DNA from: Neoarius graeffei
Taxonomy: Eukaryota; Chordata; Actinopteri; Siluriformes; Ariidae
Assembly: GCF_027579695.1 (NCBI RefSeq)
Contig: NC_083571.1
Span: 89,687,888 to 89,751,887, forward strand
Direction of reading: 5' to 3'
Length of the DNA: 64,000 nucleotides
Part shown: piece by piece, positions 1 to 64,000 of the stretch
How the letters are laid out: each line of letters begins with the position of its first letter
Position numbering within the stretch: position 1 is the first letter of the stretch
The notes under the pieces: model-generated
Database searches by the model: none
Told to the model about the DNA's origin: nothing
What the model saw: only the letters and a program-made list of their open reading frames with translations
Program-made: the position numbers and the translations under genes

Positions 1-480
1 GGCATCAGGGTGGACAACACCATCATCTTCCTCCTTCACCGAGCTCTGTCTCACCTGGAGAAGCCTGGAAGTTCTGCGAGAATAACATTTTTTGATTTCT
101 CCAGTGCTTTCAACACCATACAGCCCGCACTTTTGGGGGACAAGCTGGAGCACGCAGGAGTAGACCACCACCTTACATCGTGGATTGTGGACTACCTCAC
201 TGACCATCCACAGTATATGAGGACACAGGACTGTGTGTCAGACATGGTTGTTTGCAGCATGGGGGCCCTGCAGGGAATAGTTCTTCCCCTGTTCCTGTTC
301 ACCCTCTACACTGCAGACTTCTCCTATAATTCACCCACCTGTCACCTGTAGAAGTTCTCTGATGACTCTATCACTGGCCTTGTCACAGATGGGGATGACA
401 GGGAGTACAGAGGACTGTTGCAGAACTTTGTGGACTGGTGCCAGCGAAACCACCTCCAGATCAATGTGGGGAAAACTAAG
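1..480 (+). mobile_element. LINE reverse transcriptase fragment (Rex1/CR1-like)
   Basis: Translation from base 1 gives the palm part of a non-LTR reverse transcriptase, with FFDFSSAFNTI (catalytic motif A) and later KFSDDS (the F-DD motif C equivalent), then a thumb start ending NVGKTK. The order and wording match Rex1/CR1-type fish LINEs as I remember them. The left end is cut by the window. An in-frame TAG at 349-351 sits where relatives have Gln (CHL-Q-KFSDD), so this copy is dead. The homology stops at 480, where another repeat begins. Clade assignment is from memory; RT identity is firm. Confidence 0.8.
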
Positions 481-890
481 TTCAAGTCAACTTTATTGTC
501 AATAATGCCATATGTGCAGGACATACAGAGAATTGAAATTGCGTTTCCCTCTTATCCGTGGTGCAAACAGTAATAAACATGAAATATAAAATATAGGTAT
601 AAGATATAAACTTAAAAAAAAGGGGGGGGTTATTTACACACACAAGCTAAAGCTATCTAAGACAGTGGCAATCCAGAAAGTGCAAATGTGGCAGTGTGAA
701 CAGAATTAACGGTATAAATTTAAATGTGACGAATGACAATATAAACAGAATGAACAATGTAAACGGGAACAGCACTCTGACAGTATAGTAATTATCAGTA
801 TAAATATAAATACATAAATATGGCAGTATGAGCAGAATTTTCAGTGTAAGTATAAATATGGCAGATATGACAGTATAAACAGTGTAGATG
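481..890. repeat. Unclassified interspersed repeat
   Basis: AT-rich non-coding sequence that abruptly replaces the LINE at 480. It begins with a block (TTTATTGTCAATAATGCC, then ACATACAGAGAATTG) that I remember as a common fish interspersed repeat. The rest holds irregular tandem phrases of the type 'gcagtatgaacagaat' and 'cagtataaat', reading like a decayed short-period array. No terminal inverted repeats or target duplication were found. Confidence 0.4.
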
Positions 891-1310
891 AGCATCAGCA
901 ATGCTTTTTCTGAGGTCCTCAGAAATCTCCTTTGTTCGTGCCATGATACACTTCCACAAACATGTGTTGTGAAGATCAGACTTTGATAGATCCCTGTTCT
1001 TTAAATAAACAGGGTGCCCACTCACACCTGATTGTCATCCCAATGATTGAAAACACCTGACTCTAATTTCACCTTCAAATTAACTGCTTATCCTAGAGGT
1101 TCACATACTTTTGCCACTCACAGATATGTAATATTGGATCATTTTCCTCAATAAATAAATGACCCAGTATAATATTTTTGTCTCATTTGTTTAACTGGGT
1201 TCTCTTTATCTACTTTTAGGACTTGTGTGAAAATCCGATTATGTTTTAGGTCATATGTATGCAGTAATGTAGAAAATTCTAAAGGGTTCACAAAGTTTCA
1301 AGCACCACTG
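891..1310 (-). mobile_element. Tc1/mariner element, 5' part only
   Basis: Reading leftward from a TA at 1311-1312, the element starts CAGTGGTGCTTGAAA, the same terminal repeat as the Tc1 copy at 62734. It runs through a 5' UTR to the transposase start MARTKEISEDLRKSIADAH (from about 944 downward), then stops at about 891. Bases 939-978 match 63961-64000 at all but one position, so both are one family. Only the start of the DNA-binding domain remains, with no catalytic domain or left terminal repeat. It is a truncated, inactive relic. Confidence 0.85.
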
Positions 1311-1654
1311 TATGTAGCTATCATTCTATTTCAACCCTCATGAGCTCCAGTGGTAGTGTGAAACACCTGAAAAACATACTGCTTGTAATAAGAAACAGTT
1401 CTCACCTTATGACTGTACTGAAAGGTGATTTAGAGATGACAAAGAATCTGTAGAAAGTGCACAGTGACACCAATTAGCAGCAGCATAGACCTCCTGGAGC
1501 TAAAGGCCACCACTAAAGGCCAGTCAGGAGGAGATGCGCTCCTTATAGAGTGGCTGTCATAGATGATCTATAGAGGATGTGCAGTCACTTGACCCGCACG
1601 TGTGTACTCCGCCATATTGGACGGCATCAGGATTGTTTACCTTGTGCGAGCGTA
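1311..1654. other. Flank upstream of the SWIM/YqaJ-like exon
   Basis: No element ends or long reading frames recognised in 1313-1570. Just before the exon, bases 1607-1625 carry CCGCCATATTGGACGGCAT, which contains a GCCAT core like the YY1 motif common in vertebrate 5' UTRs. A related GCCATCTTGGACGGC occurs inverted at about 3327-3342, and a shorter form (GCCATATTGTC) lies before the second exon relic near 18908. This may be the family's 5' UTR, but promoter function is only inferred. Confidence 0.3.
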
Positions 1655-2038
1655 ATGGATCCAGGGAGTAATCCCCAAGAAAATTCGGAAAATACCCCAT
1701 CTACATCGCGCGATAACTTGTCTAAGTTTGTTCAGCATCTTGAAGGTGACGTGAGGCAGCGTTACGTGGAAAAGTGTTCCAGGTTGGGGATTGCAGATCT
1801 GTACAACTTGCCGCAATCCTTGTTCAGGGAAATTCGGAGCTGCGGTGCCAGCGATTTGCCCGATCTGGCCTACCACGACATTTACAATTTTCTTGTTAAT
1901 CATGAATCGTGTTACACTGGCAAAGCCCTCAAAACTTACAAGAGCCTGGAAGCTTATAAATATTTTGTTGCGGGATGGGTATCCCAACTATACCTCTGGA
2001 AGGTTCCGAAGAAGAATGTCTACTTGATAACCTCACGG
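1655..2038 (+). CDS. First exon of a multi-copy SWIM/YqaJ-like gene family
   Basis: A 128-codon open stretch starts at ATG 1655 (MDPGSNPQENSENTPS) and ends in phase 0 at a consensus 5' splice site, CGG|GTAAGT, at 2039. Its core reads DLPDLAYHDIYNFLVNHESC, then LKTYKSLEAYKYFVAGWV and a terminal VYLITSR. From memory this matches the N-terminal region of animal proteins that continue into a SWIM zinc finger and a YqaJ-type nuclease domain; those domains are not present here. A second relic at 18935-19297 has the same core and ends at the same splice phase, which supports the exon call. No downstream exon is recognised, so this is probably an orphan exon of a mobile or amplified gene. I chose ATG 1655 over 1577 because homology starts after it. 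Confidence 0.55.
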
Positions 2039-2161
2039 GTAAGTGGCATTAAGACGTTTATCATAAAGAGACTATGCAGGACGTTTTATCGTAAGAATGT
2101 TCGAAATCTAAACTCAGTTCCAGATAATGACAGGGTTGTAAATATGTGTGTTTTTGTCTGA

Positions 2162-2238
2162 AAAACAGTAAATCAGAAAGCTGCGCACGCTTGCGCGGAA
2201 GCTGCGCAAATGTGCGCAGCTTTCTGATTTACTGTTTT
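2162..2238. repeat. Perfect hairpin, 27-bp arms
   Basis: Bases 2162-2188 and 2212-2238 are exact reverse complements, with a 23-base loop that has its own short TTGCGC/GCGCAA pairing. The stem is AT-rich at its base and GC-rich (GCTGCGCAC) at its tip. It lies about 120 bases after the splice donor of the preceding exon. It could be a very small foldback element, but no target duplication is evident. Confidence 0.7.
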
Positions 2239-2555
2239 CTTCTCATACTTATACTTCCTGTTTCATGGACTGTAACGGCATTTACTCATTTAGTAATTTT
2301 AATACAGAATTTACTTTGATGAAATTATTCAGACACTCCAACGGCCCCCTAAAAAAAAATCGGATCTGCACGATTCAGCCGTGAAAAAGGCGGCATCCGC
2401 CATTTGCATCCCTGTTTAAACTCATAGGTTAACCGACTTTAACCGGCTAATGAGGCTTGGTGGTCGGTCAAGATTTTTTAGTTTTCGCCATCCCTACTAT
2501 GGATTGGCCTTTCAAAGGCATATATGAGCCAAAAAGATAAAACATTGTCATAGAC

Positions 2556-3081
2556 TAGGCCAGGGTAGTAGGGCTAGGCATAGCCATTTTAAACGTTAGA
2601 GATCAAGCGGACTGACGGCCACAAACACTGTACTGTCTAGTTTCTAAGTATGCAGTTATCATTCAATCCGAAAATCAACTTAACAGATGTACTAGAAGTA
2701 TTGAATTAGAAGAATTAGGCCAGGGTAGTAGGGCTAGGCATAGCCATTTTAAACGTTAGAGATCAAGTGGACTGACGGCCACAAACACTGTACTGCAGGG
2801 GTCTTCAATCCTATCCGCAAAGGGCTGGTGTAGCTGCAGGCTTTCATTACAGCCAAATTGGAGGCTCACTTGATTGTTGACTGGAGACGAGGGTGAAATG
2901 ATTAAACAAGTGAAATCAGGTGTAGCTCCTGCTTGGTTGGAATGAAAGCCTGCAGCCACACTGGCCCTTTGTAGATAGGATTGAAGACCCCTGCTGTACT
3001 GTCTAGTTTCTAAGTATGCAGTTATCATTCAATCCGAAAATCAACTTTACAGATGTACTAGGAGTATTGAATTAGAAGATT
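2556..3081. repeat. 160-bp tandem duplication, second copy interrupted
   Basis: The block 2556-2715 (starting TAGGCCAGGGTAGTAGGG) is repeated from 2716. The second copy is 366 bases long because a 198-bp MITE and its 8-bp target duplication lie inside it. Removing them restores 160 bases. The copies differ at only a few positions, so the duplication is fairly recent and older than the MITE. Confidence 0.85.
2796..2993. mobile_element. hAT-type MITE with 8-bp duplication
   Basis: A 198-bp element begins CAGGGGTCTTCAATCCTATC and ends with the inverse GATAGGATTGAAGACCCCTG. It is flanked by CTGTACTG at 2788-2795 and again at 2994-3001. CAGGGG termini plus an 8-bp duplication are the hAT signature. 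It has no coding capacity. A related element is at 51607-51863. Confidence 0.9.
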
Positions 3082-3083
3082 AC

Positions 3084-3537
3084 CTGATATGAAGTGTTCA
3101 CTACAAATTCGGCTGGTAGAACTGGGGTACCAGTTTTCTCTTCGCTTAGTGGACACCCATTTTGCGCATCTCTCCTCGTCTGCGGGGAATCTATAAAGTG
3201 ACCAATTGACCCTGTCTATTGGTACAACCAAATGCTGAACAAGATATAACCATTCTCGAAAGATCTACTCCCACACACTTGATAATTAGAACGGGTTCGT
3301 CTAAGTTCTATGTGCGGCCTTGCCGTCCAAGATGGCAGATAAACAAATATCACGTGACCTTGTGACGTCACGCGAACGCTTTCTATAGACTAAAGCCTCA
3401 CTCACAACCCACCGTGTTTTGGACACGCATGGGTCGCACGGTTTGGTAGCTCACAGCTGTGCCACAGGGTCATGGTGAACCCGGGGGAAAGTTTGGGGGA
3501 GGAGTACAGGCAAAGTACTTGTCAAGTACAGGTTACA
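3084..3537. other. No gene recognised
   Basis: Non-coding sequence. It contains TGACGTCAC and ATCACGTGACC near 3350-3372 beside a GCCATCTTGGACGGC (minus strand). This is similar in make-up to the flank of the SWIM/YqaJ-like exon, so it may be an inverted piece of the same 5' region. Confidence 0.25.
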
Positions 3538-3740
3538 CTCCTGACCTATGTTCCCTCTAAGCTGCGCGCCTGTGCAATCGCGCAGTGCTCCCACGCTCTC
3601 TGTGCAGAGCAACCCTATGCCAGCGCAGAGAATTCTGAATGGGTTAGCTTGTTAGCTTTACCTGCTTTCCTGGCACTCCTAATTTTTTTTTAGAGTCAAT
3701 ATTAAAAAACTGATGGCCAGACACAATTATAGACAATAAT

Positions 3741-4113
3741 CTCATCTCATTATCTCTAGCCGCTTTATCCTGTTCTACAGGGTCGCAGGCAAGCTGGAGC
3801 CTATCCCAGCTGACTATGGGCGAAAGGCGGGGTACACCCTGGACAAGTCACCAGGTCATCACAGGGCTGACACATAGACACAGACAACCATTCACACTCA
3901 CATTCACACCTACAGTCAATTTAGAGTCACCAGTTAACCTAACATGCATGTCTTTGGACTGTGGGGGAAACCGGAGCACCTGGAGGAAACCCACGCAGAC
4001 ACGGGGAGAACATGCAAACTCCGCACAGAAAGGCCCTCGCCGGCCACGGGGCTCGAACCCGGACCTTCTTGCTGTGAGGCGACAGCGCTAACCACTACAC
4101 CACCGTGCCGCCC
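3741..4113 (-). mobile_element. tRNA-derived SINE (family 1), copy 1
   Basis: Reads from the right: tRNA-like head GGCGGCACGGTGGTGTAGTG, an internal B-box GGTTCGAGCCC, a body, and a tail running into ATAATGAGATGAG. The same unit recurs at 10237, 10805, 12834, 17702, 34024, 36697, 57567, 60860 and 61641. It lies inside the hAT element 3546-5081 and is therefore younger than it. No clear target duplication. Confidence 0.92.
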
Positions 4114-4264
4114 CGTTATTACTATTAGTAAAATAAAATGTTTATGTGACGTTGTAGCTTACGTATGGCACGTCCACCGGAACTGTTACGTGCCATCATG
4201 CTGTGATTCTGTTGCTAGTGCTTGCCATTTGAGTTCGGAGTGTGAAGCTGAGGTAAATGCAGCA

Positions 4265-4873
4265 ATGGCGAAATGACTAGGTACGTCCACGCATCAAGCG
4301 AGAATAAAAAAGAAATGTGAAGCTTTTAAACTGGAATGGCTGTCGGAGTATGTGCGCACGGACGGACAGGATGTAAAACTTGGGGACATTTTTTCGTTTT
4401 CGAGTGAGAAAGGGCTGCTCTGCAAGACGTGCTGCGAAGCCAAAGTAACAAGCGAGTTTTCAGAGGGAAAAGTATGGACTGAATGGAAGTTGGACTATCT
4501 CAAGCGCCACATTCAGCAGAAAAGTCATTTGAATGCTGTTGGGATTGTACGGAGGCTACGGATGGGAATGGGAATTGGTGCACTACTGCAGAAGAGCGCA
4601 AAAGATCAAGAGAGGAGGAATGAACAGTCACTGAAGACGAAGTCCGACCGTGAGCAAGTCAAAATTCTTATCGACAACATTCTTCTCGCCATTAAAATGA
4701 ATGCGTCAATGTTGGCAACTCAACAAATCCATGATCACATGGCAAAGTATGTGAGTATCCCAGAAAGCTGGCGAAGCAAAAATTATGCATTTGAATTCGT
4801 GAACTCAATCAACGAAATTGTGCAGACGGAAATTATGTGCAGTGTTAAAAATGCAGGGACACTTTATAGGAAG
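4265..4873 (+). pseudogene. hAT transposase N-terminal exon (ZNF862-like zinc finger)
   Basis: The frame starts at ATG 4265, meets a TGA as its fourth codon (4274-4276, probably a CGA arginine lost by CpG decay), then stays open for about 200 codons. Residues LCKTCCEAK followed by YLKRHIQQKSH give a C-x2-C...H-x4-H finger of the BED/TTF type used by hAT transposases and ZNF862-like host proteins for DNA binding. It ends in phase 0 at AAG|GTATTA (4873/4874), a plausible splice donor. The catalytic exons are absent. A downstream ATG-less start at 4352 would still encode the finger. Confidence 0.72.
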
Positions 4874-5089
4874 GTATTATTGCTATTGGAGTGATATTTG
4901 CCTCAACACACAAAAGTGATGGGTAATGGGTTTGCTGTATGGTACTGTACAGATACGGTATGGTAAGATTATTATACAGTTGGCCCGCGTGTATGTCTGA
5001 AGTTGCTCACAATGGTACAAGGCAGGTGCTCAGGGACTTGGCACATATGCTCAGGCACATAAAAAATTAGAGGGAACATTGCTCCCGAC

Positions 5090-5392
5090 TTCCTTGAGGC
5101 GTGGGAAAAATTGCTGTTAGCCTGTGGAAAGCGTATGTCTGATCAGTGCGTGTTCAGTGAGTGTGGAGTGTGTGAGACTTGCATTTTATCAGTTTCCTGC
5201 ACTACGAGTTTGGGCCTCACTTGTGAAGCATACGTGACGCATGTGATTAGCATGTCACAATCACTCATAACTTGTGTGTGATGCAAGCCAGGAGTGGGTA
5301 TAAAACCAGCATGTCTGCAGCATTCTGCATCTGTCTTTCGACTGAAGAACATTGGATATTTTGTGGGAAAAATGTAAAAATTTTCAGTTTAA
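5090..5392. promoter_or_regulatory. Possible TATA promoter
   Basis: GGTATAAAACCAGCATG at about 5297-5313 is a good TATA box, followed about 30 bases later by CTGTCTTTCGACTGAAG, a possible start site, and then the acidic open stretch at 5393. The arrangement looks like a short promoter, but there is no independent support. Confidence 0.3.
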
Positions 5393-5774
5393 AGTTTCGA
5401 AAATGAGACCCAAGAAGAAGCGAGCAAAAGTGAAGTAACCCAGCCTGAAACAGCAGAGGGGGAGGAGGAGGAAGAATTTGACGATGATGGTAGCAGCACT
5501 GGCAAACCCTGCATGGACAGGGAGAAGTATGCCTTCAAGCTGGCAGAAGGCACAGCACCCCACCAGAGGTATTTTCACAGGTAAATACACATGCTTTAAA
5601 CATTTATTTCAGTATCTATATGCTTATGTAATTAATATTATATATGCTGATTTTCATGTATGTTTCAGCTAACAACGCCCAGAAGTGAGGATATTGCAAT
5701 CCCATCATTACTGTCAGGCCATTATGCCATGCTCAGTGATGAGGACAAGGACATCCCAACACCCCGTTCCACCA
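5393..5774 (+). other. Possible two-exon acidic coding remnant, unknown
   Basis: The frame from about 5393 to 5581 reads NETQEEASKSEVTQPETAEG, then EEEEEFDDDGSSTGKPCM and REKYAFKLAEGTAPHQRYFH, and ends at a donor-like CAG|GTAAAT. After a short intron, an acceptor at CCCAG (about 5682) would continue SEDIAIPSLLSGHYAMLSDE to a TAG at about 5787. The more obvious TTTCAG acceptor would hit a stop at once. I do not recognise the protein. It could be a C-terminal tail of a transposon gene. Confidence 0.25.
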
Positions 5775-5799
5775 CTCAGCAGGAGTAGGAGTAGGACAG

Positions 5800-7194
5800 T
5801 AGCTTGGAGTCAAAGTGTGTTTCAGTGCTCAAACCATTGGGCTATTTAGTTGGGATTTTTTACAATGTAATAAAATGTTATTTCCTTATACTCATGTTTC
5901 ATTATTTGACGTTTGCATGGTAAATTAACATATACTCAAATAAAAACAGCAAATGAGGTGGTCTTCTTCCTTTCTACAATGCTACACGCTACATGATCGG
6001 TTCCTCGGTTCCTCCCCAATATATATATACCCAGAGTCTTGCCCCTCGTGTCGCGTGTGCTGCGTGAGGGTTTCGTGCGCTGCGTGTGGGTCGCGTGCGC
6101 TGTGTGCACACCACACATAGGAGTAGAAAGTGAGATGTACTTCTGTCTTGCGGGCTGCCCAAATAGCAAGTGTGGAATACTTGTGTAGTACTTCTGAGGC
6201 ACGTCACTCATACAATGACCGTGCGTCACTCATGCATCTTACTGTCATTGCAAAAACCCCTACTAGCTGTGCTGCTGACTTGGTTCAGGTGTACAAAAGG
6301 AGTACAGGTCCCATACATAGTGTATGCGTTCTTGATTTGTCGCAAGACCCATTGAATTTGCCTGTGCAGGACCAAAAGTCTCCACGGGCAGTCTGCGACC
6401 TTCTACGGCGCTGAACACACGCAAGTATCGCGCAAGTCTCAAGCACGGTTTTGCCAAATTTTTTACCGTAGACTGCCTGTAGCAGCACGTACGGCAGGTT
6501 GTGAGTGAGGCTTAAGGTGAAGAAGTCCACCACCCAGTGGATCAGCCTTTGCATAGAAAAGGGACCCCTGTGTCTTAGCACTGTAATAAACACAGTTGAT
6601 TTTAGGATTGGCTAGCCACTGTCTGTCAGAAATAACAATCCAGGCCAGGAACTGGGTGCATCCCAAGCCAAGCAAGGAATGCTAAGCTAGCTATCCCTTA
6701 TTGAAGGCTCCAAGGTCAATAGACTGATTCACCATCTATTAGTTGGGTAAATATGTAAATTGTTTAGATGAAATGATTGCGAGCAAAGACGGAATGTTCA
6801 GAAACACTCATTTTTATCAGCATTCTGAACCCTTGAATGATTTCAGTAAATTCTGTGCATTGTGGTCTCGAAAACTGTCATCAGAATGCCATGTGAAAGA
6901 GTGCATTAAATGCTATGAATTGCACTGCATTATCCAACCTTATTTGGGAACATACCATCTTTAGAGGGCCTGCCATGGCTAGTTTAGAGACTGTAATAGG
7001 ACCTAACAGGGGGAAAACCAGACCATTCCACAAACTCTTCTGAGACCAGAGTTGAAAATGATGGCTCAACTGGTAGGTCATTATCTGCCTGGAAGTACCC
7101 CCTTGATGTAGCTGTAAATATTCTCATGCTTTTATAAGGAATGCTCTATTGACAATTACAAGCCATCGCATTGCAAAGTCTCCGATCCCGAATC
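5800..7194. other. No gene recognised
   Basis: An AATAAA lies near 5869. Bases 6048-6115 hold about three degenerate 20-bp tandem units of the type CGTGTGCTGCGTGAGGGTTT. Open frames here, such as 6743-6964 (+) and 6285-6593 (-), have no motif or family resemblance that I can see. Confidence 0.4.
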
Positions 7195-7239
7195 CTTGAT
7201 TTCAGCTCTGTGGCACTGACTGTTTTTAAAGCCTTAAAT

Positions 7240-8697
7240 CAGGGGTCACCAAACTTTTTTCTCTGGGGGCCACATTGTCGTTCCTGACTGTGATGGGGGG
7301 CCGGGGTCGGGTCAGCTATATCACATAGAATTGTATGACCCAGACAAATATGACCACCAGCAGGCCTCATTGTGTAGTAGAGATTACTAGCCTGGCACGG
7401 CCATCCCCACTACTATATCCACACTACTATATCCCCACTACTATATCAACACTTGATTCCTGGCACATATTTGTTCATCTTTACTAGTGGTTTGCAAAAG
7501 TAGTAATCGAGTCTTCACACTTTGTTTTAATTTGAAATACCACAGATATTCCATTTATTTGTTTTCTAATAAAAATAACATCAAAGCTGTCAAGGTAAGA
7601 AACATCTGCCTATTTGAGGTGATTGACACTGGCAAAGGTGAGTGGAAAATTATAAATTGTAGGTAGGCCTGTTGATATTATTAATAAAATAAATAATAAT
7701 TGTATGCAGCACTTAATAAAGGTCAAATAAATAGGCCTATAAAATAAATACATTTTAAAAAACAGTGAAATTATAATAATATGAGCAATAGATCAATAGA
7801 TCACAGCAGTTGTGCTGTGACCTGCACGTCATTGCTCTCATCCATAGCCAAAGCAAAAAACTCGAATTCTGACGCTTTCTCATTCAGCTGGTCATACATG
7901 TTGTCCCCCAAATCTTCGGTTCGCCTGGTCATAGTAGGTGCGGAGAGACTCGCCGCGTCGAGCGCATCCTTCTTGTCGGGACACATCTCCTCGGCCACAG
8001 CAAGCATGCATACTTTAACAAAGTCCCCATCAGTAAACGGCTTTCCATGGGTAGCTAGTAGGTGAGCTACCTTATAGCCAGCTCGGACAGCAGCCTGGTT
8101 GATCTGGGTTTGGCGAAGGAATACATTCTGTTGTGCAGCCAGTCCGCATTTCATCCTCCGAATCCTGTCTTCTCTTGTTTGCCCTCGCAAACTAACATAC
8201 TCTTTGTGGCAGGTTTCGTAGTGACGACGCAGATTATATTCTTTGAAAACCGGCACACTTTCTTTACATACAAGACAAACTGCACGGTCCTTACACTGAA
8301 CGAAAAAATAATCGGTGGTCCACTGTTCTTTAAAAACTCTGCACTCTCTGTCAGCTTTTCGCTTACCGCTCGCCATTTTGCTGTCCTGAACACTGACAGT
8401 TCTCTGCGCGTGCGCTGCCTGTCACTGCTTGATCGCGAGCATATGACGAAAATTCGGAAAATATGAATAGTTCATTTTATAACTAAATATCAATTTTAAT
8501 TGATAAAATCAACAAAATACAAGATGCAGACATGTTATTATTTGCCAAAAAGCAATTTAAAAAAATAGGCCATGACCACTTTTGGGGATTGCCTCATAGG
8601 GCCGGTTCAAGTGATGGGGGGCAGAGGGGCTGGGGGGCCGGTCAAAGGGGGGTGGCGGGCCGGATCTGGCCCGCGGGCCGTAGTTTGGTGACCCCTG
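7240..8697 (-). mobile_element. hAT element nested in the LINE
   Basis: It begins CAGGGGTCACCAAACTTT and ends AGTTTGGTGACCCCTG. It is flanked by CCTTAAAT at 7232-7239 and 8698-8705, a perfect 8-bp duplication. It carries the first part of a transposase on the minus strand (7801-8376). The rest is non-coding, so this is an internally deleted copy. Confidence 0.93.
7801..8376 (-). pseudogene. hAT transposase N-terminal part (GTF2IRD2/EPM2AIP1-like)
   Basis: 191 residues starting MASGKRKADRECRVFKEQWT. Residues about 30-60 hold CLVCKESVPVFKEYNLRRH with a later CH, a BED-type zinc finger for binding the terminal repeats. Near the end FFALAMDESNDVQVTAQLL contains the first catalytic Asp of the hAT core in its usual MDES-D context. 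The frame then stops, and the other catalytic residues and the dimerisation domain are absent. It resembles transposases related to GTF2IRD2 and EPM2AIP1. The ATG lies just inside the right end of the element, as expected for a promoter in the terminal region. Confidence 0.8.
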
Positions 8698-9196
8698 CCT
8701 TAAATGGTCTAGCACCACTGTATGTTGTGGACATGCTATGTCCATACACCCAAATACGATCCTTAAGATCTGCTTCACAGGCACTTCTTAATACTCCACG
8801 ATCCCGTTTGACACAGAAAGGGGACCGTGCTTTCAGTGTGTTTGCTCCAAAGCTATGGAACAGTCTACCAAGCGAACTGAAGTCTGCAACATCTCTAACT
8901 AGTTTTAAATCTTCACTTAAAACACATCTTTTCCGCCTTGCATTTGACTGCCTCTGATTCTGTATGTGATTTCTGGTTGGAGGTCTCTCCTTTCTTGTAT
9001 TGTATTTTCTATCAGTGTTGCTGTTATTGTCCTTGGTTGTTCTCTGTGTAGCTTCTGGCTAAAATTCAATGTGTCTTGTATTTTATTTTGATTTCATGTC
9101 AATTTTAATTTATTTCATACACTGACTGTTAAGCACTTTGGTTGTAAATGTGCTATATAAATACATTTTACTTACTTACTTACTTGATTTCAGCTC

Positions 9197-9819
9197 GGCT
9201 ATGTCTGCTTGCAAGTCATTCATTTGTATTGAGTAACTCGGACTGAATTGTGCACTATTTGTGGGACCACACAATCAGTGCAGGGGATGTCTGAGACATA
9301 CACAGCATCCTTGAGATTGTCACTTCCAAGCTATAGCATGGTCAAACTGCAAAAGAGGCAATAATGTGGATATTGTAAATAGATTGAAATGTACAGTTTT
9401 GAAAGTAAGACCTGGTGCATTTAAAAGTATGGCTGCAGGAGCTGAATCCAGGGCCAGTCTCAAGGCATTCCTGTATTAACTTGAGTTAGTCTCCCTAAAT
9501 AGGGTTTTGGTCTTGACAGAGAGTCTAAATTTGTAAAGAAAATTTTCTTTGTTGTCTTTTCTTTTTGCCTGCACGAAGTTTGACATGAAGTATTTCCTTC
9601 TTGTAGAAAATATAGAATAATCATTGGTGCAATGCAAAAAAACCAAACAAAACAAAACAAAAAAAAAACACCCCCCAAAAAACCCCAAAGTTTAAGTTGA
9701 AGCTTGGTCTCAAAAAGGATTTGATGGTTTTCAATTTTGATCTTGAAAAAGTCTTACTTTCACTTTGACTTGGCCCTTAATTAGCTGCATGGGCAAAGAG
9801 TACAACAATTTAAGAATAA
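9197..9819. other. No gene recognised
   Basis: Unique-looking AT-rich sequence with an A/C-rich run near 9637-9690. No element ends, coding motifs or RNA gene seen. Confidence 0.5.
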
Positions 9820-10745
9820 GATTCTTCATGTAAAATTGCAAAGTATTTGCGGATCACATCATCTACAGTACATAATATCATGAAAAGATTCAGAGAATCT
9901 GGAAAAATCTCTGTATGCAAGGGACAAGGCTGAAAACCAGCAATGCATGCCCATGATCTCCGGGCCCTCGGATGACACTGGATTAAAATCAGACATGATT
10001 CTGTCATGGAAATCACTACATGGGCTCAGGAACACTTGCAAAAACTATGGTCTGTGAACACAGTTTGTCTCTGCATCCACAAATGCAAGTTGAAATTATA
10101 TATAAACAATATTCAGAAACACTGTCGCCTTCTCTGGGTGAGCTCATTTATGATGGACTGAAGCAAAGTGGAAAACTATCTTGTGGTCTGATAAATCAAA
10201 ATTTGGAATTCTTTTTGCAAATAATGGATGCCACATTCGGGGTGGCACGGTGGTGTAGTGGTTAGCACTGTTGCCTCACAGCAAGAAAGTCCTGGGTTCG
10301 AGCCCAGTGGCCAATGAGGGCCTTTCTGTGTGGAGTTTGCATGCTCTCCCTGTGTCCACGTGGGTTTCCTCCAGGTGCTCCGGTTTCTCCCACAGTCCAA
10401 AGGCATGCAGGTTAGGCTAATTGGTGGCTTTAAATTGACCGTAGGTGTGAATGGTTGTCTGTATCTATGTGTCAGCCCTGCGATGACCTGGTGACTTGTC
10501 CAGGGTGTTCCCTGCCTCTCACCCATAGTCAGCTGGGATAGGCTCCAGCTTGCCTGCAACCCTGTAGGACAGGATAAGTGGCTACAGATAATGGATAGAT
10601 GGATGGATGGATGGATGGATGGATGCCACATCCTAAGGGCTAAAGAGGAGCGGGACCATCCAGCTGTGTGAAGGTATGGGGGGGGGGTGCATTAGTGCAT
10701 AAGCATGGGTAGCTTGTACATCTGGGAAGGCTCCGTTAATGATTA
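9820..10745 (+). mobile_element. Tc1/mariner-superfamily relic split by a SINE
   Basis: Bases 9820-10236 and 10632-10745 match, in the opposite orientation, the element at 56818-59238; for example the block around 10070-10090 (CATCCACAAATGCAAGTTGA) matches about 58390-58410. The segment covers a central, formerly coding part of the transposase, now without a usable reading frame. Neither terminal repeat is present. A SINE sits inside it. Confidence 0.7.
10237..10618 (+). mobile_element. SINE family 1, copy 2 (variant tail)
   Basis: The head GGGTGGCACGGTGGTGTAGT, the B-box GGTTCGAGCCC and the body are typical. The tail is (GGAT)n instead of (GATGA)n. It is flanked by ATGGATGCCACAT at 10224-10236 and 10619-10631. 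It has diverged from the other copies (for example TTGCCTCAC for TCGCCTCAC), so it is older or a different subfamily. It splits a mariner relic. Confidence 0.9.
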
Positions 10746-10749
10746 ATTT

Positions 10750-10755
<6 letters not shown>

Positions 10756-10808
<53 letters not shown>

Positions 10809-11148
10809 ATTATCTCTAGCCGCTTTATCCTTCAACAGGGTCGCAGGCAAGCCTATCCCAGCTGACTACGGGCGAAAGGCGGGGTACACCCTGGACAAGT
10901 CACCAGGTCATCACAGGGCTGACACATAGACACAGACAACCATTCACACCTACGGTCAATTTAGAGTCACCAGTTAACCTAACCTGCATGTCTTTGGACT
11001 GTGGGGGAAACCGGAGCACCCGGAGGAAACCCACGCGGACACGGGGAGAACATGCAAACTCCGCACAGAAAGGCCCTCGCCTGCCACGGGGCTCGAACCC
11101 GGACCTTCTTGCTGTGAGGCGACAGCGCTAACCACTACACCACCGTGC

Positions 11149-11204
<56 letters not shown>
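10756..11204 (-). mobile_element. SINE family 1, copy 3, between microsatellites
   Basis: The SINE body is 10805-11154, with a small internal deletion in the tail part. It is bounded on the left by an A run and (TA)n (about 10750-10799) and on the right by (CT)n (11155-11183) then (TA)n (11184-11204). Because both sides are simple repeats, no target duplication can be assigned. Insertion into a pre-existing (TA)n array is likely. Confidence 0.85.
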
Positions 11205-11206
<2 letters not shown>

Positions 11207-12144
11207 AAAAAATCAGGGTTTCCTCTAGAAAAACTGGAAAGTGTAGTGGCCCCCCAAGTGCAGTGATTTGTAAAGAGCATACCTGTAAGCTTTGGGGGTC
11301 CAGGGTCATGCTCCCCTGGAAAATTTTGAAATATAATGGTTCATTTCGTGGCTTCTTGTGACATCTGGAGCTGATTTTTACCAGTTCAACATGTCGGGGA
11401 AATGGCTATATTTTACTTATAATTTCACTGAATTCCAACCTGAAAGACAGAAAAAAAAACCCAAAATCAATACAACATCCACTTGCATCTCAAGCAGTGT
11501 ACTGTTCCAAAGGAGAACGCAGTTTATTTCACATCAAACAAAGTGACTAGTGATGCAACATGGCACAAGCTGTTCAAAATACTGATCATTAAATTTTCGC
11601 AGTAGTGCAGATGACTAAATACCTAATACTCAAGACTGAAGTGAACAATTAACAAAGATAAAATGAAAAAAAAAACAGATGAAAAAATGAAAAAACATCA
11701 GATGACCTGGCATTTGGCAAAATTTGGTCAGCAACATGCGACGAACTGGCCTTCATGGTCTCACAACTATGGTCTGCCACAGTGACAGAGGATAGAAAAG
11801 GAGGGAGAGAGCAGAGAGAGAGAGAGAGAGAGAGAAGCTCTCCTGACCAGAACACGGGTGTGTGTGTTATGTGTGTGACTGTGTGAGCAGCGAGTGAGTA
11901 AAGCTGAAAAGCAGGAAAATAAGGAAAATAAAGTGTGTGTAAACATCAGCTCCCGCCTGACATGCTTCTGTACTCCACCCACATCAGGGACATATTACAG
12001 AGATACTTCAGTAGTCAACTCTGAATACACCATAAAGTGTTTGTAAATTGTCTGAAAGCCCTTGTAATGGCAAGGTGGATAATTGACTACTGGTCATAAC
12101 TCCCAACAGTAGTTGAGGCACATGACCTGATCTTACTAGGGCTA
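11205..12144. other. No gene recognised
   Basis: Starts with CAGGGTTTCCTCTAGAAAAA, which resembles a transposon end, but no matching right end was found. A (GA)n run lies at 11809-11836. Nothing else can be supported. Confidence 0.4.
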
Positions 12145-12153
12145 GGACTAAAA

Positions 12154-12827
12154 TGGCCCTTTTCCACTACCCTTTTTCAGCTCACTTCAGCTCACTTCAG
12201 CCCGACACGGCTCGCGTTTCGACTACCAAAAAACAGCACGACTCAGCTCGCTTCAGCCCTGCTTAGCCCCTAAAACTCGCACGGTTTTGGAGTGGGGCTG
12301 AAGTGAGCCAAAGCGAGCCGAGTGAGGCTGGGGGCGTGAGCAGACACTCCCCTGTGCACTGATTGGTGAGGAGGAGTGTCCTCACATGCCCACACACGCC
12401 CCGCGAGCACGCTGGGATCTGTAAACACCGTAAACCCGGAAGAAGAAGAATTACGAATTACGAGAATTTCTGAAGCCTTATGCGCTTCGCCTCATCTATA
12501 CGCTCTTGCCAGTATCTGTTGGCGTTGTCGGTGACAACAAGCCACAGCACCAAGACCAGCAACACTAATGACTCCATGTTTATTGTTTACTATCCGGGTT
12601 GTGAGACTACCGCTTAAAAGATCACTGATGTCACTGTTTGCGCTGCTTAACGACATCACCTGACGTCCACCCACTTTCGCTAACTCCACCCAATGTGTCC
12701 ACCCACTTCCAGCCAGCACGGTTCAGCGTGGTTGTAGTCGAAATGCAACTCCAACAGCCCCACTCAGCTCGACTCAGCACGGCACGGCTCAGCCCGACTC
12801 AGCCGCGTTTGTAGTGGAAAAGCGGCA
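12154..12827 (-). mobile_element. Harbinger-like MITE, copy A
   Basis: 674 bp, ending in TGGCCCTTTTCCACTA and TAGTGGAAAAGCGGCA. The arms are rich in variants of GCTGAGTCG/AGCTGAAG and pair with each other. The two sibling copies (40195, 54111) have TTA target duplications, the PIF/Harbinger pattern. This copy has AAA on both sides. On the minus strand it encodes a short frame starting MESLVLLVLVLWLVVTDNAN that is shared by all three copies. It landed in the left target duplication of the neighbouring SINE. Confidence 0.82.
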
Positions 12828-12833
12828 AAAGTC

Positions 12834-13204
12834 TCATCTCATTCTCATTATCTCTAGCCGCTTTATCCTTCTACAGGGTCGCAGGCAAGCTGGAGCCTAT
12901 CCCAGCTGACTACGGGCGAAAGGCGGGGTACACCCTGGACAAGTCGCCAGGTCATCACAGGGCTGACACATAGACACGGACATCCATTCAGACTCACATT
13001 CACACCTACGGTCAATTTAGAGTCACCAGTTAACCTAACCTGCATGTCTTTGGACTGTGGGGGAAACCGGAGCACCCGGAGGAAACCCACACGGACAGAA
13101 CATGCAAACTCCACACAGAAAGACCCTCGCCGGCCCCGGGGCTCAAACCCAGGACCTTCTTGCTGTGAGGCGACAGCGCTAACCACTACACCACCATGCC
13201 GCCC
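12834..13204 (-). mobile_element. SINE family 1, copy 4
   Basis: Full-length type with the tail at left. Its 12-bp duplication is GGACTAAAAGTC: intact at 13205-13216, and split on the left into GGACTAAAA (12145-12153) and AAAGTC (12828-12833) by the MITE. The SINE therefore came first. Confidence 0.9.
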
Positions 13205-14061
13205 GGACTAAAAGTCAATCATGAAAATAAATCACTTGACTCCTTCCCAGACTGTACAGTTCCACTGAGGCTGTTCAGTTCGCATGAGGCATGTGTAGGG
13301 TGACCAGATTTCCCTAGTCTGAAACCGGGACACTTTTGCGCGCGACCATGCTCGTGCATGCACACCTTTTTTTTTACGTAAACGTGACACTCAGAGAGGT
13401 GCTCTTATCATTTTGTTGAAGCTCACATTTATCAACATCTCACAGGAAATAAAACAAACAGGCATTTTGTTATCTAGTAGCATAGTGGTATACAGATCAG
13501 TTAAATTATGGTCAGACAACAGATTTTGTAATGGCTGAGAATAGGCCAGGCTATGTCCATAGGCCAAATTTAAACTGATTTATTTCACCTGTTTGTGAGA
13601 ACACCAAGAAGAATGCATATGCACATGTAGGCTATATCTCTAAAATTGTATGCACTATAGCATGAACTTAAAAAGTAGATATGTGACCTCAACATAGCCT
13701 AGGTCAGAATCAACCTTACTAACCATTCCCCACAACTGAATGAATAAAGCAAGAAGATGTGTACAAAAGTGAACACTTTAATGGAAGGTGCAACAAGCTG
13801 TTCAACACAGCAATATGGCCAAACTGTCAGAATGGTATGTTAAACAGAAACAAAAAGGAGACAGGTGATTTGAGAATATACACTCAAACAAAACAGCAGT
13901 AAAGGAGGAGAGGGGCGACAGCCCGAGAAAAGCCCCCACAGGAGCGCACAGCATTTGCAACATAGGCTACCCTACCCTACCCAGTACAAGAACAAAGCAC
14001 AGGAACAAAGCTAAGGCGACTGTCAATCCACCCACCCTAAACAAAATGCATTAGCCTACGT

Positions 14062-14251
14062 ATATTTACAAGAAGAGTGAATCTTTTCCAGTTTTAATGT
14101 GATCCTGTATATCGGCGTTACCACCGTGGGCTATGGAGAAGGAACACTTTCAGTGTGTGCAGTAGGCTTCGTGCACATTGTTCTGCACCTCTCGGAGGAA
14201 GGGGTAGGTGCCCTGTAAATCTTTGGAAAAGGTACATTTTCTTTTCGGCAT
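14062..14251 (-). pseudogene. hAT BED-type zinc-finger exon, broken
   Basis: From ATG 14251 on the minus strand the translation is MPKRKCTFSKDLQGTYPFLR, then EVQNNVHEAYCTH, a TGA, then KCSFSIAHGGNADIQDHIKT. It resembles the N-terminal finger region of fish hAT proteins with the form C-x2-C...SIAHGG..DI..HI...KH. The TGA lies where the second zinc cysteine is expected. Too short and broken to be listed as a gene, but it identifies the coding strand of the element. Confidence 0.6.
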
Positions 14252-15347
14252 AATTGCTGCGGCATTACTGCTGCTAGCTGCTAGACAAAGAACATTCGCG
14301 CCAGTTAATGTTTATTTTATTGTTGCATGGCAACACGTTCTGTTGTCTGGAATAATGTGGCTAAATAAACACCCGTGCCACAGGGCCAGGGGGCAGTAAC
14401 CAGGGAAGTTTGTGATTCCTGTCAATTCTTCAAAATAGTAAATGCAGGGCCCTATGAAAGATTACAATTTAGGGCCCCCCCGGTAAAATTTTCAAGCTCA
14501 AGCAACTGAATTTGAAGTCTGTTTTTGGCTGGCACTTCTACTTTACTATGCATGTGATCAGCTACCTAGCAAGTTTAGGTGATACAATTATTTGGTATTT
14601 GAACATTTTAAATGCAGAACTGTCAGAATTAGACTGAATTGACTGTTGCAATTCCATGATATATATTATGGAAGATATATATTTCTTTTATTAGCAACTA
14701 TTATTAGGCCACTCAGTAGCTTATGGAGTTCATTCAATCCAAATGTTTGTGTTGAGAGAAATTGCATGCATCACTGTATCAGCATGGATAACATTCTGTA
14801 TGCACATTATGGATACTCCAGAGCCCTCCAGCAAACATCATCAATAATCAGGATTACAAAATGTATTCCTTTGTTTCCTCCATTTATTGACTTATTGTAT
14901 GTGATCAAATGTATGCCTTGATGAATAACTACACTAGTTTTTTGATACAATTACAGAGTGCACTGCAAGAAATCCACTCAGTGTTTTTGGTTTCTTTTAG
15001 GCATCACACATTTATTAGAAAACACAGCAAATGTTCAAATATTCAAGTTAAATACTTAGCAACAGTATCAATAAATCCACACATGAACAATAGCAATGCT
15101 ATCTATGACCACAGCTAATGTGCAAAATATTAAAGTTAAATACTTAATATCAACAAATCCACACATGAACAATTGCAAAACATCTAGACTTAATTATACA
15201 ATAAAGATACCTATGAAAAAAGGTGATTTTTTTTTCACACACAGTGTGATATCCGGACTTCATAATTCATCACACCTGCTCCTGCTTAGCAACTTCTAGG
15301 ATGTACACCTCCGCTGCGCACATAGAAAAACCGGCAGCTGCGCTAAC

Positions 15348-15855
15348 CCTGCATTCATGTGCTCTGGGAAGATGATATTTTCCAGTTGGGAAGTGGTATT
15401 TACCAGTGTGTTGTGTTCACATGCTTTTGTTGTGGTTGACAAATTAAAGATGGTGGACCAGATTCAAGTTAGCAATAGTTAGTTAGCTATCGTTAGCAAT
15501 AGCGTCTGCTCTGGATAGGTAAAAACAAACCATAACAACGCATTTTTAAAGGAAACGGATTTCTAATGTATTATATTACACTTGTTAATGACGCAACATT
15601 GCATAGACACTAAAAACTACCCACTAGTACTAGTAAAAAAAAAACTTTAGTAGCGTACAATGCTTAGCATTCAAGTGTCTTGTACCGCTCGCCGCCATGT
15701 TGAAAAGGTTAAAGTTCATCTCATCTCGGCAACTCGTGTATCAAAATTTTCTACGAGTTGCCCAGTGGAAAATACCACAAGAGGGGGCGTTCATGTGTGT
15801 TTTCCATGTCGGCGTTTGGTATTTACCATAATTCCCATAGCACATGAATGCAGCA
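15348..15855. mobile_element. MITE nested in the 3-kb hAT
   Basis: Terminal inverted repeats CTGCATTCATGTGCTCTGGG at the left and the inverse of CTGCATTCATGTGCTATGGG at the right, about 500 bp apart. Subterminal GGTATTTACCA copies occur in both arms. No convincing target duplication, so the superfamily is unknown. No coding capacity. Confidence 0.65.
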
Positions 15856-16387
15856 TAATAGCTCTGTGCACACACGGAGCTACACATTTCACGTGTCCCG
15901 CGCCCAGAATCAGACTGTACCATTAGTAAAAAGGGTGGAGGGGTGAAATGACAATATCATAAATAATTCAAGAAAAATTTTATAGCAAATCATAACCATG
16001 TATAATTTGCATATTTTAACAGATGAAATGAAATATTTTATTTCAAAAACTTACACAAGGCAATACTATTAAAATAATATTAATATCCCTCACAGGCCCC
16101 CCTGTCAGTGCCAGGCCCTTAGAATCGTCCTAACTTTCCCCCCCTAGCGGCGCCCCTGACGTCGCGAGTGGCGAAAACCGGGACATATCCGTGTCCCGAC
16201 AGACTTTTGTCGGGACTCGGGACACACAACCCCAAATCGGGGCTGTCCCGGTAAAACCGGGACGTCTGGTCACCCTAGGCATGTGCCATGTGAGCCTTCC
16301 TGAAATGAAGACTAAGTCTCAATTATAGATAATCATGAATTTGTGGGTGGTCAAACATCACCCATATGCAGACTTTCTACATCTATC

Positions 16388-17022
16388 TGGGATGCTCTGT
16401 TAACAACATCTGTCTTGAATGATCGGATCACAAGTGAACAGTTGAGAGACACATCTCTTCAGACTTGGCATTAAAGTGGGTCTCCTGTGACCAGTTGCAT
16501 TCAGATTTCATACATTGTTTATGCAGGAGAAAGGATATCATGCATGTTTCTTACATCAGCCTTCTGCTGCATTTATTTTCCAGCAGAACAATCCTGCAAA
16601 TCCTATTTTATCTACGTTTATGGGGACTGTTTCAAACATTTTAATTGTGTGATTTACTAATTAAACTTATGAATGAACAGGAGATGAAACACCAAAAGAA
16701 GCTACAGACAGCATCTACTTTTGTCTGTTATGTTTTTATCCATTAGCCTAGCAGCAGATAACACTACCATTCAGTGCAATTTCCACACATTCCCCCAATG
16801 ATTATGCATCTTATGGTGTTTGGGACACAGTAAGATACGTTTGCATTCACACTACAAATGCAATGTAGACATATGTATCCCAGACCATCATTCAATGTGG
16901 TTTGAGTGATCAGATCACAAAGAATCTTGGAATTGCATTTGACCCTGTTTGCACCTGAACTTAACGTTGTTCACTTATGATCGGATCACCCACAACTCCA
17001 TAATGCCAGGTGTGAACTGGGC
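16388..17022. repeat. Degenerate MITE with inverted ends
   Basis: Inverted blocks TGATCGGATCACAAGTGAAC (about 16420) and GTTCACTTATGATCGGATCA (about 16968) face each other. The right end reads CCAGGTGTGAACTGGG. I remember this as a common fish non-autonomous DNA element ('acctggtattaa...gatcggatcac'). The left end is eroded and no duplication is seen. Confidence 0.55.
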
Positions 17023-17689
17023 CTTATTTGCAACCCCAGTCATGAAAACTTGAATGATGCTGTTTCAGTGTTTGCTGAAAGGTTTAAAATGATGCTTGAC
17101 ATCACCATATTAAGTTTCTTGAAATTAAAGCTGTGTGCCTTGGATGAGAACATGTTCAGGAAGCCCTAAGCAGATCACAAACTATTGTTTTACATCAACT
17201 ATTAAGGGTGCACAAAATTGCAAGCACTGTTAAGGTAGGCAATCAAGCTCTGGAAGTTGTACAGATGTGCAAAGTCTTAGGTCTTGCGACAAACATATCA
17301 AGCTGATGCATCACTCAGTGGATAATGGACATGTCTTACAGTCCTCTGCTTGAGAATGGGGAAATGTACAAGGAGGTATTTCAGCTAATGTGAAACACAT
17401 TTGACCGCATTTACGCTCTGTAAATGTGGTTTACAGAAACTGCATAGACAGGCACTTTAATCCAGGAAACACTGACTCAAAATAACCCAGCATTCCTGCT
17501 AAATCTATTGGCACCTCAGTTGCTTTTGCCATATAGATCTGGCCACACAGTCACAAAGATAGTTGATAAATTTTCTCATTTCTACCAAAGAAATTCAAAA
17601 CACAAGTTTACCAGACTTTTGCAATATTGCTAATTTTCAAAATGCTATAGAAGCTACAGTTGGCCACAAGTAAAATTGAATAGAAATTA
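17023..17689. other. No gene recognised
   Basis: Non-coding sequence with no element ends or motifs that I can support. Confidence 0.5.
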
Positions 17690-17701
17690 ATTGCACAATT
17701 G

Positions 17702-18063
17702 TCTCATCTCATTATCTCTAGCCACTTTATCCTGTTCTACAGGGTCGCAGGCAAGCTGGAGCCTATCCCAGCTGACTACAGGTGAGAGGCGGGGTACACC
17801 CTGGACAAGTCGCCAGGTCATCACAGGGCTGACACATAGACACAGACAACCATTCACACCTACGGTCAATTTAGAGTCACCAGTTAACCTAATCTGCATG
17901 TCTTTGGACTGTGGGGGAAACCGGAGCACCTGGAGGAAACCCACGCAGACACGGGGAGAACATGCAAACTCTGCACAGAAAGGCCCTCGCCGGCTACGGG
18001 GCTCGAACCCAGACCTTCTTGCTGTGAGGCGACAGCGCTAACCACTACACCACCGTGCCGCCC
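17702..18063 (-). mobile_element. SINE family 1, copy 5
   Basis: Typical head, B-box and (TCATC) tail at left. Flanks TTGCACAATTGT (17690-17701) and TTGCACAAATTGT (18064-18076) are a target duplication with one indel. Confidence 0.92.
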
Positions 18064-18076
18064 TTGCACAAATTGT

Positions 18077-18934
18077 ATATAACATAATTACAATACACAC
18101 TGCTGTCTTTTCATTAAAACTGGTTGGTAATCAAATTGCATATCAGCCATATTAATGTCCTCAATATCCCTTATTTGTTCTGACATGAGTCTTTAATTTC
18201 ATTTATTAACACTATCTTCATTATTGAAATTGCATTTCCTCTTTAGTTCCAACCTCTGACAGTTTGCATGATGTGCATTCATCAGTAAAATGAACACATG
18301 AACATCTAGCCCTGAATATCATGTACACTAAAGTCTCTTTGTTGGGTTATCAAATTGATACTTGATAAAGCTTTCATATTCTAGCAGATATCAATAAAGT
18401 ATCTGCCCAGAGAAAACTACTACAATTTTGGTGACACTCCAGCTTCTGTAAATAAGAAAAAAAAAATAATACACATGATTTAGACTCCCAATATTAAACC
18501 AATCAGGGGAACCAATCTTCCACTTATCACTGAACTTATGCCTAGTTCCTTTGTTCCTTTTTTTTTTCTTTGTTCATAGTTTCATGCATTAATTCTCACT
18601 TCTGGTTCTTTAACTAAAGACCTTACCTTCTAGTTCCACAAAGTTGTTTGTCCATAGTTTTATATCTCTAGTTTTTTCCTTGGTTTTCATTTTCAGAACC
18701 TCAACCAATTTTCCACCAGCACTTCTTTTGTTTTCTTTTGGCACTTTTTTCATCTGTCTTATGGTTGCTTTCTGGATTTGACAGTTTCCTGTGATTTCAA
18801 TATGCATTTGCCCTCACAATCCTCCTCTGCTTGTGGTTTGACTCAAATCAATGACTATAGGGGATTTTTCACTGATGTCACAGATTTTTGCTTATCATGC
18901 AGCATCTGCCATATTGTCAGGCAAACAAAGAAAC
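18077..18934. other. No gene recognised
   Basis: AT-rich, low-complexity T-rich runs near 18550-18600. The small minus-strand frame at 18610-18807 is Lys-rich without a recognisable motif. Bases 18875-18934 probably belong to the 5' flank of the following exon relic. Confidence 0.45.
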
Positions 18935-19297
18935 ATGGCTGCAACAGTTAATAATGAAAATCAAGATGACTGTAGTTAGTACAATATCTCCAAAATGATA
19001 AAAAATTAGATTATAGATCATGTTACATCAAAAAGCTGAAGCATGCGGGCATCACAGATCCATATAATTTACCCACATGTATTTATTCCACTTAAAACGT
19101 GTATGGCAAACCAGCTACCGGATTTGGGATACTATGACATCCTGAATTATTTAGTATTTGGGACTTCTGAACACACTGGAGAAATGCTAAAGGCATACAA
19201 AAGTACAAATGCCTACCAATATTTTGAGGCAGGTTTTGAACATGCCAGAATGTTATGGGAAATTCCTGATAAAGAAATATGCCTTATTATGACAAAG
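18935..19297 (+). pseudogene. Second SWIM/YqaJ-like first-exon relic
   Basis: It begins at ATG 18935 (MAATVNNENQDDCS) and soon meets stops. A frame containing YIKKLKHAGITDPYNLPTCI matches the sibling's CSRLGIADLYNLPQSLF. After a +1 shift the frame from 19043 carries QLPDLGYYDILNYLVFGTSE, LKAYKSTNAYQYFEAGFEHA and a terminal CLIMTK|V at the donor AAG|GTAAGC (19297/19298), in the same phase 0 as the copy at 1655-2038. It is decayed but shows the exon boundary is conserved between copies. Confidence 0.55.
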
Positions 19298-19656
19298 GTA
19301 AGCTCAAATGTGGACGTCTGATAGTAATAAACAAGCCAGGGCTGAGATCTAGCACATTTTATAGTGTTTAGCCTTGTCTACATTATCAGTACATAAACCT
19401 GCTGCTAGTTTTGCCAAGCATTAGGTCTAATAAAATCTCATGTCCAAAGCCCACATCCAGATATACATTTTAATGTTCATACATTTTGCCATTTGGCATG
19501 TTTTTTGTAGTGCAGTAGAGCTGCAAAATATGACACATTGTGTATATACCAGTAGACTGTACTGAGTACTACCAGAGCGTGCAACCTGTTAAAAGCTTTA
19601 CTCTCTAGACCAAAGTTCTGTCCATGTTACGCCAACTTAGACTTGTTGAATGTTAA

Positions 19657-20417
19657 AGGAATACTCCGGAGTGAAATGCTTTCTAGGTCTATTTTCACAT
19701 TATTGGGAGTGCATACATTGAGTTGCTACCACAATCACGTCAATTGGATGTGTTTTGAGAATTAGTTTTTTGCGATTTCAACCGGAAAGCGCTAACACGG
19801 CAGTGCGCGGAGCATGTCTTTTTGCCGATACAAAACACTAGTTTTAAAACCATTGCAAAGCTCCAAACATGACAGTTCTGTGGAAGTGAGTAGAGGGTTC
19901 CTACAAACAAAACGAAGTGTCCCTGGCTCTGCAAGTGCACGGATAGAGTGTGTAGAAGAGTAAATACAAAGCCAGTGACCTTACCTGAATTTGGTCTTCT
20001 CCAGATGCCATCTTCATGGGACAGTCCAGCGGGATGGGCTCTGCACTTAGCACTCGACTTTTACGGACTGTCCCATGAAGATGGCATCTGGAGAAGACCA
20101 AATTCAGGTAAGGTCACTGGCTTTGTATTTACTCTTCTACACACTCTATCCGTGCACTTGCAGAGCCAGGGACACTTCGTTTTGTTTGTAGGAACCCTCT
20201 ACTCACTTCCACAGAACTGTCATGTTTGGAGCTTTGCAATGGTTTTAAAACTAGCATTTTGTATCGGCAAAAAGACATGCCCTGCGCACTGCCATGTTGC
20301 GCTTTCCGGTTGAAATCAAAACACATCCAGTTGATGCGATTGTGGTAGTAACTCAACGTATGCACTCCCAATAATATGAAAATAGACCTAGAAAGCATTT
20401 CACTCCGGAGTATTCCT
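19657..20417. mobile_element. 761-bp foldback element with TTAA duplication
   Basis: Two arms of about 370 bp and 355 bp are almost exact reverse complements, separated by about 35-40 bases around 20045. The ends are AGGAATACTCCGGAGTGAAA and its inverse, and TTAA stands on both sides (19653-19656 and 20418-20421). TTAA points to piggyBac- or Kolobok-type transposases acting in trans. No coding capacity is evident. Open frames in the arms are mirror images of each other. Confidence 0.9.
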
Positions 20418-20421
20418 TTAA

Positions 20422-21379
20422 CTTGAGTACGCTGAGGCTAGATCTAGATTTATGGGATTTTTTTTTATCACTGAATGGCCTTGAATTAGAAAAAAAAGAA
20501 GGTTTTAGAAGAAATAACCAGTTTCATACTAGCCTGATATAAAATGTTCTCCACACACACGGGAATGCTTTGTTGGCATCCAGTCTTCCCATTTAACTGC
20601 ATTTTTGCAGAGAAAATGGCACCCGCCATTTTTCTCATCTTTCTGGGTTTGCCAGGAAGCGGTGAAAATGTTAAACCAGGCTTATCTCCATGTCTGTTAT
20701 TACCTCCAAAATCACAAGTCTCTGGCATTGTTCTTTTAGATGCAACTTCTACAAGTTTATCTGTAGATGTTTACTGAAATGGGCTTAAAATCACTCGCGT
20801 ATGCTTGTGACACTACTGTGCCGGTTGTTATGAAACACAAAGCTTGCCTGGTAATATGACCACAAACAAATCTGCAGTTATGATGACATCATATGATAGG
20901 CCCCCATGGTCGTGCTGTTTGGTGCAAACACAATAAAGGTACCTTGTGCATACATTCTGCCTCTTATTATCCTAAATTATGAAAACACTTCTATAAATAT
21001 ATATTTGTGTCTATTGCCTCTGGAGAGCATATAGAGGTGTGGCAGTTTTTTTTTATACAATCACTCATGTACACGTGCCGCTATAGTTTTGTTTTTCAAA
21101 TTGCTACACCACTGCTTCAAATATCTAGATTAAAAAAAAAAAAAATTATATAAAAATTGAGGTATTTATTTTTGAAATGACAGTAAGACAACCTCTACCA
21201 TGTTTAAATCTTGAATGGCTATTTGGTTCCTTTTTTATTTTCTGTCTGCTGCTTGCTGAATTAGTTGAATACACATTACTTTAAGATGCTGTCAATATGA
21301 CAGCATTGATTTGTAATGTTCTTGGTAAGGCCTTTCCTGTAATCATATTTAAGTGAAATAGAAACTTGCAAACAACATT
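20422..21379. other. No gene recognised
   Basis: AT-rich. A minus-strand frame (20486-20728) reads GKTGCQQSIPVCVENILYQA and looks less random than its neighbours, but I cannot assign it. Confidence 0.35.
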
Positions 21380-24095
21380 ACTTAATCTAAGAAGTGAATG
21401 TTTACAATTATGAACAAATGTTTATGCAAAGGACTGGAGACCAGAGGTTTAAGCTGAGATACATGAAAGGTAGGGTGAACACGTCGCATAGTGAGTGGTA
21501 ATGCGAGTCTAACAGAACATGGGTTGATTGCCTTCTTGATTAGGAAGGGTCCAAGGAACCTGGGTGCTAGCTTGTGAGAGATGGTCCCAAGTGGCAGGTG
21601 GCATGTGGAGAATATAACTCGTTGACCTACTTGGTAGGTAGGTGCCTTGGAGCAACGTTTGTCGGCCTGCCTCTTGGATGAGAGTGCGGAGTGAATGAGT
21701 CTTCTCCGGGCCAATGCCCACGTCCTTCTGCAGTGGCGTATAAAGAGCTGGGCTGAGGGTATGGTGACCTCTTCTTGGCTGGGGAACAGCGGTGGTTGGT
21801 AACCTAGGGAGCACTGGAATGGAGAGAGACTTGTGGCAGAGGGAGAGTGTTATGTGTATATTCGATCCAGGGTAGGTACTTGCTCCAAGAACTGGCATCC
21901 CTGGATGCCATGCATCTGAGTGCAACCTCCAAAGCCTGTGGGTGGAAGCCTGAGGAGAGACTACAGGTGGCCCCAATGAGTTTGCAGAAGGCTCTCCAGA
22001 ACTGTGCAGTGAACTGAAGACCCCAGTCAGAAACAATGTCGGTAGGCAGACCATGTAGGCGGAAAACGTGGTAGACGAGTAGTTCTGTGGTCTCTTTGGC
22101 TGAGGGGAGCTTGGGCAGAGGAATGAAATGGACGGTCTTAGAAAAATGGTCAATAACAGTGAGGATACGTGCTGCCACCTGAGTTGGGGAGTCCTGTGAT
22201 GAAGTCCAGGGCAATGTGAGACCAAGGTCAATGTGGAGTTGGGAGGGGTCTTAGCAAGCCGGCAGGGGGTCGCTTGGCTGTCTTGTTCTGGGAGCATGTG
22301 TCGCAGGCTGCCATGAACTCCTGGACATCATCCTTGATGGATGGCCACCAAAAGCACTGCTGGTTGAGTGCCAGGGTTCGGGCAGCTCCCAGATGACAGG
22401 CCAGCTTGGAGCCATGACCCCACATCAGCACCTGGGTTCGCACAGGACAGGGAACAAACAGATGGTTAGGAGGAGTGTTGTTGGGGTTACCTTCACCAGG
22501 GCCTTCTGCATGAATGTCTCAACCTCTAGAATGGCAGCTCCCACCAGGCAGCATGGAGGAAGGATGGTCTTGGGAGGCTTGGACTCCTCTTGGTGGGAAG
22601 AGAACATTCTGGACAGGGCGTCGGGCTTGCCATTCTTGGAGCCTGGGTGGTAGGAGGGCGTGAAGTTGAATCGGGAGAAGAGAGACCAACGGGCTTGACA
22701 GGAATTAAGGCATTTGGCGGACTTGAAGTACTCCAGATTCTTATGGTCAGTCCAGACTAGGAAGGGGATCTCCGACCCCTCGAGCCAGTGCCTCCACTCC
22801 TCCAAGGCTAGTTTAACAGCCAGTAGTTCTCGGTCGCCGATGTAATTCCGTTCAGCTGGGGATAGTCAGCAGGAGAAGGAGCATGGGTGGACCTTGTTGT
22901 CACTGGCCTTTTGGGAAAGTATAGCTCTGACCCCTGACTTGGAAGCGTCAACCTCGACAAGAAACTGCTTGGTTGGATTGGGTATGGAGAGAATGGGTAC
23001 TGTGGTAAACCTGTGCGTGAGCGTGGAAAAGGCCTTCTCTGCTTCCTCCCCCCAATTGAACTGGGTCTTGGTCGAGGTCAGGGCTGAGAGAGGTCCGGCC
23101 ACCATGCTGAAGTTGCGAATGAAGCGCCTGTAGAAGTTGGCGAATCCTAGGAAGTGCTGGAGCTCTCGTCTCAAAGATGGGGTGGGCCAGTCAGCGACTG
23201 CCTCCAGCTTGAGGGGGTCCATTTGAATCTTCACCAGAGTGATGATGAACTCCAGGAACGAGATGGAGCTTTAGCGGAACTCACTTTTCTCTGCCTTAAT
23301 GAGCAGTTTATTTTCTAGCAGGCGTTGGAGGACCCACCAGACGTGACCCCAATGTTCCTCCAGGGAGCAAGAGAAAATCAAGAGGTCATCCAGGTATACG
23401 AAGACAAAGGTGTTAATGAAGTCCCTTAAGATGTCGTTAACTAGTGCCTGGAATACCACGGGCTTGTTGGTCAGGCCAAAAGGGACTATGAGGTACTCAT
23501 AGTGGCCTGTGGTGGTGTTGAAGGCCATCTTCCACTCGTCCCCTTCCCTGATCCTAACTAGGTGATAGGCATTGCATAAGTCCAGTTTAGTGAACACCTT
23601 AGCTCCCTGGAGTAGTTTGAAGGCTGTGGTCATGAGTGGTAGTGGGTAGTGGTTCTTGACTGTGATGGCATTGAGACCTCGATAGTCAATGCAGGGATGG
23701 AGTGACTTGTCCTTTTTGACAAAGAAGAACCCTGCCTCTGCTGGAGAGGAGGAAGGGCAGATGATCCCAGCTGCCAGTGACTCTGTGACGCACTTCTCCA
23801 TGGCCTGTCGTTCGGCAGGTGAGAGAGAGTAGAGAAGTCCCTTGGGTGGCGCCGTCCCAGGCAGGAGGTCAATCCCACAATCGTAAGGCCTGTGAGGAGG
23901 GAGGGACACTGCTCGGGTTTTACTAAAAACTGGCTTGAGGTCCAGATATTCTGGAGGCACGTGAGAGAGGTCGGGAAACTCACTGGCTGAGGGCTGTGGT
24001 GGTTTGGCAGGAGGCAGAGCAGAGTTCAGGCAGGAGGCCAGGCAGGAAGGACTCAAAGATGGTGTGATCAGTCCAGTTTAAGTGGGGGTTGTGCT

Positions 24096-25966
24096 CAGTG
24101 CTTAATTTGTGAAGTGGGAGGTCCCGGAACGCAGGAGGTGGGTGGGTCCAGCGACTCAAAAAAAAAAAAGGCGGGGAGCGGTTTACTATAACTTTACGCA
24201 CACATGCCTATTGCATGACATGTATTGCAACAGCACCAGTTATCAAATCCTGGACAACATTGGACAACGCTCAGAATGTTCTCCAAACAGGCACTCAAGT
24301 TCACTCTCACTCTCCACACATACGTTAAGGCAGGGGTTGGGAACCTTTTTGGCTGAGAGAGCCATGAAAGCCACATATTTTCAAATACATTTTCGTGAGA
24401 GCCATATATAAAAAGTGACACTGAATACAACTAAAATGCATTTTTACATATGACCAACAATTTGACTGTAATATTCTTTTTCATAATGAAGAGGCTCTTG
24501 ACATGCCGTCTTCCTCCTGTCCCCCGCTGAATATTTTGAAGGCAAATGTAGCTTGGCGTGTTTTGAAGTGCCGCTTTATTTCATTGTTTCATCGATGCAA
24601 TCTTGTCATTGTATAGGCCTATTGGACACAAAGCAGAACCCTCTCACCCCACAAAGGCGAATTCCTCTGTCCATTCCTGTTGAAATGTATGGTAGCCTAC
24701 CAGTCACCTTTTTTCCCTTTTCGCCATGTTCTTTGTCAAAAGGCTTTGTGGACAGCTAACTGACTTTTTCATTAAATGGAGGTGTACTTCTTGATCTCAA
24801 TGTGAGCTGATTAATCTGCGAGCCAGATGCAGTCACCAAAAGAGCCACATCTGGCTCCCGAGCCATTGTAGACCCCTGCGTTAAGGCAACAACTGGATCA
24901 ACAATTAACAAATCAAACACAGCTTACAATATATTGATGGCCATAATAAAACACAGCAGAGTAAAGACTTAATCTTGCTTGTGTATCTGACTGATATTAT
25001 AAAGAAAGTAAATAAAATGGTCCTGGCACTTGCACCCACAACGCAGCCCCATAGACCGTAGAACGCATTTGAACAATAGACCTACCATGTGTCGACCGAC
25101 CCGGCAGTGGCCCCGCTTGGCAAAAAAATAAAATAATAATAATATCAGACATTATGATCTTAGAAAACGCTTTAGTGACGAACAGTTACAGACAGTAATA
25201 TGTCGTGATATTATGTTATAAAATAGTATTTTTTATTAGGCTATATATTAAATTATATATTAAATTTATCTTCTAAAATAACAGACTGTACTCATATCAC
25301 AACCGGTTTATTTCACCATTGGAGATCAGATCACACAAGACATGAGTTAAATGACTCATTTTAAGGATTTAAGTAGGGTATTTAAAAGCATAGCCTAGGA
25401 TTTCAAGCATATTTCAAGTTTAAAAGCAGTGCCAGCAAACATAAGTGCAATCAATTCAAGTAATAGTTAAGAAATAAAGGGTTTACAAAACAAGTTGGAG
25501 AATTAATTTTAAGGATTCAAGTTTTACTATATTCCAAGGATTCAAGTAGCAGCCATAAGTGCAATCGATTCAAGTAATGGGTAAAAATTTTAGTAAGCTT
25601 TCTTGTTTTTTTGCCATTTTTTCCACAGCGCAAGCTAATGGCTACAAAAAACCCGGTGTTCTATTGAGCGGAAGTATACACCCCATGTCCCCCCCTCCCT
25701 CTTCCCCTTTCGCATAGATTTTGTGGATATCATAGGAGAGAAATCAACAACAGATATCAAAATCAAAAACGAACACTAAACAAATTTTTATTTACTTATT
25801 TATTTAATTTATTGTTTGATTTTTTTTCCCTTTGTGATGGTCACGGAGGTGATCTGATCAATTTAAATAGCTGCCGGAACACCGAATGAAATGAAAATAG
25901 CTGCCGGATCTGACGACAGAGGTTCCGGATCTTGTTCTGTCATGTTCCGGCTCAAATTAAGCCCTG
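24096..25966. mobile_element. Non-autonomous hAT inside the gypsy element
   Basis: Ends CAGTGCTTAATTTGTG and CTCAAATTAAGCCCTG are imperfect inverses. GTTGTGCT flanks both sides (24088-24095 and 25967-25974). No transposase frame. A second hAT (24331-24878) lies within. Bases 25360-25590 hold irregular repeats of the type AAGGATTCAAGT. Its presence dates the gypsy copy as older. Confidence 0.9.
24331..24878. mobile_element. hAT MITE nested two levels deep
   Basis: Begins CAGGGGTTGGGAACCTTTTT and ends with CATTGTAGACCCCTG. Subterminal GAGAGCCATGAAAGCCACAT pairs with AGAGCCACATCTGGCTC. Flanks CGTTAAGG at 24323-24330 and 24879-24886 are a perfect 8-bp duplication. Non-coding. Confidence 0.93.
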
Positions 25967-27578
25967 GTTGTGCTGCATCAACCAGGGTAGTCCAAGAATA
26001 ATGGGAACATGAGGGTTGTTCATGACGTGAAGTTGTAGTGTTTGAATGATTGCCTGAAATCCTTAGGGTGAGCGGGGTGGTGAGGTGAGTGATGGTGGTC
26101 AAACCAGTGCCATTGAGTGTCAGGATGGTGAGAGGGACCTCGAGGGCGAGTAATGTGATTCTGAGATCCTTGGCGGTGGCGGAGCAGATCAGGTTCCTGT
26201 CCGCCCCCAAGTCGACAAGTGCCTGAAGATGGTGATGCCAGTTGTTGTACATGATAACAGGGAGCAATGGTCGGTCAGTAGGGGACTGGTTCTGAGCATT
26301 GCTCACCAGGGCCCCTTGATTAACTGGTGGGTTCATCCTTTTTAGTGGGCAGGCTCAGCAGATGTGTCCTTGCTGACAGCAGTAGAAGCAGGCCCCCATG
26401 TTCCGCTGGCGCAGTTGTTCCTCTGCGGACACCCGTACTCGATCTACCTGCATGGGTTTGACGGACAAGGCGGGAGGTGGAGAGAAGTTGCAGCTGAGGC
26501 AGCCCTTCTCTCTCTCCTCTGTTGTAGGACCCAAGCATCGATACAATTGGTGAGGTCTGATGACAGTTCCCAAGATACCATTTCATCCTTGATGACGTCA
26601 GACAAGCCATGTAGGAACGCGTCGACCTGGGCACTCTCGTTCCAGTCACATGATGCCGCCAATATCTAGAACTCGATGGCATGGTCTAGGTAGATTGGGG
26701 TACCTGCCACAGCTCCATGAGCTTCCTAGCCACTTCCTGACTGGACAGAGAGCTGTTGAATGTTTGCCTCATTTCCTCAGAGAAGTCCTTGAAGCTGGAA
26801 CAAAAGGACACGTCGGCATACCAGATTGCTGTTCCCCATTCCCTGGCCTTGCCGGTGAGGAGCATGATGACATAAGTTACCCAGGAGCATTCTGTGGGGA
26901 AAGCCATGGGTTGTAGCTCCAAGATCAATGAACACTGAGACAGAAAAGATCTGCAGGTACTTGGTTCCCCGCTGTAGGGCTGAGGCGAAGGAAGTCTCAG
27001 TTGGTGGTGAGCGGTGGTGGGAGGTGAAGGAGGCAGCTGGGCAGGGGTAGGCACGGCTTGGGAGTGCTGGAGTTGTGTGGCTAGAAGGTTGAGTGAGTTG
27101 GACAGGGTGGCCAGGTTCTGGGTGATTTGCTTGAGTTCCTGTTGGTGGGTCCCGAGGAGGGCTCCTTGCTGCTGCATAGCCTTTCTCAGATGGTTCAGTT
27201 CTGATGGATCCATGTTGGCCAGAACGTACTGTTATGAGTGGTGAGATATGTGGTGAGTGGGATCCAAGAGCAGAACACAGATCAGTAAATCCAATAATAA
27301 AAAGATTTAATAGGAGTAAAAAAAAACAAAACAAAAATAATCCAGAAAAAACTAGGGACCAAAAAAACGAGGCAGGCAAGGATAAAAACGCTAGGATAAA
27401 AAATAGTCCAGACAAAAAACTTGAGACAAAAATGTAACACAACAAATATAAAAAAAGACAAAAACATAGAGCAAAAAACTGTGACAAGAATAGGCAAAAC
27501 CGAAAGCAAAAACCCAAGAAGCAATAATGGCGCAGAGATGATGTGGAAAAACCAACAAGACATTCTGGCAAGGTCCCC

Positions 27579-27645
27579 TTCTTCTTCTTCTGTCGATTTA
27601 TTGGTGGTTAACAATTGATGTGTATTACTGCCATCTACCGGGCTG
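27579..27645 (-). mobile_element. Short 3' end of an I-like LINE
   Basis: On the plus strand TTCTTCTTCTTCTGTCGATT then TATTGGTGGTTAAC match the 3' UTR end of the LINE at 38423 (TTC repeats, then CGATTTATTGGCGGTTGGC). It is preceded on the left by the same 14-mer CTGGCAAGGTCCCC (27565-27578) that flanks that LINE. Severely 5'-truncated. Confidence 0.6.
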
Positions 27646-28017
27646 AGGTGTGATCTCAAGGGATATTAATCATTGCAAATGCTTGCATGAGAATAAATCA
27701 AAACTGAGCCTGTAGTCAGACCTTGAGCAGGTCACGTCCTGATAGAATGTTCAAAAAGATATCAATATTATGTCTCGAGCAATGTGTCATCACAACAATA
27801 CAGTACACAGTGAGACACAAGGTCACAGAAGAATTCTAGCCTTCTCACTGAAATAGTAAAGTAGAATGGAGTAGAATATTAACAATATTAAGAGATGTAT
27901 GCTCGAGTTAATCCTTGCTCTTCTTGACGAGTATTGGTGCTCAGAGGGCAGGCATGCCCTATCAGCCCTCGTCCCACCTCACCGGAGTTTAGAGAAACTC
28001 CAGCCAAATTGTCCCAT
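27646..28017. other. No gene recognised
   Basis: Unique-looking sequence leading into the minisatellite. No motif supported. Confidence 0.45.
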
Positions 28018-28288
28018 GAACCAAACAAAATCTTCCCATAAACCAGTTACGAGGATAACCAAACAAAAATCTTCCCGTAAACCAATTACGAGGATAACCA
28101 AACAAAAATCTTCCCGTAAACCAATTACGAGGATAACCAAACAAAAATCTTCCCATAAACCAATTACAAGGATAACCAAACAAAAATCTTCCCGTAAACC
28201 AATTACGAGGATAACCAAACAAAAGTCTTCCCGTAAACCAATTATGAGGATAACCAAACAAAAAATCTTCCCGTAAACCAATTACGAG
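28018..28288 (+). repeat. 39-bp minisatellite, left part
   Basis: About six to seven tandem units of 39 bp. As the unit is a multiple of three, both strands stay open; the plus-strand reading is (KPITRITKQKSSR)n, which is incidental. The array resumes after the transposon at 33941-33987, so the transposon landed inside it. Confidence 0.95.
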
Positions 28289-28372
28289 GGTCCGTGTACG
28301 TCGCGGCCATCCGATTACGGTTTTGATTTAGAAAAATAAAAAACAGAAAACAGCCTGTATTTCATTTTTTTA
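28289..28372 (+). repeat. Left terminal inverted repeat of the 5.65-kb transposon
   Basis: Matches the inverse of 33857-33940. Inside it, and just beyond, a phrase like ACAGAAAACAGCCTGTAT recurs with changes (GAAAACGGAAGACGACTTAT), so the transposase-binding region may contain repeated sites. Confidence 0.92.
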
Positions 28373-28645
28373 TTTAAATCAGTACACAGAAAACGGAAGA
28401 CGACTTATATCCTGTTGTTCTACTTAAAATAAAAAAAAAAATAGGAAATGACTCTTCACTTGACTTTCTGTGCAGTGTAAATAATGGTAATTTGAAATTG
28501 AGAAAAAATTCCATTCCCGATTTTACTACCTAAAGGCCTTTCTTAATGACCCGGAAGCTGTGCTCTCCGCGAGCTACTCGCGACGAGAGATATTTGTAGG
28601 CATTGTTCAGACCCGTGTATGTGTAGTTGTGGCAGGTAGGCTACT

Positions 28646-30943
28646 ATGAACAGCTACGTTTTGTTCAAGGGCGCAAAGCGACTGGCCGTAAAGGAGGAGG
28701 ACATGACCGTGGCAAAGATTGGAAGGATTTTCCAGGTGCTAAGAATTTGCAGTTTAGAAAATAGTAGGCCCGCTATAACAACTAGATTGCTAGTCATCGG
28801 CTCTGTCACGCCAATAAGCAAAAAGTATCACTATCCCCACCACCACGACTTTCTCAGTTATGGCAGCTATAATTATGTAATACCGTGTGTTACATGGGCA
28901 TCAGACGACACATTTCTGTTTAATTTGTCCTAAAACTTTCTTTTCTTACGTGCCTATTGCAACCCGGCTAGCCAGCCAACTAGCAAGAAGTGTTATAAAA
29001 CCGTCCATATGTCCATTAAAATAACCTCAGTCATTCAGTGCAAACTTATTGGCTAATACACAGGCGTTTTAATATTGCATTGCCATATTTGGTGTATTTT
29101 TCAGGACATGAAATGGTTTCCCCAAACTTCAGATCACCAGTTAAGAGCAGCTCACAAAACATGTAGGCTAAATGATGTTGGCTGCTCAGTGGGATGGTGG
29201 TGGTCGTCTATGTGCACGTGGGGGGATAAAGTGAAGACGGTGGTGTATTAGCAAGAGAGGACAGAAAGAGGAGATGGTGATGTGTGATGGGAGCGTGGAA
29301 TTAGGTGGATAGCCTAAAAATCTTAACCATGCTCATTGCTTCTAATTTTGTTCAACTCCACAGATCACTGGGGATTCCCTATATCTGACGGATGATTCCA
29401 ATACGGCCCTATTCCCAGAAGACACTGGGTATTTTTCAACATTGACTCTGGTAAGCCGTGGACACTACGAGGTGCATGGCGACCCCGAGCAAAACGCCGC
29501 ACACAATGCTCCTACATGCTCTACACCTTTTGCATTTAGGCGGCTAGCCTCTTTCTCCTCCTCATCTTCCTCCTCCTCTCCCAGTCCGTCAAATATACGA
29601 CAGGGACCAATGGGAAGAACATTTCAAAGGTGAGCTACCTAATATCTACTGCTAAATAAAACACACACACACGTATAGGTGTGTGTGTCTCCATGATGAC
29701 GCCACTGAGCACATGGATGTTAGACACCTTGTGCTCCTCTACCTTCTGCTGGAGGATGCCTTACAGGTGCACATTTGAGTTTAGGGGTGCAGTCACTTCT
29801 GTGAGATACTGAAGGTGCGTGTGTGTGTTTGTTACTGATATTTCAGCTGTCGAAGTAGGAAACATGAGCAACTGAATGTGTTTTTGTTTTATCTTCAGGT
29901 CAGTACACTTTGCTGATGTTGTTGACAACCGGCTGACAACCTCACGCACACTTGTGAATAGATTCACTGAGGCTGAAGCCACACTACAAGGCATCTCAAA
30001 CAAAGTGAAAGAAGCCCTTGGCACTGATGACCCAATCACCCTCACTGACTCTCAGGGGAACAAGATTATGGATTCCGAAGGCACAAGAAGTAATTATCTA
30101 ACCTTAGCTTGCTGTTTTTGAATTAAGACTGATGTTGTTTTTGTTATATGTTATATATTATGTTGATATGTTGTGATATGTACTCTGACTTTTAAGCTTC
30201 CCACTACTGGAAACAAAATTCAAGGAAGATTTATGCCTTGATGGATGAGGACTTCCAGGAGTTCCAGTCAGGGCGAAGATCAAGAACTAGGTAATACAAA
30301 ATGACGTAAAGCAATTGCCAAAGTGGAAAAAGCTTTTCACTCCTTTGTTGAATAATGTATAGAACTAGCTCATTTTTTTCTGTACATTTAAGTCGCAGGG
30401 TTGAGGATAGCTTTCCAGTCCAGCAAACACTGGACCAACTACAAGAAATTAGAGACAACATAACCCGGCTGTCAGAGGTGGTCAAGACTACGACTACAGC
30501 AGCTCTGACGACTGCTGCCCTGAAGCCAGCAATGGAAGGTGTATCCTGCCTTGTTTGTAAAGGTATGAAACTACACAGCATGGACATGCTGCTGATCCAT
30601 TCTCTGTAATTAAAAGTGCAAAGCAGAGGGGTGATTCATTGTGTGTAAATTGGTGAATATGAGGGGTGTTGGTGAAGCACTTATGACTTCTCATTTAGAG
30701 GGTAAAACAAATTATAACTATAATTCATTTACCATTATTACATAGTTTTCTCTTCTTTGATATTTTGCAGATATAATGGATAGACCCGTCTTTGCAACCT
30801 GTTGCAGGTCTCTTGTTGGGTGTTGGACCTGTGTGGAGCAGTGGCTGCTTACCTCTGAGCACTGCCTGAAATGCAGAGCTGAAGCTTTTAGTGAAAATAT
30901 ACATGAGACACTGGGTCTCTCTGCAGTGATTGTTATTTTTTAA
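28646..30943 (+). CDS. Six-exon RING-finger protein carried by the transposon
   Basis: Predicted exons: 28646-28735, 29364-29629, 29899-30089, 30197-30290, 30393-30562, 30771-30943. All introns have GT...AG ends, and the joined length is 984 bases, giving 327 residues with no internal stop. It starts MNSYVLFKGAKRLAVKEEDM and continues SLYLTDDSNTALFPEDTGYF, then a Ser-rich linker, a middle domain (EALGTDDPITLTDSQGNKIM, YWKQNSRKIYALMDEDFQEF) and a helical stretch. The C-terminus is a RING-like zinc finger CLVCKDIMDRPVFATCCRSL with VGCWTC and HCLKC, spacing C-x2-C-x11-CC-x5-C-x2-C-x10-C-x2-C. RING fingers usually recruit ubiquitin-conjugating enzymes; the target here is unknown. I remember similar multi-copy fish proteins with no known function. 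An AATAAA lies at 30998. The weakest donor is exon 1 (CAG|GTGCTA). Confidence 0.75.
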
Positions 30944-30997
30944 GACTGCAGAGGCCTAATTTTGTGAGCTGCTACTGGCCTCTTACTTTTCGTTCTT

Positions 30998-31003
30998 AAT
31001 AAA
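30998..31003 (+). terminator. Poly(A) signal of the RING gene
   Basis: AATAAA 55 bases after the stop codon, followed by a T-rich stretch. A second AATAAA lies near 31070. Confidence 0.55.
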
Positions 31004-31272
31004 TGTTTATTTTTGGACATCGTTGTTTGCACTGTTCAGAGTACAGAGGCCTAAACTAGAGTGGTTACTGAATAAAACAATTAATTCATATAAAATGCAT
31101 ATTTCCTTTGGCCTTTGATAAAAATGTTTATTTCTGAGCATCATTGTTTGGATTGTGCATCTTTCATAAGAACCTTCTGCTCAACCATCAAAGACATGGT
31201 AAATGGCAAGACAAAGCAGTGTATTACAATCCTGAAATTGCAGGACTAATGTTAAGGAAACAAACATTACTC

Positions 31273-33573
31273 TTAAGCAGCATGTTGTCTAGTGATATCA
31301 ATAAGACACCTAAGTGCATTCTGAAATGGGCTAAAATTGTTGTTGACTGCACTGTGCAAAAGTGACAAGGGATCAAAGTGTGATGCAAACTCGCTTTCAG
31401 CATTTCTGCGGGCTTCCTCATTGGAAAAAGGGTCTGTGCCAAACACAGCTTCTCTGGAGTTAGTGCTGTCCCCACTTCCTGCTGGTAGAGGTCTGCTGCA
31501 ATTTCACCAATAGGTAGATTGTCTTCCAAGACCTTTGCTGGGCATCCTTGACCACAGAGGAGATTTGGTATCCCCTTTCCTGTTAAAAATAAGGGCTTGA
31601 TATGTAGCTATACATGCTTACTGACAAAAACAAAATAAATAAAAATGTAAGCAATGCAAGTACCTGGAATTCTGTGGGCATTCCATGCTTTCACAAAATT
31701 TGTGAGGCCAATTCGGGATATGTGACATGTTAGGTTGGATGTGCAGAATTTTGTCAAGCTGTCATCCAAACAAATTTCCTCCTGGTCACACATCTGAACA
31801 AGCGCAGTCTTCAGGGGAAAATTTACCCTTTGATTTACTTCTAACCACATCCTTTCAATTGTATGATTCTGTGCAGATGAAAAGATTATGAGGATAGTGT
31901 CATGCTACAGGCCCCCAGCACAGCAAGCATTAATTAGATTGATGTGTGTGATTTGTTTTACCCTGGTCGATGGTGTTTGAAGGTATGGCTGCCTTTCCTT
32001 GTTGTGGCTTCTCCTGGACAAATAAGATCAAGAAAAACTCCCTTCCACAGTCTACACGCACTTGGTCCCATATCCTGTAGGACATCACAGCTGGCCTGAA
32101 AACAATACATAAACATGTGGAAAATGTCAAGCTTAAATAGAATTACTAACGAATACATTGAACAGCTAACATCTATAATGGTGATCCTCTCAAGAAAGGG
32201 GGGCATATTATTTTCTTTCTTACCTGTACACTTCATCATAAATTATAATGTTGTTTTTGATGGGCATTGTTGAATGCCCAACAATCTTCTTACTGTACCC
32301 ATCAATAGCCATGACATGGGTCACTCCAAACATGACCAATTTTTCATTTTGGTCAATGTGTAACTTGTGACCCACATATTCAGCATTGTAAGGCACTGGG
32401 TTAAGGTTTCCGGCACCCTATAGTAAAATAAATAAATAGATAATAAATAAAAACTGTCTCTCATTGGTATGCACACCTTTTCAATACCTTTTCAACAAGC
32501 CTATGTATGATGAGACATTGTATTTGGCCTTACTTGCTGTCTTGCTGCATGGTATGGTGGGTTAACTGTTTGTAGGACTTTGCCCACTCTGCCCTCTGAA
32601 GCTTTGACCCCTTTTGCAGCAAGATAGGCAGTCACCATTTTTCTTCCGTAGTACGACCCAGTCTGAGAAAGGAATTTTATGTTTTGATGCATTTATCATG
32701 ATGCATTTATCATTATTAAGATTAATTCATGCCCCCCCCCCCCCACACACACACAAGGCCTTCTCCTTGACTCCCTCTTCCTGCATGACCCCTAGCTGGC
32801 AGTTAACTGGGTTGACTCTTTGAGCCAGGGATCTGCCCAAGGTTTCTTCTGCTCGAATTTTAACTGCCCCCCTCACCCCCCAAGCAAGCCACATAGGCTC
32901 GCTCGTGCCCTTTGTTCACATCATTCATCGCCTTTACATCGTCCACCACCACCACCCCCACCACCCTCAGTGCAGCCCAATTTCACTGCATTTTTTACAC
33001 TCAGTAATTATGTATGTTACAGAAAATTCCCTTGTATGGCCTACAAGGTGTGTTGTGTGTTGAGAAGATGAGATACTCTGCATATGCACAATCATGTGTC
33101 AACTATGCAACTGTGCAGCATACTAAAGTAATTCTAGCCTACTGACAAAAGAATAGTATAAGCGTAGAACCAGGGCTCTGGTAGACCATCAACCATCTTT
33201 GGTTGACTTTTTTTCAATGAGGGGCACTTCCAGCTGCAGTGTGTTTATCGTTGCCATGGCAACCATAATAAGGGCATGTCAAAGATACAGCGCTACGCGA
33301 TCTTTTGGAATACCGGAACATAAAACATTTTTATTCACACTGTGACAAACACCACACCTCTTCAGTAGCTTTCGCCACTTCACTTTCCAATTGCCTGTCA
33401 GGGCAGAAATCCTTTGCGCCAAGTCCTTGCTCTGTGCACCACCGCCATACATTCCTCTCTGAAAATCCTCTTAAAGAACCAAAGTGACCCGTCAGTGCTG
33501 CAGCAATATCGGCACATGCCATCCCACTTAATCTCTTGTGTTTTATAAAATCCGAGTACTGATCTAAAGACAT
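31273..33573 (-). pseudogene. Spliced rve/DDE integrase-type transposase, decayed
   Basis: Predicted exons, 5' to 3' on minus: 33573-33358 (72 codons, MSLDQYSDFIKHKRLSGMAC..., a helix-turn-helix-like DNA-binding head), 32662-32534 (GRKMVTAYLAAKGVKASEGR), 32417-32224 (HKLHIDQNEKLVMFGVTHVM, MAIDGYSKKIVGH), 32095-31962 (WDQVRVDCGREFFL), 31868-31664 (NHTIERMWLEVNQRVNFPLK, WNAHRIP) and 31579-31273. The Asp of HIDQNEK, the Asp of VRVDCGREF and the Glu of TIERMW fit the D,D,E triad of the rve integrase fold. Introns have GT...AG ends and phases agree except for about two frame breaks in the later exons, so this copy is probably inactive. From memory, near relatives are fish proteins annotated as integrase-core proteins. 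Confidence 0.75.
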
Positions 33574-33856
33574 TTTGGATCTAACAGTTGGCTACATACA
33601 AATGTCTTCTCCGTAGAGGTGGTATTCTCAGGTTTTGTGGAGCTCGCAGAAAAGCACAACTTCCGGGTCATTGCAAAAAGTCCTCAAGGCAAACTCGGGA
33701 ATGGAAGAAGCAATGTTTTTTTCTCAAGTCCAAATTTCCTTTTTTCCACACCACCCAAAGTCAAGTAAAGAGCCTTTTCATGTTTATGTTTTTTTAGATT
33801 TTAAGAAGAACAACAAAATATAAGTCTATTCCAACTTTCTGTTCATTGATTTTAAA

Positions 33857-33940
33857 ACGAAAAATGAAATACAGGTCGTTTTCTATTTTTTATTTTTCTA
33901 AATCAAAACCGTAATCGGATGGCCGCGACGTACACGGACC
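33857..33940 (-). repeat. Right terminal inverted repeat of the 5.65-kb transposon
   Basis: Inverse of 28289-28372, ending GGCCGCGACGTACACGGACC. The integrase start codon lies about 280 bases inside, so its promoter is probably between. Confidence 0.92.
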
Positions 33941-33987
33941 TACGAGGATAACTGAACAAAATCTTCCCGTAAACCAATTACAAGGAT
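33941..33987 (+). repeat. 39-bp minisatellite, right part
   Basis: Begins with the TACGAG duplicate and continues with just over one unit of the array interrupted at 28288. Confidence 0.9.
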
Positions 33988-33991
33988 ACTG

Positions 33992-34023
<32 letters not shown>

Positions 34024-34027
<4 letters not shown>

Positions 34028-34392
34028 ATCTCATCTCATTATCTCTAGCCGCTTTATCCTTCTACAGGGTCGCAGGCAAGCTGGAGCCTATCCCAGCTGA
34101 CTACGGGCGAAAGGCGGGGTACACCCTGGACAAATCGCCAGGTCATCACAGGGCTGACACATAGACACAGACAACCATTCACACTCACACCTACGGTCAA
34201 TTTAGAGTCACCAGTTAACCTAACCTGCATGTCTTTGGACTGTGGGGGAAACCGGAGCACCCGGAGGAAACCCACGCGGACACGGGGAGAACATGCAAAC
34301 TCCACACAGAAAGGCCCTCGCCGGCCCCGGGGCTCAAACCCAGGACCTTCTTGCTGTGAGGCGACAGCGCTAACCACTACACCACCATGCCA

Positions 34393-34394
<2 letters not shown>
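34024..34394 (-). mobile_element. SINE family 1, copy 6
   Basis: Full body with the tail (TCATCTCATC) at left, set inside the (TA)n tail of LINE 1. Its target duplication cannot be told from the TA repeats. Confidence 0.9.
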
Positions 34395-34446
<52 letters not shown>

Positions 34447-34470
34447 ACTAAATTCTATTTGCTAGTTGAG

Positions 34471-35137
34471 TCTCGTCTCGTCTTCTTCCGCTTTATCCAG
34501 GACCGGGTCGGGGAGGCAGCAGTCTAAGCAGGGAAGCCCAAACTTCCCTTTCCCCAGACACCTCGGCCAGCTCCTCGGGAAGAACACCGAGGCGTTCCCA
34601 GGCCAGCCGAGAGACATAGTCCCTCCAGCGTGTCCTGGGTCTTCCCCGGGGCCTCCTCCCGGGGGTACATGCCTGGAACACCTCCCCAGGGAGGTGTCCA
34701 GGAGGCATCCGAAAAAGATGCCCGAGCCACCTCAGCTGATTCCTCTCGATGTGGAGCAGCAGCGGCTCTACTCCGAGCTCCTCCCGAGTGACTGTGCTTC
34801 TCACCCTATCTCTAAGGGAGCGCCCAGCCACCCTGCGAAGGAAACTCATTTCGGCCGCTTGTATCCGCGATCTTGTCCTTTCGGTCATTACCCAAAGCTC
34901 ATGACCATAGGTGAGAGTCGGAACGTAGATCGACCGGTAAATTGAGAGCTTCGCCTTTTGGCTCAGCTCCTTCTTCACCACAACGGACCGGTAAAGCGAC
35001 CGCATCACTGCGGAGGCTGCACCGATCCGCCTGTCGATCTCACGCTCCATCCTTCCCTCACTCGTGAACAAGATCCCGAGATACTTAAACTCCTCCACTT
35101 GAGGCAGAACACAGCGGCTGGCTGTTGGGACATGGAA
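34471..35137 (-). mobile_element. 5'-truncated RTE-like LINE end inside LINE 1
   Basis: Flanked by TGCTAGTTGAG at 34460-34470 and 35138-35148. Minus-strand coding: EEFKYLGILFTSEGRMEREI, KAKLSIYRSIYVPTLTYGHE and LRWLGHLFRMPPGHLPG, then GRPRTRWRDYVSRL, the C-terminus of an RTE-type RT protein. The 3' end reads GGATAAAGCGGAAGAAGACG followed by AGACGAGA. That end resembles the 3' end of SINE family 1, suggesting this LINE family drives the SINE. Confidence 0.85.
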
Positions 35138-36696
35138 TGCTAGTTGAGTGTCCTTTAAATACTGTGTTAGAGCTGTTACTGCTGATTGTGTGAATGGCTG
35201 ACTTAATAAGTTGTCTATAGTTACAGATTTTCTTAATGTTCTCCCCATCTTCTGTCTTTCACTGGAATACTGTGTACAGTGTATAAGAACATGCTCAACC
35301 TTTTCTACTTCTCCACAGTGTGCACAGGCCCCAGAATGATGTTTCCCTATTGTATATGACCCACTATTTAGACTTGTGTGTCCTATCCTCAGCCTCGTCA
35401 ACCAAACCTCCTCCTGTAGTTTCAGTTCACCACCCCTTCTAAACACCACCTCCTTTTGTAAATTATATAGATGCCCTCCTTTCTCCTCTGTATTCCATCT
35501 CTCCTGCCACATTTTGTTGATGTTGTCTTTAATTATTACTTTAATTTCTGCCTTGCTTAATGGGACTTCTAACTCAACCTCATTTGCCTTGATGGCCTCT
35601 TTGGCCATTTTATCCACTTTCTCATTACCCTCAACCCCCTTATGAGCTGGAACCCATGTGAACTGAATAAAAGTTTTATGTTGATTAATCTTAAATACGA
35701 GATGGTTAATTTCATCTAAGAGATCTTGTCGGCATGTAGATTTCCCACTCTGGATACTATTTAAGGAAGACATCGAATCTGAGCAAATAACTGCTTTACT
35801 AGGCTTTGCCTCCTCCACCCACTGCAGGGCCAGTATAATAGCCATCATTTCTGCTGAAAAATTTGACAAGTGATCTGACGTCCTTTTCCCAATACTTATA
35901 TTGTAGCTGGGGATGAATACTGCTGCTCCTGTCTTACCAGTTTCGTCTTTAGAAGCATCTGTATATATCTGTGTCGTGTCATCATACATTACTTCTAAAT
36001 ACTGCTGTACATTCTGGTTTGCCATCTCCTTAGTTTTCAAATTTACAATAGGGAAATAAAATAACCAAGGGGGAATGATTGACCTTGTAATTGTTTTGCA
36101 AAGAGGAATGTCACTGATCCCCAATTGATCTGCCTGCTGATTACCATCCCACCCAAAACTGGGTACGGGTCGACCATACTCCCAGCATTCCCTTAGTACC
36201 TGTTTGGTTGGGTGATTGTCTTCATGACCCTGTAGGTTTAGCCAATATGATACTGATAATTTCAGTCGCCTGAGGTCCAGTGGCATCTCCCCTACTTCCA
36301 CCTGAAGTGCTGGGACTGGAGAGGTCCTGAAGGCACCACAACATATACGGAGGGCTTTGGCTTGTATCTTGTTTAGCTCTAACAAGGAAGTCTTGGCTGC
36401 TGAATTATATGCTATACATCCATAATCCAATACTGGTCGGATTAGGGCACTATAAATTCTTTTCAAGGATGTGCTTGATGCCCCCCAGTCATTCCCTGCT
36501 AAGCATTTCAGAATATTAATTCCCTTTTTACATTTGTCTATAACCTTTTGAATATGATTTTTAAAAGAAAGTTTGTTATCGAACCATACACCAAGGTATC
36601 TTAAATTATCCGTTTGCTTGAGTGGCTGCCCATACAACCTGAGGTCCACTGTAGGGTTAACCCTTTTTTTTTGAGAAACATATAACTTGTGTCTTT

Positions 36697-37073
36697 CTCA
36701 TCTCATCTCATTATCTCTAGCCGCTTTATCCTTCTACAGGGTCGCAGGCAAGCTGGAGCCTATCCCAGCTGACTATGGGCGAAAGGCGGGGTACACCCTG
36801 GACAAGTCGCCAGGTCATCACAGGGCTGACACATAGACACAGACAACCATTCACACTCACATTCACACCTACGGTCAATTTAGAGTCACCAGTTAACCTA
36901 ACCTGCATGTCTTTGGACTGTGGGGGAAACCGGAGCACCCGGAGGAAACCCACGCGGACACGGGGAGAACATGCAAACTCCACACAGAAAGGCCCTCGCC
37001 GGCCCCGGGGCTCGAACCCAGGACCTTCTTGCTGTGAGGCGACAGCGCTAACCACTACACCACCGTGCCGCCC
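36697..37073 (-). mobile_element. SINE family 1, copy 7, inside LINE 1 ORF2
   Basis: Flanked by TAACTTGTGTCTTT at 36683-36696 and 37074-37087 (14 bp). It interrupts the RT thumb region (VEKTQV) of LINE 1. The near-consensus sequence suggests a young copy. Confidence 0.94.
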
Positions 37074-40000
37074 TAACTTGTGTCTTTTCAACAGATAAAT
37101 GAAACCCCCACTCATGTGACCATCTTTCAACCTCGTTTATAGCTATTTGCATTCTGTTCCTTAGACTATCAGAATTTCGGCCTCTCACCCACAGTGCTCC
37201 ATCATCTGCATAAAGTGCTCTACTGAGTCTGGAATCAATATTGTTAAAAACATCATTAATCATTATATTAAATAGAATTGGGCTGCAGACGCTACCCTGT
37301 GGGGTACCATTTTCTATAGCGTAGATTTTTGAATGGCTTGCTCCAACTCTTACCTCTATGGTTCTATTCCTTAAAAAATCTCTGATCAAATTGAACATTT
37401 TGCCTTCTATTCCCATTTTATTCAATTTAAGTAAAAGACCCTCTTTCCACAGCTTATCATATGCTTTTTCAATATCAAAGAATGTTGCCAAGACTGACTC
37501 CTTATTTGCTTGAGCTTTCCTAATTTCATTTTCTAGGCAGATTATTGGATCCATAGTAGTACGGCCATTTCTAAACCGACTTTGATGTGGAGAGAAAAGA
37601 CTTCTTTTTTCAATCTCGTATACTAACCTCTTAGTTATCATCCTTTCCATTAACTTACAAAGATTAGATGTTAGTGCTATAGGCCTATAGCTTTTGACCT
37701 CTGCTTTATCCTTACCTGGTTTAGCTATAGGTACCACTACTGAATGTTTCCAGCTAGAGGGCAGCTTACCTTGCTCCCAAATTTTATTATATAACTTTAA
37801 AATCACACTTTTAGCCACATCAGATCATTGTTCAATCATTTTGTAACAAATTCTATCTTTACCTGGAGAGATATTTTTAACACCCACTAATGCTCTTTTC
37901 AGTTCAAATAATGTAAAATTATCATCAAGTGCGCCCTCACTTATATCTTTCTTTCCTAATACATTTCCATTATGTTCAATCATTTTTGTTCTCCATAATA
38001 ACTCTTCATTTGTTAAGTTTTTAGAGCTATGCACTTTAACAAAGGCCCTAGCAAGCATCTCTGCTTTTTCAGCATTATTTACTGCTTCACCATCACTATC
38101 TTTAATTACTGGTAAAGAGAAATCCCTTCTTATTCCTCCCATCTTTCTGATCATTCCCCATATCTCGGAGACCTTGACTTCTGATCCAATATTATTACAG
38201 AAACTCCTCCAGTAATTCCTCTTAGTTTCCCTTATTACTCTTTTAGCTTGAGACTGTGCCTTTTTATATAGAATTAAATTATTGAAGGAATGATTAGACT
38301 TCACCATTCTAAATGCTTTATTTCTGGCATTGACTGCTTTTTTACATTCATCTGACCACCATGGCACCATTTTCTTTTCCCTCATCCCAGAAGACTCAAC
38401 CAGAACCTCTGGCAAGGTCCCCTTCTTCTTCTTCTTCTTTCCGATTTATTGGCGGTTGGCATCCACTATGGTGCATTACCGCCACCAACTGTATTATTGC
38501 AACATTGCAATGAGGTATGGAGCTTCAATGGAGGAGTGACAAAAAAAAAAAAAATTAACTAAATCCTGTCAAAAATGCCAGTATTCTTCAGGAACATAAG
38601 AACAAATCTCCAAGCTGACGGTACTGAAAAGGCAAATAATCTCTCAAGAGAGAGACTGGTCTCCCCTAGTTCTTGAACCTCTTCTAGTAGAACGCTTCTC
38701 TGTCTACTGTATGCTTGGCATTCTAACAAAACATGTCTAACAGTCTCCATTTCGCTGCAGTTAACACAGTGACCTGTGGCATGCTTGCCAATGATGTAGA
38801 GGTTATGATTTAATCTAGTGTGTCCTATCCTAAGTCTTGTTATAACTTGCTCTTCTTTCCGACTCCAAGTATCCTGTCTTCTAGTGGGAACCTTTTTTTG
38901 TACAGTGCGCAGAAAACTGCCCTTACTCTCCCTGTCCCACTGCCCCTGCCATAGTCCTAGCATTTTAGTGACTATGATGGTCTTAACTTCTGCTTTACTC
39001 AGTGGGATATTAAACTGTGCCTCAAATTTTAAAGCATTTTTGGCAAGCTGGTCTGCAACCTCATTCCCTTCAATACCTGAGTGAGATGGAACCCATAAGA
39101 AATTAACCAGAATATCTTGCTGATGCAGTCTGAAGAGACTTTGAAGGACATCGTACAGTAGGTCAGGTCTACAAACTGACTTGCCATGTAGAATACTGGT
39201 CAATGCTGACATGGAGTCAGAACATATAACATTATATCTAGTTTTAACCTCTTCAATCCATTCCAGTGCGAGACAGATTGCAAATAATTCTACTGAATAA
39301 ACTGCTAGGTGGTCAGACACCCTTTTTGATATTTCTTTGTTATATTTTGGGATAAAGACTGCAACCGCAGTCTTCCCTGTTTCAGGGTCTTTAGAGCCAT
39401 CTGTAAAAATCTGAACCCCTTCAGGATATTTGTTTTGTATGTGCACATTAATCAAATAATTCACATCACTGTCCTCCCCAGCATCCTTACGCGTTTTAAC
39501 TAAGTCAGGATCCACCATAGGCATAATAAACAGCCAAGGTGGAATAACCGGTAGAGGTACCACAGAACTGTGGGTCAACTCAGTTAGGCCAAGTTCCTCA
39601 GCCTGACCATTCCCGACCCACCCAAAACTATTAAAATCTGCCTTACCATGTTCCCAACATTGATTTAAAATGTACTTGGTAGGGTGAGCCTCTTTATGAC
39701 CCTGTAAGGTCGTCCAGTATACCATAGCCAGCTGCTGACGTCTTAAGGACAAAGGCAATTCCCCTGCTTCTACCTGAAGAGCTGGAACTGATGAGGTCTT
39801 AAATGCCCCACTGCACACTCGTAATGCCTGTGCTTGAATTACATCAAGCTTCAGTAAATGTGTCTTTGCTGCTGATCTATATGCTATACATGCATAATCT
39901 AATGTAGACCTGATAAGTGCAATATATACCTGTTTAAGTGACCTCATAGTGGCACCCCAATCACTTCCCACTAGACACCTAAGTATATTTACTACCTTTT

Positions 40001-40194
40001 TACACTTAATAACTATTCTCTGAATGTGATCCTTGAAAGTCAGTTTGCAATCCATCCAAACCCCTAAAAACCTTACTACCTCCACTTGTTTGAGTGGCTG
40101 CCTATACAGGGTAATTTGTACAGGAGGAATGTTTCTTCTCTTGGTAAAGCATATAACCTGTGTCTTCTCTACTGAAAAACGAAAGCCCCATTTA

Positions 40195-41460
40195 TGCCGC
40201 TTTTCCACTACAAACGCGGCTGAGCCGTGCCGTGCTGAGTCGAGCTGAGTCGGGCTGAGCGGGGCTATTGAAGTTGCATTTCGACTACAACCGCGCTGAA
40301 CCGTGCTGGCTGGAAGTGGGTGGACACATTGGGTGGAGTTAGCGAAAGTGGGTGGACGTCACGTGATGTCGTTAAGCAGCGCAAACAGTGAGATCAGTGA
40401 CAGTGGCGGAACAAGTCAGAGCCGGGCCGGGGGCGGGGCAAATGACCGGGCCCTTTATTAAAGCTTATCATAACATCATTTTAGGTTACAAAATGTCCGC
40501 AACTGCGGTGTTTACCAATTTCAACACTACCGGGTGCAACTATGTTATTTAGTACATCAAGTCCTTCAAACGAACATGTAACTCAGAAACAAAAAACATT
40601 AGGATACTGTACATGGCTCATAATAAAACATCAATCGCCTATACTGCGCACATTATTTGAAGGGCATACGAATGAGCGCTCAGAGGTTGCAACGGTGACA
40701 GGAAGAGTCAGAAATAAAAGGAGGGCGGTGCAAACCTCACTGAATGCACTGTGTTTACCAATTTCAACACTCCGGGGTGCAACTATGTTATTTTGTACAT
40801 TAAGTCCTTCAAACGAACATGTAACTCAAACAAAAAAACATTAGGCGACATACTGTACATGGCTCATAATAAAACATCAATAGCCTACTGCGCGCATTAT
40901 TTGAAGGGCATACGATGAGCCTTGCGCTCCGCAAACTTGTCCACGATGCTCTGTATGTCACTGATTCAGTGAGCTTTTCAGCGGTAGTCTCACGACCCGG
41001 ATAGTAAACAATAAACTATGGAGGACATGGAGTCGTTAGTGTTGCTGGTCTTGGTGCTGTGGCTTGTTGTCACCGACAACGCCAACAGATACTGGCAAGA
41101 GCGTATAGATGAGGCGAGGCGCATAAGGCTTCAGAAATTCTTGTAATTCATAATTATTCTTCTTCCGGGTTTGCGGTGTTTACAGATCCCAGCGTGCTCG
41201 CGGGGCGTGTGTGGGCATGTGAGGACACTCCTCCTCACCAATCAGTGCACAGGGGAGTGTCTGCTCACGCCCCCAGCCTCACTCGGCACGGTTTGGCTCG
41301 CTTTAGCCCCACTCCAAAACGGTGCGAGTTTTAGGGGCTAAGCAGGGCTGAAACGAGCTGAGTCGTGCTGGTTTTTGGTAGTCGAAACGCGAGCCGTGTC
41401 GGGCTGAAGTGAGCTGAAGCGAGCTGAAGTGAGCTGAAAAAGGATAGTGGAAAAGGGCCA
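40195..41460 (+). mobile_element. Harbinger-like MITE, copy B, with an internal insert
   Basis: Ends TGCCGCTTTTCCACTA and TAGTGGAAAAGGGCCA, with TTA on both sides (40192-40194, 41461-41463). It is longer than copies A and C because an extra segment, 40401-40965, sits after GATCAGTGA. That segment is flanked by TCAGTGA-like 7-8 bp and contains two copies of a block starting TTTACCAATTTCAACACT about 243 bp apart. It is inserted in LINE 2 ORF2. Confidence 0.85.
41018..41146 (+). CDS. Conserved 42-codon frame in the Harbinger-like MITE (copy B)
   Basis: MEDMESLVLLVLVLWLVVTD then NANRYWQERIDEARRIRLQK and FL*. A hydrophobic N-terminal run is followed by a basic helix. Equivalent frames occur in copy A (minus strand, near 12473-12576) and copy C (about 54371-54484), with mostly conservative differences. 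It could be the remnant N-terminus of a Harbinger transposase or its Myb-like partner. Alternatively it is open by chance because the copies are young. Confidence 0.35.
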   Translation: MEDMESLVLLVLVLWLVVTDNANRYWQERIDEARRIRLQKFL

Positions 41461-43722
41461 TTAGTGCCCCAATTCTCCACAAGACTGACTGCTGCCTGAA
41501 GTCTCTTACTAATGTAAGCTGAATTTCTGCCCTTGACCCACAGTGCTCCATCATCTGCATACAAAGATTTCCCAATATTAACGTCTATGTCTAAAAATAT
41601 GTCATTAATCATTATACTAAACAACAGAGGGCTGCATACACTGCCCTGAGGAACTCCATTATCCACAGGATATGTGTTAGAATGTGACTGTCCAACACGC
41701 ACCTCAAGGGTTCTATTTAACAGAAAATCCATCACCCAGTTATACATCCTACCACTTATTCCCATTGCCTCTAATTTAATAAGGAGTCCCTCACGCCATA
41801 GCATGTCATACGCCTTTTCTATGTCAAAGAAAACTGCAAGAACTTGCTCTTTGTTTGCTTGAGCCTTCCTTATTGCATCTTCCAGACACAGCACAGGATC
41901 CATAGTCATCCTTCCTCTACGAAAACCACTTTGGTAGGAACTGATTAAACCCCTCTTTTCTACAATGTAAGACAACCTATCTGTGACCATCCGCTCCATT
42001 AACTTACAGAGGTTAGAGGTCAACGCAATCGGCCTGTAGCTTGATGCCTCACTCTTTTCCTTACCTGGTTTCAAAATCGGAATCACAACAGAGTGTTTCC
42101 AAGCTAATGGAATAATCCCTGTTTCCCATATCAAATTAAACAACTGCAAAATTACCATTTGTGCCTGAGGACACAATTTATCCACCATTACATAGCAAAT
42201 TTCATCTTTGCCTGGAGATGTAGATCTAACTCCATTTAGAGCCCGCTTCAACTCAAACATAGAAAATGGCTCATCAAAAGCCTCATCTGCAACAGCCTTT
42301 TTCTCTAGAACATTAGGATGCAGCCTTACCAGTTCTTCTCTAGCCACTCTGACCTCAGGAGATAAATTATCCACACTATGGATTCTGACAAACACTTTCG
42401 CTAAAGCTTCTGCTTTTTCCTTAGCTGTTCTCATAATTTCACCATTAAGTTGTAAGGCTGGTAAGGAATATTCCCTCTTTATTCCTCCCATTCTTCTTAT
42501 CATCCCCCATACATCATTAATTGTGGTCTCTCTTCCGATAGAGTCACAGAATTCTCTCCATCGCTCTCTCTTTGCCTTCCTTATCACCCTCCTAACCATA
42601 GCTTGAGCTTTTTTATACTCAACTAAATCGGCAAAAGAAAAGGTTGATTTAACCTTTTTAAAAGCTCTATTTCTTACCTGAATTGCTTCCTTACACTCAT
42701 CCGTCCACCAAGGCACCATTTTACGCTGCCCCCTGCCTGTTGTTTTTCCAATGAATTCTAGAGCAGAGGAGTGCAATGTCTCTGTGATCTTCCTGTTAAC
42801 AACATTAACATTCTCATGCGGATCTAAATTAAAACTCATCAGTCTCGAGCTACATATTTTACTAAAATCATCCCATTTAGCCTTTTTAAAATCCCACCTG
42901 GGGAAGATAACCTCCTCAATCTGGATTGGCCCCACTCCAATTTCACACATGATAGGGTAATGATCACTGCCAATACAGTCATCCTGCATAACTTTCCATT
43001 TAGAACATCTTGCAAACTGTGCTGATACCAAGGTGAGGTCAATAGCTGTCTCCCGCCCACTTGAAACATCAATTCTTGTTCCCCTCCCATTATTGAGGCA
43101 AATAAGATCCCTTTCCTCTAGCAATTCCTCTATTACATTACCATTGCTATTGGTTTCTGTACTCCCCCATAGGGTGCTATACGCATTAAAGTCCCCACAC
43201 CACACCATTTTGTGAGATTCATCCCCCAGAAACTTATCTAAAACGTCTTTATTTAGTACCTCACAAGGATTGTAGTAGTTAACAATGAAAAAATTACATT
43301 TGCCTATCCATACCTCAATGATGATCCCCTCTACCTCTCTACTTACTTTAATTATTCTATAACCCAGTCCCTGCATGACAAATATAGCCACCCCTCCACC
43401 AGGACCATTATTCCTATCCCCACGCACAGTCACATATCCTTTTAAAACAAAGTCCAAATGAGGCCTAAGCCATGTCTCTTGTACACATATAACACTAGGT
43501 TTAACATCTAAATTTTCAATAAACTTTTTAAATTCCTGCCCATTAGAGCATAGACTTCTAGCATTCCACTGCAAAATAATAAAAACCATTAGGAACCCCC
43601 ACATGAAACTGGCTGTGATGTTAGTTGCACACCTTGGAGAGTATTTAGAGTTCTATTAATTTCCTCAAATGAAACTTCCATCCCCACACAAAAATGCCTC
43701 CATGCAGCTTTGACAATGATTT

Positions 43723-44867
43723 TTATCTTCTCACTTTTTTTTTATCTGTTAATGCTGAGCAATTTATGACTTCGGCAAGGAATGCCAAGAATTTCACACT
43801 ATCCACTGCTATAGATTCCTTATTTATCTGCCTAGGTATTTCATTACTATGCTGAGAAAAAACACTTTGGCCCGGTCTTTGCTGTCTTTGGCCAGTTTCT
43901 AGTTTTCTTTTCCCGTCAACCTTCTTAATGGCCTCTGCATAAGTAAGTTTCTCCTCAACTTTAATTCTTTGCACTTCAGCTGCTCTTTTGTGTACTTGAC
44001 AACCTTTGTATGCTGCACTATGTGAGCCCCCGCAATTGCAACATTTGACACTAGTGCCCTCCTGACATTGGCCATACTCATGATCTTCTCCTCCGCACTT
44101 GCCGCACCGCTTTCTCCCTCTACAAATGGCTGCTACGTGCCCAAATTTTTGGCAGTTAAAACACCGTAACGGTGGCGGTATGTATGGACGAACTTGGAAG
44201 TTCATATATCCTACTCTAACTCTTACGGGCAATTCCTTCTCATCAAAAAAATAACAGAATGGACAGGCTTTCTTGTTTTATTTGATCTTGGGTGTACATC
44301 AACCTTCTGCATTTGACCACATTGGCTCCTGATACATTGCTCAAAATATCCTCACATGACAGGTCAGTAGAGACTCCAGTTATAACACCAAGCTCAAGTT
44401 TCTTACGCTCCCATTCAGTACATCTAATTTTCTTTCCTTCCATTACAGTTATTCCAAGTAGCTTATCCCGCTGTGCGGCATTGTAACAATCAATAATTAA
44501 ACTACCGTCCCTTAGTGGTGTAACCTGCACTGTACCTACAGCTATATGAAGCGCTTTGGTAAGTCTCAGTGGATTGATAGAGCTAGGGGGGGTCAAACTG
44601 GAACTTTACCTTTAAACCGTTATGTTTTGCCACTCGCTTTGCTTTACTATCTCTATCTTTATCCAACTCTGAGTGACCATCAGACACTCTACCTCGTTTG
44701 TTTCCTTTCTTCTTTGCTTTTCCTTTCTTCTCCCATTTCTCATTTGAATTTCCCTCATCTTCTCCTTCCACCTCTAGCTCACTTCCAAACAAACTACCGT
44801 CACTTCCTCCCATTTCCGCTCCATCACTCAACTCACGCAAGAGCCCACCTCCACTCTCTACCGCCAT
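43723..44867 (-). pseudogene. LINE 2 ORF1 (gag-like, three zinc knuckles)
   Basis: Starts MAVESGGGLLRELSDGAEMG and runs through an acidic then Lys-rich region, a middle domain (RLTKALHIAVGTVQVTPL) and three knuckles CFNCQKFGHVAAIC, CGKCGGEDHEYGQC and CCNCGGSHSAAYKGC. I-group ORF1 proteins bind the element's RNA. Two frame shifts coincide with homopolymers, a C7 near 44587-44593 and a T7 near 44245-44251, so they could be sequencing or assembly errors rather than true decay. Confidence 0.82.
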
Positions 44868-44917
44868 CTCTCAGACCTCCCTTTCGAAAGAGGCTCCACC
44901 GACCTGGCAAGGTCCCC

Positions 44918-45422
44918 ATCTGAGAATGGCCTTTTTATACACAGCAGAGCAAACCAGGAAGTGAATGCCGGCAAGGTGAAAGTCCCGTCCTGGATCCAGA
45001 TTAGCACTGAGCTGGGAGATAATAAATCTCCGGAGTGGAAGTCTGGGGCAGAGCATGACACAGAGCCTTAACCACTGAGCCATCACTTGCCCTGGTTATT
45101 ACACAGATGGTTCTAAGGACAGTTGATTATATAACAAAGTCTTTTTGATTTAACAGTCCTAAACTAGGACCACTAATTAAACAACAACCCTATTGTAGCT
45201 CTTTTCCATAGTGTGTTTGGCCTAAAGGCAGACCTAAATTCCAGAAATCATTTGCTTCACTCTATCATTAGTTTTCTCCACATACATTGAAATGACACAT
45301 AAGTTAAGCTAAGAAGTGAATGTTCATGATTGTAAATTATGTTTACTTAATGTTTATTTATAGTGGAGCGTAATTCTTCTTTGAACTGCTTGTTTCTCTA
45401 TTGAATGATACAATTTGAATAT

Positions 45423-45460
<38 letters not shown>
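44918..45460. other. No gene; (CA)n at the right edge
   Basis: Bases 44918-45424 show no supported feature. A block near 45308 (CTAAGAAGTGAATGTTCATG) resembles 21389-21409, so it is part of some repeat. A (CA)n microsatellite, 45425-45459, abuts the LTR element. Confidence 0.5.
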
Positions 45461-46087
45461 TGTGACATCCTGAGAGGCTGCGTCTTGGAGGGGCGCTATA
45501 TTCCATGCTGATGGCTCCAACAACAAGCAGCTATAACTCCATCTGGTGGTGGAGTTGGGAACTTCACCCCTCAGCACACACCTCAGCAACACACCTGTGG
45601 CCAATGAGGGCCTAATGAGCAAGAGGGCTTTGTGAGAGCTCAAAACTCCCAGTGTGAACGTGGAGGAGAGAGGAGAGTGGTTCATGGACTCTTGTTGCTG
45701 AGTGGATCCTGCTGGGTGGAGTATTCATGGAAATGCTTATCTGAAATACTTACCTGTGTTCTGAATGCCTGCCACTGGATTGCCACCGGGCTGAAGACTA
45801 CAGGGATTGTTGACTGGACTCAAAGTAAGGCAGAAGATTTTGCTTGTTCTGGGAAAAGGATATTGGACTGAAGGAAACCTGCCAATAATTTTGTTATTCT
45901 AAAGCCAGAGACATTGTTTGAGTTTGACTTTTGGGAATCAATCCTCATTTGAGCATGGGAATTTGAGATACCTTTTCTGTTTAACCTCCTGGCATCACAT
46001 TAAAAATCTTGATTTATTTTAACCTTTGTGTCCTTGCACTAACTGAAGGGTCCTGCTGAAAGCCAGTCAACCTCTTGTGATGTCACA
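45461..46087 (+). repeat. 5' LTR of the Gmr1-like element
   Basis: 627 bp, matching 50466-51091 with about 23-25 substitutions and two small indels by eye. It begins TGTGACATCC and ends GATGTCACA, a 9-bp inverted terminus. Confidence 0.92.
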
Positions 46088-49000
46088 TATGGTGGAGAAC
46101 ATGGGCACTTCAATCATCAATAATAGTGCGTGTACGAGGAGGACACTGAACATCTGATTGCTCAATTCTCCCAGTTAGCCATAGTCTATCCCCATAGCAA
46201 GATGGAGGAAATTTTGAAGGCCCTCATTGCAGACCAGCAAGCCCAAATACAGGTGAGTGTGGCCCTCCTGGAGGAACAAAGGAAAGCCAACCAACTGAAG
46301 ACAGAGGAGTTGCAGCTGCAGAAGAAGATGGCTGTTCAGAGTGTTGGCCCAATAAAGGCAAGTAACTTTATCTCCAAAATGGGGGTTACAGATGATGTTG
46401 AGGCATACTTACACACCTTTGAAGCCATGGCCACTAGGGAAGGATGGCCCAAGGCACAGTGGGTTGGACTGTTAGCCCCATTCTTAACAGGAGAATCGTT
46501 GAACGCTGTCTGAGACCTACCCCCCGACAAGACTACAAACTATGATGCTCTGAAGACTGAGATCCTCAGCAGACATGGGCTCACCAAGTTCGGTATGGCT
46601 CAACGCTTCCACAGCTGGACCTTTCAAGCAGACCAGGCTCCCTGTGCACAGATGCACGAACTTTCCAGAATCGCGAGGAGATGGCTGGAACCTGAAAAAA
46701 AACACAGTGGTGGCAGTAGTGGAGGCCAATGCCGTGGATCACTACATATGAGCCCTGCCATATGAGGCGAAGCGCTTCATCAGCCAACAAGCCCTAACCA
46801 CCGCTGAACTGACTGTTGAAGCTGTGGAAAAGTACCAGGCCACAACAGAAATGCTCCGTGCTTCCAGGAAGGACCCCAGGACTGCGCCCCTGCTGCCAAC
46901 AGGGGGAGACTGCCCCAAAAACCCCAAGAGGTCCAGCCCAGCCACAGCAGGACCTGGCTATGCTCCAGGGGGAGCCCGAAGCCAGACGGGTCCAGTTAGA
47001 ATTCCCCGTGGTAGTGACACCCGACAATGCTTCTGGTGTGGGGGTATGGGACACATGTCTTGGCAGTGTGGGAAACTGGTGGACGAGCCTATGCCCACTG
47101 TGGGGTCTTCCAGCTCACCATCCGCCCAGCTGTTTGCATCACTCGCCGGGGCTGCAGATGGGCTCCTAGATCGACACCCCCCCCCCCCCCCACACACACA
47201 CACACACCTGCCCAGTGACAGTGAATTGCCGTGATGTTGAAGCATTGTTAGATTCGGGTAGTTGGGTCACCTTGGTGCATAAGGACCTGGTGGATCCATT
47301 GTGTCTGACCACTGACCAAGTTCTCCCAGTTTCCTGTGTCTATGGAGACACCAAAGAGTACCCCACCACTGAACTAAAAGTGACCACCACCAGGGGGACT
47401 ATACACATGAGGGTGGGAGTGGTTGATTGCCTTCCTGTTCTGATTGGGCAAGTTTGCCCAGCCTTCCACCTGCTGTGGAGAGAGACCCAGCAGAGGCCAG
47501 CCTGGGTACCCCGCAGTCAGAGAGGTAAGACTCGTCCTGCAAACACACAAGTGCAACCCGCACAACCCTGCATCCCCGCTTTTGCCCTCGCAGGGATGAC
47601 AGGCACCCAGGCCGACACAGAGACTGGCCCAGAGACTGGAGAAGAGAATGTGGCCCCAGAAAGCTCTCCAAGCTCCAATGAGGAAGATGCCCCAGGCATC
47701 GAGGAGCTTCCCCCTCTCACAGGCCAGTATGGTACTGCCCAGTTACAGGATCCCACACTTGCAAATGCCTTAAGAAATGTGCAGGTGCTAGAGAGTGTAC
47801 TGTTAGGGGGTAGAGCAAGCCCTACATACCCCCATTTCACAATTATACATGGCCTACTGTATCAGGTGGTGAAGAAAATGACAGTGCATGAACAGCTCCT
47901 TGTACCACAGCCCCACCGGGTGACTGTGCTCAATCTGGCACACACACATTCACTGGGGGCCCACCTAGGTGTAGAGAAGACAAAAGAGAGGATCTTACAG
48001 CATTTCTTCTGGCCTGGAGTGTACAAGGAAACAGAGAATTACTGTCGTAGTTGCCCAGAATGCCAGAAGGTGGCACCTAAGCCCCCATACCGTAACCTGC
48101 TCATCCCCTTACCAATTATCGAAACTCCTTTTGAGAAGATTGGACTGGATATAGTTGGTCCTTTGCCAAAAAGTTCCAGGGGGCATCAGTACATCCTGAT
48201 CATCCTGGACTATGCAACCTGGTACCCTGAGGCCATCCCCCTGAGGAAGGCGACCTCCAAACAAATAGCCAAGGAGCTGTTCCTCCTCTCCACCAGTCTA
48301 GGAATTCCAAAGGAAATATTGACGGACCAAGGCAGCCCGTTCATGTCCAGGGTGATGAAAGAACTGTGTGCCCTGTTGATCAAACAGTTGCGAACATCTG
48401 TCTACCACCCCCAGACAGATGGGTTGGTCGAACGTTTTAACAGGACTCTGAAGTCAATGCTGAGGAAGGCAGTTGAAGAGGATGGGTGGAACTGGGACCA
48501 GCTGCTGCCATACCTGCTGTTTGCAGTGAGGGAGGTACCCCAATCTTCTACTGGCTTTTTGCCTTTTGAACTTTTGCTTTCTTACAGACCCAGAGGGCTG
48601 CTGGACATTGCCAAGGAGGCTTGGGAGGAGCAACCCTACAGACAGTGGACCCTGATCGAGCATGTCGGGGCCATGAAGGAGAGAATGAGGGCCGTCTACC
48701 CGATAGTGCGTGAACACATGGAGACTGCTCAATGGCAACAGCAGGCCTCCTACAACTGACCTGCCCAGCCAAGAGAGTTTAAGCTGGGGGACAGAGTGCT
48801 GGTCCTGGTGCCGACTGTGGAATGTAAGTTCCTGGCAACCTGGCAAGGACCGTATGAGGTCATCAAGTGGGTAGGAGAGGTGAATTATAAGGTGAGACAG
48901 CCTGATAAAAGAAAACCTGAGCAGATATATCACGTTAACCTCTTGAAAAAATGGCACGCCAGGGAGGCGTTGTTCAGCTGTTTGCCCCCAACAGTCCAAG

Positions 49001-50465
49001 GAACCCGCCAGAGAGGAGGTTCAGGTGGGGCCAGGCCTATCCCCACATCCGTGGCAGATGACCCTAGAGCTGGTGGACTGCAACCGAGACATCTTCTCAC
49101 TCCCTGGGCCCACAGAGGTGGTCCAACATGAGATCCGCACCGTCCCTGGCTGCACGGTGACCCAGCGTCCTGATCATGTGCTGGAGGCTTGCAAGGTGGC
49201 TATCCAGGAGGAGGTGAGAAAGATGCTAAAGCTGGGAGTCATCGAGGAGTCCAAAAGTGCCTGGGCCAGCCCCATCGTTCTGGTTCCCAAACCAGATGGG
49301 TCGGTGAGGTTCTGCAATGATTATCACAAATTGAATGAAGTGTCAGAGTTTGATTCATACCCTATGCCCCATGTTGATGACTTGGTAGACTCCTTAGGAC
49401 ATGCCCGGTTCCTCACCACTCTGGACCTTACAAAAGGATACTGGCAGGTGCCCCTGACCCCAGCGTCAAAGGAGAAGACAGCCTTTGCCACACCAGAAGG
49501 TCTCTACCAATACACACGGCTTCCGTTTGGTCTGCATGGAGTGCCGGCCACATTCCAGCGCTTAATGGATCAGGTCCTTGCTCCCCAGAAGAGGTATGCA
49601 GCTGCATTTTTGGATGATGTCATTCAAAGTCTGGATTGGGACAGTCATTTACCCCATGTACAAGCTGTGCTTGATTCCCTCAGAGATGCAGGTCTGACGG
49701 CAAACCCAAAAAAATGCAGGCTGGCCTTCAGTGAAACCAATTACCTGGGGTACACCATTGGCCGGGGACTGGTCAAGCCACAGGAAGCGAAGCTGCGGGC
49801 CATACAGGACTGGCCGCGACCCCTCACAAAGAAGCAGGTGAGGTCATTTTTGGGCTTAGCCGGCTACTACTGGCGTTTTATCACCAATTTTGCCTCCATT
49901 GCTGCTCCCATGACAGATCTGACAACCAAACGGCACTCAAGAATGGTGAAGTGGAATCCTGCGGCGGAGGCAGCCTTCGTCAACCTGAAGCAGGCCCTCT
50001 GTTCCAGTCCGGTTCTGGTGGCACCAGACTTCAAGAGGGAGTTCGTGGTTCAGACAGAGGCTTCAGAGGTGGGGCTGGGGGCTGTACTCACTCAAGTACA
50101 TGAAGGTGAGGAACATCCCATCCTATACCTAAGCAGAAAACTACTTCCAAGAGAGAAGAACTATTCAACGGTTGAAAAGGAGTGTCTCGCCATTACCTGG
50201 GCCCTGGAATCCCTACGATATTACCTCCTGGGCCGGTGTTTCATGGTGATCTCTGACCACGCCCCTCTGCAGTGGATGGCCAAGAACAAGGAGACAAACA
50301 GTAGGGTTACCAGATGGTTTTTAAGCTTGCAAGCGTTTAACTTCTCTGTCCACAGGGCTGGCAGGCGCCATGGCAATGCGGATGCCCTGTCCCGGCAAGA
50401 TACCCTCTTCATGACCTTCAGCCTGATGAGGACGTCGGTCCCGGGGGGGGGGGGGGGGGGGGATG

Positions 50466-51091
50466 TGTGACATCCCGAGAGGCTGCGTCTTGGAGGGGCG
50501 CTACATTCCATGCAGATGGCTCCAACAACAATCAGCTATAACTTCATCTGGTGGTGGAGTTGGGAACTTCACCCCTCAGCACACAACTTGGCAACACACC
50601 TGTGGCCAATGAGGGCCTAATGAGCAAGAGGGCTTTGTGAGAGCTCAAAACTCCCAGTGTGAATGTGGAGGAGAAAGGAGAGCGGTTCATGGACTCTCAT
50701 TGCTGAGTGGATCCTGCTGGGTGGAGTATTCATGGAAATGCTTATCTGAAATACTTACCTGTGTTCTGAACGCCTGCCACTAGATTGCCACCAGGCTGAA
50801 GACTACAGGGATTGTTGACTGGACTCAAAGTAAGGCAGAAGATCTTGCTTGTTCTGGGAAATGGATATTGGATTGAAGGAAACCTGCTGATAATTTTATT
50901 CTAAAGCCAGAGACATTGTTTGTTTGAGTTTGACTTTTGGGAATCAATCCTCATTTGAGCATGGGAATTTGAGATACCTTTTCTGTTTAACCTCCTGGCA
51001 TCACATTAAAAATCTTGATTTATTTTAACCTTTTGTCCTTGCACTAATTGAAGGGTCCTGCTGAAAGCCAGTCAACCTCTTGTGATGTCAC
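50466..51091 (+). repeat. 3' LTR of the Gmr1-like element
   Basis: Preceded directly by a run of about 19 G (polypurine tract) and followed by T-rich sequence and a long (AT)n (about 51100-51149). Confidence 0.92.
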
Positions 51092-51093
51092 TT

Positions 51094-51149
<56 letters not shown>

Positions 51150-51151
<2 letters not shown>

Positions 51152-51598
51152 CTTCAGTCCTAGGAAGATTTATGGCTGCAAAATCTGCTACTACGTTAAT
51201 TCTTAACTATTTGGAACTGCTGATATAAGTTGTCCTGTGTGAATTTTTACAAATTTCGGTGGTCTCTTATTGAAAATTGCCCACCACTTCTTCATTATCA
51301 TATTTAATGTTTTTCCATTTTTAAGTCCTGCAGTGTTTTGTTAAAGCCCTAACAGACTTTAATGTTTTATTTAGAAAGCCAGTAACTCTCACCATTATCT
51401 TTTACTTATCTTCTATATTATCTTCTACTTGTCTAGTCAATGTAAAATATAAACCTTGCAAGACATATCTAAACAATTCAATTGTTTACCTAATGTCTGG
51501 ATAATTATCTAGGTTTAGGTAAGCCATTGGGCAAATCATTGTTAAAGTAACAAAAGATGCTGGGCAACAAATGGCTTAACCATTATTCATGTTGGTTG
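51150..51598. other. No gene recognised
   Basis: AT-rich sequence without supported motifs. Confidence 0.5.
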
Positions 51599-51606
51599 GA
51601 TTAGAC

Positions 51607-51863
51607 CAGGGGTGTCCAAACTGATCCATAAAGGGCTGTGTGGCTGCAGGTTTTCATTCCAGCCATGCAGCAGCACACTTGATTTGGCTTATTCAATCAA
51701 CTGACACACCCACCCTTTAATCAAGGGTGGGTGTGGCTGCAAGTATTTGACTGTGTGAAGACAGTTCAGTTGATTGAATGAGCCAAGTCAGGTGTGCTGC
51801 TGCATGGCTGGAATGAAAACCTGCAGCCACACGGCCCTTTATGGATCAGTTTGGACACCCCTG
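51607..51863. mobile_element. hAT-type foldback MITE
   Basis: Ends CAGGGGTGTCCAAACTGATC and GATCAGTTTGGACACCCCTG. Flanks GATTAGAC at 51599-51606 and 51864-51871. The two arms pair over most of the 257 bp, and a short GGGTGGGTGTGGC palindrome is in the middle. Related to 2796-2993 (shared GGCTGCAGGTTTTCATTCCA-type core). Confidence 0.93.
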
Positions 51864-51922
51864 GATTAGACCAAAAATCAATGACTGGACTGGAAGTGTA
51901 CAGAGACTTTTAATGGTGTGTA

Positions 51923-53250
51923 CAGGGCTGCTGACAGCTTTGGCTGGGCCCGGGACAAAATACTCTGAATGGGCCCCCCCTAACAACCCCCCCCCCCCAC
52001 CCACACACACACACACCTCTCTTATCCCAGTCTCTACTCACGCGATTGGGGTGCTCTTGAAGGAGCAGCGATGGACGAGGGATTTCGGGCAGGGCTGGGG
52101 GCGAACATAGTATACTGTGCATGCATACTGTCCAGTGTGAAAAGCAGAGAAGAACACACCGCTCGAGAAATGGCGGGATATGATTGCGGGCTAATGTGAA
52201 TATTCTTAGCTTCAATCAGATATATGAAACACAATGTTATTAAGCTGTTGTGGTTATGAAATGATTCAATGCCCTGTGCGTTTGATATGGTGTTCAGTGT
52301 GACTTGCTCTCCCCTCGTTTGTAACATGAATTGCGTGCCATGGTTGGGGTTACTTTACGGGGCTGGAAAAAGTTGGCTGTGTCTTACCTGGCTCAGCTGC
52401 CCCACTGCCTTTGCTAGTACCTGCTGCATCATCCAAATCTTTTTTTAAAATATTTATGCAGTGAGCCCCTGAGTCTGTTGGTTTCTTCCTCTCTTTTTCT
52501 CTTTTCTTTGCTCCTGACTTGTGCATGTTGGCAAATGGCATGCATGCTGATTGTCAAAGGGCTACGATCGAACGATGTCGTTTTTTCCCCTTAAAGGTGG
52601 AGTATGAGATTTTGGAATAACGGTTCCTGCAAGCCATATTTTGAAAAGAAACACGCCCGCCCTCGCCATGCTCCCACCCCCCCACGTCTCCACCCCTCCT
52701 CCCCCTTACAAAGCCTGAGAAAGTCCGGCTTTATAATGGGTGTCTATTGTGTTACACACCAGTGGAGCTCGTTAAGTTAGAGTGTAGAGAGCTTGGAAAA
52801 ATAGCTCAAACTTTCTCATTTAAACTGTTTTCAGCCCCAATTTTCACTCCACACACACAATTTTCTCAAAAGTAGTGGGCACACTTGTCCTGATTCACAC
52901 AATGTGTCTACCTACACGATAGGACTTGCAGTTTTTGAATGAGAAGCCTGAAAGTGAGGAGAGCACAGCCGCGCAGCCCCATAGACTGCCATTATAAACT
53001 TGGCAGAAAAGTCACTCATTTTAACTCGCTCTAGTGACCTCATTTTTTACACTACAGACAAAAAAAATTACATCAGTGTGTTCAGGAGAGCCTTGTGGCA
53101 CTCACTGTGAAATAAATTTGTGAATATCTCCTTCCGTTTTTGTGTAAATCCCCGTTGTTTGGAGGGAGCGCACTGAGAAAATCCTGTGACACTCTGCTCA
53201 CAGCGCGCAGGTTGGGGGAGGGGCTGCTCTCTCTCTCTCTCTCTCTCACT

Positions 53251-53293
<43 letters not shown>

Positions 53294-53551
53294 GGGATGG
53301 GCTGAAAGAGTCAGACCAAACCATTTTTGCATTGGGCTGGTAGGGGGTTCTTGATGCCTTTTTCAAAGACAATAAAGGCGAAAGATCTAGAAGTCATTTA
53401 TTGAATGCAAATATAACACCTTTCTCTCCCAAATCAACACATTTTGAAATGAAATAAGATAATCGCAACTTCAAGAGAGCCCAGTTCTCCCCCCCCATTC
53501 CTGGGCCCGGGACAACATACCCGTTTGTCCCCCCCACTGTCGGCGGGCCTG
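51923..53551 (-). mobile_element. hAT element with ZMYM-type first exon
   Basis: Left end CAGGGCTGCTGACAGC, right end the inverse of CAGGCCCGCCGACAG. GGGCCCGGGACAA lies inside both ends. Flanks GGTGTGTA at 51915-51922 and 53552-53559 are a perfect 8-bp duplication. It carries the first transposase exon (52388-52541, minus) and a (CT)n(CA)n microsatellite (about 53227-53290). The remaining 1.2 kb is non-coding, so the copy is a deletion derivative. Confidence 0.9.
52388..52541 (-). pseudogene. hAT transposase first exon (basic, ZMYM-like)
   Basis: MPFANMHKSGAKKREKERKK then PTDSGAHCINILKKDLDDAA and TSKGSGAAEP, followed by a consensus donor CCAG|GTAAGA. A KSGAxKRxxxxRK start is typical of hAT proteins with TTF/ZMYM-type fingers. 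The finger and catalytic exons are absent. Confidence 0.6.
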
Positions 53552-53667
53552 GGTGTGTATATACCATAAAGAGCCCAGATGTAAACATTTTGGTGCTGTG
53601 TAATTGCTGTTTTGATCACTGAAGTATCTCAGATATATGATTGAGCAACTCACATTATAAACCATGG

Positions 53668-53972
53668 AACTCACAGCAATGAGCTCACTTTATAAATCAA
53701 AGTCCTTCCCATACCACAAGGTGGTGCCAATCTCTGTTTCTACAGCCTTCAGCCTTTCGCCTGTAACATAACTAGGGCTACAATGGGGGGGGCTAGTCCT
53801 CTGGTTACCATGAGAGTTTGACTTCCTACTTCCATCTGTATTGTGGCATACCTCACCAGATAGCAGTAGGTACCATTTTTATGAAGGTCTTTGGTATGAC
53901 CTGACTGCAAGTAAAACTCATGATCTCTCAGTTGAGAGGTAGACATGCTAACCACGAGGCCAACTCATGGTT
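53668..53972 (-). mobile_element. tRNA-derived SINE, family 2
   Basis: Flanked by a perfect 16-bp duplication CACATTATAAACCATG (53652-53667 and 53973-53988). The head, read on minus, is GTTGGCCTCGTGGTTAGCAT then CTCTCAACTGAGAGATCATG, a tRNA-like fold with a degenerate B-box. The body and 3' end differ from family 1. Single copy in this window. Confidence 0.85.
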
Positions 53973-54110
53973 CACATTATAAACCATGTAATTTTTCTTT
54001 GTTAAGCATGGAGTTAATCTTTCAAATATGCCATTTATGAGCTTCAACACTAAAGGACAAAAGGAAACACAATCAAGCAGTTGCTGGAACAATTAAACTA
54101 AGATGACTTA

Positions 54111-54772
54111 TGCCGCTTTTCCACTACCAACACGGCTGAGTTGGGCTGAGCCATGCCGTGCTGAGTCGGGCTGAGTCGAGCTGAGTGGGGTTGTTGGAGT
54201 TGCATTTCAACTACAACCGCGCTGAACCGTGCTGGCTGGAAGTGGGTGGACACATTGGGTGGAGTTAGTGAAAGTAGGTGGACATCACGTGATGTCGTTA
54301 GGCGGTGCAAACAGTGACATCAGTGACCTTTTAAGCGGTAGTCTCACGACCCGGATAGTAAACAATAAACATGTTAGTGTTGCTGGTCTTGGTGCTGTGG
54401 CTTGTTGTCACCGACAATGCCAACAGATACTGGCAAGAGCGTATAGATGAGACGAGGCGCATAAGGCTTCAGAAATTCTCATAATTCGTAATTCTTCCGG
54501 GTTTACGGTGTTTACAGATCCCAGCGTGCTCGCGGGGCATGTGTGGGCATGTGAGGACACTCCTCCTCACCAATCAGTGCACAGGGGAGTGTCTCCTCAC
54601 GCCCCTAGCCTCACTCAGCTCGGTTTGGCTCGCTTCAGCCCCACTCCAAAACCGTGCGAGTTTTGGGGGCTGAGCAGGGCTGAAGCGAGCTGAGTCGTGC
54701 TGTTCTGAGGTAGTCGAAATGCAAGCCGTGTCGGGCTGAAGTGAGCTGAAAAAGGGTAGTGGAAAAGGGCCA
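54111..54772 (+). mobile_element. Harbinger-like MITE, copy C
   Basis: 662 bp, TGCCGCTTTTCCACTA to TAGTGGAAAAGGGCCA, with TTA at 54108-54110 and 54773-54775. It carries the short frame MLVLLVLVLWLVVTDNANRY (about 54371-54484) shared with copies A and B. Same length class as copy A, without the extra segment of copy B. Confidence 0.88.
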
Positions 54773-54775
54773 TTA

Positions 54776-55204
54776 TTTACACCCCAGCCCCTTTGCTATC
54801 AGATAATAACTTGCCCTTCAATTCATACTTAACTAACTCTACAACCAATAATGCATAATATATTGATTAATTATATCAAAAGAATAAACCATGCATTCAG
54901 CCTAAAGGCTCAATCACTCAATTCTCTGTGTGAGCAGGCATATTCTTATGTTTTTGCACATATTTCAGAGAAAAAAAATCATCTCAATTAGCCTGATGGT
55001 AGAAAGGTTGGCCTAGAGGTATCTGTGATATGACTTAATTATACTGGCTTTTCAAATGCTCATAGCTCACTCAATTAACATTGTGCTATATCTATGTAAC
55101 CCACTTGCTGCTGCCAAGAAGCAGGATTTTTTTTCCCTGCTACTGCATGTACTTCATGGTAGGTGTCACTTATAATTGACCATAACTGTTCAGACCTGGG
55201 ACAG
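54776..55204. other. No gene recognised
   Basis: AT-rich non-coding sequence, ending in a (CATT)n run (55205-55232). Confidence 0.5.
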
Positions 55205-55233
55205 CCATTCATTCATTCATTCATTCATTTATT

Positions 55234-55475
55234 CATAAGCCATGGCCTAATGGTTAAAGAAGCTGCTTTGGGGCCAAAAGGTTGCTGATTTGATTCCCTG
55301 GACCAGCAGGAATGGTTGAAGTGCCCTTGAGCAAGGCACCTAACTCAAGGTATGTTGTACATTGCTCTGGATAAGAGTGTCTGTTAAATATCATTAATGT
55401 ATTTCATTCATCTTCAGTAACTGCTTTAGCCTGCTCAGATTCACACTGAATCTGGAGCCTATCACTTGTTTTAGG
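55234..55475 (-). mobile_element. SINE, family 3, with a further SINE-like tail
   Basis: On minus it reads CAGACACTCTTATCCAGAGC, then GTGCCTTGCTCAAGGGCACT, CATTCCTGCTGGTCCAGGGA and AACCATTAGGCCATGGCTTA. This is the same unit as 58460-58652. A downstream block 55406-55475 (CTTCAGTAACTGCTTTAGCC ... GGAGCCTATC) resembles the tail of family 1 and may be its own fragment. Confidence 0.7.
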
Positions 55476-56817
55476 GTACTAAACTTCCAGTTTCAAAACA
55501 TGGGATTGCTGTGGTTCTAAAACTATGTAAAGCACTAGCTGTATTTTAATTATTATTCAGATTTATTACTAACTAAAAATCCAGACTAAATTGAAGTCTG
55601 CTTTGCAAAGACCATGTTATGCTGTGTGTCTGGCTCGCAGACGTACACTTCCCACTCACTTGGCGATCATCAAAGGACTAAATGTCACTGAGCACAGTAG
55701 CACCATTAACATCACCCAACTTCACTTCAGTACCTTATACTGAAGCAGTGATCTGTCACTAGGACTGATATATTGCATCTAATTCTCCCTGGTTGCCACA
55801 GTCACATAAAGAAGACATATGCCAGCTGCATAAACAAACTCTTCTCATTCTTTCATGGCTTTCTTTCTTTCTGAAATTCTTTAGTCCATGTGCACAGCAG
55901 GATGCTTGAGTTCAGTTCATGTCTCCTACTTGCAGAGAGCAAATGATCTTCAGCATCTGCTGATCACAGCTCGTATTCACTGAGGCGCACATGTGAGAAA
56001 ACATAGAGTTTGTGTTTGAGAGAGTAATGACAGGGAAAGGGGAAAGAAATAACAATGAGAAAATAGTTGCTGGAGTGAGATAGAAACAAAAAGTGTGGGA
56101 TGAACAGAGATAGACAGGAAGGAATAACTAATTTAATCTGGACTTGCCTTACAAGTTGATATGTACATTTTGTTCAGGTACACATTCTTCTGATAAAGTG
56201 CCCCCAACTTACACACACGCACACACTCACTCTGATCTGGTCTCATGCATGAGCACTTCTTGATATGAGCACTGCAAGCAGCGGAGGCCCAGTGACAGGA
56301 GATTTAAGTTCAGAGCTAATTAAACACCAAAAATAGAGAAGGTGATGAATGTGCTGTCAAAAGTTGCATGTAAAAAAGAGGGAGCATGAAGGAGAAAGTG
56401 AGAGGCACAGGGGCATGTGTGGTGATGCTGATGTGCATGGGAATGATACAGTGTGAATGTGTGTTTTTGATAAGGTTTTTTTTTTCAGTTTGGAAAAAAT
56501 GACCATCATGAGTGGAAAAGTTAATGTGCCAAATTCTTATTCAATTAAAAGTGAAAGTACAGCCACAAATGTACTCATTTGAAAGGTTTCACTTTTAAAA
56601 CTTGCTTACTTACAGTAAGTAAAAAGTAAATGTTTTAACTGGTGAAATAAAAGTAATGTCATGTTTTCATGTAAAAAAAAATTATCTTTTGCTGTTCGAT
56701 GATTTTTAGTCATTCTCTAAGTTTGCTGGTCATCCACATGACTGACTCTATGTAGTTTGCGAATGAATTAATCAAAAGTAAAATATCATGCAAATAATCA
56801 ATATTTACCATTAGTTA
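55476..56817. other. No gene recognised
   Basis: Long stretch without element ends, coding motifs or RNA genes that I can support. It looks like ordinary intergenic sequence. Confidence 0.5.
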
Positions 56818-56959
56818 TACAACCCCAATCCCAAAAAAGTTGGGGAGCTCTGTAAAACGTAAATAAAACAAAATGTGATTTATTCACAAATCCCCGAAAC
56901 CCTATATTTTATTGAAAACAGTGCAAAGACAACATATCAAATGTTGAAACTGAGAAATT

Positions 56960-57020
<61 letters not shown>

Positions 57021-57035
57021 GAAAAATATATGCTT

Positions 57036-57318
57036 CTTAATTAAGACAACTTTTGTTATACATTTAATAATAAAAGCTAGTCATATCATAAACTGACATT
57101 TCGACATCACTAACATTATCATCAGAGTAAAATAAAGTGTTACAGTGTTTAAGTAAGTGATTAACAGTCAGTTCAAGTTTTTTATAAAAAACTTTATAGA
57201 AACTTGAACTGACTCTTAATCACTTACTTAAACACTGTTTGTTTATTTTACTCTGTCAGTGACATAGAAACGTCAGTTTATGATATCGTTAGCTTTTATT
57301 ATTAAATAAATATATGCT
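57036..57318. repeat. Foldback insert in the mariner-type element
   Basis: TTAATAATAAAAGCTAGTCA (near 57065) faces its inverse near 57300, and ACTTGAACTGACT faces AGTCAGTTCAAGT around 57170-57210. The insert is flanked by AAATATATGCTT on both sides, so it is probably a short palindromic MITE. The (TATC)n run lies just to its left. Confidence 0.65.
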
Positions 57319-57566
57319 TATTCTGAATTTGATGCCAGCAACACGCTTAAAATAAAAAGTTGGGACGTGGCATGTTTACCACTGTGTTGCATCATCTCTA
57401 CTTTTAACAACACTTAGCATACATTTGAAAACTGAGGAGACCAGTTGCTGTAGTTTTGAAAGTGAAATGTCCCATTCTTGTCTGATTTTCAGTTTCAGTT
57501 GCTCAATAGTTCAGGGTCTCCTTTGTCATATTTTGCGCTTCATAAAGTGTCAAATGTTTTCAATGG

Positions 57567-57916
57567 TGTAGTGGTTAGCGCTGTCGCCTCACAGCAAGAA
57601 GGTCCTGGGTTCGAGCCCCGGGGCCGGCGAGGGCCTTTCTGTGTGGAGTTTGCATGTTCTCCCCGTGTCCGCGTGGGTTTCCTCCGGGTGCTCCGGTTTC
57701 CCCCACAGTCCAAAGACATGCAGGTTAGGTTAACTGGTGACTCTAAATTGACCGTAGGTGTGAGTGTGAATGGTTGCCTGTGTCTGTGTCAGCCCTGTGA
57801 TGACCTGGCGACTTGTCCAGGGTGTACCCCGCCTTTCGCCCGTAGTCAGCTGGGATAGGCTCCAGCTTGCCTGCGACCCTGTCGAAGGATAAAGCGGCTA
57901 GAGATAATGAGATGAG
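57567..57916 (+). mobile_element. SINE family 1, copy 8 (slightly 5'-truncated)
   Basis: Begins TGTAGTGGTTAGCGCTGTCG, lacking about a dozen head bases, and ends with GATGAG. It is flanked by ATGTTTTCAATGG at 57554-57566 and 57917-57929 (13 bp, perfect). The sequence is close to consensus. Confidence 0.94.
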
Positions 57917-58459
57917 ATGTTTTCAATGGGAGACAGGTCTAGACTGCAGGCAGGCCAATTTAGCACCCGGATTATTTTACAACAGCGCCATGTAGTTGTA
58001 GTGCAAAATACAGTTTGGCATTGTCTTGCTGAAATACACAAGGCCTTCATTGAAAAAGATGCCATCAGGATGGCAGCAAGTTGCTCCAAAACCTGTACAT
58101 ATCACTCAGCATTAATGATGCCTTCTCAGATAGATGTGCAAGCTACCCATGCCATGTGCACTAATGCCCCCCAGACCATCACAGATGCTGACTTTTGAAC
58201 TGTGTGCTGATAACAAGCCAGATGGTTTCACTCCTCTTTAGCCTGGTGTTGTCCATGATTTACAAAAAGAATTAAAATTTTTGATTCGACAGATCACAGG
58301 ACAGTTTTCCACTTCACTTCAGTCCATCATCAATGAACTGTGGCCCAGAGAAAGCAGCAGTGTTTCTGGATATTGTTTATATATGGTTTTAACTTGCATT
58401 TGTGGATGTAGTAACAAACTGTGTTTATAGACAGTAGTTTTTGGAAGTGCAGCAATTTC

Positions 58460-58652
58460 CATTACATTACAGGCATTTAGTAGACACTCTTATCTAGAGT
58501 GATGTCCAACATACCCAGAGCAGATCAGGGAGCAGTTGGGGGTTAGTTGCCTTGCTCAAGGACACTTCAGCCATTCCTGCTGGTCCAGCGAATCAAACTA
58601 GCAACCTGTTGGTCCAAAAGCTGCTTCTCTAATCTTTAGGCCATGGCTTCCA
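58460..58652 (+). mobile_element. SINE, family 3
   Basis: ATTACAGGCATTTAGTAGAC, then AGTTGCCTTGCTCAAGGACA, CATTCCTGCTGGTCCAGCGA and TAGGCCATGG. It is flanked by TTCCAT on both sides, and its removal restores homology to the mariner copy at about 10010. Same family as 55234-55390. Confidence 0.75.
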
Positions 58653-59238
58653 TGACATAATTGTGTCTGATTTTAATGCAGTGCTGCCTGAGGGCCTGAA
58701 GATCACAGGCCTCCAATGTTGGTTTTCAACCTTGTCACTTGTGTACACAGATTTCTGCAGATTTTCTGAATCCTTTAATACGTACCATAGATGATGTGAT
58801 CCCCAAATTCTTTGCAATTTTACATTGAGGAATGTTATTCTTAAATTGTTGTACTATTTGTCTATGCAGTCATTCACAGTCTTTCACCCCATCTTTATTT
58901 CTGAGAGACAGCCTCTCTGGGATGCTCTTTATATACCAAATCATGTTACTTCCCTGTTGATATTTAACCTAATTAGTTTTTTTTTTAAAAAACATTACAC
59001 AAATTTCCAGTCTGTTGTTGCCCCTGTCCCAACTTTTTTTTTAAATATGTTGCTGACAGTAAATTCAAAATGAGCATATAGTTTTCAAAAAATGATAAAA
59101 CTTCAGTTTCAGCATTCGATATATTGTTTTTATGCTATTTTCAATGGAATATCAGGTTTCCACAATTTTGTAAGTCATAGCATTCTGTTTTTATTTACAT
59201 TTTACACAGTGTCCCAACATTTTTGTAAACGATGTCAT

Positions 59239-60846
59239 AATTTAATCAACTGCCTAGCTAATTTATGTTAGCTATACTGGAATCAGTACGAGTGTAACCT
59301 GACATTAGTGATGAAAACAGGCCAATGTGGATAAATAGTCAGTTAATGTTAGTTAATTCACAAAATTTACCTCAGCATGCTTTTTCAAATTAAAGGAAGA
59401 CAAACAAGACACCTAATTTTATGAGTCTTTGCTTACTCTAGAATAGTGAAAATTTTCACTGAGGTACACTCAAAAAAATAACTTGCTCAGTGAATGTAAT
59501 AAAATTATGAAAAGTATTTCCACCCATGTAAAATGCGTTAACTTAGCCAGAAACAATTTTGTTGAGTGACCTAAATGTCAACCGTTACATGTTAGACTTA
59601 GGTTCATGTAACAGACACCCATGTTGTTGTTTTTTTGAATGTAGGGCCAGGGGCGTTCATCCTCAAGTTCTACCCTGCAATCTGGTGGCTTATCCATAAT
59701 CAAACACACAATAATAGTGATAGCATTATTTCATTGTTTAGCATGAGAAGGCATGGCAGATGATGAGTTGGTTCTATTCTTAACTGTCCTTTTGACATTG
59801 AATCTGATTGAATGCTTTAAAGTGAAATGACATGATGCTAAACTGAGCCAGTTAAGTTGACATATAGTATACAGTCATTGGCTGGAGGAGAAAAGAAGAG
59901 ATTTTGAAGATTTAAATAGGAAGGAGTAAAAGTTAAAGAAGTTGTCTGCCACTCTGACGTCATAGGAGGACATCACTAACACAGTTACAATGGTGTTAAA
60001 TAAGAGGAAAAAAAATTCACTGATATCAATCATTAAGGACCACAGTCACAGTTTTCATTGTTGGATCATAAAGACAAAAGATCAAGCATTTATTTTCTAC
60101 CTTACCATTTTCCAGTGATTTTATACAAAATCAAGAATTAGTGGATACAGTAAACTTTGGACTGAAGTGCAATGCAGCTATACAATGCTGTTTTGAGTTA
60201 CAGCAGGTACTTGGCTCTGTTTGTTAGTGATCTATGAAATGAGAAGTACAGTGGCCTTAATAGTGATATTAGTGTGCAACTTGAAGCTTTGTAATCTGAT
60301 CAGTTTGAGCAGAGTGTACAGATGAGGAGTTGAGAAAGATGGACAGAATAAAAGACTAAAGTGCTGCTGCATTGCTCTCTTGAGTTAGAGATGTAGCGAG
60401 GGCTAATTTCTAATGGCACCACTATCAGCAGATAGCTGAATGACATTGTAGGTAATGAAAAAAACCCTGAAAACAGACCAACATGTTGTTGAAATAAATT
60501 TAATATAAAAGAAACCCAGTTAACTCAGATTTTCATGAGACAATAAATCTTGGCTGCTGAAGATCTTGAAGATCACATGTTCAATATTAAAGGGGTTAAC
60601 TCACTCTTTCCAGAATCAAGTTCATTGTTTTTGCTTTGAACTCATGTGACCATTACTCTGCTAGCTTTCTGTGCAGCAAAAGCTCTGCACATTCCCTGTT
60701 AATGATCCATTGGAAATCCATCCCAAACTTTTTTTCTTCTTCTATGTTTCAAAGTTGGAAGTTTCAAATAGAACATGCCTGATATTTTCTTTCATGTCCA
60801 CCCACAAGACGGATGATGCTGGTTCTGGTCCATTACAACAGAATAA
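59239..60846. other. No gene recognised
   Basis: AT-rich intergenic sequence without supported features. Confidence 0.5.
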
Positions 60847-60859
60847 CCATAAGAAAATT

Positions 60860-61289
60860 CATCCATCCATCTCATTATCTCATCTCATTATCTCTAGCTG
60901 CTTATCCTGTTCTATAGGGTTGCAGACAAGCTGGAGCCTATCCCAGCTGACTATGGGCGAGAGGCAGAGTACACCCTGGACAAGTCGCCAGATCATCGCA
61001 GGGCTGACACAGAGACAAACAACCACTCTCATTCACACTCACATTCACACCTATGGTCAATTTAGAGCCACCAATTAACCTAACCTGCATGTCTTTGGAC
61101 TGTGGGGGAAACCGGAGCACCCGGAGGAAACCCACACAGACATGGGGAGAACATGCAAATGCCACACAGAAAGGCCCCCGTCAGCCAGTGGGCTCGAACC
61201 CAGAACCTTCTTGCTGTGAGGCGACAGTGCTAACCACTACACCACCATGGGTGAGAGGCAGGGTACACCCTGGACAAGTCGCCAGATCA
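60860..61289 (-). mobile_element. SINE family 1, copy 9, with duplicated internal piece at its 5' end
   Basis: The main body is 60860-61248. Its 5' head is replaced at 61249-61289 by a second copy, in the same orientation, of the internal block starting GGTGAGAGGCAGGGTACACC (compare about 60955-60998). Flanks CCATAAGAAAATT (60848-60860) and CCATAAGAAAACT (61290-61302) enclose the whole, so the duplication arose during integration. More diverged than other copies. Confidence 0.8.
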
Positions 61290-61640
61290 TCCCCATAAGA
61301 AAACTGAATAATTTAAAATATAAGTACTTTGTAAAAATATAAGTTTCACATTACAATTCATGATCTATGGCTTAGAATGTCACCAGGTTATTTTGGATTG
61401 TTTTTCAAACAGTGGAATATCCACGGATGCAAAAATGGCGACTCAGTATTTGGTGCAGAGGCTTCTGGGAAGGGTGAGCTGGTACTTTTAAGATAAGTAT
61501 GCAAGTCGTTCAGGGTACATTTTTCCTTTGAGGAAACCTATAATCTGGGACATTGTGGTTTTGGAAACCTTTCATTAATAACCAGGTTCTTTCATTTAAC
61601 TTTTTTTTTCTTTATTTTTTTAATGATACATCCATGTTCT

Positions 61641-62018
61641 GGGGCGGCACGGTGGTGTAGTGGTTAGCGCTGTCGCCTCACAGCAAGAAGGTCCTGGGTT
61701 CGAGCCCCGGGGCCGGCGAGGGCCTTTCTGTGCGGAGTTTGCATGTTCTCCCCGTGTCCGCGTGGGTTTCCTCCGGGTGCTCCGGTTTCCCCCACAGTCC
61801 AAAGACATGCAGGTTAGGTTAACTGGTGACTCTAAATTGACCGTAGGTGTGAATGTGAGTGTGAATGGTTGTCTGTGTCTATGTGTCAGCCCTGTGATGA
61901 CCTGGCGACTTGTCCAGGGTGTACCCCGCCTTTCGCCCGTAGTCAGCTGGGATAGGCTCCAGCTTGCCTGCGACCCTGTAGAAGGATAAAGCGGCTAGAG
62001 ATAATGAGATGAGATGAG
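61641..62018 (+). mobile_element. SINE family 1, copy 10 (most complete)
   Basis: 378 bp from GGGGCGGCACGGTGGTGTAG through the B-box GGTTCGAGCCC to GATGAGATGAG. It is flanked by ACATCCATGTTCT at 61628-61640 and 62019-62031, a perfect 13-bp duplication. This is the best reference copy in the window. A- and B-box promoter elements for RNA polymerase III are within the first 75 bases. Confidence 0.96.
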
Positions 62019-62031
62019 ACATCCATGTTCT

Positions 62032-62731
62032 GTCTTCTGTTCTCCCTGTTACACATACTCATATGCATATGAAAGACTTATAACAGGCATCAGTCAGTTG
62101 ACTTGAGGCCTTTCAATTTAACCTTCCTTTTAGCAAGGTAAGACCTATTTGTTTGTCACCTTACCAGTATTTTAAAATTTCATAGCTAAAGGTTTGAAGT
62201 CTCATATGACCATGTGTAATAAGGACATACTGAAGTATCCCATTTACTTCATACTATAGAGGTATTGACAATGATCAGTGTTATTTATAAATGTGTAAAA
62301 ATGTCCCATAAGTTTTCCTTTCTCATTCTCTTTTTTTTAATTGGAATGAATACAGTGTAAACTACTGAATAACTTCAAAACTAGACATGTTATTCTTGTT
62401 ATTAACAAGAAGAAGAAGAACATAACAACTGCAATACTGGGTGGATGATTGTTATACCCTCATCTCCTATAGCACTATTCACAGGTAGCTGTATAATAGA
62501 ATTAATTTTCTTCTCCAATCGGCACATTTAATACATTTCCCAGCAGTGGGCTAAAAGGTTTTATACTTATAAGAGATTATTACCATTTTCCACATTCAGT
62601 TTGCTTTTCTCATTAGGGAAGCTGCAAGTAACTGTTTAATACATACAGTACCTTATTCTAATGAATGTCTTAAGAATTTTCATTTGGGAACAACTAAATA
62701 GATTCAGAGGATTATCTGCAGTTAGACCTTC
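62032..62731. other. No gene recognised
   Basis: AT-rich sequence with a (GAA)n run near 62408. Nothing supported. Confidence 0.5.
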
Positions 62732-62733
62732 TA

Positions 62734-64000
62734 CAGTGGTGCTTGAAAGTTTGTGAACCCTTTAGAATTTTCTATATTTCTGCATAAATATGACCGAAAA
62801 CTTCATCAGATTTTCACACAAGTCCTAAAAGTAGATAAAGAGAATCCAGTTAAACAAATGAGACAAAAATATTATACTTGGTCATTTATTTATTGAGGAA
62901 AATGATCCAATATTACATATCTGTGAGTGGCAAAAGTATGTGAACCTTTGCTTTCAGTATCTGGTGTGACCCCCTTGTGCAGCAATAACTGCAAGTAAAC
63001 GTTTCCGGTAACTGTTGATCAGTCCTGCACACTGGCTTGGAGGAATTTTAGCCCATTTCTCCGTACAGAACAGCTTCAACTCTGGGATGTTGGTGTGTTT
63101 TCTCACATGAACTGCTCGCTTCAGGTCCTTCCACAACATTCCATTTGGATTAAGGTCAGGACTTTGACTTGGCCATTCCAAAACATTAACTTTATTCTTC
63201 TTTAACCATTCTTTGGTAGAACGACTTGTGTGCTTAGGGTCGTTATCTTGCTGCATGACCCACCTTCTCTTGAGATTCAGTTCATGGACAGATGTCCTGA
63301 CATTTTCCTTTAGAATTTGCTGGTATAATTCAGAATTCATTGTTCCATCAATGATGGCAAGCCGTCCTGGCCCAGATGCAGCAAAACAGGCTCAAAATGT
63401 GATACTACCACCACCATGTTTCACAGATGGGATAAGGTTCTCATGCTGGAATGTAGTGCTTTCCTTTCTCCAAACATAATGCTTGTCATTTAAACCAAAA
63501 AGTTCTATTTTGGTCTCATCCATCCACAAAACATTTTTCCAATAGCCTTCTGGCTTGTCCACATGATCTTTAGCAAACTGCAGATGAGCATCAGTGTTCT
63601 TTTTGGAGAGTAGTGGCTTTCTCCTTGCAACCCTGCCATGCACACCATTGTTGTTCAGTGTTCTCCTGATGGTGGACTCATGAAGCCAATGTGAGAGAGG
63701 CCTTCAGTTGCTTAGAAGTTACCCTGGGGTCCTTTGTGACCTCGCCGACTATTATATGCCTTGCTCTTGGAGTGATCTTTGTTGGTCAACCACTCCTGGG
63801 GAGGGTAACAATGGTCTTGAATTTCCTCCATTTGCACACAATCTGTCTGACTGCAGATTGGTGGAGTCCAAACTCTTTAGTGATGGTTTTGTAACCTTTT
63901 CCAGCCTTATGAGCATCAACAACGCTTTTTCTGAGGTCCTCAGAAATCTTCTTTGTTCGTGCCATGATACACTTCCACAAACATGTGTCGTGAAGATCAG
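62734..64000 (-). mobile_element. Tc1 element, cut by the window edge
   Basis: Starts after TA (62732-62733) with CAGTGGTGCTTGAAAGTTTG, the inverse of the end seen at 1310. The transposase is on minus from 63965 to 62954. Its 5' UTR and outer terminal repeat lie beyond 64000. The expected full length is about 1.6 kb. Confidence 0.94.
62954..63965 (-). pseudogene. Tc1 transposase, inactive
   Basis: The DNA-binding part MARTKKISEDLRKSVVDAHK...VRQIVCKWRKFKTIVTLPRSG comes first. The catalytic part has VLWMDETKIELFG (first Asp), VMQQDNDPKHTSR (second Asp) and, 34 residues on, SPDLNPNGMLWKDL where the usual sequence is NPIEMLW, so the DD34E glutamate is Gly. Defects: TGA after LPRSG (about 63786-63788, probable CGA decay), a small deletion with frame shift near 63680-63690, TGA for Trp at 63392-63394 in the GGGSITF-ACFAASG stretch, and the Glu to Gly change. 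This copy could not transpose. Confidence 0.92.

Follow-up and report, generated by a model that had tools for sequence, protein, structure and literature searches.

Several described groups of transposons share features with the element reported here, which has an integrase-type transposase and terminal inverted repeats (TIRs). The closest, IS3EU and GingerRoot, combine an integrase-core transposase devoid of an HHCC zinc finger with TIRs and target-site duplications (TSDs) of 6 bp. The termini of complete IS3EU families are described as TA..TA without exception (PMC10045372), those of GingerRoot are mostly TA..TA and occasionally TG..CA, and fungal TET-positive IS3EU elements carry an alpha-kinase gene oriented opposite to the transposase (PMC12730594). 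In the main text of the latter source the words 'RING' and 'ubiquitin' are absent, as are 'RING' and 'zinc finger' from that of PMC10045372. Ginger1 and Ginger2 (TDD) also have an integrase-type transposase, with TGTNR ends, an H2C2 zinc finger and, in Ginger1, a 4-bp TSD (PMC2836005). The Ginger authors pointed to OTU and Ulp1 proteases in some transposons, Helitrons included, and proposed a role for the ubiquitin pathway in transposition; proteases are discussed there, ligases are not (PMC2836005). Transposase-type enzymes are tied to RING fingers in Chapaev and RAG1, the latter a transposon-derived recombinase whose RING has ligase activity (PMC4411706). Among the titles, abstract openings and passages searched, we found no description of a transposon that includes a ligase gene of the RING or HECT type, although a Repbase entry for this element may exist.

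The window (the whole 64,000-nucleotide stretch of Neoarius graeffei DNA analysed) contains, at 28289-33940, a TIR transposon of 5,652 bp. Its features are listed below; exon borders are predictions from splice signals and from corresponding exon-sized blocks in three other families.

28283..28288: left TSD, TACGAG; the adjoining minisatellite units represent the empty site
28289..28378, + strand: left TIR, starting GGTCCGTGTACG; 90 nt, 93% complementary
28646..28735, + strand: RING gene exon 1, first half of the N-terminal domain; homologous block in families B, C and D
29364..29629, + strand: RING gene exon 2 (model)
29899..30089, + strand: RING gene exon 3, coding for a probable domain of beta-grasp type (ubiquitin/PB1/CIDE-N-like); weak scores
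30197..30290, + strand: RING gene exon 4 (model)
30393..30562, + strand: RING gene exon 5, whose end carries the RING's first C-x2-C (model)
30771..30943, + strand: RING gene exon 6, which completes the C4C4-type RING with its other six cysteines and holds the stop (model)
31224..31579, - strand: transposase exon 6, 3' end uncertain (model)
31664..31868, - strand: transposase exon 5, catalytic E (NHTIER) (model)
31962..32095, - strand: transposase exon 4, second D (VRVDCGREF); lacks 14 bp present in the five long sister copies
32224..32417, - strand: transposase exon 3, first D (HIDQNEKL) (model)
32534..32662, - strand: transposase exon 2, weak HTH_21 match below the cut-off (model)
33358..33573, - strand: transposase exon 1, N-terminal head (model)
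33851..33940, - strand: right TIR, finishing ..CGGACC; 90 nt, 93% complementary
33941..33946: right TSD, TACGAG

The host site is a 39-bp minisatellite (28019-28289, 6.9 copies), and the empty site is visible in its unbroken neighbouring units. The element is of the cut-and-paste type, with TIRs, two genes and a transposase of the rva_4 integrase class. An earlier note on this DNA had already described a cut-and-paste element with TACGAG on both sides, inverted ends and two convergent multi-exon genes. Our models give each gene six exons, with the RING gene on the + strand and the transposase on the - strand. The note put the inverted ends at about 84 bp; they measure 90 nt. The note also called for comparison with IS3EU and Ginger, which we made against published descriptions. 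The D,D,E core, the 6-bp TSD and the missing HHCC finger fit IS3EU; the ends, GGTCC..GGACC and not TA..TA, do not, and those of families A (the window element's own), B and C match neither form of GingerRoot terminus. Because of these termini we do not claim IS3EU membership. Neither the ends nor the finger of Ginger is found here, the window element having GGTCC ends and a transposase in which Pfam detects no zinc-finger match. The partner gene, a RING or (see below) HECT ligase-like gene, differs from IS3EU and GingerRoot in kind and, in the RING case, from Chapaev and RAG1 in being a separate gene, the RING there being fused to an unrelated transposase.

The transposase matches the Pfam integrase-core model rva_4 (PF24764) at E 4.9e-14, above the cut-off, which bears out the D,D,E rve-fold integrase first proposed; for the proposed helix-turn-helix-like head, HTH_21 scores 0.0015, below the Pfam cut-off. 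A match to an IS3 model (1e-3) is likewise weak and below that model's cut-off, and an HHCC N-terminal zinc finger is absent from the exon 1-2 translation inspected by eye and from the Pfam scan. The D, D and E residues align between families, the exception being one family B copy whose second D is replaced by N. What had gone unnoticed is a frameshift: exon 4 of the window copy lacks 14 bp that are present in five long sister copies and, read with its own GT donor, the gene meets a stop at codon 229, ahead of the catalytic E. The window copy's transposase is thus broken; the gene is open for 398 codons in all five of those sisters. A PDB profile search with the transposase returned no usable relative, a scan of viral contigs with the exon-3 alignment gave 37 pattern matches and no relative, and an AlphaFold model of the core from a two-row alignment (pLDDT 31.6) was set aside.

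The RING gene of the window copy is open for 327 codons up to its stop. Its protein alone scores 7e-4 against Pfam zf-C3HC4_3, below the cut-off; a profile built from five families matches PDB entries for RING fingers, RBBP6 scoring best (3.1e-7), and upholds the 'RING-like finger' of the earlier reading. Eight cysteines in RING order, with RBBP6-like spacing, are invariant in all five families (C-X2-C-X11/12-CC-X-[SNQ]-X3-C-X2-C-X10-C-X2-C), close to the pattern of the host DWNN-knuckle-RING protein RBBP6 (C-X2-C-X11-CC-X-[NS]-X2-C-X2-C-X12-C-X2-C; PMC1360078). The start of the protein, which could not be named at first, can now be named in part: exon 3 probably encodes a beta-grasp domain, which would parallel the ubiquitin-like domain within RBBP6. 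PDB profile searches with this domain and with that of exons 1-2 yielded no usable relative, and hhalign saw no relation between the two N-terminal parts (probability 0.9%). The element proteins differ from RBBP6 in that no CCHC zinc knuckle was matched in the five proteins scanned and no sequence match to DWNN was found in their N-terminal parts.

The canonical C3HC4 histidine is missing from this finger (S, N, S, S and Q stand there in the five families), and its zinc ligands are predicted ones. Together with the N-terminal domain that found no relative, these features would suit a structural module, a finger binding zinc for dimerisation or for DNA or nucleosome contact in a transpososome subunit devoid of ligase activity. 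We think such a role improbable: C3HC4 is not the pattern of the RBBP6 and CNOT4 fingers either, and CNOT4, which is of the C4C4 type, has ligase activity (PMC1360078). A pseudo-RING reading is weakened for the same reason, since RBBP6 shows nearly the same pattern. We infer that the protein is a RING-type E3 ubiquitin ligase.

All copy, locus and family counts come from the one genome of Neoarius graeffei. Seven copies of family A were found there, each with a target duplication (6 bp in six copies, 7 bp in one). Both genes are present in all six long copies, as expected if they always travel together between the same TIRs; the exception is an internally deleted remnant of 638 bp (C24), the sole copy without the RING gene. 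Both genes are open over the compared stretch in four long copies (C13, C5, C22 and C1), and the RING gene is broken in C3b. Family A has evidently moved recently, because C5, C22 and C1 lie at different targets and yet show no difference over the 963 nt of coding exons compared for the RING gene. Outside family A, a 6-bp TSD was found in the one family C copy checked, was exact in one of three in family B and was not found in the one of family D (of these five copies, two have no TSD and a third is one base off). Families A, B and C share the ends GGTCCGTG..CACGGACC, and the left end of D is (G)GTCCGTGTATG.

Genome-wide, 28 of the 33 RING-gene loci found adjoin an rva_4-type transposase, in several diverged families and always convergently (28/28), so that the gene does not exist mainly outside such elements, which the earlier note would have taken as a refutation; a further pair (C16), recognised by reading, is additional to the 28. 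Host genes are commonly captured by transposons, and the RING gene could be such a fragment, a hitch-hiker with no function. Five of the 33 loci lack a transposase match, and within family A silent changes are not in excess in this gene (two silent and 6-10 replacement, C3b left out; the transposase has 4-6 silent and 4-7 replacement over 537 nt). A passenger or chance neighbour is nevertheless very improbable, given how often the genes are paired and how much is conserved from family to family: exon blocks (corresponding in families A, B, C and D) and the eight cysteines are kept across families whose proteins differ by 45-58%, with silent sites near saturation, and in both genes non-synonymous change between families lies well below synonymous change, which indicates purifying selection.

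The reading we prefer, for which we judge the case evenly balanced, is a two-gene transposon whose RING E3 aids transposition in trans, likeliest through ubiquitination of a host protein. The D,D,E transposase would bind the GGTCCGTG.. inverted ends, excise the element and join it to targets staggered by 6 bp; the second gene would supply a RING-type E3 (a probable beta-grasp domain plus a C4C4 RING, somewhat RBBP6-like in layout), which would help the process in trans, its most likely substrate being a host protein that keeps the element in check or repairs it.

The ligase might instead act on the element itself, limiting the level of its own transposase or dismantling the strand-transfer complex after integration, for which RAG1 offers a precedent. 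The two genes diverge roughly in parallel (Mantel r 0.97, 3/720 permutations; 0.62, 3/120 permutations, with family E left out), a correlation that also speaks for the preferred reading, and their convergence in every counted pair, RING and HECT alike, would also suit self-regulation. A convergent pair within one element would, however, co-diverge even with no contact between the products, and the RING protein outpaces the transposase (divergence 0.45-0.58 vs 0.31-0.38 among five families); we consider this alternative rather unlikely. Faster divergence might fit a host-facing protein, as the preferred reading has it, although weaker constraint would give the same. A point against the preferred reading is the poor resolution of the transposase and RING protein trees, which agree only on B with D' (support 0.96 and 0.29); E is placed with A in one tree (0.04) and with C in the other (0.70).

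Of 117 rva_4 hits examined, 35 have a gene for a HECT ubiquitin ligase where the RING gene would otherwise stand (convergent in 35/35); no HECT match was found within 8 kb of the other 82. Because related elements carry this other kind of ligase in the same position, protein tagging itself, that is, ubiquitin transfer, is indicated, which counts further against a purely structural finger and suggests that these elements move or survive with the help of tagging. We would extend this, tentatively and with somewhat more doubt than belief, to a whole class of integrase-type DNA transposons: ubiquitin ligation may be a built-in helper, RING or HECT by lineage, two unrelated folds recruited to the same job, probably that of removing a host barrier or releasing the transposition complex. 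If this is right, the older idea of a ubiquitin pathway in transposition, raised for Ginger (PMC2836005), becomes testable in mobile elements that are equipped with a ligase-like gene of one or the other of two unrelated kinds, and the substrate of the ligase would point to a host factor by which integrase-type transposition is limited or completed.

Of 79 HECT loci, 44 lie more than 8 kb from any rva_4 hit examined; some of these are presumably host HECT genes. The ligase-bearing elements would be a possible source of some repeated RING- and HECT-type 'genes', and a fish repeat study reports an unclassified candidate element that matches the HECT ligase G2E3 (PMC5638112).

The element studied here is a transposon with terminal inverted repeats (TIRs) that carries a transposase gene and a putative RING-type ubiquitin ligase gene in convergent orientation, and that we refer to as family A. 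Its features, in window coordinates, are as follows:

28019–28289: 39-bp minisatellite, 6.9 copies, within which the insertion site lies
28289–33940: complete TIR element
within the element, minus strand: transposase gene, six exons (predicted model)
within the element, plus strand: RING gene, six exons (predicted)

The inverted ends are 90 nt long, are 93% complementary and start with GGTCCGTGTACG, and TACGAG adjoins the element on both sides. As the insertion site lies within the minisatellite, the pre-insertion target is visible in the neighbouring units; more of the same 39-bp repeat, the insertion target, is found to the right of the transposon.

A search across the source genome (2.34 Gb, 38 contigs; designated G000) yielded at least fourteen matches to the left end and at least six long family A copies, including that of the window, plus one 638-bp copy on contig C24. 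Both genes are collinear in the six long copies, except for insertions and small gaps. The second C3 copy (C3b; L009, G000:C3:42688744-42698743) owes its length of 10.7 kb to an inserted stretch of roughly 5 kb that separates RING exons 5 and 6. Target duplications flank all seven family A copies found, being 6 bp long in six cases (TACGAG, GATCTG, TTTGAT, GTCCGT, GTTTTG and CTCACA) and 7 bp long in a copy on C3 (CTGAGGG). The RING coding exons (963 nt compared) are identical among the C5, C22 and C1 copies, yet the targets of these copies differ, and family A has therefore moved recently.

The transposase matches the Pfam integrase-core model rva_4 (PF24764) above cut-off (E 4.9e-14), and its D,D,E residues line up across families, with the exception of one family B copy that has N at the second D. 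Exon 4 of the window transposase lacks 14 bp found in all five long sister copies, and the frame, read with its GT donor, meets a stop at codon 229; in all five sisters the transposase is open over 398 codons. The RING gene is open for 327 codons up to its stop in the window copy and stop-free over the 330 codons compared in the C13, C5, C22 and C1 copies; in C3b, a stop (codon 12) and a frameshift (exon 2) break it. Read copy by copy, both genes are thus open as far as compared in four of the six long copies.

Eight cysteines of the RING finger are invariant in all five families compared, with the spacing C-X2-C-X11/12-C-C-X-[S/N/Q]-X3-C-X2-C-X10-C-X2-C. Against solved structures, the best profile match is the RING of RBBP6 (2yur, 3.1e-7), followed by RNF8, BRCA1 and RNF4. 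In a study of RBBP6, this RING is given as C-X2-C-X11-C-C-X-[NS]-X2-C-X2-C-X12-C-X2-C and termed C4C4 or C3NC4, and CNOT4 is named as a C4C4 protein with ligase activity (PMC1360078); the absence of a histidine alone is, for these reasons, no argument against a working RING.

Genome searches with the two proteins gave 112 and 104 matches, of which clustering by place (gaps <12 kb) took in 57 and 79, respectively. Among the matches listed, 41 clusters were formed: 28 with both genes, convergent in every case, eight with the transposase only and five with the RING gene only. The eight transposase-only clusters comprise the short C24 copy; a C16 cluster, in which a diverged RING gene below threshold was found by reading the DNA; five loci (C2, C6, C9 twice and C4:27.6 Mb) that have a HECT ligase gene instead; and C4:34.96 Mb. 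The loci fall into loose groups (families A, B, C, D, D′ and E), and matching exon-sized blocks of both genes are common to families A, B, C and D (L076, L080/L081, L077).

HECT, a second class of ubiquitin ligase, occurs beside rva_4 transposases in the same arrangement as RING. At L083 (G000:C9:32421000-32427500), one of the transposase-only loci, a HECT exon (Pfam HECT 3.6e-11) is convergent to a strongly matching rva_4 transposase (3.8e-71). Searching the genome with this exon gave 35 matches at 33 loci; at 22 of these loci an rva_4 match lies no more than 8 kb away, and all 22 pairs are convergent. A wider set, in which 66 Pfam HECT hits reaching the domain end were added to the exon matches, comprises 79 loci, 35 of which are paired with rva_4, again all convergent. 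Were places random, about 0.0008 pairs per locus would be expected. The partnership is not universal: HECT accompanies 35 of the 117 rva_4 hits examined (21 of the 23 best), no HECT was detected within 8 kb of the other 82, and 44 of the 79 HECT loci, presumably including host HECT genes, have no examined rva_4 hit within 8 kb. Some rva_4 hits without a HECT neighbour are open frames of, for example, about 304 residues. Long inverted ends seem to be a feature of HECT-bearing elements as well, judging from four related loci: at C9, C6 and C2, the initial 860 bp of L083 reappear in inverted orientation 10–12 kb farther along, and at a second C9 locus a shorter portion of this stretch does so.

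Among families A, B, C, D and D′, transposase proteins differ by 31–38% and RING proteins by 45–58% (for D′, two RING exon pieces only); to E, the differences are 50–53% and 74–76%. Transposase and RING distances are correlated (r 0.97, 3/720 permutations; without E, r 0.62, 3/120). The protein trees are poorly resolved: B and D′ are joined in both (support 0.96 and 0.29), and E groups with A in one tree (0.04), with C in the second (0.70). As six families are few, these comparisons lend modest support to joint descent of the two genes. In exon 3, compared over five families, non-synonymous differences per site are below synonymous ones for both RING (0.21–0.40 against 0.60–0.91, the latter near saturation) and transposase (0.13–0.19 against 0.64–1.05), so between families both genes have been maintained as proteins. 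In family A, the transposase exons (537 nt) show 4–6 silent and 4–7 replacement differences among the window copy, C13 and the C5/C22/C1 group; the RING gene, C3b left out, shows 2 silent and 6–10 replacement differences between differing copies and no such constraint, hence no visible selection at the scale of recent copies.

Transposases of the rve fold excise at the TIRs, and staggered joining then produces a 6-bp duplication; the transposase described here would act likewise. From the anatomy, a predicted ligase-like protein travels with it and has been retained across families. Two ligase folds that are unrelated to each other occur in the same position next to related transposases, which argues for ubiquitin transfer itself, the putative function, as the useful part. 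The RING protein may act on a host silencing, restriction or repair factor; a serious competing reading is that it acts on the element's own complex. A host factor is favoured as the predicted target on account of the faster divergence of the RING protein compared with the transposase.

The nearest known kind is IS3EU/GingerRoot, described as having an integrase-type transposase, no HHCC finger and 6-bp duplications; complete IS3EU families are said always to end in TA..TA, whereas the families checked here have GGTCC..GGACC (PMC10045372). An oppositely oriented extra gene is not unique to the element, as in fungal TET-positive IS3EU an alpha-kinase gene is oriented opposite to the transposase (PMC12730594). 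A 2015 statement that no known transposable element outside the Chapaev/Transib group encodes a RING (PMC4411706) goes too far as a general rule, given that RING-bearing retroelement proteins are reported (PMC3630058) and one Mutator-like element is listed with a C3HC4 ring finger (PMC6446971). No published description of an rva_4 transposase paired with RING or HECT was found in the literature, Repbase lying outside the search.

Families B (L076) and C (L080–L082) also have the termini GGTCCGTG. CTCCAC flanks one C copy on both sides; among the three B copies, GTGTAT lies on either side of the first, CAAAAT with an additional base flanks the second, and the third has no duplication. No clear duplication was found at the one D copy checked, and the E-family element on C16 showed its right end, its left end being searched for and not found; a reverse transcriptase/RNase H-like frame, recognized by eye (L016:1-453), adjoins this element. 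The B copy without a duplication (L076, G000:C8:63358000-63366600) has a left flank like the target of the copy at C5:11991632 and a right flank resembling that of the copy at C8:41911145, as might result from recombination between two insertions or from their movement as a composite. The left flank of the B copy at C5:11991632 resembles, in turn, a repeat also present just outside a D-family end (L078, GAATGATACACGGATTGTGTAT), perhaps a case of a nested element.
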